A DNA stretch of 62,226 nucleotides from Flavihumibacter petaseus NBRC 106054 (lineage in GTDB: Bacteria > Bacteroidota > Bacteroidia > Chitinophagales > Chitinophagaceae), in NCBI RefSeq assembly GCF_000974785.1, contig NZ_BBWV01000008.1, positions 1 to 62,226 of the forward strand. The letters run 5' to 3'. Positions within the stretch are counted from its first letter, which is position 1; each line of letters starts with the position of its first letter. Below, in pieces: positions 1 to 62,226 of the stretch. Under the pieces are notes generated by a model, which did not search any database, was not told the DNA's origin, and saw nothing but the letters and a program-made list of their open reading frames with translations. The position numbers and the translations under genes were made by a program.

Positions 1-728
1 ATATCTCCTGAAACATTTTTCAGGCATATGCGCACACGCGAATCATTACCGGTACAACATTACTTGTGTAATTAATATTCTGTTACTTTCTCCTGAAGTC
101 GGTATAATGCTCCTGGCCCTGTCCAGCGTCGGCTTAACCACAACGATACTCTTTCCAGCCCTGGTGGCCTTCGCTAAAAGCGTATCAGGAGTACGCCATT
201 ATTAATTGCTGCCGATACATTCCGTTTATGGGTTGACGGTGACGCTATTGGCACCTTTGCTATTGGTTCCACTTATTACAGGGAGGTAACAATGCCAGTT
301 ATTAGATAAAACTGCATGACAGCCCCATGGATAAATCGCTTTGTTTTTGAAAGAGAATGTAGGGCCCTCATCAACTATCATTGTTTCCATACATTCCAAT
401 CTGATTCATGGTCCCGAATGGATGCCTGATAAAATCTGACAGTTTGGTCTAAACTCCAATGTGATGAAGTATGAATAGATGTGAGATGGCCCTGGCTATA
501 TTGACTGATATCGTTTTGAAGTGTACAGAAGGCAATGAAGACAATGAGTCCAACGTGTCTATTACTAGTTCAGTTATGATAAAGTTATGAAGAAGACAAT
601 GTGTTAAGTAGATAGCTACTACCAGCTGAAGGCAGTTGTAATGGAAAGTGTAGAAAGAATAAGGCCTGTTTGTTGAGAATAAAAAAGCCGGCATAAAGCC
701 GGCTTTAATCTTATTGTAGGTTGAGCTA
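1..728. other. Gene-free left end of window
   Basis: No convincing gene is visible in this stretch. Stop codons are frequent in all frames. The longest open stretches (about 97-204 on plus, about 50-204 on minus) encode roughly 36-45 residues without a start or a family match that I can name. A short imperfect hairpin lies at 7-24. The only clear element is the terminator at 684-706. The segment could be a degraded gene or the edge of a larger intergenic region. Confidence 0.5.
684..706 (-). terminator. Intrinsic terminator of the RRM protein gene
   Basis: A perfect 9-bp stem (AAAGCCGGC / GCCGGCTTT) with a 5-nt loop is followed, reading on minus, by a run of six T. It lies about 22 bp beyond the stop codon of the minus-strand RNA-binding protein gene. 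Confidence 0.85.
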
Positions 729-1160
729 TTAATAGTCGCGTCCACCGCCACCGTAGCCACCACGGCTTCCACCGCCGTAACCACCGCCACCGCGGTTACC
801 ACCACCACCGTAGCCGCCACGGCTTCCGCCGCCACCGCCACCGTAGCCACCACGGCTTCCGCCGCCACCGCCACCGAAGCTCTTCTTCTTGAAGCCGCCG
901 CCACCGCCGCCGCCTTCACGGGGTTGTGATTCATTCACTACGATGCTACGACCTTGAACTTCTGTGCCATGCAAAGCAGAAATTGCTGCATTGCCAGCTT
1001 CAGAGTTGCTCATTTCAACAAATCCAAAACCTTTACTACGGTTGTTGTTGAATTTGTCGGTAACAATTTTTGCAGAGAGAACTTCGCCATAAGGGGCAAA
1101 CAAATCCTGCAGATCCTGCTCAGTAAGATCCCAACTGAGATTTCCAACGTAAATGTTCAT
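729..1160 (-). CDS. Glycine-rich RRM RNA-binding protein
   Basis: This 143-residue protein has one RNA recognition motif and a glycine-rich tail. RNP2 (IYVGNL) is at residues 3-8 and RNP1 (KGFGFVEM) at 43-50, both with the aromatic residues that stack on RNA. From about residue 83 the chain is almost only Gly with Arg, Ser, Tyr and a short FKKK patch, ending in GGRDY. This is the layout of the small bacterial Rbp proteins of cyanobacteria and Bacteroidota, which bind single-stranded RNA and are often cold- or stress-induced. That role is family knowledge and is not shown here. The gene is monocistronic, with its own terminator downstream and the rplI terminator upstream. The tail is encoded by near-identical 33-bp units and may vary in length between strains. 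Confidence 0.93.
   Translation of the reverse strand: MNIYVGNLSWDLTEQDLQDLFAPYGEVLSAKIVTDKFNNNRSKGFGFVEMSNSEAGNAAISALHGTEVQGRSIVVNESQPREGGGGGGGFKKKSFGGGGGGSRGGYGGGGGGSRGGYGGGGNRGGGGYGGGSRGGYGGGGRDY
808..873. repeat. Two tandem 33-bp units in the Gly-rich tail
   Basis: Positions 808-840 and 841-873 are two consecutive 33-bp units that differ at one position (gccgcc versus gccacc). Each encodes an 11-residue Gly/Ser/Arg/Tyr block of the RRM protein. Partial copies flank them on both sides (about 735-807 and 874-890). Such in-frame units can expand or contract by slippage. Confidence 0.85.
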
Positions 1161-1337
1161 TTTCTTAATTTTTTTGAACCATTATAAAACCCATTAATGA
1201 AGCACAGTGTAACAAAAAAGCCAGAAAATCATTTACCTTGAAACGCTCTGGGAAGTCTGAAACTGTAAAGATCATTATGGCACCATAACGAAGATAATAA
1301 AATTGTTTTGAATCATACAAATTCCTATATAAACAAA

Positions 1338-1363
1338 TATGCCCGGATTCTAATCCGAGCATA
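1338..1363 (-). terminator. Terminator of rpsF-rpsR-rplI
   Basis: A 12-bp stem (outer TATGC/GCATA, inner CGGATT/AATCCG) has one position that is C/A on plus but a U-G wobble in the minus-strand RNA, so the fold favours the minus transcript. A T-rich stretch (TTTGTTTATATA) follows. It lies just beyond the rplI stop codon. Confidence 0.75.
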
Positions 1364-1399
1364 TTCAGGTATTTAGTTATCGTTTTCCGGTTCGCCAGA

Positions 1400-1846
1400 T
1401 CACTCTGCCACGACGTCGAACACCAATTCCGTATTTTTACCATTACCGAAATCGATAGTGGCTTTGTACTGACCCAGTTCCTTTACTTCGTCATTCAGGT
1501 GGATCTTTTTCCGGTCGATATCATAACCACGCTGTTCGCGGATCGCACGGGAAATCTGCAGTGTAGTAATGCTGCCAAAGATTTTGCCGCTAGTTCCGGT
1601 TTTTGCACCCAGGCTGATAGGGCCTTCCTGGAGTTTGGCAATAACCTGGTTGATTTCAGCCATCATTTTCTCCTCTTTCTTACGCTTAACTTTCAGTTTT
1701 TCTTCCAGTTGCTTGAGGTTAGAGGGAGAAGCCTCAACTGCCAATTTCTTGGGGATGAGGTAGTTACGTCCATATCCGTTCTTTACAGCAACCAGTTCAT
1801 TGGCGCCGCCCAGATTATCAACGTCTTGAATAAGAATTACTTGCAT
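1400..1846 (-). CDS. rplI: Large subunit ribosomal protein bL9
   Basis: This 148-residue protein is ribosomal protein bL9, which binds domain V of 23S rRNA near the L1 stalk and helps keep the reading frame. The N-terminal domain starts with MQVILIQDVDNLG and carries the family signature GYGRNYLIPKKLA at about residues 24-36. A long charged helix follows at about 42-75, then the C-terminal domain. The length matches the usual 147-150 residues. It is the last gene of the rpsF-rpsR-rplI operon, 105 bp after rpsR and followed by a terminator. Start and identity are clear. Confidence 0.98.
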   Translation of the reverse strand: MQVILIQDVDNLGGANELVAVKNGYGRNYLIPKKLAVEASPSNLKQLEEKLKVKRKKEEKMMAEINQVIAKLQEGPISLGAKTGTSGKIFGSITTLQISRAIREQRGYDIDRKKIHLNDEVKELGQYKATIDFGNGKNTELVFDVVAE

Positions 1847-1951
1847 TGTTGTTTTTTAGTATCCCAAGCGCCCAATCCGTGAATGGATTCAGACTGTCTC
1901 TGCCGCGGGGGCAGATTAGGGAATGGTTACTAGATAGTGATTATCAGTTGC

Positions 1952-2215
1952 TTATTTCAACAAGTCCGTTACATACGGCAAAATGGCCATTTGACGGGCC
2001 TTCTTTACTGCTTCTGCAACCTTACGCTGAAACTTCAGGCTGTTACCTGTAATACGACGGGGCAACATTTTGCCTTGCTCGTTCAGGAACTTTTTCAGGA
2101 ATTCACCGTCTTTGTAGTCGACATACTTAATGCCATACTTCTTGAAACGGCAGAACTTCTTTTCGCGCTTTTCGGTTTTGATCGCGGTCAGGTACTTAAT
2201 TTCATTCTTTGCCAT
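1952..2215 (-). CDS. rpsR: Small subunit ribosomal protein bS18
   Basis: This 87-residue basic protein is bS18, which pairs with bS6 on the platform of the 30S subunit. The core stretch [19 protein letters not shown], followed by the [20 protein letters not shown] segment, is diagnostic of the family. It has no zinc-type cysteine cluster; the single Cys near residue 22 is not part of one. The gene starts 2 bp after the rpsF stop codon, so the two are translationally linked, as expected for partners made in equal amounts. Confidence 0.98.
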
Positions 2216-2217
2216 GA

Positions 2218-2571
2218 TTAAGCCTCCACTTTTTCGTTACCGGTTGGTACGCCTGTTCTCTTTTTCCTGTTGTACTCGACGGCGTATTTATCGAGTGCGG
2301 TGAACATGTGACGCAGGACATTGTCGTCACGAAGAAGCTGGATCTTGAGCTTCTCATTGAAGTCGGATGGCGCATTGTACTCCGCAACCCAGTACAAACC
2401 AGTGGTTTTCTTCTGGATGGGATAGGCCAGTGATTTCAGTCCCCATGGCTTGGAATTCACTACCTCGCCACCGTTTGCGGCAACCAGGTCGATGAATTTT
2501 TTCTGAGCTGCTTTGTAGTCCTCTTCGCTCAGAACCGGGGTAAAAATCACCATCAATTCGTAATTGTTCAT
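2218..2571 (-). CDS. rpsF: Small subunit ribosomal protein bS6
   Basis: This 117-residue protein is bS6. It opens with the typical strand [18 protein letters not shown] and has the ferredoxin-like fold sequence pattern, including [20 protein letters not shown] at residues 43-62. The C-terminal extension is short and lacks the poly-Glu tail of the enterobacterial protein. It is first in the rpsF-rpsR-rplI operon. A TACCTTTG element at 2616-2609, about 38 bp before the start codon, is the likely promoter -7 box. Confidence 0.98.
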
Positions 2572-2608
2572 GAAACCCTTTTTGGTGAATTAAAAATTAT
2601 TTGGGGGG

Positions 2609-2616
2609 CAAAGGTA
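2609..2616 (-). promoter_or_regulatory. Promoter -7 box of rpsF operon
   Basis: Reading on minus this is TACCTTTG, an exact match to the Bacteroidota -7 consensus TAnnTTTG. It is 38 bp upstream of rpsF. I see no good -33 TTTG at the expected spacing, so the call rests on the -7 box and its position. Confidence 0.5.
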
Positions 2617-2660
2617 AGTAAAAATGGCGAAAGACCAGCTGCGACAAGGTTTTTTTGCCA

Positions 2661-4931
2661 TCAGAACGGGAAGCCGATGGCAATGTTGAGAATCAGGTTT
2701 TCTCGTCTCCAATCGGCATCTCCAAAGTTTATACGGTCAAAAACCCAACGCTCACCCTCTGGTAACCAGGGTTTTCTGAACGGAAAGGCGACGTCAAACC
2801 TGACAATCAGGATAGAAGCATCTGCACGGAGTCCGATTCCTCCTCCAACGGCGGTTTCCGCCAGAACGGACCCCCAATTGAATTTGGCCCCGGGTTTTCC
2901 CTCTGTTTCCCGGAGAAGCCAGATATTTCCAGCATCAACAAAGGCTGCAGCCTGCAGAATGTTCACCAGTTTCATCCGTATTTCAGTGTTCGCTTCGAGC
3001 TTGATGTCACCCGCCTCATTTGCCGTATAGCTGCTCAAAAGACTCTTATAGGTGCCGGGGCCCAGTGTCCGGGCACGGAATGCCCTCAGGCTGTTGCTGC
3101 CCCCAATAAAGAACTGTTTTACAAATGGCAGCGAATAACTGTTCCCATAGGAATATCCATAACCAAGATACAGCCGGTTAGCCCAGATCAGTTTTCTGGA
3201 AAGCCTGTTGTAATACCTTGCGTCGCCATACACCCGCCAGTACTGGGCAAAATCTCTTCCAAACAGGTATTTCTTCCCATCATCTTTTTTCTTTTTTAAC
3301 ACGCCCAGTATATTTCCGGCTATATCAGCATTGAGTGTAATAAAAAAGCTGTTTTTCCGGTTCTTAACCTGGTTATTAAATGTCCATGTATAATTACCGC
3401 CTACGATAAACTGCTTTTCCATGGATTGGCGCAGGCTCGGATCATTATCGAGCATTTTCTGGAACTCCGGTGTGATATTGCTGGGCAATACATAGGAGAT
3501 CGAAATCGGATTAAATGCGTGATCAATATAGGGTGACTGCCGCCAGATATAACCATATTGCAACGTGATGCTGTTCAGGTTATATAAACCCGGTCTGCTC
3601 AGCAATTCATATCCTGCACTTATCCGCGTTCTTGGAACATAGGGTTTCCGCGGGTTGATGGTGATCCCCGGTATATAGATTTTGGGAATACTGATTGCGA
3701 GTTCCGCATCAATGGTATATCCGTTGGTATTGGCCTGATTCACTTTCTGACCACCCACCTGCCAGTCGAAACCCGCTGCAAGCTTGAACTCCAGTCTGTT
3801 TGCACGCCTGAGCCAGTTGCGGTTCAGTGTAGTCATTTTCACCTGTGAGCCGACGGTGTTATTTGATTTCGAACTGCCTGTCAGCTCAAACTGGAGCCCA
3901 TACTGCGGATTTGGCGTCAGGAAAAACCTTGCGTTCAAATGATTGCTATCCAGTCCTGTGGTGAATTGCCCTTTCACAAACTTGAAAGTTCCCAGGTTCA
4001 TCAGCCGCTGAAGCGTGATATCATGAGCACTGAGCGTGTACAGGCTGTCTTCCTTCAAAAACACGCTTCTTTCAAATACGTTGGGAAGAAACAGATGGTC
4101 CGGATCCACTACCTTATAGGTGCCCATATCCAGTTCAGCACTATTCCGGACCAGGGAGTCTTTTTCAAGTGTGTATCCGGGATATATGATCACATTTTCC
4201 ATCCGGTAGGGAATCCTTGCAGACGAAGGCGTTTCTTTTTTTATCTGGAGAAAGAGATCAACTTTTCCCTGGTGGTTCGTATCTATCTCAAACAACAGGT
4301 GATCGGCATTGAAATAATAGAAACCTTTTTCCTTTAACCGGGCATTGATTCTGTCCCTTTCTGTTTTGATCCTGTCGAGCCTGTAGATACGGCCCGGTTT
4401 CAGAATCGACTTTGCTTTTGTATCCAGGATTGCCTGCCCCAAAACACTACTATCCATTTCGTACACTACATTTCGAAGGGTATAACGGGTACCTGGCTCA
4501 ACCGAATATCTCACTGAAGCCTTTTTCCCGGATTCATTCACCTTTTCCCAATGCAACTGCGCCTGGAAATATCCATTGTCCTCAATATAGTGTTGCAGAA
4601 TCTCCGATGTATACTCCTCTTTTACTTTGCTGTACAGTACCGGCGCTTCACCCCACTTTTCCCGTAACAGGTAATTCAGTCCTTTTCCCTTGGGCTTGTT
4701 TCCCAGGTTATATAACCAGAGTTTAATGGGCATTCCCAAAAACCTTCGGTTCGGTTTTGGCCGTAAACGTTCATTCATGCCATCTTCCAGGTTGCCATAA
4801 TCCTTTGGTTTGTCTCCCTTCCATTTGATTTTGCTTCCGGTATACAGCTGATCACCTTCAGGCACGGCGCGGGTAGTGCTGCAGGAATACAGCATACAAA
4901 GTGATGCAATAATGACAGCCAAATGTTTCAT
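2661..4931 (-). CDS. tamL: TamA-like outer membrane lipoprotein (Omp85 family)
   Basis: This 756-residue Omp85-superfamily protein has a lipoprotein signal peptide (lipobox LYSC, lipidated Cys17). POTRA-like repeats fill roughly residues 30-330, and a C-terminal 16-stranded barrel ends in a terminal Phe (NIAIGFPF). The barrel signature GGSNSLRAFRARTLGPG (about residues 606-622) matches the conserved lid-lock/loop region of BamA and TamA. A lipidated TamA variant paired with TamB is known in Bacteroidota as TamL. It likely acts in the outer membrane with TamB in envelope assembly. Its start codon overlaps the tamB stop codon (ATGA at 4928-4931). Assignment to TamL rather than another BamA paralogue rests on the lipobox and the tamB linkage. 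Confidence 0.9.
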   Translation of the reverse strand: MKHLAVIIASLCMLYSCSTTRAVPEGDQLYTGSKIKWKGDKPKDYGNLEDGMNERLRPKPNRRFLGMPIKLWLYNLGNKPKGKGLNYLLREKWGEAPVLYSKVKEEYTSEILQHYIEDNGYFQAQLHWEKVNESGKKASVRYSVEPGTRYTLRNVVYEMDSSVLGQAILDTKAKSILKPGRIYRLDRIKTERDRINARLKEKGFYYFNADHLLFEIDTNHQGKVDLFLQIKKETPSSARIPYRMENVIIYPGYTLEKDSLVRNSAELDMGTYKVVDPDHLFLPNVFERSVFLKEDSLYTLSAHDITLQRLMNLGTFKFVKGQFTTGLDSNHLNARFFLTPNPQYGLQFELTGSSKSNNTVGSQVKMTTLNRNWLRRANRLEFKLAAGFDWQVGGQKVNQANTNGYTIDAELAISIPKIYIPGITINPRKPYVPRTRISAGYELLSRPGLYNLNSITLQYGYIWRQSPYIDHAFNPISISYVLPSNITPEFQKMLDNDPSLRQSMEKQFIVGGNYTWTFNNQVKNRKNSFFITLNADIAGNILGVLKKKKDDGKKYLFGRDFAQYWRVYGDARYYNRLSRKLIWANRLYLGYGYSYGNSYSLPFVKQFFIGGSNSLRAFRARTLGPGTYKSLLSSYTANEAGDIKLEANTEIRMKLVNILQAAAFVDAGNIWLLRETEGKPGAKFNWGSVLAETAVGGGIGLRADASILIVRFDVAFPFRKPWLPEGERWVFDRINFGDADWRRENLILNIAIGFPF

Positions 4932-7900
4932 TTTTTTCTTTTCGCCTCCTGTTCTCTCTTTTTCAATTCGATTTCTTCCTTCGATTTCCGGAATATCTCT
5001 TTAAAAGTGTTGAAGTCCATTACCAGCATAAAGGTCACTCCCGTCTCAATGATCTGACCCTGCAGAATGGCATCTGTCTGATTCCTTTGGAACGCCCGCA
5101 GTTTATACCGGCCATCACGGCTAAGCGCATAGTCAACTGTGATATCACCGATCAATGCGCTCGCGTTCCCCGGTGTATTTCCGGCAATTCCAATATTAGA
5201 CCCCACGGCAACAGTTAACCGGTCATTGAACATGGATTTGGATGCGCCGACATTTAGCGTTGTCCGTTCTGATTTTGATCCGGTGGAGTAATCTTCTTCC
5301 GACTGCAGGTCAAAATTCAGATCCACACCTTTGATCAGATTGGCTGCAAGGTTGTTTAATTGTTGAGAAAGGATCTTGCTTACACTTTGCCTGGCAGCAT
5401 CACTTACCGTGTTTCCTGCTCCGCTGTTCATACTTGCCAGCGGATCTTCGGAGATGAATGTTTGTAAAACGAGTAATCCCATAACCTGCTTGTTCAGCTG
5501 GGATTCTATATTGTTGATCTGCTTGATCCTGGTGTAAGGTGCTCCGTTGAAAATACTGCGGTCCTTTTCCGGCATGTCAAGCCTGAAACTGATACTGGGT
5601 TTCAGCAGCTTGTCTTTAATCATGAGGTAGACTTCCACCGGTATCCGTTGATTATACTGCCTCTTATTAGTAGTTGCGCTGGTGATCTGATCACCAATAA
5701 GATCAATAGCAGGTGCGCGAACATCATACCGGGCAGTAATATCCAGTTCGGCTCCGGTTGCATCGCCATCCCAGGTGATATTACTACCTTTCTCTACTGC
5801 AAACGACCTTTTGATCAGCTGGTTCAGTGACATCTCATATTTCCCTTCCTCAATTTCATACCTGCCAGTCAGGCTCATCTTACTGCTGGGGTCAATGGTA
5901 AGGTTAAGATTGGCACTTCCTTTTGCCTCAAGGAAATCTCCGTTGACAGGATCTATAATAATGGTAATTGTTGATGTTTTGGTCACATGAATTCCAGCAG
6001 AAAAATCCATGCCCCTGATCTTTGCTTTTCGAATGGCGAGGCTGTCTGCGTTCTTTTCGAGCAATGAAGAATCAACAGGATTAGACCGGTTAACAAAAAC
6101 GATCACACCATCCCTGTCTTCAATGCCCGGTTCGTCATCGGGAATTGTTACGGTGAGTTGTGATTTATCTCTCAGTGTCACATCCATGTCGATGACCGGA
6201 AGGTCAAGATCGCCGGTTACACTGATACGGCTATCAATGAATGCGGGGCCATAAAACTCCTGGTCATTGTTTACTTTAGGTCCGACAGCCATGAAATTAT
6301 CCGTGTTTACCTTAAGATCAAATGCGTAGTCAGTATAATCTGTTGTCCGGATCCTGCCATTGATAGTGGTTGTTCCATCGAGACTATCCTTTACAATAAA
6401 GTTGTTGAAAATGATTCCGCTTTCATCAAATTGCAATTTGTCGTCAGGAAAGCGAAGTGTAGCATTTACGAGCGTGATATTAGCCTGTGCATCATGAAAT
6501 GCAAGTTCTCCGGCAACCTTTGGTTTGTCTGCGGGGCCGGTTATGGTAAGATTGCCGGCGGTATATCCTTTCATCCTGGTAGCTTTTCCCATGGCAAAGG
6601 GCTCCAGACTTGAAAGATTCAATCTTTTCATTGCGACGTCGAACTGCAATTCCTTTGCATACTGCCCGGTTACCCGAACATCGTTGGCATTACCAGTAAG
6701 AGCTGCCTCAACCTGGTAGGTACCTGCTTCAGGAGAATTCATTTTTACAGAAAGGTCTCCCACAGCGATATTCTGTACTACGATGTCCGTTACCTGCAGA
6801 TCAGCCTTTATCGTCATCGCACTATCCAGACCCGCCAGATCGGCCTGGCCATTGATAAGCGCTTCGGCAAGTGTCGTATCCTGGCCCAATACGCCTGTTA
6901 TGGTTGATAAGCGAAAATCCCTGAGTTTTATATTCAGTGGCGGCAGCTGTTTGCCACTGATTGCTCCTGATGAGATCGTCAACTCCTGGCCAGCAGACAA
7001 TAATTGAAGATCAGCCTGGGTGATACCATTATTTCTGATGGCAATGAAGTTCTTGTCTCCCGTACTGAAAGGTGTTTTGTTTAAGAGGAGATTTCGCGCA
7101 AGCCGCAGGTCATATCCGCTATCCTTCAGAATATCCAGTATCCCCGCAACATAATATTTCTCCTGATCTTTATTGTCATCCATTCGTACTCCCCAATTCA
7201 CTGAGCCTTCAGCTGCCCGGGCAAGCAGTTGGGTACGATAAAGTGGAAAAGAAGGATGCCGTAACGAACTGATCATCGCATTAATTCCCAGTGAATCGCG
7301 GTTGGCAATCAAACTAAGGCGGGTGGTATCGATACGGATGCTGTCGTAACTGAAACCAACCACGTAAGCGTTGGCCGTAACCAGTACGCTATCGGTATTC
7401 ACATGGGCCTGAACATCCAATGGCTGATTCATCACCAGTCCTGGCGATAGCGCTTTGAGGCTTTTCGGCCAGTACAACGATGCATTAAGGTTAAGATCCT
7501 GGTGAGTCTGTGTATATTTTGATATACTGTCTTTTCCATTTTTAGAAAGGTGTTGCTGAACGATTGCCTGTGCGGCGCTTAAAATCGTGGTATAGTCATA
7601 GTCTCCGGTAGCATCTGCATAACCAAATGGGCTTTCCAGTCGGATGTGTTGAATTCCGGAATCGGCCTTTGCGAGAATTTTTATACTATCCAGACTATAT
7701 ATATTGGAAGCATCCGCCATCTGTATTGCTGTAGCAAAAACCTGCCCTTCCAATGCGCGGGGTTTGGTGTTCTTCACATTCACCATGAAATTTCCTTTGA
7801 CCACGAATGGTGAGGTACTCATTCCTATAGCCATCAGGTCAACCCGATCAACCTTTATTGCGCCTGAAACGGTAGGATATTTGTCAGTGATATTGCCGGT

Positions 7901-9946
7901 AAGGTCAATGCTCGCCTGAAGATTCGGATCGTCGCTTTTTACTGTTGCTTCATAGCTGCCCTTGGCCAGCTTTCCTGTCATCGAAAGATGCTGGTACTGA
8001 TAACCCTGAAAATCAGCAGACCGGATTCGTATGGCTCCGGCGGCATCAATTGCCTGCAGCGCATAGCCCCTGCCTTTTACATTACCAGTGGCAACGACGC
8101 GGCCTATCGAAGTATCCCGAATCCATTTCCCCAGGTCCATGTCCAGTTGCCGCAAAGTGACATCATATGTGGCCCTGATGCTATCCGTGAAATTGGCCAC
8201 TTTCCCTTTCAATGAAAGGTTGCCAAAAGTTGAAATCAGTTGAAAGTCTGTTGCGGCGGATTGCATATTTCCGTTAAGGCTTCCGGATGCCTGCAGGCTG
8301 GCCGGAATCGCGATATTGCCGGGGATGGTGTTCTCAGGCAACCATGACCGGACCGCCTGGTCGCCTGAACGGATATTGAAATGGCTCAAGGCCACCTGGA
8401 TCCTTTTCGGATCAGTAACCTGCGCGATATTGCCGGTCAGGGTAATATCATTACCGGCATTGTCGCGGAAGTGAAGCTGACTGATGGCGAGCGAATTAAG
8501 GGTTCCGCCGATCCGGCCACTTAGGTCGACTTCTTTATTCCAAAGTTTTTTGAATTCAGGCCGATTGCGAAATTCCGGAATAAAATAAAGGGCCTCAGCA
8601 AGCACGAGGTGGGTATTCTTCAGATCGGCAATGATTCCCAGGGCATCCAGATTGCTGCTCAGCTTGTCCCAGCCCGGTCCGCTTATGCCGATCTGATCGG
8701 CAATTCTGCTTTTGTTAGTTTCCAGCAACAGGTTATCCAGGCGGATCACTGAATCACTGTAAACAATGTCTGCATGAGCATTGCGTACAGTGAAGCCGCT
8801 TTTATCAGTCACCTGCAGTTGTTCAAGAATGGCAGTGATCCCTGCCGGCGTGAACCTGAAATCCCTGACCGATACCTGCAAAGGTGAAAGATGGAAATGG
8901 GATGCATCAAAAGCCCCGGGAAAGCGGCCAACCGGCGACTCCAGGTTGTCCATCTTAAAGCTGCCTGAATTGATATGCAGCGCCGGCGATTGAATGACCC
9001 AGGTATTGGCGCTGGTATCCACCACCTTTGCAGTGTCAAGCCCTTTGTTCATCACCACGAACCCCTGGGGAGCTTCAAGGTCAATAAATCCACCATTGAC
9101 CGAAGTTTTTGCGAGGTCGATTCCGGCAAGTTTGAGAGAAAGTGATTTAGCCTTCCACCCGGTACGGATACCAGATCCGTTATCACCATAAAGTAAAGTC
9201 GTGTTCTGCAGGTTGATCAGCTTTGACCTGATTACCAATGAGACTGCTCCGGTATCCGACTTGCTGGCTTCTTTATCTGGAACACGGTAATCCTGCAGTA
9301 TTACAGCCGCCAGGCCGTCGCTTTTCAGTTCTCTGAGATCCAGTGTATTAGTCTCCAGTTCGATCGTCTGAAAGCGTAAATGCAGGAGATCCCACCTTAC
9401 GGTTGCATTCATTCCACTTTTGTTATCGCGGTAAATGACCCTGAATTTTCTCAGGTCAATATTGCGGATATCTATCGCCAGCGATTCTGTAGTATCTTTT
9501 GTTAGCGTAACGCTGTCTTTAGTGGCAAAGGCATCAGCTACAAACTGGTAATTCATTTCTCCCGACGGCAGAGAATAGGCATTTAACAGTACATCTTCCC
9601 AGTCCACCCGGTGCACCAGTAACTTGTTCCGGAGCAGTTCAATGAGATCATAGTGAACTTTCAGCGACCGGCTGAAAAGAAGTGCTTTTCGCTGTTTATC
9701 TGCTATATAAACCCCGTCGAGTTCAAGGTGACTGAACCAGGTGATTCTGATACCTCCGATTCGCACCGGCGTCTGAAGTTTTTCGGCGAGATACCTCTCG
9801 GCTTTGCCCCTGATCAATTGTTGAACGGGATCTGTTTGAAGGGCAATTAACAGCAGGAAGGGCAGCGCCAGCAGGCAGACAAGGGTAATCAGTATCCATT
9901 TGACCCATTTCGGGAGCCGGGGTGGATATAACCTGATTACTTTCAA
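4928..9946 (-). CDS. tamB: Translocation and assembly module protein TamB
   Basis: This 1672-residue AsmA-like protein is anchored by one N-terminal membrane helix (about residues 17-38, WILITLVCLLALPFLLLIAL). A very long repetitive beta-strand region then forms the groove-like periplasmic bridge of this family. The C-terminal TamB (DUF490) domain is recognisable at about 1340-1660, with GRYEIEEGKYEMSLNQLIKR and later the MGLLVLQTFIS and ISQQLNN-type helices. It ends in a basic coiled tail (KREQEAKRKK). In other bacteria TamB works with TamA in inserting outer membrane proteins and in moving phospholipids between membranes. It is co-transcribed with tamL, and a TATTTTTG -7 box lies 24 bp upstream. 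Confidence 0.93.
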   Translation of the reverse strand: MKVIRLYPPRLPKWVKWILITLVCLLALPFLLLIALQTDPVQQLIRGKAERYLAEKLQTPVRIGGIRITWFSHLELDGVYIADKQRKALLFSRSLKVHYDLIELLRNKLLVHRVDWEDVLLNAYSLPSGEMNYQFVADAFATKDSVTLTKDTTESLAIDIRNIDLRKFRVIYRDNKSGMNATVRWDLLHLRFQTIELETNTLDLRELKSDGLAAVILQDYRVPDKEASKSDTGAVSLVIRSKLINLQNTTLLYGDNGSGIRTGWKAKSLSLKLAGIDLAKTSVNGGFIDLEAPQGFVVMNKGLDTAKVVDTSANTWVIQSPALHINSGSFKMDNLESPVGRFPGAFDASHFHLSPLQVSVRDFRFTPAGITAILEQLQVTDKSGFTVRNAHADIVYSDSVIRLDNLLLETNKSRIADQIGISGPGWDKLSSNLDALGIIADLKNTHLVLAEALYFIPEFRNRPEFKKLWNKEVDLSGRIGGTLNSLAISQLHFRDNAGNDITLTGNIAQVTDPKRIQVALSHFNIRSGDQAVRSWLPENTIPGNIAIPASLQASGSLNGNMQSAATDFQLISTFGNLSLKGKVANFTDSIRATYDVTLRQLDMDLGKWIRDTSIGRVVATGNVKGRGYALQAIDAAGAIRIRSADFQGYQYQHLSMTGKLAKGSYEATVKSDDPNLQASIDLTGNITDKYPTVSGAIKVDRVDLMAIGMSTSPFVVKGNFMVNVKNTKPRALEGQVFATAIQMADASNIYSLDSIKILAKADSGIQHIRLESPFGYADATGDYDYTTILSAAQAIVQQHLSKNGKDSISKYTQTHQDLNLNASLYWPKSLKALSPGLVMNQPLDVQAHVNTDSVLVTANAYVVGFSYDSIRIDTTRLSLIANRDSLGINAMISSLRHPSFPLYRTQLLARAAEGSVNWGVRMDDNKDQEKYYVAGILDILKDSGYDLRLARNLLLNKTPFSTGDKNFIAIRNNGITQADLQLLSAGQELTISSGAISGKQLPPLNIKLRDFRLSTITGVLGQDTTLAEALINGQADLAGLDSAMTIKADLQVTDIVVQNIAVGDLSVKMNSPEAGTYQVEAALTGNANDVRVTGQYAKELQFDVAMKRLNLSSLEPFAMGKATRMKGYTAGNLTITGPADKPKVAGELAFHDAQANITLVNATLRFPDDKLQFDESGIIFNNFIVKDSLDGTTTINGRIRTTDYTDYAFDLKVNTDNFMAVGPKVNNDQEFYGPAFIDSRISVTGDLDLPVIDMDVTLRDKSQLTVTIPDDEPGIEDRDGVIVFVNRSNPVDSSLLEKNADSLAIRKAKIRGMDFSAGIHVTKTSTITIIIDPVNGDFLEAKGSANLNLTIDPSSKMSLTGRYEIEEGKYEMSLNQLIKRSFAVEKGSNITWDGDATGAELDITARYDVRAPAIDLIGDQITSATTNKRQYNQRIPVEVYLMIKDKLLKPSISFRLDMPEKDRSIFNGAPYTRIKQINNIESQLNKQVMGLLVLQTFISEDPLASMNSGAGNTVSDAARQSVSKILSQQLNNLAANLIKGVDLNFDLQSEEDYSTGSKSERTTLNVGASKSMFNDRLTVAVGSNIGIAGNTPGNASALIGDITVDYALSRDGRYKLRAFQRNQTDAILQGQIIETGVTFMLVMDFNTFKEIFRKSKEEIELKKREQEAKRKK

Positions 9947-9969
9947 TTGATTTACTTGTTGTTATACTT

Positions 9970-9977
9970 CAAAAATA
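9970..9977 (-). promoter_or_regulatory. Promoter -7 box of tamB-tamL
   Basis: TATTTTTG on minus matches TAnnTTTG and lies 24 bp before the tamB start. The -33 position holds only a partial match (TTTCC). Confidence 0.5.
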
Positions 9978-10116
9978 AACCTACACAGTGGATTGGGAAA
10001 CTAAAATAATTCTGTCAGAAATTGGGCCGGTCTGCCATTTTAGCTGTTTTAGCCCCATTTTTCCGCTAATGGCACCCCGTTTGAGCCGAGCCTGATGGAC
10101 TAAAAACTATTCCGGT

Positions 10117-11940
10117 ATGCAAAAAGGCAGCATCCGTGTACAAACGGAGAATATTTTCCCCATAATCAAAAAATTTCTCTACAGTGAACATGATATTTTC
10201 ATCAGAGAACTTGTTAGTAACGCTGTAGACGCCACGCAGAAGCTCAAAACGCTCTCCTCGATCGGTGAAGCAAAAGGCGAGCTCGGCGACTTATCCATTA
10301 CGATCAGTCTTGACTCAGCTGCAAGAACTGTAACCATTTCTGATAAAGGAATCGGTATGACGGCTGAAGAGGTTGACAAATACCTCAACCAGGTTGCTTT
10401 TTCGGGAGCCGAAGAATTTTTGAATAAATACAAAGGGCAGAACGAAAACAATATAATCGGTCACTTTGGTCTTGGTTTCTATTCCGCTTTCATGGTGAGT
10501 GACAAAGTTACAGTAGTTACCAAAAGTTTCCGGGATGCTCCGGCCGTTCGCTGGGAATGCGATGGCAGTCCCGAGTTCACGCTTGAGGAAGCCGAAAAGA
10601 CTGACAGAGGTACCGATATTATCCTGCATATCAATGATGAAAGCAATGAATTCCTCGAAGCTGACCGGATCAAGTCGGTATTGAACAGGTTTTGCCATTT
10701 CCTTCCCGTACCGATTTTCTTTGAAGGTGAACAAATCAACCATCCTTCCCCGGCATGGACCAAAAAGCCCAGCGACCTCACGGCAACGGATTACCAGGAT
10801 TTTTACAAGGAGCTTTATCCCTATAACGAACCGCCGCTATTCTGGATCCATTTGAATGTTGACTACCCGTTTAACCTGACCGGAATTCTTTATTTCCCCA
10901 AAATCAAGCAGAGTTTCGAGATCCAGAAGGACAAGATCCAGCTGTACAGCAACCAGGTATTTGTAACCGACGAGGTAAAAGACATCGTACCGGAATTCCT
11001 GATGCTGCTCCAGGGGGTAATCGATAGTCCGGATATTCCCCTGAACGTCAGCCGCAGTTACCTGCAGGGGGATCCCAATGTGAAAAAGATCAATAATCAT
11101 ATTACCAAAAAGGTAGCCGACAAACTTGAAGAGATCTTCCAGAACAATCGCAAAGAGTTTGAGGAAAAATGGGAGAACCTGGGATTGTTCGTGAAATATG
11201 GAATGATGACGGACGACAAATTCCTGGAGAAAGCCGAAAAATTCCATATCATGCAGGATACGGACGGTTCCGCCTGGTATACATTGGAGGAATACCGGAA
11301 AGCCACGGAGGCTTTACAGAAAAACAAAGAAGGTAAACTGGTGATCCTGTACAGTACCGAACCTGTACAGCAAAACGGATTTATTAAAGGAGCTAACGCT
11401 AAAGGTTATAAGGTCGTCAAGCTGGAAACAATTGTTGATGCTGCATTTATCAACCAGATGGAAATGAAGTGGAACGATGTTCACTTTGTAAGGGTGGATG
11501 CAGATATCGCTGATAACCTGGTTGACAAACAGGATGCAGTAGCCTCTGTATTGAACCAGGATCAGGAAGAAAAGCTGAAACAGTTGTTCAGCCAGACGGG
11601 AGAGGGTGTTCACTTGACCGTGGAGGTTAAAGGACTGAGTCCTGATGCTGCGCCGGTCGTTGCTACACGCCCCGAATTCATGCGTCGTATGAAAGATATG
11701 GCCGCAGTGAGCGGGCCAATGGGAAGTTTTTATGCCAACATGCCCGATGAAGTGTTATTGACGGTGAATGGCAACCATTCCATCTTTCAAAAGATACTGG
11801 CTGATGGAAATGGCGTTCATCAGGAGAAACTGACCCGTAACCTGGCAGATCTTGCCCTTCTCTCTCAGGGACTTCTGAAAGGAGGTGCATTGACAAATTT
11901 TATTGAGAGAAGTGTTGAGCTGATCAGCGGAGAACAGTAA
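10117..11940 (+). CDS. htpG: Chaperone HtpG (Hsp90)
   Basis: This 607-residue protein is bacterial Hsp90, an ATP-driven dimeric cytosolic chaperone. The GHKL ATPase motifs are all present: ELVSNAVDAT (31-40, with the catalytic Glu and metal-binding Asn), DKGIGM (76-81) and GHFGLGFYSAFMV (about 114-126). The middle domain has LNVSRSYLQ, with the Arg that contacts the ATP gamma-phosphate. It is somewhat shorter than the E. coli protein (624) and has a shortened C-terminal dimerisation part. It stands alone between divergent tamB and convergent recJ. I see no TAnnTTTG box upstream, so its promoter may be of another kind, for example heat-shock control. Confidence 0.98.
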   Translation: MQKGSIRVQTENIFPIIKKFLYSEHDIFIRELVSNAVDATQKLKTLSSIGEAKGELGDLSITISLDSAARTVTISDKGIGMTAEEVDKYLNQVAFSGAEEFLNKYKGQNENNIIGHFGLGFYSAFMVSDKVTVVTKSFRDAPAVRWECDGSPEFTLEEAEKTDRGTDIILHINDESNEFLEADRIKSVLNRFCHFLPVPIFFEGEQINHPSPAWTKKPSDLTATDYQDFYKELYPYNEPPLFWIHLNVDYPFNLTGILYFPKIKQSFEIQKDKIQLYSNQVFVTDEVKDIVPEFLMLLQGVIDSPDIPLNVSRSYLQGDPNVKKINNHITKKVADKLEEIFQNNRKEFEEKWENLGLFVKYGMMTDDKFLEKAEKFHIMQDTDGSAWYTLEEYRKATEALQKNKEGKLVILYSTEPVQQNGFIKGANAKGYKVVKLETIVDAAFINQMEMKWNDVHFVRVDADIADNLVDKQDAVASVLNQDQEEKLKQLFSQTGEGVHLTVEVKGLSPDAAPVVATRPEFMRRMKDMAAVSGPMGSFYANMPDEVLLTVNGNHSIFQKILADGNGVHQEKLTRNLADLALLSQGLLKGGALTNFIERSVELISGEQ

Positions 11941-11970
11941 TAGATACTACCAATTTTCTTATAAATTCAA

Positions 11971-12000
11971 CGCAGCCGGAAACAATCGGCTGCGTTTTTT
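11971..12000 (+). terminator. Terminator of htpG
   Basis: A perfect 8-bp GC-rich stem (CGCAGCCG / CGGCTGCG) with an 8-nt loop is followed by six T. The T tract overlaps the last codons of the convergent recJ gene. Confidence 0.88.
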
Positions 12001-13723
12001 ATTCTGCTTTAGCTGCCGCCTCGTGTCTGCGCATATCCATTACCCTCAGCTGTAAGTGTTTATTGCCGTTCCATTCATTTTCTTCCAATGTGAAAACGAC
12101 ATCCACCGGCTCTCCGGATTCCAGTAAATGAAATTTAGGGGCCATACCGAAGCCTATTCCGGAAAACAGGATATTTCCCTGTACAAGGCTGAATTTGATG
12201 TGTTGTTCTTTCACTACTCTTGACCATCCATTGTTCCGGACATTCCGGGCAAGCCAGATTGGTTTGGAATTTTCCGGGCCAAAAGGTTCCATCTGCCGGA
12301 CAATATTGAAAAATGCTGGTCTGATATCCGTAAACCGTAATTCGGCATCAATGGTAATTTCCGGTATGAGCTGTTCGGCGGAGATGGTCGCGGCTACTAC
12401 CGATTCGAATTTTTCGGCAAACGCCGGTACAGCTTCCGGGAGCAGGGTCATGCCAGCTGCAGCGAAATGTCCACCATAGCCAATAAGGTACTCCCGGCAG
12501 GCGTGGATGGCTTCGTACAGATTAAAGCCGGCGACACTGCGTGCGCTGCCGGAGACAACTTCACCACTTTGAGTCAATACGATGGTCGGCCTGTAGAACC
12601 GGTCTATCAGCCTGGAGGCCACAATGCCTACAACACCCTTATGCCAGTGCGGCTGGAAAACGACTGTCGATTTCTTCACGCCGGCTTCCATTTCGGTGCC
12701 AATCATAGCCAGGGCTTCTTCCGTAATCAGGAAGTCGGCCTCCTTGCGGTCATCGTTATGGGAATGCAGCCGTGTAGCTATTGCCGAGGATTTGACGGGA
12801 TCTTTTTCAATGAAGAGCTGAACGGCCAGCCGGGCATCATCCATCCGCCCCGCAGCATTCACTTTGGGCGCGATCACAAAAACCAGGTTGTTGACCTGTA
12901 AGGGCTGTCCGAGTAAACCGGCAATTTCCAGCAGGGCGCGGATTCCGGGGTTGGGATATTCGCTTACCCGTTTTAAACCGTACCAGGCAAGGATCCGGTT
13001 CTCACCAGTGATGGGTACGATATCCGCCGCTATAGCGGTAGCTACCAGGTCCAGGTAATATAAATAATATTCGTCCGGCATGCCGAGGTGCCGGCAGAGC
13101 GCCGTGATCAGTTTGAATCCTACTCCACAGCCGCAAAGCTCCTTATAGGGATAGGGGCAATCGGCCTGTTTGGGGTTCAGGATGGCAACCGCCGGTGGAA
13201 GCACCTCATCGGGAAGATGGTGGTCGCAAATGATAAAGTCTATACCAATATCCCGCGCATGTTGCACCAGGTCGGCAGATTTGATGCCACAGTCCAGTGA
13301 AATGATCAGGGTTGTGCCGATAGAAGCGGCGAAATCAATTCCCTGTTTCGAGACGCCGTAGCCCTCCCGGTAACGGTGGGGGATATAATATTCGAGCCGG
13401 TCGGATTCATAAACCTGCAGCAGGAACTGGTACAGGCTGGCAACCGCAGTGGTTCCGTCGACATCATAATCGCCATAGACCAGGATCTTTTCGCGGTTTT
13501 GCAGGGCCTGCATGATCCGGGTTACGGCTTTGTCCATATCCTTCATCAGCCAGGGGTCATGCAGGTCTTCCAGCCTTGGCCGGAAATACGATTTCGCCGT
13601 ATTGTAATCCAGGATATTTCGTTGCACCAGCACCTTGCAGATGGTAGGGCTGATGCCGAGTTTTTCGTGCAGGGCGGCTACCGCGGAAGGATCGGCCGCT
13701 AATAATTTCCAGCGCTTTTCCAT
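11999..13723 (-). CDS. recJ: Single-stranded-DNA exonuclease RecJ
   Basis: This 574-residue DHH-family nuclease degrades single-stranded DNA 5' to 3' in recombination and mismatch/base-excision repair. Motif I is YGDYDVDG (83-90), the DHH motif is CDHH (166-169), and the DHHA1 part has GHFAAAGMTL near residues 418-427. A C-terminal OB-like domain follows. The length is typical. Only 5 bp separate it from the upstream prenyl synthase gene, so the two form one transcript. The pairing is common by position, and no functional link is implied. Confidence 0.97.
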   Translation of the reverse strand: MEKRWKLLAADPSAVAALHEKLGISPTICKVLVQRNILDYNTAKSYFRPRLEDLHDPWLMKDMDKAVTRIMQALQNREKILVYGDYDVDGTTAVASLYQFLLQVYESDRLEYYIPHRYREGYGVSKQGIDFAASIGTTLIISLDCGIKSADLVQHARDIGIDFIICDHHLPDEVLPPAVAILNPKQADCPYPYKELCGCGVGFKLITALCRHLGMPDEYYLYYLDLVATAIAADIVPITGENRILAWYGLKRVSEYPNPGIRALLEIAGLLGQPLQVNNLVFVIAPKVNAAGRMDDARLAVQLFIEKDPVKSSAIATRLHSHNDDRKEADFLITEEALAMIGTEMEAGVKKSTVVFQPHWHKGVVGIVASRLIDRFYRPTIVLTQSGEVVSGSARSVAGFNLYEAIHACREYLIGYGGHFAAAGMTLLPEAVPAFAEKFESVVAATISAEQLIPEITIDAELRFTDIRPAFFNIVRQMEPFGPENSKPIWLARNVRNNGWSRVVKEQHIKFSLVQGNILFSGIGFGMAPKFHLLESGEPVDVVFTLEENEWNGNKHLQLRVMDMRRHEAAAKAE

Positions 13724-13728
13724 GTCCG

Positions 13729-14691
13729 TTAATATTTTCGGTCGGTGGTGTACCGGACCAGGTCTTCAAGCGCCGCCCGGGATGGCGATTCAGGAAATTC
13801 ATGCAGGATCGAAAGTGCTTCGTCCCGGTACTGGAACATTTTCTCTGTGGCATACCGGATTCCGCCAGCTTCTTCAACCTGGCGGATGACAGCTTTGACT
13901 TTTTCCGTATTCCGGTTATGGTTTTTGATTGTATTGATGATTTGTTTCCTGGTAGCGGCGTCCGCCCTGTTCAATGTGTAGATCAGGGGTAAGGTAAGTT
14001 TTTTTTCCTTGATATCGTTCCCGGTAGGTTTCCCTACCGCCTCGGAACCATAATCAAAAAGATCATCCTTGATCTGGAAGGCAATTCCTACTTTTTCACC
14101 GAAAACCCGCATTTTGTCAGCCTGGGCTTCATCGTTATTGGCGGAAAATGCACCGGCTGCGCAGGATGACGCCAACAGCGAAGCCGTCTTGTTGCCGATA
14201 ATTTCAAAGTAGATGGATTCGTCCAGGTTGAGGGTTCTGGATTTGTCGATCTGCAGGAGTTCTCCCTCACTCATCCTTTTCACTGCTTCCGACATTATCT
14301 GCAGGATCCGGAAGTCGTTGTTGTCAAGCGACAGCAGCAAGCCTTTGGCAAGGAGGTAATCGCCCATCAGCACGCTGACCTTGGTCTTCCAAAGGGCATA
14401 AGTGGAAAAAAAGCCCCTCCTTTCCAGTGACTCATCTACAACGTCATCATGCACCAGTGAGGCTGTATGGAGGATTTCCACCAAAGAAGCGGCCCGGTAG
14501 GTGGCGTCCGTTACCCCGCCGGCGACCTTGGCTGAAAGCAGTACAAACATCGGCCGCATCTGTTTTCCCTTCCGTTTGACTATAAAAGAAGTGACGCGGT
14601 TGAGCATGGGTACCTGGCTTTGAACCGCGGTTTTAAATCGGCTTTCAAATATCTCCAGTTCTTCGGTTATTACTGATTGTGGTATTCGCAT
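13729..14691 (-). CDS. Long-chain polyprenyl diphosphate synthase
   Basis: This 320-residue all-alpha trans-prenyltransferase condenses isopentenyl diphosphate units. The first Asp-rich motif is DDVVD (82-86) and the second is KDDLFD (208-213). GNKTASLL (about 166-173) is the conserved helix pattern of octaprenyl/solanesyl synthases (IspB type). Its product most likely forms the menaquinone side chain. The start at 14691 (MRIPQS) fits family alignments better than the upstream Met at 14742, which would add 17 unlike residues. It is first in a two-gene unit with recJ. The exact chain length cannot be read from sequence. Confidence 0.93.
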   Translation of the reverse strand: MRIPQSVITEELEIFESRFKTAVQSQVPMLNRVTSFIVKRKGKQMRPMFVLLSAKVAGGVTDATYRAASLVEILHTASLVHDDVVDESLERRGFFSTYALWKTKVSVLMGDYLLAKGLLLSLDNNDFRILQIMSEAVKRMSEGELLQIDKSRTLNLDESIYFEIIGNKTASLLASSCAAGAFSANNDEAQADKMRVFGEKVGIAFQIKDDLFDYGSEAVGKPTGNDIKEKKLTLPLIYTLNRADAATRKQIINTIKNHNRNTEKVKAVIRQVEEAGGIRYATEKMFQYRDEALSILHEFPESPSRAALEDLVRYTTDRKY

Positions 14692-14812
14692 GCTTTTTGA
14701 TAACCCGGGCAAATTACTACAATGCGGGTCATTTTCCAGCAAACAAAAGAATCCATAATATGTCTTGTTATTGATTATTATAGGGTTAAACGGCGTTTCA
14801 AGGCTTAATTTA

Positions 14813-14843
14813 TTTGGTATTTAAATCCCAATTGATATTTTTG
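14813..14843 (+). promoter_or_regulatory. Full Bacteroidota promoter of the OmpA-like gene
   Basis: TTTG at 14813-14816, then exactly 19 nt, then TATTTTTG at 14836-14843 gives a full match to the TTTG-N19-TAnnTTTG promoter of the Bacteroidota primary sigma factor. The predicted leader is about 50 nt. Confidence 0.85.
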
Positions 14844-14900
14844 TTCTAGATTTTACACGTATCCTGTCAATTCATTAACCATTACTTATAAAATTTCATT

Positions 14901-16571
14901 ATGGCAAACAAAAAATACACAGCACTTATTATAGGATTTCTGTGCTTGTTTGCGTCCAACTCGTTCGCCCAGGCTGTTTCGAGTTACGATGTGCAAGATT
15001 CCTCTTTGATACCCCGCAAAAGGCTTCCTCAGCACAACGAATTCATGAACAATGCCTATCCTTTTCCGGCTAAACCCCGCAACCAGTGGGAGATTGGCCT
15101 GAAGGGCGGAATGTTTACCGTTTTCGGGGACGTACCAGCCAAAGTGCCAACTTTTGGCGGTGCCATACATGTCAGGAAGGCACTTGGTTATGTTTTTTCG
15201 CTTCGCGGGGAGTTTATGTATGCTACCGGCAAGGGGCAAAACTGGAAGCAGCGTACGGCCGGACTTAGCACGGCGGCTAGGGCTGCAGGTTATGGTCAGC
15301 CGGGAAGGACAATGTTATATGACAACTACAAAACTGTGATGAAAGATCTCGACCTGACTGCGATCATATCGCTCCGGAATATACTTTTCCACCGCGCCGA
15401 AGTGAAGTGGGATATGTATGCGCTTGCAGGCGTGGGTATTTCCTGGTACAATACCAAGCAAAATCTTTTGGATGCTAACGGACAACCTTACGATTTTGCC
15501 AATGCTCCGATCAGCAATCCTAACGTATACAGCGACAGAAAGGAAACCAAGAAGCAGTTGAAGGACTTTATGGATGACACTTATGAGACCGCTGCTGAAA
15601 CCGACGGCGAGGCGCGGTCTAAACTCGGAGACAATACGTTGAAGGCAAATGGTCATCTGGGACTCGGATTTCAATATAAACTGAGCAAAAAGATAAATAT
15701 TGCGGTAGAGGATAAAATTACCTTCCTGAGATCCGATGATCTCGTGGACGGCCAGCGTTACCAGAACGTACGCACAGGTTCTACCAACAGTCCCTACGGC
15801 GGAGTGCTGACCCCAGATAACGATTCATATAATTTCCTTTCCGTAGGTATAAATGTAAATCTCGGCAAGAATGCTGTTGAGCCGTTGTACTGGATCAATC
15901 CCCTGGCCTATGCCTATAACGAGCTGAATGCGCCCAAGCATATGAAGCTTCCGAAACCGATCCTGGACGATGCTGACGGCGACGGCGTTACAGACCAGTT
16001 CGATCTTGAGCCCAATACTCCCCAGGGTGCTCCTGTAGACAGCCATGGTGTGAGCAAGGATACAGATGGTGATGGCGTGCCTGACTTCAAAGACAAGGAA
16101 CTTATTACACCAACACAATGTCAGCCTGTTGATGCTGATGGTATCGGTAAGTGCCCTGAGCCGCCATGCTGTAAAGAACTCCGTGAGGGTGGATTTGGTG
16201 GACAGAAAAATGCATGTAACATCGGTGACCTGCCAAGCATCAGCTTCAAAGGTCGCTCTGTAAGCCTTGATAATGATGCGAAAGCTGTTCTTGCCAGCGT
16301 AGCCGAGAAAATCCGGAACAACGCTGATTGTAAGATTGCTGTAATTGGATACGGTGAATCCAGCAAGTCTGCCCAGCAGCTCAGCTGGGATCGGGTAAAC
16401 GCTGTGATCAACTATCTCGTTGAAAAAGAAGGCATCAGCGCTGACCGCTTCATCTTCAAGTATGGCGAAGCAAATGGTGATCCGAACACGGTAGATCTCC
16501 GTGATGGTTCAGCCGAAGAGGGTCCGAATGCCGTTCCGGCACCGCACCCGAACTTGCGAAAGAAAGGTTAA
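14901..16571 (+). CDS. OmpA-family outer membrane protein with TSP3 linker
   Basis: This 556-residue protein starts with a Sec signal peptide (cleavage near SFAQA, residues 20-24). A beta-barrel-like N-terminal region follows. A calcium-binding thrombospondin type 3 linker at about 353-415 has the repeats DADGDGVTDQFD and DTDGDGVPDFKD. A C-terminal OmpA domain (about 445-535) binds peptidoglycan, and its LSWDRVNAVINYL segment matches the family signature. It tethers the outer membrane to the cell wall. A CxxPPCC cluster next to the TSP3 linker may form disulfides. It has a strong consensus promoter and its own terminator, as expected for an abundant envelope protein. Confidence 0.92.
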   Translation: MANKKYTALIIGFLCLFASNSFAQAVSSYDVQDSSLIPRKRLPQHNEFMNNAYPFPAKPRNQWEIGLKGGMFTVFGDVPAKVPTFGGAIHVRKALGYVFSLRGEFMYATGKGQNWKQRTAGLSTAARAAGYGQPGRTMLYDNYKTVMKDLDLTAIISLRNILFHRAEVKWDMYALAGVGISWYNTKQNLLDANGQPYDFANAPISNPNVYSDRKETKKQLKDFMDDTYETAAETDGEARSKLGDNTLKANGHLGLGFQYKLSKKINIAVEDKITFLRSDDLVDGQRYQNVRTGSTNSPYGGVLTPDNDSYNFLSVGINVNLGKNAVEPLYWINPLAYAYNELNAPKHMKLPKPILDDADGDGVTDQFDLEPNTPQGAPVDSHGVSKDTDGDGVPDFKDKELITPTQCQPVDADGIGKCPEPPCCKELREGGFGGQKNACNIGDLPSISFKGRSVSLDNDAKAVLASVAEKIRNNADCKIAVIGYGESSKSAQQLSWDRVNAVINYLVEKEGISADRFIFKYGEANGDPNTVDLRDGSAEEGPNAVPAPHPNLRKKG

Positions 16572-16593
16572 ATGGTTAATATTGAGAGAATTA

Positions 16594-16619
16594 AACCCCG
16601 CTCCGGCGGGGTTTTTTTT
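16594..16619 (+). terminator. Terminator of the OmpA-like gene
   Basis: An 8-bp stem with core CCCCGC / GCGGGG and a tight 4-nt loop is followed by eight T. The T tract runs into the promoter region of bamD. Confidence 0.9.
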
Positions 16620-16637
16620 ATATTTGGCCAAATCTGT

Positions 16638-16645
16638 TAACTTTG
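16638..16645 (+). promoter_or_regulatory. Promoter -7 box of bamD operon
   Basis: TAACTTTG matches TAnnTTTG. The bamD start codon is only 9 nt downstream, so the transcript would be nearly leaderless. The terminator T tract occupies the -33 position. Confidence 0.55.
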
Positions 16646-16654
16646 CCAGCCTTT

Positions 16655-17470
16655 ATGAGATATATTCTGTTGTTGATTTCCGTTGTGCTGCTGGGTACCG
16701 GCTGCTCGAATTTTGCGAAGGTCCAGAAGAGCTCGGACGTAAATTATAAGCTCAGGATGGCAGATCAATATTTCGTAAAGAAGAAATACAATTATGCCCA
16801 GCAATTGTATGAGGAGCTCTTTCCATTAATGAAGGGGAGTGATAAGTTCGAGAACGTATATTACAACTATGCGTATTGCGCTTACAACCAGCGGGATTAT
16901 ATGAGCGCTGAGAACCTGTTCAAAGGCTTTACCGAAGTGTTTCCGACCAGCAAGCGGGCGGAAGAAATGGAGTATATGCGGGCATATACCTATTACAAGC
17001 AATCACCGAAAGTAGAACTGGATCAGACCAATACTTCCAGGACGATCGGATTGATGCAGGCGTTCATTAATACGCATCCGGGTTCTGAAAAGATCAAGGA
17101 GGCTACTGAGATCATTGATAAGTGCCGGATTAAACTGGAGATGAAAGAAGTAAAGAGTTGTGAGTTGTATTACAACCTTCGTCAGTATAAAGCTGCAGCA
17201 ATTGCTTATACTAACCTGATGAACAACTACCCTGACTCCGACAAGAGTGATGAGTACAAGTTCCAGGTGATTCGTTCTTACTATGAATATGCAGCGCTTT
17301 CTGTCGATGAAAAGAAACAGGAGCGTTATGAGAAAGTGTTGGAAGAAATTAATGAATTTAACGACCGGTTCCCGCAGAGTAAACTGCAAAAGGATGTGAC
17401 CCGGTTACAAACCATAGCACAAAACAATATTAAAGCAATAAAAAATGAGCAAGTTAAGACGTCAACTTAG
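16655..17470 (+). CDS. bamD: Outer membrane assembly lipoprotein BamD
   Basis: This 271-residue TPR lipoprotein is part of the BAM complex that inserts beta-barrel proteins. The signal peptide ends in lipobox GTGC with lipidated Cys17. Tetratricopeptide-type helices follow, with YNYAQQLYEELFPL and YNYAYCAYNQRDYMSAENLFKGF typical of BamD. The start at 16655 (MRYILLL) gives a clean signal peptide; the Met four codons earlier does not. The gene overlaps rpoZ by 26 bp and leads an operon-like run bamD-rpoZ-coaBC-porD that is conserved in Bacteroidota. Confidence 0.94.
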   Translation: MRYILLLISVVLLGTGCSNFAKVQKSSDVNYKLRMADQYFVKKKYNYAQQLYEELFPLMKGSDKFENVYYNYAYCAYNQRDYMSAENLFKGFTEVFPTSKRAEEMEYMRAYTYYKQSPKVELDQTNTSRTIGLMQAFINTHPGSEKIKEATEIIDKCRIKLEMKEVKSCELYYNLRQYKAAAIAYTNLMNNYPDSDKSDEYKFQVIRSYYEYAALSVDEKKQERYEKVLEEINEFNDRFPQSKLQKDVTRLQTIAQNNIKAIKNEQVKTST

Positions 17471-17786
17471 TTCCAACACGAGCAACGTGGCGGAAGCAAA
17501 GAATCTGCTGGAGATTAAAGGCAGGACCGGCAATCTCTATGAGTCGATTGCGGTTATTGCAAAAAGGGCCAACCAGATCAATATTGTTCTGAAAGAAGAA
17601 CTGCATAACAAACTCGAAGAGTTTGCTACGCATACCGACAGCCTTGAAGAAATTCATGAGAACAAAGAGCAGATTGAGATCTCAAGAGCTTATGAAAGAA
17701 TGCCTAACCCTGCACTGCTGGCAACCCAGGAGTTTATGGAAGACAAAGTTTATTACCGGAAGAACGACGATAAACTGTTTAGCTGA
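17445..17786 (+). CDS. rpoZ: RNA polymerase omega-like subunit
   Basis: This 113-residue protein resembles the Bacteroidota version of RNA polymerase omega (RpoZ/Rpb6 family), which helps fold the beta' subunit. The segment GNLYESIAVIAKRANQI (29-45) corresponds to the conserved omega helix region in which the ARRAxQ motif of other bacteria sits. The position between bamD and coaBC is the usual one in this phylum. Its start lies within the 3' end of bamD. A terminator follows 25 bp downstream, so coaBC may have its own promoter. Confidence 0.85.
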   Translation: MSKLRRQLSSNTSNVAEAKNLLEIKGRTGNLYESIAVIAKRANQINIVLKEELHNKLEEFATHTDSLEEIHENKEQIEISRAYERMPNPALLATQEFMEDKVYYRKNDDKLFS

Positions 17787-17810
17787 TTCCGGCCTGGAAG
17801 ATATTTGTTA

Positions 17811-17838
17811 AAGCGACAGCCTTGCTGTCGCTTTTTTT
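17811..17838 (+). terminator. Terminator after rpoZ
   Basis: A perfect 9-bp stem (AAGCGACAG / CTGTCGCTT) with a 5-nt loop is followed by a seven-T tract that overlaps the stem end. It lies 14 bp before the coaBC start codon, so transcription of coaBC needs read-through or the AT-rich TATAATTTTA element just downstream. Confidence 0.85.
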
Positions 17839-17851
17839 ATAATTTTAAAGC

Positions 17852-19048
17852 ATGTTGCACGGAAAGAAAATCCTTCTTGGTATAACCGGGAGTATTGCTG
17901 CCTACAAATCCATTCTGCTGGTGCGTTTTCTGGTGAAAGCCGGCGCCGAAGTGAAAGTTGTGATGACACCGGCTGCAAAGGATTTTGTACCGGCGCTTAC
18001 TTTGTCTACGCTTTCCCGGAATCCTGTAGTAACTGATCTCTTTCAGGATAATGCCTGGTCTAATCACGTAATGCTCGGGCGCTGGGCGGATCTTTTCCTG
18101 ATCGCCCCCCTAAGTTGCAACACACTCGCAAAAATGGCAGGCGGCCATTGTGATAACCTCCTTTTGGCCACCTGGCTCTCTGCTACCTGCCCCGTATGGG
18201 TAGCGCCGGCAATGGATGCTGATATGTGGAAACATCCTGCTACTATCCGTAACCTTGAAACCGTTCGTTCCTTTGGTAATAAAATTATTCCGGCAGCTTC
18301 CGGTGAACTGGCAAGCGGCTTATTCGGCGAAGGCAGGATGGCAGAACCTGAGGACTTGTTTGTGTTGATCCGGAATCATTTTGAAGGCAGCGGAACTCTC
18401 TCCGGGAAACAAGCGCTTGTTTCTGCGGGCCCCACTTTTGAACCGATCGATCCGGTGCGTTTCATCGGAAATCATTCCTCCGGTAAAATGGGGCTTGCCC
18501 TTGCCAATACACTCGCCACCAGGGGCGCAACCGTGCAGCTCGTACTGGGTCCTGGCGTACAGCCGCCGCAGCACCCTTCAATTATTGTAAGCAAAGTGCG
18601 TACAGCTGCGGAGATGTATGACAGGTGCCTGTCATTATTCCCTGCTGTTGATATCGCCATCATGGCGGCAGCCGTGGCTGATTTTTCTCCTAAAGAAACT
18701 GCTTCGGAAAAAATCAAAAAGAAGGATAACGGGCTTACTATCGAACTCCAAAAGACCCGGGATATCCTTAAAGAACTTGGCCGTCAGAAAAGGGAAGGAC
18801 AATTCCTTGTTGGGTTTGCCCTCGAAACCAATAATGAAGAAGTCTTTGCCCGTGAGAAGCTATCTGGTAAGAATGCTGACCTGATCATCCTGAATACCCT
18901 TAATGATGAAGGAGCGGGGTTTGGACATGATACCAACAAAGTAACCATATTTGATCGCAACGGCGAACAAACGGCCTTCCCGCTGAAATCGAAAGAAGCT
19001 GTTGCAACAGATATTATTGATTATATCGTTAATAAACTGAATGCGTAG
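17852..19048 (+). CDS. coaBC: Bifunctional CoaBC (phosphopantothenoylcysteine synthase/decarboxylase)
   Basis: This 398-residue bifunctional enzyme of coenzyme A synthesis couples 4'-phosphopantothenate to cysteine and decarboxylates the product. The N-terminal flavoprotein (CoaC) domain has GITGSIAAYKS, the active-site His in WSNHVMLGRWAD and the PAMDADMW loop. The C-terminal CoaB domain starts near residue 190 (ALVSAGPTFEPIDPVRFIGNHSSGKMG) and uses a nucleotide for activation. The length is normal. It overlaps porD by 8 bp. Confidence 0.97.
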   Translation: MLHGKKILLGITGSIAAYKSILLVRFLVKAGAEVKVVMTPAAKDFVPALTLSTLSRNPVVTDLFQDNAWSNHVMLGRWADLFLIAPLSCNTLAKMAGGHCDNLLLATWLSATCPVWVAPAMDADMWKHPATIRNLETVRSFGNKIIPAASGELASGLFGEGRMAEPEDLFVLIRNHFEGSGTLSGKQALVSAGPTFEPIDPVRFIGNHSSGKMGLALANTLATRGATVQLVLGPGVQPPQHPSIIVSKVRTAAEMYDRCLSLFPAVDIAIMAAAVADFSPKETASEKIKKKDNGLTIELQKTRDILKELGRQKREGQFLVGFALETNNEEVFAREKLSGKNADLIILNTLNDEGAGFGHDTNKVTIFDRNGEQTAFPLKSKEAVATDIIDYIVNKLNA

Positions 19049-19964
19049 ATTAATATCCATACTCTTGGTGTTTGCCCTGCTGGGTATTAACAACGCCCGG
19101 TCGCAGGAACTACAGGCCAAAGTGGTGGTGAATGCACAGCAGATCAGCACCAAGGTGGACAGGAAAGTTTTCGGAACCCTGCAGAACGCCCTGAACATTT
19201 TTCTGAACAACCGCAAATGGACCAAAGAAACGTATCAGCCGAACGAAAAAATTGTTTGCAACTTCCTCATCAATATCAGCAACGCAGCAGATAACAATAT
19301 CTATACCGCAACCTTAACCGTTCAGGCTGCGAGGCCGGTTTACAATACCGCTTACCTGAGCCCCCTGGTGAATTATATGGATGAAGACCTCATGTTCCGT
19401 TACGTTGAGTTCCAGCAAATGGAGTTTAATGAGAACCGGGTCAGCGGTAATGATCCGCTGGTGTCAAATTTAACAGCAGTACTTGCGTTTTACGCATACA
19501 TTATATTGGGTATTGATGGCGACTCTTTTTCGCTTCGCGGTGGTGACCCCTACTTTGTGAAGGCGCAGAATATCGTTACCAACGCGCCCGATAGCAGGGA
19601 AGTCGGCGGCTGGAAGGCGTTTGACAGCCAGCGAAACCGGTACTGGCTGATGGAAAACCTGACCAGTAACCGTTATACCCTGATCCATGATGCTATTTAT
19701 GGTTACTTCAGACTGGGACTGGATCAGTTTTATGAAAAGGAAACAGAAGCCCGGAAGGCGGTACTTACTTCCCTTCAGCAATTGAACACGCTTAATGGCG
19801 AGGCGCCCAATTCCATGATCCTTCCTTTTTTCTTCCAGGGCAGGGCAGCAGAATTGTCCCGGATGTTTAAAAAGTCTCCGCCTGATGAAAAAAGCCAGGC
19901 GCTTGATATTTTATCAAGACTGGATATTACCAATTCCAACACTTACAAACAGGAACTGAAATGA
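19041..19964 (+). CDS. porD: Type IX secretion protein PorD (DUF4835)
   Basis: This 307-residue secreted protein has a signal peptide (cleavage near NARSQ, residues 18-22). It is the DUF4835 family, called PorD in the type IX secretion system of Porphyromonas. Features include the early FNQ/NIFLNNRKWT region (about 45-58), the RYVEFQQMEF segment (about 119-128) and GDPYFVKAQNIVTNAP (about 169-184). It is required for T9SS-dependent secretion in characterised relatives, but its biochemical role is not settled. It overlaps coaBC by 8 bp and the next gene by 4 bp. It agrees with the T9SS cargo encoded at 51413-53476. Confidence 0.88.
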   Translation: MRRLISILLVFALLGINNARSQELQAKVVVNAQQISTKVDRKVFGTLQNALNIFLNNRKWTKETYQPNEKIVCNFLINISNAADNNIYTATLTVQAARPVYNTAYLSPLVNYMDEDLMFRYVEFQQMEFNENRVSGNDPLVSNLTAVLAFYAYIILGIDGDSFSLRGGDPYFVKAQNIVTNAPDSREVGGWKAFDSQRNRYWLMENLTSNRYTLIHDAIYGYFRLGLDQFYEKETEARKAVLTSLQQLNTLNGEAPNSMILPFFFQGRAAELSRMFKKSPPDEKSQALDILSRLDITNSNTYKQELK

Positions 19965-20359
19965 AGGAGTGGTGCATAGTGTTGCTGGCGTTACTGGTTA
20001 TAACAGGTTGCGGAAGGCAAAAAGAAAAATCACCTGCACTCAGTCGTCAACAGATGGTGCCGATCGTTTATGGACTTATGCTTGCCGATGAATACAGCCT
20101 TCAACGTTCCATAAAAGACAGCAGTCTTGTTGTAAAGGAATTTCGTGCAGAAAAATATCTGCAGGTATTCGACCTCAATAAGACGGATAGGAAAACATTT
20201 GTGGCCAGTCTGCAATATTATGAGGGACATCCCGATCAGCTCAAAGCGATTTTCGATTCTGTAGAAGCAGTAGCGACCCGCCGGAGATATGAAAAATATG
20301 CCGGCGAAAAACCTGCTCCGCTGAAAGACCGAAAGCCCAAAACTGTACCGGTAAAATAA
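19961..20359 (+). CDS. DUF4296 lipoprotein
   Basis: This 132-residue lipoprotein (lipobox ITGC, Cys17) has the DUF4296 helical pattern: a segment around MVPIVYGLMLADEYSLQRS, followed by RKTFVASLQYYEGHPDQLKAIFDSVEAV. The family is common in Bacteroidota and has no assigned biochemical function. It overlaps porD by 4 bp (ATGA) and is followed 6 bp later by scoA, so it may be expressed with either unit. The C-terminus is basic and proline-rich. Confidence 0.8.
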   Translation: MKEWCIVLLALLVITGCGRQKEKSPALSRQQMVPIVYGLMLADEYSLQRSIKDSSLVVKEFRAEKYLQVFDLNKTDRKTFVASLQYYEGHPDQLKAIFDSVEAVATRRRYEKYAGEKPAPLKDRKPKTVPVK

Positions 20360-20365
20360 TGCCAT

Positions 20366-21070
20366 ATGAATAAGGTTGTATCCGGCGCCGATGCCGCGTT
20401 GGCAGATATATACGATAACGCCACAATAATGCTGGGCGGTTTTGGCCTTTGCGGAATTCCCGAGACCAGTATCAATGCGCTGGTGCGGAAAGGCGTTACG
20501 GGGCTTACCTGTATATCCAATAATGCAGGAGTGGATAACTTCGGTTTGGGGTTACTGCTGCATACCCGCCAGATCAGGAAAATGATGAGCTCCTATGTGG
20601 GTGAAAATGCTGAGTTTGAACGCCAGCTATTACAAGGGGAACTGGAAGTTGACCTGATTCCGCAAGGTACGTTGGCTACCAGAATTCAGATGGCCGGGAT
20701 GGGCATTCCGGCATTTTTTACGCCCGCAGGGTATGGAACAGAAATCGCGGAGGGCAAGGAAGTTCGCGTTTTCGACGGGAAACACTACCTGATGGAATTA
20801 GCCCTGCACGCTGATTTTGCTATTGTAAAAGCGTGGAAGGGCGACCGTTATGGTAACCTGGTTTTCCGGAAAACAACACGAAACTTTTCCAGTGCGATGG
20901 CCAGGGCAGGAAACGTCACTATTGCAGAGGTAGAAGAAATTGTTGAACCAGGACAGCTTGATCCCGATCAGATCCATGTGCCAGGTATTTATGTGCATAG
21001 GATATTCTCAGGAGGGCCTTACGAAAAACGCATAGAAAAACGAACGACAAGATTATCAAAGGCAGAATAA
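20366..21070 (+). CDS. scoA: 3-oxoacid CoA-transferase subunit A
   Basis: This 234-residue alpha subunit of a succinyl-CoA:3-ketoacid CoA-transferase (type I) carries the glycine-rich CoA-binding loop [10 protein letters not shown] (29-38). It also has the conserved [15 protein letters not shown] and the [16 protein letters not shown] motif. The enzyme activates acetoacetate or a related 3-oxoacid at the expense of succinyl-CoA. The catalytic Glu is in the partner subunit, encoded 761 bp downstream. The two are normally adjacent, but here an unrelated gene separates them. Confidence 0.95.
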
Positions 21071-21082
21071 TTCGATCGTACC

Positions 21083-21829
21083 ATGTTTACCAGCAAGGAA
21101 TATTTAAGTGATGAACTCGGCGTTGATCCCGAGATCGCACGGTTTTTTGTGGACAGAAAAGTGCCGCAGAACAATATGTACTGGAAAGGTCGGCTGCTGT
21201 ATGTGGCGAGGGGCACAGGGTATCTTTTCATACCACTGCTGGTCGATCTGATGTACAAAGCAGGGATCCCGAAAGGCGTGCTGCTGGAGACTGCCTATGT
21301 GCAGCAGATGGAGCAGATACTCGACCTGGCAGCCCGGTACGAGTATAAGGAAAAGACTTTTGAGGAACATATTGCAGAGATTGACGCGCTGGTTTTACCC
21401 GGGGCCAGGCAACAATGGCTGGTAGAAAATCTTCGTGTGTATTTCCGGCAGGAAGTTTTACATCCCGCCGCAGGCCTGGGTATTGATAATCCGCCCCTGA
21501 ACAGGGGAGATGCTTTGTTGTACTGGTTTACCGCACTCGAAGCGCCGAAGGAAACAATAGAGCAACTGATCGCAGCGTGGTATGCACTTGTACCGGCATT
21601 TCTTTTATTGGATGACCTGGTGGACCTCAAGGAAGATCAGGAGAACAATGATGAAAATTCAGTTGCCCGGTATGGCTATAATTCATCAGGCGTCCGGGAA
21701 GCAATAACAGTATTGGAAGGGATGTTTGAAACGCTCGGGAGGTTGAATGCCCCCCTGGCAGTTCATCTCAACGATATTCTCGTCAGCAGTCTCCGAAAGC
21801 CATATTTTCAGCATATACTAAAAAATTAA
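21083..21829 (+). CDS. Unrecognised helical protein with DDxxD motif
   Basis: I do not recognise this 248-residue protein. It appears soluble, with no signal peptide, and is predicted mainly helical. Its most notable segment is [17 protein letters not shown] (about 178-194), preceded by a hydrophobic helix [13 protein letters not shown] DDxxD with a following acidic cluster recalls the metal-diphosphate site of isoprenoid synthase folds. I see no second NSE/DTE-type or DDxxD site, so the resemblance may be chance. It sits between the two subunits of the CoA-transferase, 12 bp after scoA and 2 bp before scoB, so it is surely co-translated with them. A role linked to CoA-transferase metabolism is inference from position only. 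Confidence 0.8.
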
Positions 21830-21831
21830 CG

Positions 21832-22488
21832 ATGGCACTGGATAAGTTTGGTATTGCCCGCCGTATTGCCAGGGAATTGCGGGATGGTATGTATGTGAAT
21901 CTCGGGATCGGAATTCCAACCCTGGTGGCCAACTATATTCCAGACGGCATGCATATTATGCTGCAAAGTGAAAATGGCATGTTGGGAATGGGACCTTATC
22001 CAGACGATGCGGAGATCGACGCAGACCTCATCAATGCCGGAAAGGAGACGGTAACCATCCTTCCCGGAGGTGCCTTTTTTGACAGTGCGGAAAGCTTCGG
22101 AATGATACGGGCAGGAAAGGTCGACCTTACTGTTCTGGGAGCGATGGAGGTCAGTGATGGCGGTGATATAGCCAATTGGAAGATTCCGGGCAAGATGGTA
22201 AAAGGAATGGGAGGGGCAATGGACCTGGTGGCCAGTGCCCGAAATATCATTGTTGCCATGATGCATACCAATCCGAAAGGCGAATCAAAGCTGTTGCCTT
22301 CCTGTACATTACCACTGACAGGCGTCGGCTGTGTGAAGAAAGTCGTAACCGAACTGGCTGTGCTGGATGTTGTTGCCGGGGGATTTTTATTGCTGGAACG
22401 CGCACCTGGGGTGGCGGTTGAAGAGATCCGGCAGAAAACAGCTGGTAGATTGATAGCTGCGGACGATGTGCCGGAAATGCAGTTTTAA
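21832..22488 (+). CDS. scoB: 3-oxoacid CoA-transferase subunit B
   Basis: This 218-residue beta subunit of the 3-oxoacid CoA-transferase contains the active-site motif [12 protein letters not shown] (about 45-56), whose Glu forms the glutamyl-CoA thioester intermediate. LGIGIPTL (23-30) and [13 protein letters not shown] are further family marks. It pairs with the product of scoA. Start and length match the family. The following response regulator gene is convergent, with 7 bp between stop codons and no terminator between them. Confidence 0.96.
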
Positions 22489-22495
22489 GATGCAG

Positions 22496-23146
22496 TTAGT
22501 CGATCATGTTGTTCTTAACAGCGTAGAAGACAAGCCCTGCCGTATTCTTGGCGCCGAATTTCTCCATCAGCCTGTCTTTAATGGCTTCAACTGTCCTGGG
22601 ACTTACTTCCATTTTTTGAGCGATCTCCTGGGCGGTAAACTCCATGCAGATATATTTGATCACATCTCTTTCCCGGTCGGTGAGGGTAACTTCACTGGCC
22701 AGATTGGGGACTGTTTTCTGTTTGGAATGTGATTTTTTGAGCAGGATCCGATTGACAAAATTGTTCAGGTAATAGCCTTTTTCAGCCACTTCCATAATAG
22801 CGCGGCGGATTTCCATCGGATCTGCGCTCTTCAGCAGGTAGCCATTGGCACCGATCTCCATCAGGTGACTCACAAAACGTTCGTCCTCGAACATTGTCAG
22901 CACAACAATATGGATAGTGGGAAACTGTTTGGCGATTTGCTTGGTAGTTTCGATGCCATCTTTGGTAGGCATGCGGAGGTCCATGAGGATAACGTCCGGC
23001 ATTGACTCAGACAGTCCGTCGATAAGTTCCTGCCCGTTTTCAGCTTCCTGAACGAACTTGATATTGGTGAAAGGCCGGAGAGATAGGATAACACCTTTCC
23101 GGAAGATTTTGTGGTCGTCTGCAATAGCTACTTTAATTACAGTCAT
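22496..23146 (-). CDS. NarL/LuxR-type response regulator (set 1)
   Basis: This 216-residue response regulator has an N-terminal receiver domain with acidic pair DD10-11, phospho-acceptor Asp56 (ILMDLRMP) and switch Thr/Lys positions. The C-terminal LuxR-type helix-turn-helix spans about 152-216 (LTDRERDVIKYI, MEVSPRTVEAIKDRLMEKF). Phosphorylation by the kinase encoded 52 bp upstream is the natural expectation. It is the last gene of a minus-strand series that also includes a membrane protein and a small soluble protein. Both regulators in this island end in a similar GL-x2-Y-x3-N-x2-ID tail. Confidence 0.95.
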   Translation of the reverse strand: MTVIKVAIADDHKIFRKGVILSLRPFTNIKFVQEAENGQELIDGLSESMPDVILMDLRMPTKDGIETTKQIAKQFPTIHIVVLTMFEDERFVSHLMEIGANGYLLKSADPMEIRRAIMEVAEKGYYLNNFVNRILLKKSHSKQKTVPNLASEVTLTDRERDVIKYICMEFTAQEIAQKMEVSPRTVEAIKDRLMEKFGAKNTAGLVFYAVKNNMID

Positions 23147-23198
23147 AGGATGCTGCTCTTGGGCTCCTTAAAAATAAGCAATTACCCCGGTTTTTAGC

Positions 23199-24029
23199 TT
23201 AAGCTGTTGGTTCTTCGCGGTGTAATTCGATAGTAACCTTATAATATGTCTGAGACTGGTCTTTTTCAAAGAAAATTCGTCCCTGCAACACTTTCAGGCG
23301 GCTTTGTATGTTCTTAAGTCCTAATCCTGAGGCACTTTTTGTCAGTTTTTCAAAATCTTTCTGTGTCATCCCTTTACCGTCGTGGTGCATGCGGATGTAG
23401 AATTTATTGCCGTTGGTATTTTGGGTCAGGTGAATAAAGCTTGCGTTACTGTGTTTAAGGATATTATTGATTAGTTCCTGTACAACGCGGAAAACGATCA
23501 ACTCATTGTCAATGGGGAGTCTTTCTTTATAATCGTGGAATCTTGAGCTGGCGTTTATGTTACCTGAACCGCTGATTTTCTGAAAAGTATCATTTACAGC
23601 TGATTCCAGACCGAAATTCTTCAGCGTAGGGGGCATCAGGCTATGGGAGATATTCCGGATCAGCTGGATAGTGTCATCAATGATTTGCTTGGCGTTATAG
23701 ATGCTTTGCAGCTGGGTTGTTTTATCGAGGTTAACCAGGTTTTCGTTCAGGTATAACCGGGCGGTAGCGAGGAGCGGTCCGGCATCGTCATGAAGGTCTG
23801 CGGCTATTCTTTGGCGTTCTTCCTCCTGGAGCCGGATAGAGGCATTCAGCAACATTTTTTGCTGTTCATTTTCCATTTTCTGGAGGGTCATCTGGTATCG
23901 GATGACTTTACGTTGGTGGAAAATGATAAAGACAATTAGCCCGATGGTAAGCGCAAGCATGCCAATAGTGCCAAAAAATAGCACTACGGATACGTTGGCA
24001 TGTTGATTATACGCCTGTAAAAGAAGCAT
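23199..24029 (-). CDS. HisKA_3 sensor histidine kinase (set 1)
   Basis: This 276-residue kinase has one N-terminal membrane helix (about 15-37) and a short coiled coil. A HisKA_3 dimerisation domain follows, with phospho-His80 in IAADLHDDAGPLLATARL. The HATPase domain has N-box ELINNILKHSNAS and G-box SGLGLKNIQSRL. It lacks an extracellular sensor domain, so the signal may come from the separately encoded membrane protein upstream. Its usual partner is a NarL-type regulator, here encoded next to it. Confidence 0.94.
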   Translation of the reverse strand: MLLLQAYNQHANVSVVLFFGTIGMLALTIGLIVFIIFHQRKVIRYQMTLQKMENEQQKMLLNASIRLQEEERQRIAADLHDDAGPLLATARLYLNENLVNLDKTTQLQSIYNAKQIIDDTIQLIRNISHSLMPPTLKNFGLESAVNDTFQKISGSGNINASSRFHDYKERLPIDNELIVFRVVQELINNILKHSNASFIHLTQNTNGNKFYIRMHHDGKGMTQKDFEKLTKSASGLGLKNIQSRLKVLQGRIFFEKDQSQTYYKVTIELHREEPTA

Positions 24030-24060
24030 TTAGACTGTTGGGCTAGAAGGGTTAAATATA

Positions 24061-24774
24061 TTATTTAAATTCTTCGAAATCAGATATTGAATAATTTGAT
24101 TCTAAATCATCTTCACTTTCATCATTGCCAGGTACTAAAAACGAAATAGCAAAGAAGATATTTTTGAGTATAATACATATAAGATTAATTGTCCAAAAAT
24201 TGACCTTATCAGATTCAGACAATGACGAAAGTTGAAGGAATAGGAAAAAAGTTCCAGAGAAATAGATCATAATTCCGACTACAATCCAAAAATTCGGCTG
24301 CCGATAAATGAACTTGATCTTCGGTGTCTGGATTTCTTCGTATAAAAGTAATATAGAAAAAACAATTAATATGATTGCGCTTGAGGCAATTGGAATTACG
24401 TCAATTTGTTGGCTGTCAGTGGTAAACCAGACAAAATAAAGATTAGTGCCGGCTATGACGTAGAAAACGAAGGCCGAGATTCGTAATAAAGTAATTAGCC
24501 TTTTACTTACAAGTGACCTACTTATATAATAAGCTAATAAAGTAAATTCTATTATAGTGAATAAAGAGTATAAGGAAATTGGGAGAACAGGATATTTTGC
24601 AAATAGATGGCTGAATGCAGCAAACTGGAAAATCCCCTCATTAATACAAGAATAAACCAATAAAAAAACTATTACCCTTGCCTGGACATTATTGTTCTGT
24701 TTGAATTTGAACAAGAATGTCAACAAAGGTAATAGCAGCGATATTAATGTGATTGTCTTAAAATAGCCCACCAC
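24061..24774 (-). CDS. Polytopic membrane protein of signalling island (set 1)
   Basis: This 237-residue protein has about seven hydrophobic segments and an acidic C-terminal tail (GNDESEDDLESN...). I do not recognise a named family. A segment RQPNFWIVVGIMIYFSGT (about 163-180) has a counterpart in the second membrane protein of the island (TQPHFWIISGLLICYGST), so the two are distant paralogues. The only usable start is a GTG at 24774, inside the right arm of an 18-bp inverted repeat; the first in-frame ATG is far downstream. It lies 31 bp before the set-1 kinase. A role as the membrane input module for a kinase without its own sensor domain is inference. Confidence 0.75.
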   Translation of the reverse strand: MVGYFKTITLISLLLPLLTFLFKFKQNNNVQARVIVFLLVYSCINEGIFQFAAFSHLFAKYPVLPISLYSLFTIIEFTLLAYYISRSLVSKRLITLLRISAFVFYVIAGTNLYFVWFTTDSQQIDVIPIASSAIILIVFSILLLYEEIQTPKIKFIYRQPNFWIVVGIMIYFSGTFFLFLQLSSLSESDKVNFWTINLICIILKNIFFAISFLVPGNDESEDDLESNYSISDFEEFK

Positions 24775-24813
24775 AGGTATTATTGTATCAAATATAATAA
24801 TACCTGTGGTGGG
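24767..24813. repeat. Perfect 18-bp inverted repeat around a promoter
   Basis: Arms at 24767-24784 and 24796-24813 are perfect reverse complements (outer end CCCACCACAGG, inner end TATTATT), separated by 11 nt. On minus, the -7 element TATATTTG (24796-24789) sits in the loop, and the GTG start of the membrane protein lies in the distal arm. It may be an operator, a start-masking hairpin, or a terminator for the upstream small gene (weak T run CTATTTT). Confidence 0.9.
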
Positions 24814-24818
24814 ACAAA
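24789..24818 (-). promoter_or_regulatory. Promoter inside the inverted repeat
   Basis: Reading on minus, TTTG at 24818-24815, then 18 nt, then TATATTTG at 24796-24789 is a near-perfect Bacteroidota promoter. It points to the membrane protein, kinase and regulator genes. The predicted transcript would start within a few bases of the GTG start codon. Confidence 0.6.
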
Positions 24819-24834
24819 ATTTCTTACTAAAAAA

Positions 24835-25221
24835 TTAAAGGCTAGAGTACCAACTAGTTGTAGAAGAAGTACCCTTTGTTCCACCAGGAGGTTGAACTCT
24901 ATCGGCAACAATACCTTGTGCTTTTACGATTTCACCAACTTCAGTCACATTAGAATATTCCAGAAGATCTTTACCTTCTGAGTCAACACCAACATATACT
25001 AATGTCGTTTCGCCGAGTTCATTAATAGCGTTATAAAAGCGAATTCCTGCACAATCTGGCTGCGATAATACCTTGAGAATGATGTCAGATCCAATCAAAT
25101 ACCAAGGCGTGGAATTTGTGTTCTGATCCTGAAAGTCCTTAACCATTTTGGCACCCAGTTCATGGCTGATTTCCTCGCCAATGGCTTTCAGGGAGGGTGA
25201 CAAAATTTCTTGCTGAATCAT
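24835..25221 (-). CDS. Small conserved soluble protein of signalling island
   Basis: This is a 128-residue protein if it starts at the ATG at 25221 (MIQQEIL). An in-frame TTG at 25275 would add 18 residues. It shows the pattern I associate with a widespread Bacteroidota family of small uncharacterised proteins: an N-terminal helix ISHELGAKMVKDFQ, then SDIILKVLSQPDCAGIRFY, then LVYVGVDSEGKDLLEY. There is a single Cys in QPDC. No signal peptide or membrane segment is visible, and no catalytic motif is recognised. It is the first gene of the minus series that continues with the membrane protein, kinase and regulator. The C-terminus is Gly/Ser/Thr-rich. Confidence 0.72.
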   Translation of the reverse strand: MIQQEILSPSLKAIGEEISHELGAKMVKDFQDQNTNSTPWYLIGSDIILKVLSQPDCAGIRFYNAINELGETTLVYVGVDSEGKDLLEYSNVTEVGEIVKAQGIVADRVQPPGGTKGTSSTTSWYSSL

Positions 25222-25544
25222 AAACGGAAGTTTTTGGGAATATTTTGGGGTGATTTCTATTGTAATAACCTTCAAAAAAAAACTAAGGGCAATGGGGTAG
25301 ATCTTAACTTATTTTTATAAATTGGCTATAATTCAGTCCCATAGCGGATTTACGATTAAAACTATCGTATAGTTGCGATAAAAAATAACGTAAAAATACT
25401 CGATGAAAATAGTAAAAATCCCATTCTAATGTTCGGTAGTTTCCGATTTTATTTTATTGAAGCAAGGGGATTTGGGTATATTTTAGTTAAAATATTAAAA
25501 GAAAGAGCAATGAATACTTAAAAGAACTTACTTGTGAGGGTTAG

Positions 25545-25552
25545 TATTTTTG
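25545..25552 (+). promoter_or_regulatory. -7-like box upstream of response regulator 2
   Basis: TATTTTTG matches TAnnTTTG, about 130 bp before the start codon. No TTTG is found at the -33 spacing. Confidence 0.35.
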
Positions 25553-25557
25553 CCAAG

Positions 25558-25580
25558 TATAATATGAAGGACATATTATA
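25558..25580. repeat. Perfect 9-bp inverted repeat upstream of regulator 2
   Basis: TATAATATG and CATATTATA are separated by 5 nt (AAGGA). The repeat begins 5 bp after the -7-like box, where the transcript start would fall. It has the size and placement of an operator for a dimeric regulator. Confidence 0.75.
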
Positions 25581-25681
25581 AAAATCGTAATTCTAAAGAA
25601 TAAAATCGAGGGAAAATACCATAATCGTACTCTGGGCGTTAATTATATCCCAACATAAATCCTTTAAAAACTGCCAAACCT

Positions 25682-26341
25682 ATGAGTGCTGAGTTAAGTA
25701 TTAAGGTTAGTCTAGCGGATGACCACAAGATTTTTCGCGACGGTATTAAAATGGCCTTGAAGGGAAAGGACTATTTAAAAATCCTTTGGGAAGCGGAGGA
25801 TGGAAGGGACCTAATGCACAAAATGCAATTGAAGAAGCCTGATGTGCTTCTTATGGACATACGAATGCCAGAAGTGGATGGTGTCAACGCGATAGGACTA
25901 CTGAGAAAGGAATATGATGACGTCCGGATCATTGTGCTCACCATGTACGACGACCAGGAGATGATCACTAAGATGATGGAAATGGGAGCCAATGCTTATC
26001 TGACCAAGACAAGTGATCCAGAAGAGATTTATCAGGCTATCCTGGCATGCATGAATGATGACTTTTACTTTAACGACCTTGTCAATAAAGCTGTGCTTTC
26101 CAAACTTCAGACCAAGAAAGCAGTCCGCCAATTTTATCCCAATCCAGTCAAATTTTCAGAAAAAGAAACAAAGATCTTAAAACTATTGGCTGAAGATAAA
26201 ACGACCGAAGAGATTTCTAAGGAGGTATTTCTCAGTCCGAGAACAATTGAAACGATACGGCAAAATATGAAATCAAAAGTAGGTGCAAAGACAATTGCTG
26301 GATTGATTATGTATGGAATGCGTAATAAAATTATCGATTGA
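25682..26341 (+). CDS. NarL/LuxR-type response regulator (set 2)
   Basis: This 219-residue response regulator has acidic pair DD13-14 and phospho-acceptor Asp59 (LLMDIRMP). The LuxR-type helix-turn-helix spans about 158-219 (FSEKETKILKLLAEDKT, FLSPRTIETIRQNMKSKVG). It resembles the set-1 regulator in every block and ends with the same NKIID/NNMID type tail, so the two are paralogues. It is convergent with the set-2 kinase, the two coding sequences overlapping by 11 bp at their 3' ends, which is unusual for a cognate pair. It may be controlled through the palindrome upstream. Confidence 0.95.
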   Translation: MSAELSIKVSLADDHKIFRDGIKMALKGKDYLKILWEAEDGRDLMHKMQLKKPDVLLMDIRMPEVDGVNAIGLLRKEYDDVRIIVLTMYDDQEMITKMMEMGANAYLTKTSDPEEIYQAILACMNDDFYFNDLVNKAVLSKLQTKKAVRQFYPNPVKFSEKETKILKLLAEDKTTEEISKEVFLSPRTIETIRQNMKSKVGAKTIAGLIMYGMRNKIID

Positions 26342-27125
26342 GAGGTATTTTAATTGTTATACTAGTCCCTTTTTCAATTATTGACTTTACTGTAAAATTT
26401 CCGCCAACGGCCAAAACTCTACTCTTCATATTTAATAGCCCCTGCGAGATTCTCTTATTTTTATAGACTTTTGTAGTATCAAAGCCATTTCCGTTATCAA
26501 CAATCTCGAATAATAGTTCTGCATCAACAATCAAAGTAATATTGATTTCAGTTGAATTTCCATGTCGCAGAGCATTTCGCACTGCTTCTTGAAATATTCT
26601 AAAAATAGTAAGCTGTATATTACTGGATAGAAATTCAAATTTTTCGTCTAGGGAAATACGAATTGCTGTTGCGTGACTTTTTGTAATTCTTTGTACTTCT
26701 TCGTTGATCATTTTATCTAATCCATATTCCTTCACTAAGTCCGGATTGAGACTTCTTGAAATATTATTCAATGAATTGAAGGCCATATCAAGGTAGTCAA
26801 TCATATTTTTAAGTATAAGCATGTTTTCCTTGGTTGGTAATATTTCCAAGGTGGGAATATTTAATTTACATAACATCAATAGTTGATTGACGTTATCATG
26901 TATTTCTTGCCCGATTGACGAAAACGTATCTTCCTGAATAAGGATTTTTGATTCTAGTATTTCTTTTTCTGCAGACAATTGCAATAGGGAAATACTTTCT
27001 TTGTGTTCCACTTGTTTCTTCTTAAAAAGCATTACCATTTTGTATATAAAACCAATTTGCAGAAGAAAAAATAGAATACTAACAAATATTGACGTAGCTA
27101 GGATTGTAGCTGCAACTTGTGACAT
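26331..27125 (-). CDS. HisKA_3 sensor histidine kinase (set 2)
   Basis: This 264-residue kinase has one N-terminal membrane helix (about 9-33), then a coiled linker. The HisKA_3 segment has phospho-His76 in SSIGQEIHDNVNQLL. The HATPase domain has N-box EAVRNALRHGNS and a DNGNGFD G1 box. The G2 box reads RISQGLLNMKSR, without the first Gly of the usual GxGLxNM motif. Like the set-1 kinase it has no extracellular sensor domain. Its start lies inside the 3' end of the membrane protein gene (28-bp overlap), so the two are translationally coupled. Confidence 0.93.
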   Translation of the reverse strand: MSQVAATILATSIFVSILFFLLQIGFIYKMVMLFKKKQVEHKESISLLQLSAEKEILESKILIQEDTFSSIGQEIHDNVNQLLMLCKLNIPTLEILPTKENMLILKNMIDYLDMAFNSLNNISRSLNPDLVKEYGLDKMINEEVQRITKSHATAIRISLDEKFEFLSSNIQLTIFRIFQEAVRNALRHGNSTEINITLIVDAELLFEIVDNGNGFDTTKVYKNKRISQGLLNMKSRVLAVGGNFTVKSIIEKGTSITIKIPLNR

Positions 27126-27763
27126 ACAAAGGATTTAATAAAGAAAAAATGCATTATTATATTTCCTATAAGAAATGGATACGACAAAGTATTTGGATCA
27201 ACTATTTGAAAAATGCCGTTTGAAAAGATGGAAACATAAAATGATGCAGTTGTCATTGGGAGTGTAGATCCATAGCAAATCAAAAGTCCTGATATAATCC
27301 AGAAATGAGGTTGCGTATGTAGATTTGCAACATCTTCCGTTCTAAATATCCAATTAATATATTTATAACATTGCACTGTTATAATTAAGTTGGAGAATGC
27401 TTGAATAATTGTAGTAACTGACTCAAATAAGTGATACGATAATATGGGTGCGATCACGCACGCCAGGACATTGAAAGTCCAATTAATTTTGGTCTTGGTG
27501 AAAGAAGTGATATACAGTTGCAATAATACTATTTCGCTAACCACGAAACTTATGCCAGCAGAAGCGAAAATAATGTATGATTTTATTAAACCGGCATAAT
27601 ATAAATCAGCGACGATACTCGTTAGTAGGTCAATTATACAAAACGGAACAATATAACGAAACTCTTGTTGGTAGTACCTTCTAAATTTGGCTAACGAAAG
27701 TAAATAAGCCACGTTAATTGTTACAACCGCCAGTTGTAAAATAATCAAGACTTCGAACAGCAT
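27098..27763 (-). CDS. Polytopic membrane protein of signalling island (set 2)
   Basis: This 221-residue protein starts at the ATG at 27763 (MLFEVLIILQ). The longer reading from a TTG at 27781 is less likely. It has about seven hydrophobic segments, and near residues 153-170 a segment TQPHFWIISGLLICYGST corresponds to RQPNFWIVVGIMIYFSGT of the set-1 protein. I recognise no named family. It overlaps the kinase gene by 28 bp. Coupling of a membrane protein with a kinase that lacks a sensor domain, seen twice here, suggests that the two work as one receptor; this is inference. Confidence 0.75.
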   Translation of the reverse strand: MLFEVLIILQLAVVTINVAYLLSLAKFRRYYQQEFRYIVPFCIIDLLTSIVADLYYAGLIKSYIIFASAGISFVVSEIVLLQLYITSFTKTKINWTFNVLACVIAPILSYHLFESVTTIIQAFSNLIITVQCYKYINWIFRTEDVANLHTQPHFWIISGLLICYGSTLPMTTASFYVSIFSNGIFQIVDPNTLSYPFLIGNIIMHFFFIKSFVCHKLQLQS

Positions 27764-27816
27764 TGTGAGCTTTTCGACCAAACTACAAATTCGCTAACTA
27801 TCCTCATACCGTGTTT

Positions 27817-29028
27817 TCACCCAATGGGTGTCCGGAATTCTACCCTTTTTAGCTCAGCCAGGCGGTTAATAACCTGCTCAACCACGGCATCGGGACAGGA
27901 TGCCCCGCTGGTCAGTAATATAGTCAACGGCCGGCCGGAAGGCAGAAAACCCTCTGTCAACCTTTCCTGCCGCGTATGATAGTCGTAATGAAGTATCTCT
28001 CCGACGGCTCCGATCTTCCCGGCATCGCTGATAAAATAGGTCGGTAAACGCTGTTCACAGAGTTCCACCAGGTGTGTTGTATTGGAGGAATTATACCCCC
28101 CCACCACGATGGCCAGGTCCGCTTCAACCTCCAGCATGCCGGTCACTGCTGTCTGGTTGTCATTGGTGGCATAACACAAAGTATCCCTGGTATCCGCAAA
28201 ATGATCCGCAACGGTCGACAGTGTCAGGTTAAAATGATCCACCATCACCGACTTCAGGTACTCGGCTATTGCCTGGGTGTCGCTCGCCAGTTGTGTTGTC
28301 TGATTCACCACCCCGATCCGTTGGAGGTCTTTCGTACAATCGAAACCGGGGGAAAACATACCGGCAAACCGATCCGCAAACATAGCCGGGGTATGCTCTG
28401 CCCGGATAAAAGCGGCCAGGTCAATGGCATCTTTCATGTCATTCAGGATCAGTGACGGCGCATTCGCGGCCGCATGTGAAAAAGTTGCCCGCGTTTCTTC
28501 ATGTTTTGGCTTCCCATGAATGATCACGCTATACCCTTTCCGGGCAATCTGCTCACTGCGGTTCCAAACCTTTTCCACAAAAGGACAAGTCGTATTGTAG
28601 TGTTCTGTGTGGATTCCTTTACCCACCAACTGTCGCTCCAGGTCTAGTGTGGTTCCAAATGCAGGAATCAGTACTATGTCATCCGGCTGCAAAACGTCAA
28701 ATGGTATCAGTTGCCTGCCGTATGTGTCCTGCAGAAAACGTACACCAGCCTCCTGGAGATCTGCATTTACCTGTGGATTATGGATCATCTCACTGAGAAG
28801 GAAAATCCGCTTCCCGGGATTCTCATCAATAGTCCGGAACGCAATTTCAATGGCATTCTCCACGCCATAACAAAAACCGAAATGCCGGGCCAGGTAGATA
28901 CGGAGATCCCCGCCATCAAGCAGGGTAGGAGTAAAATCTTTCTTCATCCGATCTTCATCCTTCCGTCTCTGCTTAACAGCACTGATCAACGGGCTGCGGT
29001 ATTTTACCGGTACATCGAATTGCTTCAT
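27817..29028 (-). CDS. ispH: 4-hydroxy-3-methylbut-2-enyl diphosphate reductase
   Basis: This 403-residue IspH (LytB) enzyme carries out the last step of the MEP isoprenoid pathway, reducing HMBPP to IPP and DMAPP with an iron-sulfur cluster. The three cluster cysteines are in HFGFCYGVENAI (about 53), TTCPFVEKVW (about 148) and SGASCPDAVVEQVI (about 378). The protein is of the long type seen in cyanobacteria and some Bacteroidota, with an N-terminal extension before residue 40. It supplies precursors for the prenyl synthase encoded at 13729. A TAATTTTG -7 box lies about 29 bp upstream. Confidence 0.97.
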   Translation of the reverse strand: MKQFDVPVKYRSPLISAVKQRRKDEDRMKKDFTPTLLDGGDLRIYLARHFGFCYGVENAIEIAFRTIDENPGKRIFLLSEMIHNPQVNADLQEAGVRFLQDTYGRQLIPFDVLQPDDIVLIPAFGTTLDLERQLVGKGIHTEHYNTTCPFVEKVWNRSEQIARKGYSVIIHGKPKHEETRATFSHAAANAPSLILNDMKDAIDLAAFIRAEHTPAMFADRFAGMFSPGFDCTKDLQRIGVVNQTTQLASDTQAIAEYLKSVMVDHFNLTLSTVADHFADTRDTLCYATNDNQTAVTGMLEVEADLAIVVGGYNSSNTTHLVELCEQRLPTYFISDAGKIGAVGEILHYDYHTRQERLTEGFLPSGRPLTILLTSGASCPDAVVEQVINRLAELKRVEFRTPIG

Positions 29029-29056
29029 AAGGCGCTCTCTGGCTAGTTGCCGGATG

Positions 29057-29064
29057 CAAAATTA
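29057..29064 (-). promoter_or_regulatory. Promoter -7 box of ispH
   Basis: TAATTTTG on minus matches TAnnTTTG, 29 bp before the start codon. A TTTG lies upstream but at only 13 nt spacing. Confidence 0.45.
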
Positions 29065-29090
29065 TCTTATTTTCACCCAAATGAATTGTT

Positions 29091-30467
29091 ATGACAGTTC
29101 TAAGGGTTCTGGTTCTGGTGGCGTTCGCCGGAATTTCATGTATTGACCCGGCTACAACAAATACTGCTGACAAAAATGACAAAATGAGCCATCCGCATTT
29201 TGAACCCCTGGATTGGGTAAAACAAACCAATATCTACGAAGTTAACCTCAGACAATACACCCCCGAAGGAACCTTTAATGCATTTGCGAAGGAACTTCCA
29301 CGACTGAAAGATATGGGCGCCCAGGTCATCTGGTTCATGCCGATCACCCCAATCGCCACTGAAAAGCACAAGGGCAGCCTCGGCAGCTACTATGCCTGTT
29401 CCGATTATATGGCCACGAACCCGGAGTTCGGCAGTCTGGATGACTTCAAACAACTGGTGAAACAAGCCCACGACCTTGATCTTAAAGTAATTATTGACTG
29501 GGTAGCCAATCATACCGGTTACGGACACGTATGGACGAAAACCAACCCGGAATATTTTAAAAAGAACGAACAGGGTCAATTCTTCGATAAGAATGGCTGG
29601 GATGATGTAATCGACCTGGACTACTCCAATATAGACATGCGGAAAACTATGATCAGGGCGATGGACTTCTGGGTGAAAGAGACAGATATTGATGGTTTCC
29701 GTTGCGATATGGCCATGCTGGTTCCACTGGACTTCTGGAAAGATGCCCGCGCTGCCCTCGATGCCCGGAAAAAACTCTTCTGGCTCGCTGAATGTGAGGA
29801 AGTTAACTACCACGAAGCCTTCGACGCTACCTACTCCTGGGAGTGGATGCACAAAACTGAGGACTTTGCCAAAGGCCGCACCGATATCGCCGGGCTGGAC
29901 AGTCTGCTCCATCGCATCAACGAACAATATCCGGCGCCGGCCTATAAAGTATACTTTACCTCCAACCATGACGAGAACAGCTGGAATGGCACCGAATTTG
30001 AAAAATACGGGCCTGCCGCACCGGCCCTCGCCGTGTTCGCGGCGACCTGGAACGGGATCCCCATGGTATACAGCGGACAGGAACTACCCAGTCATAAAAG
30101 ACTGAAATTTTTTGACAAGGACCCCATCGAATGGACCGGCAAATACGAACTGCACGATTTTTACAAGACGTTGCTCCACCTTCATTCCACTCATCCGGCA
30201 CTAAGGGCCGGCGATGCCGCCGTGACCACCTACAGGCTGCAAACCAACGTTAATGACGCACTCTTTGGTTTTCTCAGAAAGAACGGGAAAGACGAAGTGC
30301 TCGTGCTGCTCAACCTGTCCAACCGCGATAACCTTAATGTTGATATCACGGACGATATTGTGCAGGGCAAATTCAAAGAGATTTTCTCCGGTGATGAGCA
30401 TGACTTTTCCGCCAGCCGGCAATATACCATCCCGGCCTGGGGATACAGGGTGTTTACCAAAAGCTGA
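29091..30467 (+). CDS. GH13 alpha-amylase family lipoprotein
   Basis: This 458-residue glycoside hydrolase family 13 enzyme has a lipoprotein signal (lipobox GISC, Cys17). Its (beta/alpha)8 barrel shows all four family regions: DWVANHTG (about 137-144), nucleophile in DGFRCDMA (about 200-207, Asp), acid/base in WLAECEE (Glu) and TSNHDENSW (transition-state Asp). An all-beta C-terminal domain follows. It probably acts on alpha-glucans or maltooligosaccharides at the cell surface or in the periplasm; exact specificity cannot be read. The gene stands alone, divergent from ispH and convergent with the HtrA gene, with a shared terminator. Confidence 0.93.
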   Translation: MTVLRVLVLVAFAGISCIDPATTNTADKNDKMSHPHFEPLDWVKQTNIYEVNLRQYTPEGTFNAFAKELPRLKDMGAQVIWFMPITPIATEKHKGSLGSYYACSDYMATNPEFGSLDDFKQLVKQAHDLDLKVIIDWVANHTGYGHVWTKTNPEYFKKNEQGQFFDKNGWDDVIDLDYSNIDMRKTMIRAMDFWVKETDIDGFRCDMAMLVPLDFWKDARAALDARKKLFWLAECEEVNYHEAFDATYSWEWMHKTEDFAKGRTDIAGLDSLLHRINEQYPAPAYKVYFTSNHDENSWNGTEFEKYGPAAPALAVFAATWNGIPMVYSGQELPSHKRLKFFDKDPIEWTGKYELHDFYKTLLHLHSTHPALRAGDAAVTTYRLQTNVNDALFGFLRKNGKDEVLVLLNLSNRDNLNVDITDDIVQGKFKEIFSGDEHDFSASRQYTIPAWGYRVFTKS

Positions 30468-30483
30468 AAATTATTGTTCAATA

Positions 30484-30513
30484 AAAAAGGCTGCCATCCC
30501 GGGCAGCCTTTTT
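30484..30513. terminator. Bidirectional terminator between GH13 and htrA
   Basis: A 12-bp stem (AAAAAGGCTGCC / GGCAGCCTTTTT) with a 6-nt loop has A/T runs on both sides. It can stop both the plus GH13 transcript and the minus HtrA transcript. Confidence 0.9.
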
Positions 30514-30529
30514 AGTATAGGGAAAGAAC

Positions 30530-32014
30530 CTATTCACTGATCTTCATCGGATAGCGGAAGATACCTTCATAGCCCGGATACATCCCATCAAGGGTAACGG
30601 AGCTTCCGGCTTTTTCCATCTCTGTCCTGAACTCTTCCACATTGCTTACTTCCTTACCATTCACTTTCAGGATCACAAAGCCATCTTCCATCCTCGTTTT
30701 ACTGAATGCGCCATTTTCATCGATGCTCTTCACCATCACACCGCCTTTCACACCCATCTCCTTGGCCATCTTGCTGTCAATAGTGGCAAGATCAGCACCC
30801 AGTTTGTCCAGCACGGATGTTTTTACGATATCGGTAGTACCACCACTGTTGCGCAGCACCACATCAATGTTGAAATCCTTACCATCACGGCGGTAACCGA
30901 TCTTCACCTTGTCACCCGGGCGGAAGGTGGCGATCTGACCCTGCATTTCTGCACCGGTGCGGATAGGGATATTATTGATGCGGGTGATGAAATCGCCCTT
31001 TTTAATGCCGGAAGCAAATGCAGCACCATCTTTGGTAACATCGAGCACGTATACACCATCACCGTCGCTGATACCCTCCTGCTTTTTCACTTCATCACTC
31101 AGGTTGTCCGGTGCATAATTGATGCCCAGGTATGCCCGCTGAACAGTGCCGAACTTCATCAGGTCAGCAACTATCTTTTTTACCACGTTCACTGGGATAG
31201 TAAAGGAGTATCCTGCGTAAGATCCGGTGGGAGAGGCAATTGCTGAGTTGATACCGATCAGCTGACCTGACGTATTGATCAGCGGACCACCACTGTTTCC
31301 GGGATTGACTGCTGCATCGGTCTGGATAAATGACTCGATGGGTACTTTGCTTTGCCTGCGGTTAATGTCAAGGGTACGGCTCTTCGCACTCACGATACCT
31401 GCCGTAACCGTCGCATCCAGGTTGAGCGGATAACCAACGGCAAGCACCCACTGACCAATCTTAACCTCATCAGAATTGCCATATAGCAGGAACGGAAGGT
31501 TCTTTGCATCAATCTTGATCACCGCCAGGTCACTGGATGGATCAGCTCCGATGAGCTTGGCCTTGAACGTTTTTTTATCGGAGAGATTCACAGTGATCTC
31601 ATCGGCACCATCCACCACGTGGTTGTTGGTGACAATAAAGCCGTCGTCACTGATGATCGCACCAGAGCCGGAGGCCATCTGTGGCAAGGCGCGGGGTGCC
31701 ATCCCTTCGTCCCAGTCAAATCCGAAGAGGTCGAAAAGCGGACTTCTTTTGGGAAGATTATTGCTGGCTGTCCGGGTAGCTTTTGTTTTGATATGTACTG
31801 TCGCCGGAATTGAACTGGCGGCAGCTTCAGAAAAATCCGTCGGGGCATTGGCGCCTCCGTCGAAAAATCCGGCATAATTGGACGGGATACGGTTGCTGTC
31901 AGAAACGGTGTAGGTATAGGGGCTCTTATTTACATATTTGTTATATGCCCACATGCTTCCAACAGAAGTAACCGCGCTGAGCAGCATAACGGGTACTACG
32001 TGCTGTAATTTCAT
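30530..32014 (-). CDS. HtrA/DegP-type periplasmic serine protease
   Basis: This 494-residue Do-family protease has an N-terminal signal or anchor segment and a trypsin-like domain with the triad His132 (TNNHVV), Asp162 (SSDLAVI) and Ser241 (NPGNSGGPL). Two PDZ domains follow (about 285-375 and 400-485). It degrades or refolds damaged envelope proteins. The start at 32014 (MKLQHVV) is chosen because it gives a proper signal segment; the Met at 32056 adds 14 polar residues. It shares the terminator at 30484-30513 with the convergent GH13 gene. Confidence 0.96.
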   Translation of the reverse strand: MKLQHVVPVMLLSAVTSVGSMWAYNKYVNKSPYTYTVSDSNRIPSNYAGFFDGGANAPTDFSEAAASSIPATVHIKTKATRTASNNLPKRSPLFDLFGFDWDEGMAPRALPQMASGSGAIISDDGFIVTNNHVVDGADEITVNLSDKKTFKAKLIGADPSSDLAVIKIDAKNLPFLLYGNSDEVKIGQWVLAVGYPLNLDATVTAGIVSAKSRTLDINRRQSKVPIESFIQTDAAVNPGNSGGPLINTSGQLIGINSAIASPTGSYAGYSFTIPVNVVKKIVADLMKFGTVQRAYLGINYAPDNLSDEVKKQEGISDGDGVYVLDVTKDGAAFASGIKKGDFITRINNIPIRTGAEMQGQIATFRPGDKVKIGYRRDGKDFNIDVVLRNSGGTTDIVKTSVLDKLGADLATIDSKMAKEMGVKGGVMVKSIDENGAFSKTRMEDGFVILKVNGKEVSNVEEFRTEMEKAGSSVTLDGMYPGYEGIFRYPMKISE

Positions 32015-32135
32015 AGTAGTTTTCCTTTTTGTTTTTTCTGATATAGATGCATACAAATTAACGAAGCGGCACTCTTTTGGATCAACCGCCCGGCCGGTTT
32101 AACAATAGTTTTACTAAGGTCTTCGTACATGCTTC

Positions 32136-33137
32136 TTAAAGATACGATAAAAATTGCATCGTATCGACCCCGTCCGCATAGTCAGACAGGCCAGGTTCCT
32201 GAGCCGATCCGAACGGGATATGACCGTGTCCAACGATGCACTGGATGCTATTATTGTGCTCCGGTTTTTCGAGGGGCATCTCACCTGGTGGATAATAACT
32301 GTAGTGAATCACGGAAATAGGGGAGAATATGGCCGGGTTCTCAACGAGCAACACAGATCCGTTCGACATATAGTACTGGTGGTTCAGCAGAAGAATCGCC
32401 AGCTGGTAATCGTAGTTGTTTTTGTATTTGGGATGATCAAAATAGGAACTGTATTTTTTTGCTGCATTCAGAAAGGGAAGGAAGTCGTAGCCCTCAGGAA
32501 CATACAGGTGGGTGACGTTCCGGCATCCCATTCCAAAGTACTGATGTGTATCATCCGCCAGTTGCACCAGTTCACCGGCAGTTTCACTGCCGTCAAGTAC
32601 AGCCACAGAGGTACGGTTGCGCCGGATAATGCTTGGATATTTCCCGAAATAGTATTCGAAATACCTGGATGTGTTGTCGCTGCCGGTCGCAATATAGGCA
32701 TCACAGGATTTCAGCTGTTCGGCAAAAGAAGTATAGCCAGCTACCCCTGGTTCCCATTCTTCCAGCTTTTTTACCAGGTGGGGCAGGAGCACCGCATCTT
32801 TGGACGATAATTTCACCTTGCTGTTATGCCCGCTCACGAACACCGCGAGCCAGTCATGAAATCCCACCAGGGGGATATTTCCAGCCATCACTATGCCTAC
32901 GGTTTTTGCCGCAGGACGGTCGCTTGGAACAACATAAGCATCGGCCCAGTTCCGGAGAAGGTCTGCCTGAAGAAAATTATCAGCAATTGCGGTGACGGCC
33001 TCCTCCACACCAACTGCGCTGAACCAGGGATTGGTTAACGATGCACGGGTCTTTATCTCCTGCCATTCTGAAGGGTTTTCCCGGAGATAAATTCCCAACC
33101 GGGCCAATAAATCTATCCGGCATTGTAAATTCAACAT
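32136..33137 (-). CDS. LuxC-like acyl-CoA reductase
   Basis: This 333-residue protein is related to the LuxC acyl-CoA/fatty-acid reductase family, itself of the aldehyde dehydrogenase fold. The Rossmann-like part has VGIVMAGNIPLVGFHDWL (about 77-94). The probable catalytic Cys is in QYFGMGCRNVTHLYVPEGYD (about 203-222). It is shorter than LuxC (about 480) but similar to what I recall for Bacteroidota copies. The gene is divergent from a ferredoxin gene, 58 bp away. It might make a fatty aldehyde or alcohol; the substrate is unknown and no LuxE or LuxD partner is present here. Confidence 0.82.
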   Translation of the reverse strand: MLNLQCRIDLLARLGIYLRENPSEWQEIKTRASLTNPWFSAVGVEEAVTAIADNFLQADLLRNWADAYVVPSDRPAAKTVGIVMAGNIPLVGFHDWLAVFVSGHNSKVKLSSKDAVLLPHLVKKLEEWEPGVAGYTSFAEQLKSCDAYIATGSDNTSRYFEYYFGKYPSIIRRNRTSVAVLDGSETAGELVQLADDTHQYFGMGCRNVTHLYVPEGYDFLPFLNAAKKYSSYFDHPKYKNNYDYQLAILLLNHQYYMSNGSVLLVENPAIFSPISVIHYSYYPPGEMPLEKPEHNNSIQCIVGHGHIPFGSAQEPGLSDYADGVDTMQFLSYL

Positions 33138-33152
33138 GTCCCTCTAAATTTG
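33123..33152 (+). promoter_or_regulatory. Promoter of the ferredoxin gene
   Basis: TTG at 33123-33125, then 19 nt, then TAAATTTG at 33145-33152 forms a full Bacteroidota promoter, 44 bp before the ferredoxin start. Its -33 end lies inside the 5' end of the divergent acyl-CoA reductase gene. Confidence 0.75.
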
Positions 33153-33195
33153 CTGCAAGTTAACTGCTTCTAGAACCCATTAAAAATTTGAGCCC

Positions 33196-33543
33196 ATGGC
33201 AATTAAAATAACCGATGAATGCATCAACTGCGGGGCCTGCGAGCCCGAATGTCCCAATAATGCCATCTATGAAGGCGGTGTGGAGTGGGCATTGAGCGAT
33301 GGCACCACGGTTAAAGGAAGTTTTACGCTGATGGACGGGTCAGTGCTTGATTCCGATACCCGCAATGCTCCCATCAGTGTGGATACTTATTATATCGTTC
33401 CGAACAAGTGTACTGAATGTCAGGGTTTTCACGAGGAACCCCAATGTGCGGCTGTCTGCCCGGTAGATTGCTGCGTGCCCGATGAAATGTACCAGGAGAC
33501 CGTGGATGAACTGCTCGCGAAGAAAGAAAAACTGCATCTCTGA
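33196..33543 (+). CDS. 4Fe-4S dicluster ferredoxin
   Basis: This 115-residue cytosolic ferredoxin has two cluster-binding motifs. The first is [12 protein letters not shown] (residues 9-20, CxxCxxCxxxC). The second is split by an insertion: [18 protein letters not shown] (about 75-92), with CxxC-x8-CxxxCP spacing, the type seen in Azotobacter/Chromatium-like proteins. It is a low-potential electron carrier. In Bacteroidota it is often found beside an acyl-CoA reductase gene, as here, which suggests a common but undefined use. It is well supported by its promoter. Confidence 0.93.
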
Positions 33544-33585
33544 TCACGGCTTTTTTCTTACCTTTAAGCAGAACATCGTTTTAAT

Positions 33586-33676
33586 AGTAGCGCAAGCTAC
33601 TTCGTATAGGTGGGTGATATTTCCCACCGGGTAACGGGTGAAGGTGTCAAATCCTTCACCTTTTTCTTGATACGAA
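33586..33676 (+). ncRNA. Candidate structured RNA leader upstream of ddl
   Basis: Four helices fit together in the 153-nt gap before ddl. A GNRA-capped hairpin lies at 33586-33601 (AGTAGC-GCAA-GCTACT). A closing stem TTCGTAT/ATACGAA (33601-33607 with 33670-33676; its first base is shared with the hairpin end) encloses two hairpins. P2 is at 33609-33628 (GGTGGG/CCCACC) and P3 at 33637-33660 (GGTGAAGG/CCTTCACC), each with an 8-nt loop. P3 is followed by TTTTTC and so could act as a terminator. The loops share a 4-nt complement (ATTT and AAAT). A -7-like TACCTTTA lies at 33559-33566. This could be a cis-regulatory leader, a small RNA, or only the ferredoxin terminator plus chance pairing. I match it to no known riboswitch class. 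Confidence 0.45.
33637..33665 (+). terminator. Terminator hairpin between ferredoxin and ddl
   Basis: A perfect 8-bp stem (GGTGAAGG / CCTTCACC) with an 8-nt loop is followed by TTTTT. It is the P3 helix of the structured leader. It would end ferredoxin transcripts or attenuate ddl. Confidence 0.7.
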
Positions 33677-33696
33677 CCGAACTACTTCAACCTCAT

Positions 33697-34689
33697 ATGC
33701 AACAAAAAAAGGTGATCGCCTTCGTAACCGGGGGGTATTCCGGTGAGGCGGAAATTTCTTATAAGAGTGCCATCACAATCGGAAAAAACCTGGACAGGGA
33801 AAAATTTGACGTATATAAGATTGATATCCGGAAGGATGGATGGTTTTATCTGCCTGAAACAGGTGATCCTGTTGCTGTCAACCAGAATGGATTTATCATC
33901 GAACTACCGGATAAGACTATCCGATTTGATGCGGTATTGATCGGTATCCACGGCACACCTGGCGAAGATGGAAAGCTTCAGGGCTATTTTGATCTGCAGG
34001 GCCTGCCTTATACCAGTTGCGATGCAGCGACCTCGGCGCTCACCTTCAATAAGCGCTATACCGTAGCTGTAGCTGCTTTTGCAGGAATCAATGTGGCACG
34101 TTCCCTCCACCTGTTCCGTGAACGGCCGCTTGAACCGGCAGCCATCCTGGATCAACTGAAACTTCCGGTATTTGTAAAACCCAACAATGGCGGCAGCAGT
34201 ATCGGCATGAGCAAGGTTTCACGGCCGGAAGACCTGGAAGCCGCAATCCAAAAGGCTTTCGGGGAAGACAACCAGGTATTGATTGAAGAATTCATTACCG
34301 GACGTGAATTCACTATTGGTGTATTCCAGAGCAAGGGTGAGATTATTACGCTCCCCTTTACGGAGATCATCGCCAAAAATGAGTTTTTTGATTTCGAAGC
34401 GAAATATGCCGGAAAAAGTGAAGAGATCACCCCGGCCCAGGTAGATATTGTTGTTGCCGAAAAAGTGCGCGAAGCTGCCAGGAAAGTTTACCGGGTATTT
34501 AATTGCCGTGGCATTATCCGGATCGATTTCATTTATAATGAAGCCGCCGGTGCCCCATATATGCTGGAAATTAATACAGTTCCCGGTCAGAGTGAAGCTT
34601 CTATCGTTCCGCAGCAGGTGCGCGCCATGGGCTGGACCCTGAAGGATTTCTACTCTGCCCTTATTGAGGACGCGTTGGAACATAAATAA
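33697..34689 (+). CDS. ddl: D-alanine--D-alanine ligase
   Basis: This 330-residue ATP-grasp enzyme makes the D-Ala-D-Ala dipeptide of peptidoglycan. Motifs seen are GYSGEAEISYKSA (about 9-21), HGTPGEDGKLQGYFDLQGLPYTS (split here as the HGxxGEDG loop and the GLPYTS strand), VKPNNGGSSIGMSK and the C-terminal MLEINTVPGQSEASIVP. The start at 33697 (MQQKKVI) matches the family; the longer frame from 33610 runs through the structured leader and is not coding. It is followed 45 bp later by a PASTA-domain gene, an arrangement common in Bacteroidota. Confidence 0.96.
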   Translation: MQQKKVIAFVTGGYSGEAEISYKSAITIGKNLDREKFDVYKIDIRKDGWFYLPETGDPVAVNQNGFIIELPDKTIRFDAVLIGIHGTPGEDGKLQGYFDLQGLPYTSCDAATSALTFNKRYTVAVAAFAGINVARSLHLFRERPLEPAAILDQLKLPVFVKPNNGGSSIGMSKVSRPEDLEAAIQKAFGEDNQVLIEEFITGREFTIGVFQSKGEIITLPFTEIIAKNEFFDFEAKYAGKSEEITPAQVDIVVAEKVREAARKVYRVFNCRGIIRIDFIYNEAAGAPYMLEINTVPGQSEASIVPQQVRAMGWTLKDFYSALIEDALEHK

Positions 34690-34734
34690 TTTTCGCTTTC
34701 TTTGAATCCAAATCCTTAAAAGAAAAGAACATCA

Positions 34735-35562
34735 GTGCTCTCTTTCATCACTAAAAAGCCGCTGTGGGTCAATATGCTGGTTGCCCTCGCGCTGGTCGGC
34801 ATCCTGGTTTTGCTCTTTTTCAGCACACTTGAATTCTTCACCCGTCATGATGAAGTGATCTCGGTTCCCACTGTTACCGGGAAATCTCTCGAGCAGGCCA
34901 AATCCATCCTGGAAAAAGAAGGTTTTGATGTGGTGGTGCAGGACTCTGTTTACCGCGACACTGTCAAAGCCCTCGCTGTGGTCAAACAATTCCCTGAAGC
35001 TGAGGCTACCGTTAAAGTGAACCGCACCGTCTACCTGACCATCAACCGGGCTATTCCCCCGGAAGTAGTCATGCCCAACCTCATCGGTATGAGCCTGCGG
35101 AACGCCACTATCGTACTGAAACAATTCGGACTGAAACTGGGGGATACGACCTATAAACCGGATTTTGCCAAGAACTCGGTTCTCAACCAGAACCGCAATG
35201 GTGCAGAAGTTAAACCCGGTACAAAATTGCCGATGGGTACTGCCATTTCCATTGTTCTGGGTAGCGGATTATCTGATATTGACATGTCAGTTCCCGACCT
35301 GGTCGGAATGACCTTTGCCGACGCCAGTTCCCTGATTAACAGTATAGGGATAAATTTCGGAGCAAAGGTGCTCGACAATGACGTTCGGGACAGCAGCACT
35401 GCCTTTATCTACCGGCAAAGTCCCGACTATTATACTCCTGATGGAAAGACCAATCGCATCCGCCCCGGACAAATGATCGACGTCTGGCTGGGAACCCAAC
35501 GCCCGGTGCGGGATACAACAAGAATAGCGCCCGCTCCAAAGCCGGCGGAAAACAACTATTAA
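34735..35562 (+). CDS. PASTA-domain membrane protein
   Basis: This 275-residue protein starts with GTG and has one N-terminal membrane helix (about 13-32). Three PASTA domains then lie outside the membrane (about 40-107, 109-178 and 184-258, each beginning with a VP or MP-x-L-x-G-type segment). The tail is Pro-rich. PASTA domains bind peptidoglycan fragments or muropeptides in kinases and penicillin-binding proteins, but no kinase or transpeptidase domain is attached here. The neighbouring ddl gene supports a cell-wall role. No in-frame ATG would preserve the membrane helix, so the GTG start is likely. Confidence 0.88.
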   Translation: MLSFITKKPLWVNMLVALALVGILVLLFFSTLEFFTRHDEVISVPTVTGKSLEQAKSILEKEGFDVVVQDSVYRDTVKALAVVKQFPEAEATVKVNRTVYLTINRAIPPEVVMPNLIGMSLRNATIVLKQFGLKLGDTTYKPDFAKNSVLNQNRNGAEVKPGTKLPMGTAISIVLGSGLSDIDMSVPDLVGMTFADASSLINSIGINFGAKVLDNDVRDSSTAFIYRQSPDYYTPDGKTNRIRPGQMIDVWLGTQRPVRDTTRIAPAPKPAENNY

Positions 35563-35570
35563 AAAAGTTT

Positions 35571-35885
35571 ATGGAGAATATTACTGTCGAAGAACTGAAA
35601 GCAAGAATGGATGCAGGTGAACAACTGCATGTGATTGACGTACGGGAGCCGGAAGAATTTGCAGCTTATAACATCGGCGCTCTATTGATTCCTCTCGGAA
35701 AGATACAGTCCATGCAGATCGAGGAGATCGAAGATCTGAAGAACGAAGAACTGATCATTCACTGCCGCAGCGGCAAACGCAGCATGACTGCCTGCCTGTT
35801 CCTGGAAATGCTGGGCTTTACCAATACCAAAAACCTCGAGGGAGGAATGCTTGCCTGGGAAGAAAAGTTTGGCCCAAGGCCCTGA
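35571..35885 (+). CDS. Single-domain rhodanese-like protein
   Basis: This 104-residue cytosolic rhodanese has the active-site loop HCRSGKRS with Cys65, which carries a persulfide in sulfur transfer. The CH2-type motif MLAWEEKFGP ends the domain. It is complete, with no second domain. It follows the PASTA gene by 8 bp and is the last gene of the ddl series. A link to the cell wall is not apparent. Similar stand-alone domains serve in thiosulfate or persulfide handling. Confidence 0.93.
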   Translation: MENITVEELKARMDAGEQLHVIDVREPEEFAAYNIGALLIPLGKIQSMQIEEIEDLKNEELIIHCRSGKRSMTACLFLEMLGFTNTKNLEGGMLAWEEKFGPRP

Positions 35886-35886
35886 T

Positions 35887-36219
35887 TCAACTTAAATCCT
35901 GCAGTTCCAGCAGTTTCTCCAGGTCGCCATCGTGTTTCAGGTAATACGACATAATTGCGTTGTATACCCTGTTGGGAGGAACGCCTAGCTTTGCTGCCAG
36001 TGCATACTTCGTCTTGAGGTCAGAACTCATGGCTTTTGCATATTTTGATCCTGACTTCATAATTTCATTGCGTTTGATCTGCTTTTCACTAAGCTTACGA
36101 CTGCTCATGTCAGGCACCTTGCTGACAATCACCACATCCCCGTATTTCTTGAACACAAGCTCGCCCACCTTCCCTGAAAGCTGGTTTAGTATACTACCCT
36201 TATCGCGAACCCTTGCCAT
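35887..36219 (-). CDS. Small conserved basic protein of unknown function
   Basis: I do not recognise a named family for this 110-residue basic protein, but the start MARVRDKGSILNQLSGKVGELVFKKYGDVVIVSK (taken in pieces: MARVRDKGSILNQLSGKVG, then VFKKYGDVVIVSKVPD) looks like a recurring Bacteroidota protein. A Lys/Arg-rich middle (SSRKLSEKQIKRNEIMKSG) and a helical C-terminus follow. There is no signal peptide or membrane segment, so it is cytosolic and may bind nucleic acid, by charge only. It ends 2 bp from the convergent rhodanese gene. A TACCTTTA -7-like box with a TTACCT/AGGTAA repeat lies at 36251-36264, upstream. Confidence 0.72.
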   Translation of the reverse strand: MARVRDKGSILNQLSGKVGELVFKKYGDVVIVSKVPDMSSRKLSEKQIKRNEIMKSGSKYAKAMSSDLKTKYALAAKLGVPPNRVYNAIMSYYLKHDGDLEKLLELQDLS

Positions 36220-36303
36220 ATTAAAGTTTTTTTTCCTTTTTATTCCTTTTTTACCTAAAGGTAACCTTGGGTTCCGGGAAAATTTTCGGGTGTATCTCAG
36301 CCC

Positions 36304-36349
36304 ATTCTGGGTTCATCTTCCGCTTATAAACGGAAGATGAACCCAGAAT
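36304..36349. repeat. Perfect 19-bp inverted repeat
   Basis: Arms at 36304-36322 and 36331-36349 are exact reverse complements (core GGGTTCATCTTCCG), with an 8-nt loop CTTATAAA. Neither side has a T tract, so it is not a typical terminator. It lies 85 bp upstream of the small basic protein gene. Confidence 0.95.
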
Positions 36350-36425
36350 AAGCCCAAACGCTGCTGAAAATTAACCAGGAACCCGAGGTTAAATTAAAGT
36401 CGACTCAACCCTGAAAATAAAGCAC

Positions 36426-36480
36426 GAAAAGGCCACAGCCAATCTGTAAACCGTACTATACAAATTGCTGCGGCCTTTTC
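36426..36480 (-). terminator. Long-loop terminator-like hairpin
   Basis: A stem GAAAAGGCC / GGCCTTTTC continues inward through one mismatch to CAGC/GCTG and has a 27-nt loop. On minus it follows the micro-ORF stop by 10 bp. The AT ends provide T runs in both directions. Confidence 0.6.
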
Positions 36481-36490
36481 TTTTGCCGTT

Positions 36491-36568
36491 TTACCGGCCA
36501 CCTACATAGAGGAGCAACAGGTAAAAAATCAGAATGATGGTAACATTCAGGGCGATGGTTTTCTTCAT
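36491..36568 (-). CDS. 25-residue membrane micro-ORF
   Basis: A complete frame reads MKKTIALNVTIILIFYLLLL then YVGGR and stops. Two basic residues, a 17-20 residue hydrophobic helix and a short GGR end make a classic single-span membrane peptide. Codon choice (ACC, ATC, GCC, CTG, GGC) is like that of the neighbouring genes. It lies 96 bp downstream of the thiamine receptor gene on the same strand, and a terminator-like hairpin follows 10 bp after its stop codon. I cannot name a family. It might be a micro-subunit of a transport or respiratory complex, or a chance frame; the compact frame-then-terminator layout favours a real gene. Confidence 0.5.
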   Translation of the reverse strand: MKKTIALNVTIILIFYLLLLYVGGR

Positions 36569-36664
36569 AAGATGGATAATTATGACCCTGACTATCCTTA
36601 CAAAATGGTGCCAAAGCCAAATTATCTGCATAGGACTATTACCGGTATTTATACGCCGTAATAA

Positions 36665-39013
36665 TTACAGGCGGATATTTACGCCGGCCATCCAGTTGAT
36701 CCCCGCCATAGGATACACGTAATTCTCCGTGACTGTTGTCCGGTCTGCTATATAGCTGTAAGTGTATCCGTTCGGTGTATACAGCTTGTCAAACAGATTG
36801 TTTACCTGAACAATCAGTGCAATATCATGAAAGACCAGGTTTTTCACAGTATAGCTTAACCGAAGATCCTGAACGTAGAAAGCATCCAGGCTTCGGGATT
36901 TATTCGATGTATTATCCAGGTACTGCCTGCCTACGTATTTTCCAATAAATGCCGCTTCGGCCTGGCGGAAGGGCATAAAGGAAATCGTATAGCCACCAAC
37001 AACCGATGGTGAAAACGAAATATCGGTTTTGTTATATTGATTCACTACTTGTTTCCCTTCATCATAGTCATCAATATATTCCGTGAAATCCATCACCTTG
37101 TTGTCGCTGAGGTTAAGATTGGCCTGCAAACGCAACCAGGTAAGCGGTTGAATGGTGCCCTGTAGTTCTACGCCGAGCCGGTAACTTTTGGGAATATTGG
37201 TGCGGGTATAAGAACCCACATCATTCACCTTGCCGGTCAATACGAGTTGGTTGTGGTACCGCATATAGTATCCGTTCAGTGACCAGGCCGCGCGGTGAAA
37301 TTTTTGCTCTACACCGATCTCCCAGTCATAAAGCGTTTCATGTTCGGGTTGCTGCGTGAGGCCTGCTTCAAAATCATCGCGGTTCGGCTCTTTATTGCCA
37401 ACCGACCAGGAAGCAAATGCATTCCAGTTGCCCTGGCTGTAATTGATCCCCAGTTTCGGATTGAAGAAATTATAGGTGTTATTGACAAACAGTGTAGGGT
37501 TGTCGCGGAAGCCGTCAATCCGGTAATCGACCTTTCGGTATTGAAGATCAACAAAAGTTTGCCAGCGGGTGCCAAGCTGTTGTTGCCACTTTCCGTAAAA
37601 GTTGAGGTCGGTTTTCCGTGCATCCAGGTTGTACCACTGATAACCCTGGGGTACACCCACGGCCGCCCAGATGACATTGCCATAGTGGTTGCCGTCGTAA
37701 CGGTTGTATCCGCCACCAAAGGTCAGCTGGGTACCTTTCTGTTTGTACTGAAGGGAATAGATTCCGCCATAGAAATAGTTATCCAGCCAAAGCTGCCGGA
37801 CCAGATCGGTGGTTTCGATCGTGGAGTCTCCGATTACGGGGTAGGGGAGCCCATAGGCAGCAAAATCTTCCCCTGCTTTATATTGCTCATAATAGCCTCT
37901 TCCCCGTGTGAGGAAAGTGGCTGCATTCAGAGAAAGGCGGTCGTTAAAAGCATGGTTGAAAAACAACTGATAATGATCCTGCTGGTAGTTGTCTGTCTCG
38001 TTATCGTATGGCGTGCCGGGCTTTTCTGTGCCGGCCGAATTGCAGGTGCGGCAGGTTGCCAGATCTGCTTCCGGGATGCCATTCCACGCCTGATAGGTCT
38101 TTTCCTTGCCGGAGAACACATTCAGCCGGACGCTGGATTTTTCGCTCAGCCAGGCGCCTGAAACAAAGAAAGATTTCAAGTCACTGCTGGCCCTGTCGAT
38201 ATAGCCGTCGGATTTGATCCTCGACAGGCGGGCGTCCAAGGTGAAGTGGCCGTCAATCAGTCCCGTACCTGCTTTCACCGTATTCTTCCAGGTGTTGAAA
38301 GAACCAAAACTGTTGTTCAGTTCGCCATATGCTTTCTCATGGAATTCATTGGTACTCACGTTCAGGGTGGCACCGAAAGCGCCCGCGCCATTGCTGGACG
38401 TTCCTACGCCCCGCTGCACCTGGATGCTGCTCACTGATGATGCAAAATCGGGCAGGTTAACCAGGAACATGCCCTGGCTTTCCGCGTCATTATAAGGAAT
38501 ACCGTTGAGCGTCATGTTGATCCGGGTAGCGTCTGTCCCCCTGATCCGGATACCTGTGTAGCCTACCCCATTGCCGGCATCTGAATTGACCACAACACTC
38601 GGTGTCTGGTTGAGCAGAAAGGTCATATCCTGTCCAAGGTTCTGTTTTTCAATGTCTTTTGCGGAAAGATTCGTCCTTGCGAAAGGCGCTTTTTCACCCG
38701 CCCGGGTAGCCTTTACCTCAACCGGCTGGAGGAACAGGTTAAACCTTTCCAGGAATATCGTGTCACTCAACTGGCTGACGGGGACCTGAATACCCTTGTA
38801 ACCAATGGCAGAAAGCGTCATGCCGTTGGCAATTGGGTTCACCGGTACTTTCCCGGAAGCGTCGGTAACCTGGTACTGTCCGTTGGACCATTCTACTGTG
38901 GTGCCCGCAATCGGTTGGCGGGTCTGGGCATCGGAAATGATCACTTGTCTTTCCTGAGCCAAAATGGGGGATACAAGAAAAGTTGCGCATATCCCCAAAA
39001 ACATTTTTTTCAT
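36665..39013 (-). CDS. TonB-dependent receptor, probable thiamine transporter
   Basis: This 782-residue outer membrane receptor has a signal peptide (cleavage near ILAQE, residues 16-20). A carboxypeptidase-regulatory-like beta domain (about 22-85) precedes the plug domain, with RIRGTDATRINMTLNGIPYND and IQVQRGVGTSSNGAGAFGATLNV. A 22-strand barrel ends in an aromatic-poor GVNIRL. The start at 39013 (MKKMFLG) gives a proper signal; the frame from 39064 does not. A TPP riboswitch precedes it, so the substrate is most likely thiamine or a thiamine phosphate, taken up with TonB energy. No SusD partner is present, which also points to a vitamin-type receptor. Confidence 0.93.
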   Translation of the reverse strand: MKKMFLGICATFLVSPILAQERQVIISDAQTRQPIAGTTVEWSNGQYQVTDASGKVPVNPIANGMTLSAIGYKGIQVPVSQLSDTIFLERFNLFLQPVEVKATRAGEKAPFARTNLSAKDIEKQNLGQDMTFLLNQTPSVVVNSDAGNGVGYTGIRIRGTDATRINMTLNGIPYNDAESQGMFLVNLPDFASSVSSIQVQRGVGTSSNGAGAFGATLNVSTNEFHEKAYGELNNSFGSFNTWKNTVKAGTGLIDGHFTLDARLSRIKSDGYIDRASSDLKSFFVSGAWLSEKSSVRLNVFSGKEKTYQAWNGIPEADLATCRTCNSAGTEKPGTPYDNETDNYQQDHYQLFFNHAFNDRLSLNAATFLTRGRGYYEQYKAGEDFAAYGLPYPVIGDSTIETTDLVRQLWLDNYFYGGIYSLQYKQKGTQLTFGGGYNRYDGNHYGNVIWAAVGVPQGYQWYNLDARKTDLNFYGKWQQQLGTRWQTFVDLQYRKVDYRIDGFRDNPTLFVNNTYNFFNPKLGINYSQGNWNAFASWSVGNKEPNRDDFEAGLTQQPEHETLYDWEIGVEQKFHRAAWSLNGYYMRYHNQLVLTGKVNDVGSYTRTNIPKSYRLGVELQGTIQPLTWLRLQANLNLSDNKVMDFTEYIDDYDEGKQVVNQYNKTDISFSPSVVGGYTISFMPFRQAEAAFIGKYVGRQYLDNTSNKSRSLDAFYVQDLRLSYTVKNLVFHDIALIVQVNNLFDKLYTPNGYTYSYIADRTTVTENYVYPMAGINWMAGVNIRL

Positions 39014-39083
39014 GCTTGTGAATTGAGTTGAAAAAATGATTTGAGAGAAATGCTGCGAAAGCAAAAGGAGGAAAATAATCTGA

Positions 39084-39180
39084 CCACCTTCCCTGCGCAG
39101 GCATTACCCTGTCCAGGTTCTACGGGTATTATCTCAGCCGAAGGCCGGTCGCGTACCGGAACTGCAGCACCCCGAGGAAT
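39084..39180 (-). promoter_or_regulatory. TPP (thiamine pyrophosphate) riboswitch
   Basis: Read on minus, the conserved THI-box parts occur in order: CCTCGGGGTGC at the 5' side (about 39177-39167), GGCTGAGATAATACCC (about 39140-39125), and ACCTGGACAGGGTAATGCC followed by TGCGCAGGGAAGG (39118-39087). These form the pyrimidine- and pyrophosphate-sensing arms. It ends about 70 nt before the start codon of the TonB-dependent receptor. I see no clear terminator between, so control may be at translation start. Confidence 0.95.
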
Positions 39181-39185
39181 CTGAT

Positions 39186-39201
39186 GATTACGGCCGTAAT
39201 C
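39186..39201. repeat. 16-bp perfect palindrome upstream of TPP riboswitch
   Basis: GATTACGGCCGTAATC equals its own reverse complement. It lies just 5' of the riboswitch, near the expected transcript start of the receptor gene, with a -7-like TAATTTTA on minus at 39215-39208. It could be an operator or a 5'-end hairpin. Confidence 0.7.
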
Positions 39202-39280
39202 GAGGCGTAAAATTAAAGGGATTTTTGTTATTCCCTGTAACATTTCGGTTTTGTCGTCCGTCACACCTCAAAAAACACCA

Positions 39281-39997
39281 ATGAAACGATTTTCGATACT
39301 GACTGCTTTTCTCCTGCTGGTATTGGCGGGAATGGCTCAGACAACAGTTAATGACAATAATGCAAAACAGCGTAATGTAGGTGGCTTTGACGGTATTAAG
39401 GTGTCCAGTGGCATCGAGTTGCTGTTGCAACAGGGCGATAAGGAAGCTGTTGCTGTAAGTGCCAGCCGTTCGGAACTTACCGATCGGATCATTACTGAAG
39501 TTGAAGGGGGGGTGCTTCGGATTTCAATCGACGACCGCGGGGGCAATTCCAACTGGCGCCGAGGGGTAAAATTCCGTGCGTATGTTTCTGTGCGCGAATT
39601 GAATAAACTGGTGGCTTCTTCCGGCGCCTCAGTAAGAACCGGTTCAACTATCAATGTTAATAAACTTGATGTGGACGCCAGTTCCGGTGCAGTGATCGAT
39701 GCAGAATTCAAAGCGCAGGAAATTCATTCTGATAACAGCAGCGGTGCTGTTACTGAGCTTAAAGGAACTACCGAACACCTGAAAGTTGAATCCAGCAGCG
39801 GTTCTGTTTTCAAAGGCAGCGAACTCACTTCCGTGAATTGCGAAGCTGATGCCAGCAGTGGCGGACAGATCAACATTGTTGTGACGAAAGAGCTGAATGC
39901 TGAAGCAAGCAGCGGCGGTGAAATCAAATACAAAGGTGGTGGGGTGATCCGCAATCTCCGTACCGGAAGCGGCGGCTCAGTTCGCTCCATGAACTAA
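39281..39997 (+). CDS. GIN-domain (DUF2807) exported protein, first copy
   Basis: This 238-residue exported protein has a signal peptide (about 1-20, ending in AGMAQ). The DUF2807 putative auto-transporter adhesin head (GIN) domain is a right-handed beta-helix. It begins with RNVGGFDGIKVSSGIELLLQQGD and shows the turn pattern SSGA/SSGG at regular intervals (VASSGASV, DASSGAVI, NSSGAVTEL, SSSGSVF, ASSGGQI, ASSGGEI). It is followed 18 bp later by a paralogue. Family function is not established; surface or periplasmic adhesion has been suggested. The start at 39281 gives the signal peptide; 39251 does not. Confidence 0.92.
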   Translation: MKRFSILTAFLLLVLAGMAQTTVNDNNAKQRNVGGFDGIKVSSGIELLLQQGDKEAVAVSASRSELTDRIITEVEGGVLRISIDDRGGNSNWRRGVKFRAYVSVRELNKLVASSGASVRTGSTINVNKLDVDASSGAVIDAEFKAQEIHSDNSSGAVTELKGTTEHLKVESSSGSVFKGSELTSVNCEADASSGGQINIVVTKELNAEASSGGEIKYKGGGVIRNLRTGSGGSVRSMN

Positions 39998-40015
39998 TCC
40001 ATAAAAAACAACAAT

Positions 40016-40732
40016 ATGAAACAACTGACTTTATCCTTGCTCTGCCTGGTGAGTGTAATGGTGACCAGGGCTCAGAAATTTGTGATCAACGACGCTAATG
40101 CGGAACTCCGCCAGGTGGGAAGTTTTACCGGCGTGAAAGTTAACAGTGCAATTGACCTTTATATCAGCCAGGGAGATGAAGTAGGTGTGGCGGTCAGTGC
40201 TTCCGACAAGGCAGTGCGCGAACGGATGAGAACCGAAGTGAAAGACGGCGTGTTGCATATCTGGATGGATTCAAAAGGATGGACCGACTGGAAAGGCAAT
40301 AAACATATGAAGGCTTATGTGTCTGTGAAGACCCTGACTTCAATTAAAGCTGATGGCGCCTGCGACGTAAACCTTATGGGCAAAATCAAGGCGGATGCAC
40401 TGAATGTTGACCTGGGCGGTGCCAGCGATATGTCGGGAGAACTGGAATGCAATAAATTGGATATGGATGTTTCGGGAGCCAGCGATACCAAAATCAAAGG
40501 GAATGTGGGCACCATTTCAGTGAAAGTAAGCGGCGCAAGTTCCGTAAAAGGATGGGACCTGGTGGCAGATTTCTGCGAGGTTGATGCCAGCGGCGCTTCA
40601 TCTATCAATGTTGTAGTCAACAAGGAAATGAAAGTAAAAGCCAGCGGAGCCAGTGATATCAATTACAAGGGCGAAGGTGTGATCAGGGAAATGAAGAGCA
40701 GCGGCGCCAGCAGTATCAGCAAAAAGAGTTAA
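40016..40732 (+). CDS. GIN-domain (DUF2807) exported protein, second copy
   Basis: This is a 238-residue paralogue of the preceding gene product, with the same length and layout. It has a signal peptide (ending near TRAQK, residues 18-22), then ELRQVGSFTGVKVNSAIDLYISQGD. The beta-helix turns here read GASD/GASS (GGASDMS, SGASDTK, SGASSVK, SGASSIN, SGASDIN, SGASSIS) instead of SSGA. The pair arose by tandem duplication and diverged in the repeated turn residues. They are co-transcribed, with a hairpin terminator after this gene. Function is not established. Confidence 0.92.
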   Translation: MKQLTLSLLCLVSVMVTRAQKFVINDANAELRQVGSFTGVKVNSAIDLYISQGDEVGVAVSASDKAVRERMRTEVKDGVLHIWMDSKGWTDWKGNKHMKAYVSVKTLTSIKADGACDVNLMGKIKADALNVDLGGASDMSGELECNKLDMDVSGASDTKIKGNVGTISVKVSGASSVKGWDLVADFCEVDASGASSINVVVNKEMKVKASGASDINYKGEGVIREMKSSGASSISKKS

Positions 40733-40755
40733 GCAGTATAGATTTTAAAGTTCAG

Positions 40756-40778
40756 AAAGGCCCGCCACGCGGGCCTTT
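40756..40778 (+). terminator. Terminator-like hairpin after the GIN pair
   Basis: A perfect 10-bp stem (AAAGGCCCGC / GCGGGCCTTT) with a 3-nt loop is present. The T tract is short (TTTCGTCG), so termination may be incomplete. Confidence 0.65.
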
Positions 40779-40811
40779 CGTCGTATTAACAAAATAAAAA
40801 TCAATATTTTA

Positions 40812-40843
40812 TTTGGCAGAACAATATCCGCGCTATACATTTG
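40812..40843 (+). promoter_or_regulatory. Promoter of initiator tRNA
   Basis: TTTG at 40812-40815, 20 nt, then TACATTTG at 40836-40843, ending 10 bp before the mature tRNA 5' end. It is a clear Bacteroidota promoter. Confidence 0.75.
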
Positions 40844-40853
40844 CAATCCACAT

Positions 40854-40925
<72 letters not shown>

Positions 40926-40996
40926 CTGCAGAGCAGAAATGGTATAACAACTGTTTCTGCTTTTTTATTTTAATTCGTTCAGCAAGTAAATTGGGG

Positions 40997-42013
40997 TCAA
41001 ATAGTCGTTTTGGGATTGGAAGGCCTTGGTGGCTGTGGGGGTGAACCAGGTTTCTTTGGATTCGACCGCGGCATCTGACTTTCAATCTGAATTATTTTGC
41101 GAACGATTTCGATAACCGGCGCACCGATCCCTAACCGCTGTGCATTAGAGTTAGCCGGAATGGCCATCATGGTAACAGGGTCAAGTAAAATATATTTCCC
41201 GTTCCGCTTACCTGTTGAGTCCAGTGATCCTTTTGGAACGTACACCTGCACCTTTACCTTTTTGTAACCTGAAGGGAAATACCGTACAAAATAGCCACCA
41301 GGTTGCTTGTACCATTGATCTTTTTTATACCCGGGATGGTGAATTACGGAGTTACCACCGGGAACTGCAATGCGTTCATAGGCTTCATAAGAACTTGCAC
41401 CCAGTTCAAACAGGTTATTCATCTGGTTGTAGATGCCCTTCACATTCGATTCGGGAATGAAAGCAGCCACATCCTTTACCAGGCCTGCATAGCCGCCTTT
41501 CAGCTGAAAGATCTGCCTGGGCGTTAACAGCTGATCTGCTGTAGACCTGACCTGAGGGGAAAGCTTATTGTAGTTTGATACGCTTACAACTGACCAAAGC
41601 AACAACTGGATGTTTTTCTGATCGAGGTAGGGTTTATCAATTGAATTGCGCAGGGCTGTTTCCACGATGTCTTTCCTGTGGCCGTTCAAAGGTGCCTGCA
41701 GATAGGCGTCCCTGTCGGATGGAGAAGGCGTTCCGGGCTGGAGGCAATAGCTTTTAAATTCGGATTCATAAAACCCCTCAGACAGAATGATTTCGCCATG
41801 TTGCGATACAGGCAGATCCGTTAGTGAATCGGGAGACCCGGTGATTAAAGTATCTATGACAACCGGATCAGTTCGCATGGCCGGATTGGCCTGGTTTATT
41901 TCCTGATTTGAACGGGTTGCCGTTACGGGACTGCTGTCCGAATGATGAGAAGAAGGGGCGCAGGCGGCCAGCAAAATAAAAAGCCAGATGGTGCTGAGTA
42001 AAATTCTTGACAT
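40997..42013 (-). CDS. Lipoprotein of unknown function
   Basis: I do not recognise a named domain in this 338-residue lipoprotein (lipobox LAAC, Cys18). After a Ser/Thr-rich linker (20-70) comes a helical part containing YCLQPGTPSPSDRDAYLQAP and QKNIQLLLWSVVS. A beta-type segment GGYFVRYFPSGYKKVKVQVYVP follows, and the tail is Pro-rich (PGSPPQPPRPSNP). The gene stands alone between the fMet tRNA and the RibD-like gene. Its 3' end is close to the convergent tRNA. The Pro-rich tail suggests an exposed or wall-contacting end, which is inference. Confidence 0.7.
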   Translation of the reverse strand: MSRILLSTIWLFILLAACAPSSHHSDSSPVTATRSNQEINQANPAMRTDPVVIDTLITGSPDSLTDLPVSQHGEIILSEGFYESEFKSYCLQPGTPSPSDRDAYLQAPLNGHRKDIVETALRNSIDKPYLDQKNIQLLLWSVVSVSNYNKLSPQVRSTADQLLTPRQIFQLKGGYAGLVKDVAAFIPESNVKGIYNQMNNLFELGASSYEAYERIAVPGGNSVIHHPGYKKDQWYKQPGGYFVRYFPSGYKKVKVQVYVPKGSLDSTGKRNGKYILLDPVTMMAIPANSNAQRLGIGAPVIEIVRKIIQIESQMPRSNPKKPGSPPQPPRPSNPKTTI

Positions 42014-42127
42014 AGGGTGATGATTAGAGTAAATCGAAGTCCGGAATTCTTCAGATCAATTCAAAAGAGCTGATACAAAATCTGAATATTTTTGCCGGAA
42101 GTCAAGCTCAGCACCTATAAAACCTTG

Positions 42128-42694
42128 TTAAGAACCTGCTGTATACTCCAGGATAAGCGCGCCCGAATCAAAAGCCCGGGAGGATTTCAGGTCAAACTTT
42201 TTCAACTCAAGGTTGTCATCGAACAGTTTCAATCCACCGCCCACCATCACGGGAAATAACATCAGGTGCAGTTCATCAACCAGGTCATGGTGGAGTAGTG
42301 ATTTCGCGAGTGTGGCACTTCCATAAACAAGTATATCACCTCCATCGCTCTGCTTAAGCGCGGCAATGTCTTTTGCCACATCGCGGAGAATATGACAGTT
42401 ATTCCAATCTGTCTTTTTCAGGCTCCCGGATACGATATATTTCGGTAGTTTGTTTATGGGATCCGCGAATCCTGCGCCGGTTTGGGTTGGCCAGAAGGCT
42501 GCAAACTGATCGTATGTTTTCCTCCCTAACAACAGGGCATCCACGCTGGCGAGTTCATCAACTTTGTATTGCCCGGCTTCAGCACTGCGATACTTTGTCT
42601 GCCAGCCGCCATGGGGATGAGCCGTTTCGTTTCCGCCAGGGGCTTCTACAACACCGTCAAGGGTGATAAACTCCGTAACAATGATCCTACGCAT
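42128..42694 (-). CDS. RibD C-terminal / dihydrofolate-reductase-fold protein
   Basis: This 188-residue protein has the RibD C-terminal reductase fold, which resembles dihydrofolate reductase. It begins MRRIIVTEFITLDGVVEAPGG, the usual start of the YyaP/YwjB-like group, with LLGRKTYDQFAAFWP (about 58-72) and DILVYGSATLAKSLLHHDLVDELHLMLFPVMVGGGLKLF near the C-terminus (read in parts). It binds NADPH; the substrate is unknown. The start at 42694 is chosen over 42790 because the preceding 32 codons do not fit the family. It is a single gene. Confidence 0.9.
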   Translation of the reverse strand: MRRIIVTEFITLDGVVEAPGGNETAHPHGGWQTKYRSAEAGQYKVDELASVDALLLGRKTYDQFAAFWPTQTGAGFADPINKLPKYIVSGSLKKTDWNNCHILRDVAKDIAALKQSDGGDILVYGSATLAKSLLHHDLVDELHLMLFPVMVGGGLKLFDDNLELKKFDLKSSRAFDSGALILEYTAGS

Positions 42695-42856
42695 TTTTTC
42701 TTTTAAAATTAGTCCACGGATTGCTGTAAAAAGAGGCGGAAAATGACAATTAAGCGGGGGAGACGCGACAGGGAAAGTTTTGTTTACCAACGCAATCTTA
42801 TAGCTGCGGGTATGCCTGTGTCCAACAATAATGCGCCGGAAGTCGGCTTAATACCC

Positions 42857-42864
42857 TATTTTTG
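42857..42864 (+). promoter_or_regulatory. -7 box upstream of era
   Basis: TATTTTTG matches TAnnTTTG, about 106 bp before the era start. No -33 box is seen at the usual spacing. A second promoter closer to era is possible. Confidence 0.4.
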
Positions 42865-42970
42865 CAGCCCGGGTTAATTCCCGAAATTTTTGCGGCAATA
42901 GGATGCTTGCAACTGATTACCTCCAGTTTTCCCGGCTTCCGGGCGTTGACATCCTGCCGGCTATTGATTT

Positions 42971-43840
42971 ATGAAAGCAGGATTCGTTAACATATTCGGC
43001 AAGCCCAACGCGGGAAAGAGCACGCTGCTCAATGCCTTCATGGGCGAAAAACTCGCCATTGTTTCCCCCAAAGTTCAAACGACCCGGCACCGGATCAAAG
43101 GCATCCTGACAGAGCCCGGCTACCAGATCATCTTTTCCGATACCCCTGGTATCATTGAGCCCAGGTATAAGCTGCACGAAAAAATGATGCAAGCCGTCAA
43201 AAGCGCCCTGGAAGACGCAGACCTGGCACTCCTTATGGTGGATGTCTATGACGATTACACCGAAAGCGATGCGATTTTTACAGCGCTTCGTCTCAAGGCG
43301 CCGGCCCTGCTGGTGCTGAATAAGGTTGACGGAAAAGGCAAAGCGAAAGCCGCTGCCGCCCGGGAGTTTTTTACCGGGAAATCCTATGTGAAGCAGATTG
43401 TGGAAGTATCTGCACTGCAGAAGGAAGGCGTGCCTGAATTGTTACAAACTATCGTAGACCTGCTGCCCGAAGGTGAACCCTTCTTTGATGAAGACAACCT
43501 GACGGATCTCCCGACACGATTCTTTGTGGGAGAGCTGATCCGTGAACAGATCTACCAGTTATACCAGGATGAGATCCCTTACCACGCAGCTGTCCTTGTG
43601 CAGGAGTTCAAGGAAAAGTCCACACTGATCAAGATCATGGCGGATATCATTGTTCAGCGTGATACACAGAAAGGTATTATTCTGGGAGAGAAAGGGAAAA
43701 TGATCCGTGAGCTGGGAACCAGGGCCAGGGCGGAAATTGAGCAGTTCCTCGGTCAGAAAGTGTTCCTGGAACTCTTTGTAAAAGTGCGTCCCAAGTGGCG
43801 GGATAATGACCTGCACTTACGCGAATACGGCTATAATTAA
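42971..43840 (+). CDS. era: GTPase Era
   Basis: This 289-residue GTPase assists 16S rRNA maturation and 30S assembly. It has the G1 loop GKPNAGKST (11-19), G3 DTPGI and G4 NKVD. A C-terminal KH domain (about 200-289) carries GEKGKMIRELGTRARAEIE, which binds the 3' end of 16S rRNA. The length matches the family. It is followed 28 bp downstream by der, another ribosome-assembly GTPase; the two are probably co-transcribed. Confidence 0.98.
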   Translation: MKAGFVNIFGKPNAGKSTLLNAFMGEKLAIVSPKVQTTRHRIKGILTEPGYQIIFSDTPGIIEPRYKLHEKMMQAVKSALEDADLALLMVDVYDDYTESDAIFTALRLKAPALLVLNKVDGKGKAKAAAAREFFTGKSYVKQIVEVSALQKEGVPELLQTIVDLLPEGEPFFDEDNLTDLPTRFFVGELIREQIYQLYQDEIPYHAAVLVQEFKEKSTLIKIMADIIVQRDTQKGIILGEKGKMIRELGTRARAEIEQFLGQKVFLELFVKVRPKWRDNDLHLREYGYN

Positions 43841-43868
43841 TTGTTCAGAAATTCAAATTGTTCCAGGT

Positions 43869-45182
43869 ATGAGTGGATATACAGTTGCGATCGTAGGAAG
43901 GCCCAATGTAGGAAAAAGCACCTTCTTCAACAGGCTCCTAGAGCAGCGGAAAGCTATTGTGGATGACATTAGCGGTGTTACTCGTGACCGGCAATACGGA
44001 ATTGCAGAGTGGGTTGGTAAATCCTTCAACGTGATTGATACGGGGGGCTTCGTTCCCAGAAGCGAAGACGTGTTCGAAAAGGAGATCAAGAAACAGGTGC
44101 TGATTGCACTCGAAGAAGCAGATGCGCTCATCTTCATGACGGATACCGCTACCGGAATCACTGATCTGGATGAAAGCATGGCCGATGTGCTGCGTCGCAG
44201 TGCCAAGCCTGTATACCTCACCGTGAACAAGGTAGACAACCATGAGCGCCTGCTCGAAGCCACTGAGTTCTACAGCATGGGTTTCGAACATGTCTATTTT
44301 ATTTCCGCTATCAGTGGAAGTGGTACCGGTGAGCTGCTGGATGCCGTTACGGAACCCATCCCTGAAGATCGCTATGCCACCGACGAACAATCGGAGATCC
44401 CGAAATTCGCCATCATCGGTCAGCCTAACGTAGGAAAGTCTTCCCTCCTTAATGCACTGGTAGGAAAGGAGCGGACCATCGTAAGCGACATCGCCGGAAC
44501 CACACGCGATACCATCCATACACATTATAACCTCTTTCAGAAGGATTTTGTCCTGATCGATACGGCCGGTATCCGCCGCAAACAAAAAGTACACGAAGAC
44601 CTGGAATTCTATTCCGTAATCAGGGCGATCAAGGCGATGGACGAAGCTGATGTCTGCCTGCTATTGCTGGATGCGGAGAAAGGCATTACGGCGCAGGACC
44701 TCAGTATCTTCAGCCTTGCTGCCAGGAAAGGTAAGGGCATAGTCATCCTGGTGAATAAGTGGGACCTGATCGAAAAACAGACCAATACAGCCAGGGATTA
44801 CGAAAAACTGCTCAAGGAAAGACTTGCCCCTTTCACCGATGTGCCCATCCTGTTCATTTCCGTAAAAGACAAACTGCGCATATTCAAGGCCATGGAAACT
44901 GCCCTTGAAGTGGTGGAGAATCGCAGGAGAAAAGTGCCGACTTCCCAGCTCAACGACACGATGCTGAAAGCGATAGCGGCCTATCATCCGCCGGTTGTGC
45001 GCGGTAATATCGTAAGCATCAAATATGTAACGCAGTTACCTACTGCCGTACCTTCTTTTGCTTTCTTTTCCAATTATCCTGACGACATCAAAACCCCTTA
45101 CCGGAATTATCTCGAGAACAAGCTGCGCGAAAATTTCAATTTCAGCGGCGTGCCGGTCCGCGTGTTTTTCCGGAAGAAATAG
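43869..45182 (+). CDS. der: Double-domain GTPase Der (EngA)
   Basis: This 437-residue GTPase has two tandem G domains and a KH-like C-terminal domain, used in 50S subunit assembly. The first G1 is GRPNVGKST (9-17) and the second GQPNVGKSS (about 184-192); both have DTGG/DTAGI G3 motifs and NKVD/NKWD G4 motifs. The start at 43869 (MSGYTVAIVG) is the family start; the frame from 43806 overlaps the end of era and is not needed. An 8-bp inverted repeat lies 44 bp after its stop codon. Confidence 0.98.
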   Translation: MSGYTVAIVGRPNVGKSTFFNRLLEQRKAIVDDISGVTRDRQYGIAEWVGKSFNVIDTGGFVPRSEDVFEKEIKKQVLIALEEADALIFMTDTATGITDLDESMADVLRRSAKPVYLTVNKVDNHERLLEATEFYSMGFEHVYFISAISGSGTGELLDAVTEPIPEDRYATDEQSEIPKFAIIGQPNVGKSSLLNALVGKERTIVSDIAGTTRDTIHTHYNLFQKDFVLIDTAGIRRKQKVHEDLEFYSVIRAIKAMDEADVCLLLLDAEKGITAQDLSIFSLAARKGKGIVILVNKWDLIEKQTNTARDYEKLLKERLAPFTDVPILFISVKDKLRIFKAMETALEVVENRRRKVPTSQLNDTMLKAIAAYHPPVVRGNIVSIKYVTQLPTAVPSFAFFSNYPDDIKTPYRNYLENKLRENFNFSGVPVRVFFRKK

Positions 45183-45225
45183 GTTATCGCTTTTGGTATA
45201 GTTCACAGGTTTGCAGGTAGTAATG

Positions 45226-45247
45226 AATCCGCACTAAAATGCGGATT
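45226..45247. repeat. 8-bp inverted repeat upstream of the efflux operon
   Basis: AATCCGCA and TGCGGATT are separated by 6 nt. It ends 5 bp before the -7 box TATCTTTG of the efflux operon, so it covers the spacer and -33 region, a classic operator position. No T tract follows, so it is a poor terminator for der. Confidence 0.8.
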
Positions 45248-45252
45248 GCCAG

Positions 45253-45260
45253 TATCTTTG
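45253..45260 (+). promoter_or_regulatory. Promoter -7 box of the RND efflux operon
   Basis: TATCTTTG matches TAnnTTTG, 61 bp before the start codon of the TolC-like gene. The -33 position is occupied by the inverted repeat at 45226-45247. Confidence 0.55.
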
Positions 45261-45321
45261 CGGTCCTGAACGATTCCTGCCTTCCTGTGTTGTTACCTGA
45301 ATTATTGATCCCCGATAGTGT

Positions 45322-46644
45322 ATGAAAAGTATATCCACACTTTTTTTGCTGTTGTTATTGTGTATGGGATACAACCGGTTATTGGCGCAGACTGCCAATG
45401 ATTCTGTGTTGATTACCCCGGATCTGCAGCAATGCATCCAGTATGCCCTGAAACATCAGCCCACCAGCCAACAGGCAACCATAGACGAAAAGATCATCGA
45501 GTATGAGATCCGCAGTAAACTTGCCGACTGGTATCCGCAGGTGAATCTGAACTATAACCTGCAGCACAACTTCCAGGTTCAGACGAGCATTATCGGTGGG
45601 AACCCGATCAAGCTCGGCGTTGACAATATTTCTGCATTGCAGTTCGGATTGAGCCAGCAGATCTTCAACCGGGATGTATTGCTGGCCGCACGCACCCAGG
45701 ATGTTGTACGCCTGCAGGCCAGGCAGAACACAGCAGCCACCCGCATTGATGTTGCCGCTAATGTATCCAAAGCGTTTTATGATGTTCTGGCCACCCGCCA
45801 GCAGATCGAGGTCAGCCAGGAAAACATTGTTCGGATCAGCAGAAGCCTGCAGGATGCCACCAATCAGTACAAGGCAGGGGTGGCCGACAAAACGGATTAC
45901 AAGCGGGCGATCATTTCCCTCAATAACAGTAAGGCATTCCTGAAGTCAAGCCAGGAGTCACTAAAAGCGAAGGAAGAATACCTCAAATACCTGATGGGAT
46001 ACCCGGTAACCCAGCAACTGGATATTGTATTTGACAGCCTGCAGATGGAACGCGAAATCCAGATGGATACCCTGCTCATCCCGGACCTGAAAAACAGAAT
46101 TGAATACAAGCAGCTGGAAACCCGTCAGCGGCTTCTGGAAGCAAGCCTTAAATACGAACGATGGGGATTCCTTCCCAGTGTTGCCCTGAACGGGAACTAC
46201 AATATGAACTTTCTGAATGAATCGCTCGGCAAACTATACCATACCAACTATCCGAACTCATTTGCCAATCTGACCCTGGCCTTTCCCATCTTCCAGGGTG
46301 GAAAACGCATTGCGCAGATCAGGAGCGCGGAATGGGAACTTAAACGGGGAGAACTGGATATCATCGACCTGGGCAATTCCGTCAATTCGCAATATGCCCA
46401 GGCAATTGCGGCTTATAAATCCAATTACGCCAACTATGTCTCGCTTCGCGAAAATTTATTGCTTTCCCAGGAAGTGTATGATGTTATCCAGCTGCAGTAT
46501 CGCTCCGGCGTTAAAACTTACCTCGAAGTGATCGTGGCCCAGACAGATCTCCGCACTTCACAACTGACCTATTACAACGCCCTTTACGATTTGCTTGCAG
46601 CAAAAATTGACCTGCAGCGAAGCCTTGGCCTGCTCATTTATTAA
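45322..46644 (+). CDS. TolC-family outer membrane efflux protein
   Basis: This 440-residue TolC-family channel protein has a signal peptide (about 1-22, LLAQT). Two repeated halves form long coiled-coil helices and strands, with SVALNGNYNMNFLNES and the ending QLQYRSGVKTYLEVIVAQTDLRTSQLTYYNALYDLL (as parts) in the second half. It forms the outer membrane duct of the tripartite pump encoded by this gene and the next two. It is first in the operon, with a -7 box and an operator-like repeat upstream. Confidence 0.95.
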   Translation: MKSISTLFLLLLLCMGYNRLLAQTANDSVLITPDLQQCIQYALKHQPTSQQATIDEKIIEYEIRSKLADWYPQVNLNYNLQHNFQVQTSIIGGNPIKLGVDNISALQFGLSQQIFNRDVLLAARTQDVVRLQARQNTAATRIDVAANVSKAFYDVLATRQQIEVSQENIVRISRSLQDATNQYKAGVADKTDYKRAIISLNNSKAFLKSSQESLKAKEEYLKYLMGYPVTQQLDIVFDSLQMEREIQMDTLLIPDLKNRIEYKQLETRQRLLEASLKYERWGFLPSVALNGNYNMNFLNESLGKLYHTNYPNSFANLTLAFPIFQGGKRIAQIRSAEWELKRGELDIIDLGNSVNSQYAQAIAAYKSNYANYVSLRENLLLSQEVYDVIQLQYRSGVKTYLEVIVAQTDLRTSQLTYYNALYDLLAAKIDLQRSLGLLIY

Positions 46645-46665
46645 ACTGTATAAACCGACCAACAT

Positions 46666-47778
46666 ATGTTGTCAAAAGGAATATTACCCATCAGCCTGAT
46701 TACTGCCGCACTCTGGTTTGCTGCCTGTAAACAGAAGCAACAGGCGCCACAGGGACCTCCCCCGGCGACTCCGGTAACCCTGTACGAAGTGAAAGCATTC
46801 CAGTCGACTTACGCTGATGACTATCCGGGTATCCTGGTGCCGCTGAATCAGACCGAACTTCGTTCACAGGTGACTGGCTATGTGACCGGTATTTATTTCA
46901 AAGACGGCGATAAAGTGAAAAAAGGACAGCGGCTGTATTCCATCGATGCGCAGCTGTACGACGCCAATTATCAGAACGCCATTGCAAACATGCAGGTTCA
47001 GGAAACCAACCTGGTCAAGGCGCAGAAAGACGCTGACCGGTACAATGAACTGGACCGGCAGGATGCGATCGCAAAACAGCAGGTAGATTATGCCAATGCT
47101 GCACTTGAAGCTGCCAAAAAACAGGTGGAAGCTGCAAAAGCGAACGTGCGCAGTGTACAGGCCAATGTGCGGTTTGCCAATATCACCGCACCTTTCGACG
47201 GAACCATCGGCATCTCCCAGGTGCGCGTAGGTACCTCCGTGGTTGCAGGGCAGACCGTCATGAACACCGTCTCTACAGACAATCCCATGGCGGTGGACAT
47301 TACTATTGACCAGAAAGATCTCTACAGGTTTTCATTGCTCAGCCAGAACAAAAACCTGGTTAAAGATTCAGTGATCACTATTTCTTTCGGCGGACTCAAA
47401 TATGATCATCCCGGCACTATCAGTGTGATGGACAGGGCAGTAGACCCGCAAACCGGAACTTTGAAGGTTCGGTTGTCCTTTCCCAATGCCAAAAGCCTGC
47501 TCAAAGCCGGCATGAATACGATCGTGCATATCCAGAACCCTGCGGGTCACGATGAAATGGTGATCCCCTACAAAGCCGTTGTAGAACAACTTGGTGAGTT
47601 CTTTGTGTATGTGGCCGGTGACAGCAGCAAAGCCTTCCAGCGTAAGATCAAACTGGGCAAACAACTGGATTCCACCATTATTGTAAAAAGCGGTCTGTCT
47701 GCCGGCGATAAAATTGTTGTACAGGGTGTGCAAAATGTTCGCGAGGGTGCAGTGATCAATCCGGCCCCACAAAAATAA
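46666..47778 (+). CDS. RND efflux periplasmic adaptor (AcrA/MexA type)
   Basis: This 370-residue membrane fusion protein is lipidated (lipobox FAAC, Cys21). A lipoyl-like barrel (about 60-75 and 170-200), an alpha-hairpin with coiled-coil repeats (NAIANMQVQETNLVKAQKDA, NAALEAAKKQVEAAKANVRS), a beta-barrel and a membrane-proximal domain follow. TAPFDGTIGISQVRVGTSVVAGQ is the second lipoyl half. It links the inner-membrane transporter to the TolC-like channel. It lies 21 bp after the TolC gene and 5 bp before the transporter gene. Confidence 0.96.
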   Translation: MLSKGILPISLITAALWFAACKQKQQAPQGPPPATPVTLYEVKAFQSTYADDYPGILVPLNQTELRSQVTGYVTGIYFKDGDKVKKGQRLYSIDAQLYDANYQNAIANMQVQETNLVKAQKDADRYNELDRQDAIAKQQVDYANAALEAAKKQVEAAKANVRSVQANVRFANITAPFDGTIGISQVRVGTSVVAGQTVMNTVSTDNPMAVDITIDQKDLYRFSLLSQNKNLVKDSVITISFGGLKYDHPGTISVMDRAVDPQTGTLKVRLSFPNAKSLLKAGMNTIVHIQNPAGHDEMVIPYKAVVEQLGEFFVYVAGDSSKAFQRKIKLGKQLDSTIIVKSGLSAGDKIVVQGVQNVREGAVINPAPQK

Positions 47779-47783
47779 ACAAG

Positions 47784-50700
47784 ATGATTGCAGATACTTT
47801 TATCAAACGGCCGGTAACGGCAATAGTGATTTCGATTGTGATCGTGCTGGTGGGCCTGATCGCAATGATGACCAGGCCGGTTGCGCAATACCCGGAAATC
47901 ACACCACCCACGGTGTCCATCGCAGGCAACTTCACCGGTGCAGATGCGCAGACGGTAGAACAGACAACTACTACTGCTATTGAAACGCAGGTTAATGGTA
48001 CGCCTGGCATGACCTACATGACAAGCAACAGTACCAGCAGCGGACAGAGCAGTATCACGGTAAACTTTGAAGTGGGTACCAATATCGATATTGCTACCCT
48101 CGATGTGCAGAACCGGGTAAGCGTTGCGCAGCCCACACTCCCGGATGCGGTAAAGCGTTTAGGCCTTACGGTGAGGAAGCGCAACCCCAGCATCATGATG
48201 GCGCTGGCTTTGATCTCTCCCAATGGTACCCATGATGCTACCTTCCTCGGTAATTATGCCAATATCTACCTGAAAGACGCCCTGCTCCGGGTAAAAGGTG
48301 TGGGTGATATTTTCACCCGTGCGGATGACTTCAGCATGCGGATCTGGATGGACCCCAAGAAAATGGCATCGCTCGGAATCACAACCGCTGATGTAAATGC
48401 TGCTTTGGCGGAACAGAACATACAGGTAGCAGCTGGTACTGTAGGTGGCAATCCGCAGCCAGGTTTCCAGACTTACGAGTTCAGCGTATTGACCAACAGC
48501 CGGCTGAACACCGTGAACCAGTTTGAAAATATAGTGGTCCGCACCCGTCCGGCCGACAATAGCGTGGTTTACCTGAAAGACGTTGCGAGAGTCGCACTCG
48601 GTAAATTTGACTACAGCAATAATGCTTTCGCCAACGGGCATGATGCGGCATTCATCCTCATTTACCAGGCCCCCGGTGCTAATGCGCTTGATACCTATAA
48701 TGGTATCATGGAAGCCCTGGGAAATCTGAAAAAGAATTTTCCGAAAGACGTGGATTACCTCGTGCCGCTTGAAACAGCTACCGTTGTGGAAGTGTCCATC
48801 AACGAAGTGGTGCACACTTTGCTCGAAGCACTGTTACTGGTAATCCTGGTAGTATTTCTTTTTCTTCAGAACTGGCGCGCAACGCTGATCCCCATACTGG
48901 CTATTCCGGTTTCGCTTATCGGAACTTTTATCTTTTTTATTCCTTTCGGGTTCACCATCAATACACTGACGCTTTTTGCATTCGTACTGGCTATCGGTAT
49001 CGTGGTAGATGATGCGATTGTGGTGGTGGAGGCCGTGCAGCATTACATCGATCACGAAAAGATATCACCGAAGGAGGCCACACAGAAAGCGATGAAGGAT
49101 ATCTCGGGACCAGTTATTGCCATTGCGCTGATCCTGGCAGCGGTATTTGTTCCGGTAAGTTTTGTTCCGGGAATCGTGGGACGCCTTTACCAGCAGTTTG
49201 CCATCACCATTGCCGTATCGGTGATCATTTCCGCATTCGTCGCGCTCTCGCTCACGCCTGCATTGTGCACGATATTATTGAAACCTTCCAAGCCGGAGGG
49301 GGCTAAGAAGAATCTTCTCGAAAGAGGCTTCAACCGCTTCAATATCTGGTTTGACCGCGTTGCCCATAGTTATACACGGGGTGTCGCAAGGTGGATCAAA
49401 TTCACTCCATATGTGATCGTAATGATGGTTTGTGTTTTTGTCGGCCTGTTCCTGTTGTTCAAAAACAAACCAACCGGATTCATTCCTACGGAAGATGAAG
49501 GACGTCTCTATGTGACTTACGAAATGCAGGAAGGTGCATCCACCACGCGTAGTGTGGAGATGATCAAAACCGTGATGGGAAGGATCCAGGGTATTCCCGC
49601 CGTGAAAGTAGTTGGAGGTCTGGCAGGTCTGAACATCATCAGCTTTTCCAATAAGTCCAATGTAGGCACCTTGTTTGTAAGCCTGAAACCCTGGGACGAG
49701 CGGAAAGACAAGGCGCTTCAGTTGAATGGCGTGATCGACGAGATCAGAAAACGAACCGCAGATATCAAAGAAGCAAGAATTTTGCCCATTGCACCGCCAG
49801 CGATTCCGGGCCTTGGACAGACATCGGGATTCACTTTTGAATTGCAACAGACTACAAGTACGGACGATATCAAACAGTTCGAAAGAGTGGGCCAGCGTTT
49901 CATAGGTGCCCTGATGCAACGGCCGGAGATCGGTGTAGCCTATACCTTTTTCAGCACAAGGACGCCAGCCTACCAGGTTGATGTTGACAGAAGTAAAGTG
50001 AAACAATTAGGATTGAACCTCGCTGATGTTTACAATACCATGTCCACCCTGTTGGGCAGTAGTTATGTAAATGATTTTAATCTTTATGGTCGAAACTTCC
50101 GGGTAATGACCCAGGCTGACAGCAGTTTCCGGTCATCGCTCACAGAAATGCAGAACTATTTTGTGCGCAATGCACAGGGAAACATGATCCCGCTGAGTTC
50201 AGTGGTAACGTCCAAAGTGATTGAGAATCCTGCGGTGATCTCCCACTTCAATATCTATCGTGCCATAGAATTCAACGGAACACCTAAACCCGGGTACAGT
50301 TCGGGACAGGCACTTGATGCCCTGCGGGAAGTAGCACAACAGGTGCTGCCGGATGGATATAGCTACGAATTTTCGGGAATGAGCCGTGAGGAAATAAAGG
50401 CAGGATCAAGCACCGGGATGATCTTTGCCATCTCGATCGTGTTTGTGTTCCTGTTCCTGGCAGCGTTATATGAAAGCTGGTCCATTCCGTTTTCGGTATT
50501 GTTCGCAGTACCGATCGGCGCCCTGGGATCTATCATTACGCTTACCCTGTTACCCAACCTGACCAATAATATCTATGCCCAGATTGGGTTGATTACCTTG
50601 ATCGGTCTTGCAGCGAAGAATGCAATTCTGATCGTTGAATTTGCAAAAGAAAGGGTCGACAGGGGGATTGATATCATTCATGCAACGCTTCAGGCGGTTC

Positions 50701-50978
50701 AGTTGCGTCTGAGGCCGATCATCATGACATCGCTGGCTTTCATTCTTGGCGTTCTTCCGCTTGCCTTTGCCAGTGGTGCCGCTGCGCAAAGCCGGAATAC
50801 GATCGGGTGGACGGTTTTCGGGGGAATGCTGGCGGCCACAACATTGGCGATTTTTGTGGTACCTGTGTTGTTTGTACTAATTACCAGGGTGTCTTACGGC
50901 AAACGATTAAAGTCTATCAGAGCCCGTCAGGACGTTGAAAACAAGGTTGATCAGGATATTTTTAATGCGAATGTGTAA
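47784..50978 (+). CDS. RND multidrug efflux transporter (AcrB/MexB type)
   Basis: This 1064-residue hydrophobe/amphiphile efflux-1 (HAE1) transporter has 12 membrane helices and two large periplasmic loops. It starts MIADTFIKRPVTAIVIS, as is usual. The TM4 proton-relay pair is in GIVVDDAIVVVEAVQ (Asp-Asp, about 404-418), and the TM10-11 segment has NAILIVEFAKE. It exports amphiphilic compounds using the proton gradient, together with the adaptor and TolC-like products. The substrate cannot be deduced. No TetR-type repressor gene lies next to the operon. Confidence 0.97.
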   Translation: MIADTFIKRPVTAIVISIVIVLVGLIAMMTRPVAQYPEITPPTVSIAGNFTGADAQTVEQTTTTAIETQVNGTPGMTYMTSNSTSSGQSSITVNFEVGTNIDIATLDVQNRVSVAQPTLPDAVKRLGLTVRKRNPSIMMALALISPNGTHDATFLGNYANIYLKDALLRVKGVGDIFTRADDFSMRIWMDPKKMASLGITTADVNAALAEQNIQVAAGTVGGNPQPGFQTYEFSVLTNSRLNTVNQFENIVVRTRPADNSVVYLKDVARVALGKFDYSNNAFANGHDAAFILIYQAPGANALDTYNGIMEALGNLKKNFPKDVDYLVPLETATVVEVSINEVVHTLLEALLLVILVVFLFLQNWRATLIPILAIPVSLIGTFIFFIPFGFTINTLTLFAFVLAIGIVVDDAIVVVEAVQHYIDHEKISPKEATQKAMKDISGPVIAIALILAAVFVPVSFVPGIVGRLYQQFAITIAVSVIISAFVALSLTPALCTILLKPSKPEGAKKNLLERGFNRFNIWFDRVAHSYTRGVARWIKFTPYVIVMMVCVFVGLFLLFKNKPTGFIPTEDEGRLYVTYEMQEGASTTRSVEMIKTVMGRIQGIPAVKVVGGLAGLNIISFSNKSNVGTLFVSLKPWDERKDKALQLNGVIDEIRKRTADIKEARILPIAPPAIPGLGQTSGFTFELQQTTSTDDIKQFERVGQRFIGALMQRPEIGVAYTFFSTRTPAYQVDVDRSKVKQLGLNLADVYNTMSTLLGSSYVNDFNLYGRNFRVMTQADSSFRSSLTEMQNYFVRNAQGNMIPLSSVVTSKVIENPAVISHFNIYRAIEFNGTPKPGYSSGQALDALREVAQQVLPDGYSYEFSGMSREEIKAGSSTGMIFAISIVFVFLFLAALYESWSIPFSVLFAVPIGALGSIITLTLLPNLTNNIYAQIGLITLIGLAAKNAILIVEFAKERVDRGIDIIHATLQAVQLRLRPIIMTSLAFILGVLPLAFASGAAAQSRNTIGWTVFGGMLAATTLAIFVVPVLFVLITRVSYGKRLKSIRARQDVENKVDQDIFNANV

Positions 50979-50996
50979 AAATTGACGTATATCAAT

Positions 50997-51026
50997 TTTG
51001 ATTCCTGCGAAACTTTTCTAATTTTG
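50997..51026 (+). promoter_or_regulatory. Promoter of the small Ala-rich lipoprotein
   Basis: TTTG at 50997-51000, 18 nt, then TAATTTTG at 51019-51026 is a near-ideal Bacteroidota promoter. The predicted leader is about 30 nt. Confidence 0.75.
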
Positions 51027-51062
51027 CCGCGGTTTAAAAATATCCAATTCAAAACAACACAA

Positions 51063-51281
51063 ATGAAAAAAGTATTTGCTATTCTCGCTATCACTGCTGC
51101 TTTCGCTGCTTGTAACAACGCTGCTGAGTCTACTGAAGCTACAACTGATTCTGCTGCTACTACAGCCACTATCGATTCTGCTGCTTCTGCTGCTATCGAT
51201 ACTGCTAACAAAGCAATCGATTCTACAGTTAAAGCTGCTACAGACTCTATCGCTGCCAAAGTTGATAGCGTGAAGAAGTAA
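51063..51281 (+). CDS. Tiny Ala/Thr-rich lipoprotein
   Basis: This 72-residue lipoprotein (lipobox FAAC, Cys17) has a mature part built almost only of Ala, Thr, Ser, Asp and Lys in a repeating pattern, for example TIDSAASAAIDTANKAIDST and VKAATDSIAAKVDSVKK. This would form one amphipathic helix. A tethered helix of this size recalls Lpp-like or phasin-like small proteins, but there is no sequence match that I can claim. It has a strong promoter and a terminator of its own, so it is likely abundant. The start at 51063 is set by the signal peptide; upstream codons from 50982 lie across the promoter. Confidence 0.85.
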   Translation: MKKVFAILAITAAFAACNNAAESTEATTDSAATTATIDSAASAAIDTANKAIDSTVKAATDSIAAKVDSVKK

Positions 51282-51303
51282 TTGTTATATGTTCTTCAGA
51301 AAG

Positions 51304-51328
51304 GCCCCTTCCCCGGAAGGGGCTTTTT
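51304..51328 (+). terminator. Terminator of the small lipoprotein gene
   Basis: An 8-bp stem (GCCCCTTC / GAAGGGGC) with a 4-nt loop is followed by TTTTT, 23 bp after the stop codon. Confidence 0.88.
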
Positions 51329-51412
51329 CATGCCCGGTGTTTTCACCTGTTATTCGTGGCAGATCAGGTACATACATATTGCCCGGCTATTTTGCCAGCT
51401 CAAACAGTATGT

Positions 51413-53476
51413 ATGAAATGGAAGCTGTTGGGTTTGTTGCTGCTGGCGGCCAATCACTGTTTTGCAGTGGTAACCTGGACGGGAATGGCCGGAAATAGTC
51501 GATGGGATGATGCGCAGAATTGGGAAGCTGCTATTCTGCCCGGACCCGGTGATGTGGTAGTGCTTAACAATACAACTGTCACGGCCAGCTATACCGTACT
51601 TCTGCCTGACGTTTCAGTAAGCATTTACCAGTTGATTATACAACCGGCATCCGGAAGGTCGATAACCGTCTTACTTCCCGCGAGCAACAGGCTGACCAGT
51701 CCCTCAGGTTCTTTAAATCCCAGGGCCCTGGAACTGTCAGCAATACCTTATTCCCTGGTGATCGGCGAGGGTGGCACGCTGGTCAATGCATGCGGGGCAT
51801 CCGGCGGATATGCTATCCGTTTGGGCGACAGTTTACAATTACAGCAGGGTGGCATGTATGTACATCGGAGCAGGACCAGCCATGCCGAGCTGGTAGAATA
51901 CCTGAGCAGGGCGGCCGGTACGGAAAAAGGTGTTTTCCGCTTTGAAAACCCGGATGCGGCAGCCCTTATATCGCTGAGTGCAAGAGTGTATGGACAACTT
52001 GAATTGTCTGCTGCAGCTGCCGCCGGCGGAGTGGTTACCTATTCGGCTTCGGGAACCAACCCGATCCGTATCCGGCAAAACCTGATTGCAGGTCCGGGTG
52101 TTACACTTTCGTTGAATGCGGGTGATACCCTTCACGTTTCGGGGGACCTTCAGCTTACCCAGGCCCAGTTGAATCTTTCTACCGGCAACCGGAAACTGGT
52201 AATGAACATTATGGGTAATCTCGTGCAACAGGGAGGAGCGATACGGGAGTCGAACATTTCGGGTGTCAGAGCCCAGGTCCGCCTGGCGGGCATGATACAG
52301 CAGGAGATATCTGCAGATTCGGGGTTGGGGGATAGCATTCAATTGTGCCTGGACAACGATAAAGGGTATTTATTGGTCCGGGATCTTCGTGTAAATGACA
52401 GCATTTTTTTCAGGAAGGGAGTTGTGCATGGTGAATCCGGTTCGATGTTATGGCTCGGTCACCAATCCTTTTTCAGGAACGACAGCCTTGATAGAACTGT
52501 CTATGCGGCTGTGCCGGTACGCAAGGAATTGGATCAGCCCGGCTATTTTCGTTTTCCGGTGGGCGGAGAAGGGCAATTGCGCTGGCTGGCACTTAAACAG
52601 GCGAGTGGTGCCATAACGGTATCCTATATGCGGCGATCACCCTATCTGCTGCAACAAATGGTCAGCCCCGCCCTTGACCACCTGTCGCAATTGGAGTACT
52701 GGTCAGTAACGGGAGATCTCCATCATGCAGTGTGTGTGTTGTCACACGCTGAACCTGCGAGTGGCGGTATTACGGACGCAGCAGCACTACGCACGTCATG
52801 GCTGGCTCCCGGCGCCTGGATGGATGGGGGTAACAGTGCAACCACCGGCAACCTTCAATCCGGTACCGTCACAGGATTACCGTTGCCCGACTTACCGGCT
52901 CAGACGGTGTATATGACCCTGGCAAGTGCTTCACCAGGAGCGAATCCGCTTCCTTTGCGGATCAGTGATCAGTATATGTTTTACAATCGGCTTAACTGGA
53001 ACTGCGCGTGGAAACTTGAAGATGCTTCAGATGCGGTAGGGGGCTCAATTGAAGTGTCATCAACAGGCGTCAACTATCAACGGGTAGCATTTGTGCAGGC
53101 GCCAATCACCAGCGGATGGCACTCGACAGTAATTCCTGCATCATGGGAGTATGGTTACTGCAGAATTGTGCTTGACGAACCGGGTGGAAAGCGTATCACG
53201 GGAAAGCCTATGCGCTTTGGTAAAAAAGAAGATACGGCCAATTGGATAATACGGGCAGAGGGAAGCAACTTGATGATTACGGCAGTTAAACCAGGAACTG
53301 TTCGTTGGCGATTATGGGACGAATCGGGTAAGTTAACGGGCAGTGGTGACGCAATACTTTCCCACGGTATTAACAATATCCTGCTCGGCCAGGGTTATCG
53401 CGCTGCCGGCATTTATTACTTGCAACTGGCAACGGCTGATGGCCGAACTGTTACAAAAGCACTTTTACTGAAGTAA
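51413..53476 (+). CDS. Secreted protein with T9SS C-terminal sorting domain
   Basis: This 687-residue secreted protein has a signal peptide (about 1-18, NHCFA). An N-terminal WTG-x6-W-x2-AQNW-type region (about 21-37, as in other Bacteroidota surface proteins) leads into a long beta-rich part. The C-terminal type A sorting domain (about 620-687) ends GIYYLQLATADGRTVTKALLLK, read as GIYYLQLA plus the KALLLK end. It would cross the outer membrane by the type IX system, in agreement with porD at 19041. No catalytic domain is seen, so an adhesin or structural role is possible. The start at 51413 is set by the signal peptide. Its last 12 bp overlap the convergent DUF4954 gene. Confidence 0.87.
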   Translation: MKWKLLGLLLLAANHCFAVVTWTGMAGNSRWDDAQNWEAAILPGPGDVVVLNNTTVTASYTVLLPDVSVSIYQLIIQPASGRSITVLLPASNRLTSPSGSLNPRALELSAIPYSLVIGEGGTLVNACGASGGYAIRLGDSLQLQQGGMYVHRSRTSHAELVEYLSRAAGTEKGVFRFENPDAAALISLSARVYGQLELSAAAAAGGVVTYSASGTNPIRIRQNLIAGPGVTLSLNAGDTLHVSGDLQLTQAQLNLSTGNRKLVMNIMGNLVQQGGAIRESNISGVRAQVRLAGMIQQEISADSGLGDSIQLCLDNDKGYLLVRDLRVNDSIFFRKGVVHGESGSMLWLGHQSFFRNDSLDRTVYAAVPVRKELDQPGYFRFPVGGEGQLRWLALKQASGAITVSYMRRSPYLLQQMVSPALDHLSQLEYWSVTGDLHHAVCVLSHAEPASGGITDAAALRTSWLAPGAWMDGGNSATTGNLQSGTVTGLPLPDLPAQTVYMTLASASPGANPLPLRISDQYMFYNRLNWNCAWKLEDASDAVGGSIEVSSTGVNYQRVAFVQAPITSGWHSTVIPASWEYGYCRIVLDEPGGKRITGKPMRFGKKEDTANWIIRAEGSNLMITAVKPGTVRWRLWDESGKLTGSGDAILSHGINNILLGQGYRAAGIYYLQLATADGRTVTKALLLK

Positions 53477-55654
53477 TGCCGTGATTTTTCTGGCATAACG
53501 TTTGGCTGCCTGTTGCTCTGAAAGGATAAAGCTGTTGTTCTCCAGTTTGCCTACCACAGCATCCATTTCTGCTTCATTTTGATACACCATCTGACGGAAA
53601 GGATTCTGATAATCCTTTTGCCGGGTTTCCCTGATCCTTGCTGAAAGTTCGTGGTGAAATCCGACACTATCCTTCAGCAACTGCTTTACCAGTTTGTTAT
53701 TTGCAGACAGACTTTCCCGGAATACCTGCTGGTACAGGGAAATGGCATGTGCAAGCTTGCGATCAGGATACGAGTCTGCTTCCTGCCGGTAGAACTGGTG
53801 GACATCATCCCAGCTGTTGATTGTTCCCTTTTTGATGGCTTGCAGGCAATATTTAACCTGGACTGCCTGCAACAACTGACCGCCAATATTTTCCCAGGCG
53901 CCAGGTTTTTCAACGGCCGGTAATGCTTTGATGTTCTTATCCAGTTTGCCGCCTTTACGTTCATGGAAGGCAACGATTTCCCTGGCGGCGTATTCGGTTA
54001 GCAACCTGCGGTACCATTGATATCCCATTGCGGCTTTTATGATCTGTACCGGGCGTTGGCTGTTCTCAGCATTGTCAACGAGTATGTCGAGCCCGGCAAT
54101 CGCGTCGTCACCTTCAACCAAAAGCACCCGGCCTTTTTCTCTGGCCTGTTTTTCACTGAATTGTCTGCCTTCTCTGAGAAACCAGGCTTTACCTGTTGCC
54201 ACTTCCAGCAAGGCGATGGCTGCGGCCATCTCCTGGGCTGTATCGGGAGCGAGGTAGTCGAATTCTATCAACTGGGTCTTATCGATCCGGCTATCGCGGT
54301 CAACATATTTCCACGAATTGCGGGCAAGCGCATACATGTTATACTGGAACCAGTATGCAGGCATGACCTGTAACCGTTCATTGGAAAGACTGTTGCTGAC
54401 CAGTGCAAAGGGGAACTGAATGTTCAGTTCGGCCGGGTAGTCGCCCTTGGCCAGAATACAAAAAGAAGCGAATCGGGAGTTGTGTTTGAGGCTCACACAC
54501 AGCCCCGGCCAGAAGCCCCGGCCGGCAATCAGTTCACCGTCTGCACTGCGGGAATTGTGATTGGATCCAATCGTTGCACCGGCGGCCATATTACTTTGAC
54601 CCATCACCAGGGCTGCACACAAAAAGGAGTTGTTATGGTGCTGCTCGTGCGCCGGAAAAATGAGTGAGTTGAGCACTTCGCAACAGGAGATCGTGGCGTT
54701 GTTACCCAGGTACGAGTTGATCAGCCTTGCTCCGTATTTCAATTGCGAATGGGAGGCCATCACAAAACGAACTGCCTTTACGCCATAAAAGATCCGGCAG
54801 CCAATACCGATAATGCCGTTTACCAGTTCGCAACCTTCGCCTACCTGGGTTCTTGCTTCGGGAGTAGAACGGATGGTTACATTCTTGATCTTGTTGGCGC
54901 CCTTGATATAGGCATCGCTGCCAATCCTTACATCTTTGAGAATGCTGCAGTTCTTTACAACTGTACGATCACCGATCATACCGTAATAGCCTCGCAACTG
55001 ATCAAAGCGGTTGGTAGTAAACTCAATGAATTTTTCCTGGAGCTTCGAATCCTGCCGGTTCCGGCTCCAGAGATAGGCATCGCCAGGCAGCATTCCGTCA
55101 AAGGGTAAAATGCTGCGTCCGCCGTTCTCGTTACAGAGTTCCAGCCAGATCCGCACTTTCTCTTCTTCATCCTCCTTCAGAATGCCGTTGCCGAATTTGG
55201 CATGATTGGTAGTAGCGAGTTCATTGATGTTGACCAGCATTACTTCATTGCCGATGATATAATGCGCGAGATAGTTGACATTGTCCACCACCACGTTATC
55301 TCCGAAATCACAACTGATCACGGTACTATTGTAAAGCCCTACCGGCATGCGAAGGTTGTTGAACTCGAGACAGTAGGGTTCAAGCTTTCCGATGCGGACG
55401 AGTCCGAAGAATTTACAGTTTTTGACCAGTTCGGGATTGAACGCATCCGAAACCAGCAGCTTGTTCCAGTCGTCACTCTGGTTGCGGTTTCGCACCAGAA
55501 CTTCGATCTCATAAGCCGTAAGATGCCGGTATTGAATGCCGCTCTTATTTTGCCGGTTACGCAAATAGTATTCGTCCTGGCCTGCCGGCAACTGGCTTCC
55601 TGAAATGAAACCGTAGCCCAGTGCCTGGATCGGACTTTTCCTGATCAGGTTCAT
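53465..55654 (-). CDS. DUF4954 family protein
   Basis: This 729-residue cytosolic protein belongs to DUF4954, a Bacteroidota family. The middle part (about 70-400) has hexapeptide-like strands (VRIGSDAYIKGANKIKNVTI, YLGNNATISCCEVLNS, GATIGSNHNSRSADGELIAG), the sign of a left-handed beta-helix as in sugar-nucleotide acyl- or uridylyltransferases. The C-terminal 300 residues are helical. It starts 21 bp after the glmS stop codon, so the two are co-transcribed. A role in amino-sugar nucleotide metabolism is suggested by the fold and neighbour, and is not established. Confidence 0.88.
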   Translation of the reverse strand: MNLIRKSPIQALGYGFISGSQLPAGQDEYYLRNRQNKSGIQYRHLTAYEIEVLVRNRNQSDDWNKLLVSDAFNPELVKNCKFFGLVRIGKLEPYCLEFNNLRMPVGLYNSTVISCDFGDNVVVDNVNYLAHYIIGNEVMLVNINELATTNHAKFGNGILKEDEEEKVRIWLELCNENGGRSILPFDGMLPGDAYLWSRNRQDSKLQEKFIEFTTNRFDQLRGYYGMIGDRTVVKNCSILKDVRIGSDAYIKGANKIKNVTIRSTPEARTQVGEGCELVNGIIGIGCRIFYGVKAVRFVMASHSQLKYGARLINSYLGNNATISCCEVLNSLIFPAHEQHHNNSFLCAALVMGQSNMAAGATIGSNHNSRSADGELIAGRGFWPGLCVSLKHNSRFASFCILAKGDYPAELNIQFPFALVSNSLSNERLQVMPAYWFQYNMYALARNSWKYVDRDSRIDKTQLIEFDYLAPDTAQEMAAAIALLEVATGKAWFLREGRQFSEKQAREKGRVLLVEGDDAIAGLDILVDNAENSQRPVQIIKAAMGYQWYRRLLTEYAAREIVAFHERKGGKLDKNIKALPAVEKPGAWENIGGQLLQAVQVKYCLQAIKKGTINSWDDVHQFYRQEADSYPDRKLAHAISLYQQVFRESLSANNKLVKQLLKDSVGFHHELSARIRETRQKDYQNPFRQMVYQNEAEMDAVVGKLENNSFILSEQQAAKRYARKITALLQ

Positions 55655-55675
55655 ATCCTAATGGGTTATAGGTAC

Positions 55676-57514
55676 TTATTCCACCGTAACGCTCTTGGCA
55701 AGATTGCGGGGTTTATCTACATCGTAGCCTTTGGCAACACCGATATAATATGCCAGCAACTGCATCGGGATGGCGTTGATCATTGGAGCAATAAGCTCGT
55801 CAGCAAAGGGCACTGTGATCAGATCATCAGCAAGTGCATTGGCGGCATCGTCTCCTTCACTTACAATCGCGATGACCTTTCCTTTTCTTGCTTTGATCTC
55901 CTGCATGTTGCTGAGCACTTTCTCGTGGAAGCTGTCTTTTGTGGCTACAAAAAAAACAGGCAGTTTATCATCGACCAGGGCAATCGGACCATGCTTCATT
56001 TCTGCAGCAGGATAACCCTCAGCATGGATATAAGAGATTTCCTTCAGCTTCAGTGCACCCTCAAGGGCTACCGGGAAATTATACCCGCGACCCAGGTAAA
56101 GGGCATCAGTAGCATCCTTGTATTTCAGGGCGAGCGCTTCAATATGATCCTTTTGCTCCAGAGCAAGTGCCACCTTTTCGGGTACATCGTTCAGTTCGTT
56201 CAGGAGATGTGTATACCTTTTCTCTGATAATGTTCCCTTCAGGTGACCGATCTTCAGTGCCATCATAGTCAGAACAGCAAGTTGCCCGGTAAATGCCTTG
56301 GTGCTGGCAACACCGATCTCCGGGCCGGCATGGGTATATGCACCACCATGTGAGGTGCGCGCAATGGATGATCCCACCACATTTACCACTCCCAGTATGA
56401 TGGCGCCTTTTTCTTTTGCGCTTTCGATCGCAACAAGCGTGTCGGCCGTTTCCCCGCTTTGCGAGATGGCAATGATCACATCTCCTTCACCTACTACCGG
56501 GTTCCGGTACCGGAACTCAGAAGCATATTCCACTTCCACGGGGATGCGGGTAACCTCTTCAAAAATATATTCGGCCACCAGCCCGGCGTGCCAGCTGGTA
56601 CCACAAGCCACAATGATGATCCGTTTTGCCTGGGTCAGCTGCTCTGCATATTGCTGGATGCCACTCATCGTAATGGTGCCGTTGGTTGCATCCAGGCGGC
56701 CGCGGAGACAGTCGAAAATAGTATGGGGCTGCTCAAAAATCTCTTTCAGCATGAAATGATCATAACCTCCTTTTTCGATGGCCGCCAGTTCCATATCGAG
56801 TTTCGTTATAAAAGGCGTGATCTTTTCATTGCCGAGGTTTTTCAGGATCAGTTCATCGGCCTTGATGATCGCCAGCTCATAGTCATTTACATACACTACT
56901 TCCTTGGTGTATTCAATGATAGGGGAGGCGTCACTGGCAAGAAAATGCTCGCCTTTACCGATACCGATCACCAGGGGTGATCCTTTCCTGGCCGCAATCA
57001 GTGTGTCGGGATGTTCTTCATCCAGCAATACGATCACATATGCGCCGACCACGCGTTTCAGGGCGATCCGCACCGCCTCTTCCAGCGATCCGCCATTATT
57101 CAGGTGGATGTCTTCTATAAAATTCAACAGCACTTCGGTATCTGTGTCACTGGTAAAAACGTATCCTTTTTTCTGGAGATCCTGCTTGATCTGGGCATAA
57201 TTCTCAATTATGCCATTGTGAATCATGGAAATTTTACCGCTTTTGGACAGATGCGGGTGTGCGTTCCGGTCGCAGGGTTCACCGTGAGTAGCCCAACGGG
57301 TATGACCGATACCAATATGCGCATGCAGATCCTTCCCGACCAGGTTTTCCTCCAGTTCGGCAACCTTGCCCTGCTTCTTATAAACTTTCAGCCCCCCGCC
57401 ATTCAGCAGGGCCACACCGGAACTGTCATATCCGCGGTATTCAAGTCTTTTTAATCCTTTCAGAATCACGGGATAAGCCTCCCGTTCACCGATATACGCA
57501 ACAATTCCACACAT
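55676..57514 (-). CDS. glmS: Glutamine--fructose-6-phosphate aminotransferase
   Basis: This 612-residue enzyme makes glucosamine 6-phosphate, the entry to UDP-GlcNAc and peptidoglycan. The N-terminal glutaminase uses Cys2 (MCGIVAYIG) and has HTRWATHGEP. Two SIS domains follow (ACGTSWHAG, SQSGETADTL, VASTKAFTGQ), and the conserved C-terminal end DKPRNLAKSVTVE is present. It is complete and of usual length. I see no glmS ribozyme upstream, which is normal outside Firmicutes. It is followed by DUF4954. Confidence 0.98.
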   Translation of the reverse strand: MCGIVAYIGEREAYPVILKGLKRLEYRGYDSSGVALLNGGGLKVYKKQGKVAELEENLVGKDLHAHIGIGHTRWATHGEPCDRNAHPHLSKSGKISMIHNGIIENYAQIKQDLQKKGYVFTSDTDTEVLLNFIEDIHLNNGGSLEEAVRIALKRVVGAYVIVLLDEEHPDTLIAARKGSPLVIGIGKGEHFLASDASPIIEYTKEVVYVNDYELAIIKADELILKNLGNEKITPFITKLDMELAAIEKGGYDHFMLKEIFEQPHTIFDCLRGRLDATNGTITMSGIQQYAEQLTQAKRIIIVACGTSWHAGLVAEYIFEEVTRIPVEVEYASEFRYRNPVVGEGDVIIAISQSGETADTLVAIESAKEKGAIILGVVNVVGSSIARTSHGGAYTHAGPEIGVASTKAFTGQLAVLTMMALKIGHLKGTLSEKRYTHLLNELNDVPEKVALALEQKDHIEALALKYKDATDALYLGRGYNFPVALEGALKLKEISYIHAEGYPAAEMKHGPIALVDDKLPVFFVATKDSFHEKVLSNMQEIKARKGKVIAIVSEGDDAANALADDLITVPFADELIAPMINAIPMQLLAYYIGVAKGYDVDKPRNLAKSVTVE

Positions 57515-57615
57515 GTTTCTTAATTATAGTTGAATGACGCTCAATTATTTAATTCCGGAGCAATATTAAAAATTTATATGCATTTATGAAAGCAGCACGG
57601 GAATAACATTAATAA

Positions 57616-59994
57616 TTATTTTAATGTTTCTTCAAATAGCTTAAAAATGCGTTTATATTCATCTGTCCAGCTGCTCGGCTCAATAAATCCATGATCTTCC
57701 ATCGGATATGCCGCCAGCTCCCAGTTATTTTTACCCAATTCTATCAGTTTCTGCTGGAGGCGCACCACATCTTCAAAGTGTACATTAACATCAACCATGC
57801 CATGACAGATCAGCAACCTGTCTTTCAACCCTGAAGCATGATATATAGGAGAACTTTTCCGGTAAGCCAGGCTATCGAGGAAAGGTTCATTCAGGATATT
57901 GGCAGTATAACCATGATTATAGTGAGCCCAGTCAGTAACCGGGCGTAAAGCAGCGCCCGCAGCAAAGGTGCCTGGACTGGTAAAGAGCGCCATAAGTGTA
58001 ATGAAGCCGCCGTAGGACCCGCCGTAAATCCCAATATGTTTCGGGTCAACGCCCAGTTGCTGCACCAGCCATTGTGCCCCGTCCAGGTGATCAGTCAGGT
58101 CTTTCCCTCCCATGAACCTGTAGATGCCCGTACGCCAGTTGCGACCGTATCCCGAACTCGCCCGGTAATCCAGGTCCAGCACCGTATACCCCTGGTCTGC
58201 CAGGAGGTTGTGAAACATGTATTCCCGGAAATAGCTGCTCCACCATTTGTGCACGTTCTGCAGGTAGCCCGCTCCGTGAACGAAAATGACAGCAGGCCTG
58301 GCAGGATTTGCCTGACGGGGTTTATAAAGCCTGCCACGCACCGTGGCACCGTCCCCGGCCGTAAAGGAAATGATCTCCGGATCACGCCAGGGATAGGAAG
58401 CAAATTCCGGAGAGACGGCAAGTTGCGTGATCTGCGCTGCTTTTGCTCCCGGGCGATTATCCTGGATGTAAAGCTCCCACGGTTTGTTGCTGTACGAGTA
58501 TAAAAAGGCAAGCTTTTTTTCATCAGGCGAAAGTGTCACCTGGCTGGCACCGGTCATGTTCGTCAGCTGTACCGGTTCACCCCCGGAAACGGAAAGCCGG
58601 TAGTAATGCAGTTCCCCCGGATCCTTTTTATTGCTGCCAATGTAAAAGTTCTTTTTATCCGCTGACAACAATACGGACTGGACCTCAAAACGTCCGGCTG
58701 TCAGCGCAGTGGCCACGCGATTGTCTACATTGATTTTGTATAAATGGGAGTAACCTGTCTTTTCAGACTGGAACCAAAAATCGGTGTCATTGATCCAGCC
58801 ATAATTGCCGCCACCAAAACTACCGCCAATACCTGGTCCGCCGATCCAGGCACTGTCATGCTGACGGTCAAGCAGGGAAAGCTGACCATTTTCGGTCAGC
58901 AGCATCAGCCAGCGATCTTTGTTATCCACTGCGCGGATATCAACCACGGCTACCTCCCGGTGGGGTGCCCACGTTACTGCTGAAAAATTTACTTGTCGCA
59001 GGGTCGGTTGTTTCCGCCGGTCAGCAAATTTTTCGGGATAATCCCGGACATATTCGGGAAGATCCCTGATGCCTGGGATGGAATCTGTTTTGATGGTATA
59101 AACAGTATCCTTCCGGCGATCGTACAGGAAAAGTTCCTGACTGCCTGCCGGCGCCCCTACTTTGGTACGTGCAGGGATATCTTCTGTGAAACCTGAAACA
59201 GTTACATAACTGGGTACAATTGTCGCACGGGCACCGCTGGCCGGTTTGGAGAGCCGGTAATGGACAAAACGTCCCTGGCTGCTGATGCCCGTTGCCGTGA
59301 GGTTCTTATCTTCAAGATAGATAGCACGCAGTGATTTCGTTTTTGCAGCAGTGGTTAGTGAATCCCCGATATCTTTTTTTGTCTTCCGGCTGCGAAGTAC
59401 TTCGAAAAGCTCCAGCTGGTCTTCTTTCAGCCATTTTTCCTGGTCGTTGCTGCCATCCTTTTTACCAGGAGCCGTCGGTGAGGGTGGTTGACTACCTTTT
59501 ATAAAATTGGTAACCTGCAGGATTTCCCCGGTAGCAATATCCCAGGCGAAAATATTCTGCTGTGACTGGAACACGATCTTCCCTTCGCCAAAACCGAATG
59601 AAGGACTACTTTCCCATTCGGGTGTTTCGGTGATGCGACGGATTTTCTTTTTCGCATCAACAAAATAGATATCGCCATTCTTAGCATAGGTATAGGCGGT
59701 ATGCGCGGCATTGTATTTGAGGGTCCCGGCATCCACTATTTCCTGGGCAGCATGAAGGGATACTTTTTTCGGAGCACCGGCACCCGGCCAGGTGTAAAGA
59801 GAGTCAGCCAGATTTTTTTCCGGATTCCAGGAAAAATAAAGCTGGCCCTCGGCCGACCACCACGGACTGGAAGGAGACGTGCCGATCCATTTCGGATCAC
59901 GCATAATATATTCCACCGTAAGTGCCGGAGCAGGTTGCTGTGCCGGCAGCAGGGCAGGCGCTATCAGCAGGGAAAGCAGAAAGCAATATTTCAT
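57616..59994 (-). CDS. S9 family prolyl oligopeptidase / dipeptidyl peptidase
   Basis: This 792-residue exported peptidase has a signal peptide (about 1-18, LLPAQ). The N-terminal beta-propeller (about 40-530) has DPP IV-like blades. The alpha/beta-hydrolase domain has nucleophile Ser in GGSYGG (about 649), a following Asp and His in EDHGF (about 771). It cleaves peptides, often after proline, in the periplasm. The wide propeller and GxSxGG match S9B/S9C rather than a cytosolic prolyl oligopeptidase. It begins 2 bp after the mgtE stop codon, so both are one transcript. Confidence 0.93.
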   Translation of the reverse strand: MKYCFLLSLLIAPALLPAQQPAPALTVEYIMRDPKWIGTSPSSPWWSAEGQLYFSWNPEKNLADSLYTWPGAGAPKKVSLHAAQEIVDAGTLKYNAAHTAYTYAKNGDIYFVDAKKKIRRITETPEWESSPSFGFGEGKIVFQSQQNIFAWDIATGEILQVTNFIKGSQPPSPTAPGKKDGSNDQEKWLKEDQLELFEVLRSRKTKKDIGDSLTTAAKTKSLRAIYLEDKNLTATGISSQGRFVHYRLSKPASGARATIVPSYVTVSGFTEDIPARTKVGAPAGSQELFLYDRRKDTVYTIKTDSIPGIRDLPEYVRDYPEKFADRRKQPTLRQVNFSAVTWAPHREVAVVDIRAVDNKDRWLMLLTENGQLSLLDRQHDSAWIGGPGIGGSFGGGNYGWINDTDFWFQSEKTGYSHLYKINVDNRVATALTAGRFEVQSVLLSADKKNFYIGSNKKDPGELHYYRLSVSGGEPVQLTNMTGASQVTLSPDEKKLAFLYSYSNKPWELYIQDNRPGAKAAQITQLAVSPEFASYPWRDPEIISFTAGDGATVRGRLYKPRQANPARPAVIFVHGAGYLQNVHKWWSSYFREYMFHNLLADQGYTVLDLDYRASSGYGRNWRTGIYRFMGGKDLTDHLDGAQWLVQQLGVDPKHIGIYGGSYGGFITLMALFTSPGTFAAGAALRPVTDWAHYNHGYTANILNEPFLDSLAYRKSSPIYHASGLKDRLLICHGMVDVNVHFEDVVRLQQKLIELGKNNWELAAYPMEDHGFIEPSSWTDEYKRIFKLFEETLK

Positions 59995-59996
59995 AG

Positions 59997-61388
59997 TCAG
60001 AGTAAGATTCCTTGTAAGAATAAATAGGCGACTGAAAAATAGATGATCAGTCCGGTTACATCCACCAGTGTTGCCACAAAAGGTGCAGAGGATACAGCAG
60101 GATCTGCACCCAGCCGTTTAAGGATGATAGGCAGCATGGAACCGCTAAGGGTTCCCCAAAGTACCACTCCAACCAGGGAAACGCCTACGGTAATGCCAAC
60201 ATAGAGATAATGCGGACCATACACTTCAGGGAAGAATTGCGACCAGGTTACCACACGGATAAAACCAATCAGTCCAAGCACCGAGCCCAGCAGCATTCCC
60301 GAAACAATTTCCCGCCGCAATACGCTCCACCAGTCGGCGATGCTGATCTCACCCACGGCCATTGCCTGGATGATAAGGGTCGAGGCCTGCGACCCGCTAT
60401 TGCCGCCGCTGCTGATGATCAGGGGAACAAACAGTGCGAGGACCACGGCCCGTGAGATCTCATCCTCGAAGTATCCCATGGCAGTTGCCGTCAGCATTTC
60501 TCCCAGGAACAGGACGACCATCCATACAATCCTTTTCTGGAAAAGCTTCAGGAGCGGCATTTCCAGGTAAGGTTCATCAAGTGCTTCCGTACCACCGATC
60601 CGCTGAATATCTTCACTGAATTCTTCGTTGGCAACCCACAGGACGTCATCAATGGTCACGATTCCCAGCAGGATATTGTTGTCGTCCAGCACCGGCAGTG
60701 CGACACGGTTATTCATTTTGAAAGTCTGGTTGGCAGACTCCTGGTCATCGGTTACCCGAAGCGCGATGTACCGGTTGTCGATTACTTCACTGACCCTGCG
60801 GTCGGGACTCGTAAGGATCACTTCCCGTATCCGCATATCATCAACGAATTCGCCCTTATCATTCACCACATAAATAACGTCGATCGTTTCACTGTGTTTT
60901 CCTGCTTCCCGGATATGTTCAATTACTTCACTCATGGTCCAGTCTGCATTCACCGCAATGTAATCCGGGGTCATCAGGCGGCCGACGCTGCCTTCAGGAT
61001 ATCCCAGCAGGGCGAGGGTAATGCGGCGTTCTTCGGGATCCAGGGTTTTGATCAGTTCTTTGACAACCTCACTGGGCAGCTCTTCCAGGAAGGAAGTCCG
61101 GTCATCCGCAGGGAGCTCATTCAGGAGTTCCGCCGATTTAAGGGGCGGCAATTCCTGGATGACCTGTTTTTGAACGGATAGATCCAGGATCTTGAAAACA
61201 CTGGCTGCCCGGTGGGTGCTCATATTGCCAATGATCTGGCTGGCATAGTCATCAAATTCACTCACCAGTTCAGCAACATCGCTGATGTTCTGGTTATTGA
61301 GAAATTCCCGGATCCGCCACTTGTCCTCCAGGTGGATAATCGCTTCAAATTGTTCGCTGATGGTGAGTGATTCCAGTTCTTCCGGCAT
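59997..61388 (-). CDS. mgtE: Magnesium transporter MgtE
   Basis: This 463-residue Mg2+ channel has the N-terminal MgtE helical domain (about 20-130, with LSVQKQVIQELPPLKSAELLNELPADDRTSFLEELP in parts). Two CBS domains (about 140-270) and five membrane helices (about 290-463) follow, with the pore motif GGNSGSQAST. When cytosolic Mg2+ is high the N and CBS domains close the pore. The length is typical. It is first of a two-gene unit with the S9 peptidase, an odd but tight pairing (2 bp). Confidence 0.96.
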   Translation of the reverse strand: MPEELESLTISEQFEAIIHLEDKWRIREFLNNQNISDVAELVSEFDDYASQIIGNMSTHRAASVFKILDLSVQKQVIQELPPLKSAELLNELPADDRTSFLEELPSEVVKELIKTLDPEERRITLALLGYPEGSVGRLMTPDYIAVNADWTMSEVIEHIREAGKHSETIDVIYVVNDKGEFVDDMRIREVILTSPDRRVSEVIDNRYIALRVTDDQESANQTFKMNNRVALPVLDDNNILLGIVTIDDVLWVANEEFSEDIQRIGGTEALDEPYLEMPLLKLFQKRIVWMVVLFLGEMLTATAMGYFEDEISRAVVLALFVPLIISSGGNSGSQASTLIIQAMAVGEISIADWWSVLRREIVSGMLLGSVLGLIGFIRVVTWSQFFPEVYGPHYLYVGITVGVSLVGVVLWGTLSGSMLPIILKRLGADPAVSSAPFVATLVDVTGLIIYFSVAYLFLQGILL

Positions 61389-61433
61389 GGGTCAAATGTA
61401 CTGCATGAGGTCTATATTGGCCTATATTGCAGG

Positions 61434-61817
61434 ATGATTTTGCCCTGTTTACTGGTAGCCCCCACCGATACGATGGGCAGGGGCGTTTTCACTTCCGATT
61501 TTCTTCCGTCTGGAACCGTGGTTGAGATCAGCCCGGTGATCGTGATGTCAAAGGAAGATCGCGGATGGCTGGACAAGACCGCATTGCACGACTATATTTT
61601 CGAATGGGGCAATGATAAACAATCCTGTTGCATGGCACTTGGGTATGTGCCGCTTTACAATCATTCCTATGCCAGTAACTGTGAGTACGAAATGGACTTC
61701 GACGCATCGCTTATGAAAATAACCACCATGCGCGATGTGCTCGCAGGAGAAGAGCTGTTCATCAATTACAACGGAAACTGGGACGATGCAACGCCACTCT
61801 GGTTTCGCGCGACCTGA
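61434..61817 (+). CDS. Stand-alone SET-domain protein
   Basis: This 127-residue protein consists of a SET domain alone. Visible motifs are GRGVFTSDFLPSGTVVEISP (14-33, the SAM-binding start), PLYNHSYASNCEY (about 73-85, with the NHS core) and GEELFINYNG (the ELxxxY end). This is a lysine methyltransferase fold, and small bacterial copies like this occur in Bacteroidota. The target is unknown and may not be histone-like. It is divergent from mgtE, with only 45 bp between their starts. Confidence 0.85.
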   Translation: MILPCLLVAPTDTMGRGVFTSDFLPSGTVVEISPVIVMSKEDRGWLDKTALHDYIFEWGNDKQSCCMALGYVPLYNHSYASNCEYEMDFDASLMKITTMRDVLAGEELFINYNGNWDDATPLWFRAT

Positions 61818-62226
61818 TCTCGTGCGACTTGATTTCCCGCAAGGTATATTTCCCGCAGTATTGTTTTCTGAAAGTTATTTTGGCGCTGCGCGCCTTTCGT
61901 TTCACGCAAGGCACGCAAAGGTGCAAAGCCGCAAAGAAAAACGAATAAGAATCACCGGTTGTATTTTTGGCTCCAGCTTTAATCAGTCAATTGATGTAAG
62001 TCTGTTCAACTTTACCGTAAGCCAACTGGCCGGCGGGTACCAGTTTGTCAGGATATCGAATATTACCCTGTTTAACTCAAAATAGTGTAGTTCTGCCTCC
62101 CTTCTATTGCGCTCTTCCGGCCGAAGGCCGGCAATCTTTTCGACACAACCATTTATCGGTGTGGATGCCTTCTAAGTGGTATGTCAAAATCTGAATAAAT
62201 CTTCTTCTTTGCGGCTTTGCACCTTT
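61818..62226. other. Gene-free right end with inverted repeat
   Basis: I see no gene in this stretch. It contains the GCAAAG-rich inverted repeat described separately, plus a hairpin CCGGCC-GAA-GGCCGG at 62117-62131 followed by CAATCTTTT, a possible terminator. A reading frame to 62085 continues from inside the SET gene in another frame and has no start of its own. Confidence 0.6.
61917..62226. repeat. 22-bp inverted repeat bounding a 310-bp block
   Basis: The 22 bases at 61917-61938 (core GTGCAAAGCCGCAAAG) are the exact reverse complement of 62205-62226, which is the window end, so the match may extend outside. Sequences of the type GCAAAGnCGCAAAG recur in many Bacteroidota genomes as dispersed intergenic repeats. 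The flank ACGCAAGGCACGCAAAGG continues the motif to the left. Confidence 0.9.

Follow-up and report, generated by a model that had tools for sequence, protein, structure and literature searches.

The window analysed here, a 62,226-nucleotide stretch of Flavihumibacter petaseus NBRC 106054, contains a cassette of four genes that encode a small protein (S), a seven-helix membrane protein (M), a histidine kinase (K) and a response regulator (R). S-M-K-R is probably a ligand-receptor signalling cassette, in which the S tail or a short peptide is the ligand, M is the receptor, and K and R give the output. The gene order, the protein families, the M topology, the exchange of S for a peptide at a single syntenic site, and the co-diversification are established by computation. 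To judge by its sequences, the cassette looks like the bacterial pheromone systems, with S or the peptide as a candidate signal. The preliminary description of this DNA, two sets of a sensorless kinase with a separate membrane protein and a regulator, is partly supported; its outline is right and the finding is larger. Beyond that outline, S is the candidate ligand, its place can be taken by a peptide of about 20 residues, and the S tail and M are hypervariable.

Gene layout of the locus

All seven ORFs are found at the positions in Table 1 by an ORF check of the window, which confirms the two gene sets and the overlap within set 2. S, M1, K1, and R1 form one operon, and R2 is divergent from S. 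Between M2 and the next gene lie only 35 bp, too few for a ligand gene immediately in front of M2. Genes were called with a simple ORF picker, and some M and S starts are therefore wrong; an in-frame TTG lies at 25275, upstream of the S ATG.

Table 1. Features of the cassette and its surroundings in the window.
Feature	Position	Strand	Basis or remark
Other CoA-transferase gene of the marker pair	20366-21070		Synteny
248-aa DDxxD protein between the CoA-transferase genes	21083..21829	+	Weak polyprenyl-synthetase / DUF2600 resemblance
CoA-transferase subunit, syntenic marker of the locus in relatives	21832..22488	+	Synteny
R1, NarL-type response regulator	22496..23146	-	Pfam
K1, one-helix histidine kinase, HisKA_3 and HATPase_c, without sensor domain	23199..24029	-	Pfam
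M1, seven-helix membrane protein, N-out/C-in, proposed receptor	24061..24774	-	GTG start; structure prediction, Foldseek, conservation analysis
S, small protein, 128 aa	24835..25221	-	ATG start; ORF list, structure prediction
S tail, last 20 residues, proposed ligand segment	24838..24897	-	Trp near the end in orthologues; tail similarity tracks M type
S start context, AAAAACTTCCGTTT preceding the ATG	25222..25241	-	Start-box comparison
R2, NarL-type response regulator, divergent from S, place kept in relatives	25682..26341	+	Pfam, synteny
K2, histidine kinase of the second set, one helix, HisKA_3 under the cut-off	26331..27125	-	Pfam
M2, second M-family membrane protein, 28 bp overlap with K2	27098..27781	-	ORFs

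The AT-rich block noted earlier at about 24060-27780 is borne out by a GC content of 0.32-0.37 in 1-kb windows over about 24-28 kb, against mostly 0.44-0.53 elsewhere in the window. The mean GC of M in 57 cassettes of relatives is 0.336, compared with 0.42-0.48 for K, R1, R2, and the CoA-transferase gene coaB. Since M is AT-rich on average in relatives, its low GC is a property of the system and not of this genome alone. Recent horizontal gain as the source of the AT-richness is not favoured, as the site is syntenic and M is AT-rich on average in relatives.

Conservation of the cassette in relatives

The order S-M-K-R occurs at 106 of the 128 distinct S genes with enough flank, and nothing recognisable lies beside five of them; some S adjoin M without K (e.g. 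L170). K is downstream of M in 130 of 169 distinct M genes. Among M genes chosen as S-less, K is downstream in 18 of 20, and in a second hand-picked batch in 16 of 16. M homologues are thus not mostly away from kinases, and S is tightly linked to two-component genes, both of which agree with the preliminary description. It had also proposed a separate membrane receptor driving each kinase; M is indeed the regular partner of a sensorless kinase, and may drive it. The loci were collected by their similarity to S or M and are not independent. Duplicate genomes were removed by sequence from the S linkage, M-K, and close-pair counts, and were retained in the 83-locus set. Among the listed neighbours, no transporter or protease gene belongs to the cassette.

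R1 and R2 comprise the Pfam domains Response_reg and GerE. K1 has HisKA_3 and HATPase_c above the cut-off; K2 has HATPase_c above it, and HisKA_3 below it (E=0.044). K1, R1, and R2 thereby have the make-up of two-component proteins, a HisKA_3 kinase with NarL/LuxR regulators. Like K1 and K2, which were described as having a single helix and no sensor domain, most K have one helix: of 111 distinct K that adjoin M, 99 are predicted to have one, eight none, and four two. R2 was earlier assigned to set 2, towards which it is convergent on the plus strand. However, an R2-type gene is on the opposite strand in 56 of 57 distinct CoA-transferase-linked cassettes, and by synteny R2 is part of the S cassette; that it belongs to set 2 is not clear. 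At 14 of 43 loci (L223-L265), an additional K-R or M-K-R set, which has its own regulator, lies convergent to R2.

Short peptides in place of S

At the site of the window, beside the CoA-transferase genes, related genomes have either S or, instead, a peptide of 19-25 residues. A start box is common to S and the peptides; its pattern precedes 32/57 S, 0/93 M, 0/103 R, and 1/71 K. The S start context in the window, AAAAACTTCCGTTT, does not fit the pattern, and we take it as a probable diverged form of the box. A search with the box in 344 genomes of the family gives 28 places, compared with five for the reversed pattern as a control. Seventeen of the 28 are ORFs of 19-23 residues between a divergent R2 and M-K.

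With G004 and G084 added, 18 distinct peptides are known, and CoA-transferase genes flank 14 of their cassettes, as in the window. All but one (L375, with no Trp near its end) have Trp in the last six residues, whereas Markov controls reach the length plus Trp at 0.0085. The peptides end in Trp-Glu-Asp in nine and Trp-Val-Asp in two cases, and the last residue is acidic in 15. Cys occurs in two, at residue 8 in both. No export signal is recognisable by eye in the short peptides, and of seven S-less M loci inspected, three show no peptide of about 20 residues. The box also stands before a second short basic ORF, which precedes another regulator gene.

Variation of S and M

The identities in 240 close cassette pairs are 0.88 for coaB, 0.93 for R1, 0.90 for K, and 0.93 for R2, with 0.42 for M and 0.61 for S. 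In a control from another genus, neighbouring 6- and 9-helix proteins have 0.88 and 0.87, against 0.53 for M and 0.49 for S. M types are allele-like, and M is replaced between close relatives. In close relatives with different M types, the DNA identity collapses across M together with the 3' half of S or the peptide, and rises again at K. For the pairs L359/L360 and L360/L361, the values ahead of the peptide are 0.82 and 0.89; within the peptide, after codon 3, they drop to 0.43 and 0.65, M stands at 0.56, and K returns to 0.93 and 0.97. Between the window and its congener L063 the drop is less sharp because R2 (0.65-0.81) and the spacer (about 0.5) have also diverged.

The S tail score is 0.50 for the same M type and 0.07 for different types. 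A partial Mantel test of tail and M, given K and core, yields r=0.34 (p=0.0005, label permutation, kinship uncorrected), and the S core also tracks M (partial Mantel r=0.40). The pattern is the signature of a co-diversifying signal and receptor. On a wide scale, direct S-M co-evolution is unsupported, as the partial correlation of distances over 106 cassettes is 0.11 for S-M and 0.37 for S-K.

Properties of S and M

S carries the pattern previously associated with it (of the QPDC-x-GIRFY ... VGVDSEGKD type) and belongs to an uncharacterised family, as had been suggested. No Pfam or NCBIfam family matches it above the cut-off. The profile search gave no PDB sequence match of weight, with one chance match (E=0.96), and the fold search against the PDB gave nothing significant (best E=0.47). 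The predicted structure comprises a globular domain at about residues 11-108 and a low-confidence C-terminal tail, with pLDDT block means of 91-96 over residues 11-110 and 51-56 beyond. The tail in the window is Gly/Thr/Ser-rich and ends in SWYSSL. Trp lies within the last 10 residues in 41 of 43 S of orthologous cassettes, and a CxxxC tail is present in 60 of 135 S. A leader or lipobox is found in 10 of the 135, and no export signal is recognisable in the other 125. Because some S have leaders or lipoboxes, the S domain can work outside the cytoplasm.

M1 has seven predicted helices (mean pLDDT 92), and the N-out/C-in topology is indicated by charge in 68 of 68 M. The segment reported as shared by M1 and M2 is present as QPxFWIxxGxxI in both, but its closing letters are GT only in M1 and ST in M2. 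Neither protein matches a Pfam or NCBIfam family, and no Pfam family is matched by more than two of the 68 M. The 25 best conserved M columns are led by P, E, F, W, G, and Y; Cys and His are only minor residues in them, and they contain no His/Cys pair of an AgrB-like peptidase. The outer helix halves vary more than the inner ones (0.289 versus 0.383, p=0.001, kinship uncorrected), with the opposite trend in helix 5 (0.41 outer, 0.35 inner). The best Foldseek match of M is not significant (E=0.085); GPCRs make up most of the 50 matches listed, alongside a few zinc transporters and rhodopsins, and the TM is mostly 0.4-0.5.

Assignment of M to 7TMR-DISM (PF07695) is rejected, as E<=0.1 is reached by two of 68 M (best E 0.00045) and the colinear profile-profile comparison has a probability of 4.6%. 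A microbial rhodopsin is likewise rejected, since family-wide no Lys is the main residue in the conserved helix-7 columns. Lys in helix 7 is frequent among the M of the window's group, and is not conserved in the M family. A 619-residue frame of G060 that seemed to match M encodes, by its sequence, an ABC-transporter-like protein and not a receptor-kinase fusion.

Proposed mechanism and alternatives

The first gene of the cassette would encode the ligand. In the window this would be a folded domain of about 100 residues with a flexible C-terminal tail that ends in an aromatic motif, and in the sister genomes a free peptide of 19-25 residues. We infer that the S tail or the peptide binds M, that it acts between cells, and that K is driven through M. 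The more variable outer half of M would recognise the ligand. The better conserved cytoplasmic half, with the P-x-F-W segment that opens helix 6, would couple to the single-helix K, which would phosphorylate R1 and perhaps R2. Ligand and receptor would diversify together alongside an unchanging kinase and regulators, which would produce specificity types resembling pherotypes.

S could instead be an accessory subunit on M or K, which would tune the kinase, perhaps with a small-molecule or redox signal; the diversity of S and M would then reflect their contact. That a whole domain of about 100 residues gives way to a 20-residue peptide at one and the same site is more in keeping with a ligand than with a subunit. 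A fixed environmental cue also does not explain allele-like M types. Such a subunit is rather unlikely, even if the CxxxC tails, the confident globular domain of S, the scarcity of leaders, the tracking of M by both core and tail, and the closer tracking of K than of M over the 106 cassettes speak for it. The short ORF could also be a leader peptide (attenuator) that controls M translation and is not a signal, given its place before M, its fixed start context, the Trp codons near its end, and the second short basic ORF with the same box before another regulator gene. Orthologous loci hold a protein of about 120 residues there, whose start context is similar and whose end is rich in Trp, and the peptide sequence changes where the M allele changes; an attenuator is thus very unlikely.

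Hypervariable paired genes with constant flanks and Trp-rich short peptides would suit a toxin-immunity (bacteriocin-type) pair of S or the peptide with M, under diversifying selection and regulated by K-R. This is highly improbable in view of the K that follows most M, also at loci chosen without S, the lack of another sensor in K, the acidic last residue of most peptides, and the absence of transport or modification genes seen in the cassette. It is extremely improbable that M varies as a phage or predator target, with S bound up with that and signalling specificity not the cause. Allele-like M replacement between close relatives agrees with such a target, but neither the tail-M co-variation after control for K and core nor the peptide replacement of S is predicted by it.

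The ligand-receptor cassette may be part of a peptide-pheromone language of the Bacteroidota's own; this wider proposal is tentative. Its polymorphic ligands would be of three kinds, namely folded carriers whose C-terminal tail is active, tails tethered as lipoproteins, and free peptides some 20 residues long. The receptors would be stand-alone seven-helix proteins shaped like GPCRs, which would drive sensorless kinases, and pherotypes would be exchanged as a ligand-receptor block. In the literature titles and abstract beginnings covered, no peptide-pheromone two-component system in Bacteroidota is named and nothing is tied to S or M. If the reading is true, a large phylum gains a cell-cell signalling system with types readable from sequence, functions are assigned to two unnamed protein families and to an overlooked class of genes for peptides about 20 residues long, and a seven-helix peptide receptor with a known partner kinase is added for bacteria. 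Synthetic peptides make the ligand-receptor reading directly testable.

Resemblance to known systems

The staphylococcal agr system (AgrB-AgrD-AgrC-AgrA) has a small precursor, a membrane protein, a kinase, and a regulator, with hypervariable signal and receptor parts. The present cassette has four genes of these kinds, likewise with a hypervariable candidate signal and receptor and a constant kinase and regulator. In contrast, its receptor would be a separate seven-helix protein where agr uses the sensor of the kinase itself; no Cys or His of a peptidase is well conserved in M, and the peptides lack a conserved Cys for a thiolactone (2/18). K also lacks a polytopic sensor domain (one helix in 99/111), the regulator is NarL-type, and the host belongs to the Bacteroidota.

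ComQXPA of Bacillus has a precursor peptide with a functional Trp, polymorphic signal-receptor pairs, and a kinase and regulator in one locus, all of which have proposed counterparts here. A weakly prenyl-synthetase-like gene lies near some cassettes, with a best Pfam E of 0.087 and homology to ComQ not established. ComP has its own multi-helix sensor, whereas the sensor here would be a separate gene. Sensory rhodopsin-transducer pairs also have a separate seven-helix receptor that couples sideways to a few-helix partner, but no sequence relation is found. In LiaF-LiaS and other accessory-protein two-component systems, an almost sensorless kinase is driven by a separate membrane protein. M differs in its seven helices, in matching no known family, and in the polymorphic partner gene alongside.

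The streptococcal ComRS / XIP and Rgg-SHP systems share short precursors with an active C-terminal end. The active end of XIP is reported as GLDWWSL or, in type II with its double-Trp motif, as WGTWVEE (PMC5131902). In the present cassettes, S tails with LDWWS and peptides ending in WED look much the same. The streptococcal signals are read inside the cell by a cytosolic Rgg-type regulator, in contrast to the proposed membrane receptor with a kinase and NarL-type regulators here. The resemblance is at most convergence.

The DDxxD protein

Of 57 cassettes, 11 have the DDxxD protein between their CoA-transferase genes, and all 11 are of a type other than the peptide type. It is below every family cut-off (best Pfam match polyprenyl_synt, E=0.087), and its role as a possible modifying enzyme is speculative. 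Trp is in the last two residues of 9/11 S with the DDxxD gene and of 5/32 without it (p=0.00015, kinship uncorrected), an association that weakens to p=0.08 when the count is widened to the last four residues. The terminal Trp in the window's clade may be prenylated by the adjoining DDxxD protein, as an analogue of ComQ-ComX.

Gene content and gene order

The preliminary description placed seven genes in two sets, and these lie where it put them. Its domain calls stand in a Pfam scan of the window genes, and GC is low across about 24-28 kb of the window, as it had reported. The small tailed protein (S) and the seven-helix membrane proteins M1 and M2 have no match in Pfam or NCBIfam. Scans of relatives gave scattered weak matches only, both for 31 S and, in Pfam, for 68 M, where the best was 7TMR-DISM (2/68 M, best E = 0.00045).

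In relatives' neighbourhoods, S, M, the one-helix kinase (K) and the NarL-type regulator (R) were labelled by profiles built for this analysis. Of 135 distinct S, 7 lie too close to a contig end; of the 128 counted, 106 have S, M, K and R in that order and on the same strand. The other 22 include tandems (S-M-S-M-K-R, S-M-M-K-R) and S-M or S-M-K only, and nothing recognisable stands beside S in 5/128. There are 172 distinct M, 3 of them at a contig edge; K follows M in 130/169, and nothing labelled lies behind 28. The 24 M that lack K and lie directly behind an R represent a third M, following R1 in many cassettes. This third gene, with no kinase of its own, is found behind R1 in loci L077, L223, L233, L253 and others.

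Twenty M loci were chosen for the absence of S nearby in a search of 395 phylum genomes with alignment A1. They have K in 18 cases and an upstream S-profile match in 8. The remaining 12 comprise eight in which the gene just before M encodes 98-245 residues (several of the products are lipoprotein-like or end in a CPP-type motif), three with no gene in that place, and one with an unrelated 436-residue gene. When 142 ORFs (those of L205 included) were tested with the S profile, all eight top scorers were genes directly upstream of M, and E was under 0.01 for four of them; L203, the ninth, did not exceed chance level. Another 16 M loci, picked by hand, have K in 16/16 and S in 5/16. In eight loci (L152, L158, L159, L161, L162, L165, L168, L169) the cassette always occupies the same site, flanked by genes of 514 and 419 residues, and S and M are fast there too. 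The two-domain S protein of locus L091 has no labelled M or K directly downstream.

Positions of individual proteins discussed in the text
Feature	Position	Length	Remark
DDxxD protein	window 21083-21829	248 residues	between CoA-transferase genes
Two-domain S protein	L091:7197-8030	277 residues	two tandem S domains, CP-YC tail on each

The small protein, the membrane protein and the kinase

The S model consists of a confident alpha+beta domain (residues about 11-110), without a fold match in the structure search, and a low-confidence tail. A CxxxC tail, commonly CPPxC, occurs in 60/135 S. The window's group falls among the remaining 75, and in it Trp appears instead; Trp lies within the last 15 residues in 52/75, and makes up 96/1125 residues in that stretch vs 35/8650 elsewhere. 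In some of the others a CPP or SPP end persists but the second Cys is missing. The tails of S and of the peptides described below resemble the streptococcal XIP pheromones GLDWWSL and WGTWVEE given in PMC5131902, which would be convergence at most. An N-terminal hydrophobic leader is present in 10/135 S, with a lipobox by eye in about six, and the missing leader would be the largest gap in a ligand-receptor reading.

M1 is modelled with seven helices (AlphaFold, mean pLDDT 92). Lys+Arg counts place the N-terminus outside and the C-terminus inside in 68/68 M relatives (mean 9.97 vs 3.13). The best conserved residues include a helix-3 Glu and P/F/W/G/Y at the start of helix 6, on the cytoplasmic side, and within it. 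Outer helix halves are more variable than inner ones (0.289 vs 0.383, Mann-Whitney p = 0.001), with helix 5 as the exception. Among solved structures, the nearest by Foldseek are for the most part GPCRs, alongside a few zinc transporters and microbial rhodopsins, none significant (best E = 0.085). The K genes adjoining M encode a median of 267 residues, with a single predicted helix in 99/111; M and K overlap or are separated by no more than 30 bases in 106/154.

Joint turnover of the S tail and M

The comparison set comprises 57 distinct CoA-transferase-linked cassettes, 43 with S. Across 240 close pairs (identity of the CoA-transferase marker coaB at least 0.85), mean identity is 0.88 for coaB, 0.93 for R1, 0.90 for K and 0.93 for R2, with 0.42 for M and 0.61 for S. 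In the 108 pairs where K identity is 0.90 or more and the tail is split, M identity is two-humped. With fixed 18-residue tails, 119 pairs have K at least 0.90: 29 with M at least 0.65 score 0.50 in the tail and 0.82 in the core, 76 with M under 0.5 score 0.07 and 0.53, and 14 lie between. Partial Mantel tests give r = 0.34 (p = 0.0005) for tail-M given K and core, r = 0.40 (p = 0.0005) for core-M given K and tail, and r = 0.12 (p = 0.054) for tail-K given M and core. Joint turnover of the C-terminal end and M, with kinase and regulators constant, is what signal-receptor specificity would predict. Counting against this, 106 cassettes of the whole set give a partial correlation of S with M of 0.11, and of S with K of 0.37.

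Generally fast evolution of membrane proteins does not account for the pattern: in nine loci of genus g108, identity is 0.53 for M, 0.49 for S, 0.76 for K and 0.79 for R, and 0.88 and 0.87 for the adjoining 6- and 9-helix proteins (n = 8 each). Loci L073 and L248 (Niastella caeni) have R1 and R2 identical at 1.00 and M at only 0.31, while the N. caeni M reaches 0.64 identity with the M of L237, a Pseudobacter MAG, where R1 is 0.94; this mismatch suggests exchange of the module.

DNA identity was profiled in 100-base windows for seven pairs. For L226/L229, R2 gives 0.86-0.98 and the spacer 0.65-0.95; identity is 0.98 where S starts, 0.51-0.83 through the S 3' end and the greater part of M, and again 0.98 where M ends. 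L063/L226 and L073/L248 are much alike, with recovery in L073/L248 only within K, and the window against L063 shows the same pattern less sharply. The drop is absent from L073/L239, a pair with the same M type. The peptide pairs L359/L360 and L360/L361 have identities of 0.82 and 0.89 ahead of the peptide. Its first three codons give 0.89 and 1.0, its other codons 0.43 and 0.65, M 0.56, and K 0.93 and 0.97.

A peptide in the place of S

A 21-23-residue ORF precedes M in 4/7 S-less M loci, with near-identical bases before each ATG. A peptide led by this start box also occurs in 9/13 S-less M loci from the two M searches (98 family and 395 phylum genomes); of these nine, two coincide with loci of the seven and one, L187, duplicates L044. 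The pattern AAANGTTACTGTTATG was found at 28 places in 26 of 344 genomes, and its reverse at 5. Seventeen of the places hold a 19-23-residue peptide flanked by divergent R2 and M-K. At three, a second type of short basic peptide precedes another regulator gene, and eight are unrelated. Adding genomes G004 and G084 brings the total to 18 distinct peptides of 19-25 residues, from 19 genomes. Trp is among the last six residues in 17/18, and 9/18 end in WED; length plus Trp is attained by 0.0085 of first-order Markov controls. CoA-transferase genes lie behind R1 in 14/18 peptide cassettes, as in the window, and likewise in 54/83 S loci examined (repeats included).

The S start box AAAAACTTACT is a variant of the peptide box. 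Within the same family it precedes S in 32/57, M in 0/93, R in 0/103 and K in 1/71; the start context of the window's own S does not fit it. We conclude that a single locus is occupied either by S or by the peptide. A short peptide with a similar C-terminus standing in for a folded protein is, again, what signal-receptor specificity would predict. The second short-ORF class (L364, L374, L377) has 16-17 residues, is basic, shares the start box, ends in KRV, DRVQ or DRV, and lies before another regulator gene; it adjoins R2 in L364 and L374.

Set 2 and the DDxxD protein

M2 and K2 overlap by 28 bp. Of the 43 loci L223-L265, 14 have a set convergent to R2, either K-R or M-K-R, with a separate regulator. 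Only M2-K2 occupy this place in the window and in its closest relatives (L063, L224, L226, L227, L229). R2 may have taken over K2, or may serve K1.

The DDxxD motif is kept in 7/7 relatives inspected. Pfam resemblances are weak and miss the cut-off: the window protein to DUF2600 (E = 0.019), and that of a relative to polyprenyl_synt (E = 0.087). An NCBIfam scan of five members gave sub-threshold matches only, and the window protein has no PDB match. The gene occurs in 11/57 cassettes and in no peptide-type cassette. Where it is present, 9/11 S have Trp within the last two residues, vs 5/32 where it is absent; for the last four residues the counts are 9/11 vs 15/32 (p = 0.08). L081 and L089, which were not among the 57 because their loci showed no CoA-transferase gene, also carry it, and their S lack Trp in the last two residues. 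The protein is a possible ComQ-like modifier.

Distribution

S relatives occur in 39/147 genomes of the same family (single S query) and 42/395 of the phylum (alignment A1). M is more widespread, in 49/98 and 87/395 respectively. The 58 loci matched in named records include Flavihumibacter, Niastella, Pseudoflavitalea, Longitalea, Puia, Hymenobacter and Mucilaginibacter, and also MAGs of Gemmatimonadetes and Calditrichaceae, so that the S family seems to extend outside Bacteroidota. The S-profile matches in those MAGs are L268, L273, L274 and L278. The window's own genome has two further S-M-K-R cassettes, L093 (contig C19) and L312 (C21), the latter with a lipoprotein-like S ending in CPPNCGKG, and an S-M pair without K (L170, C22).
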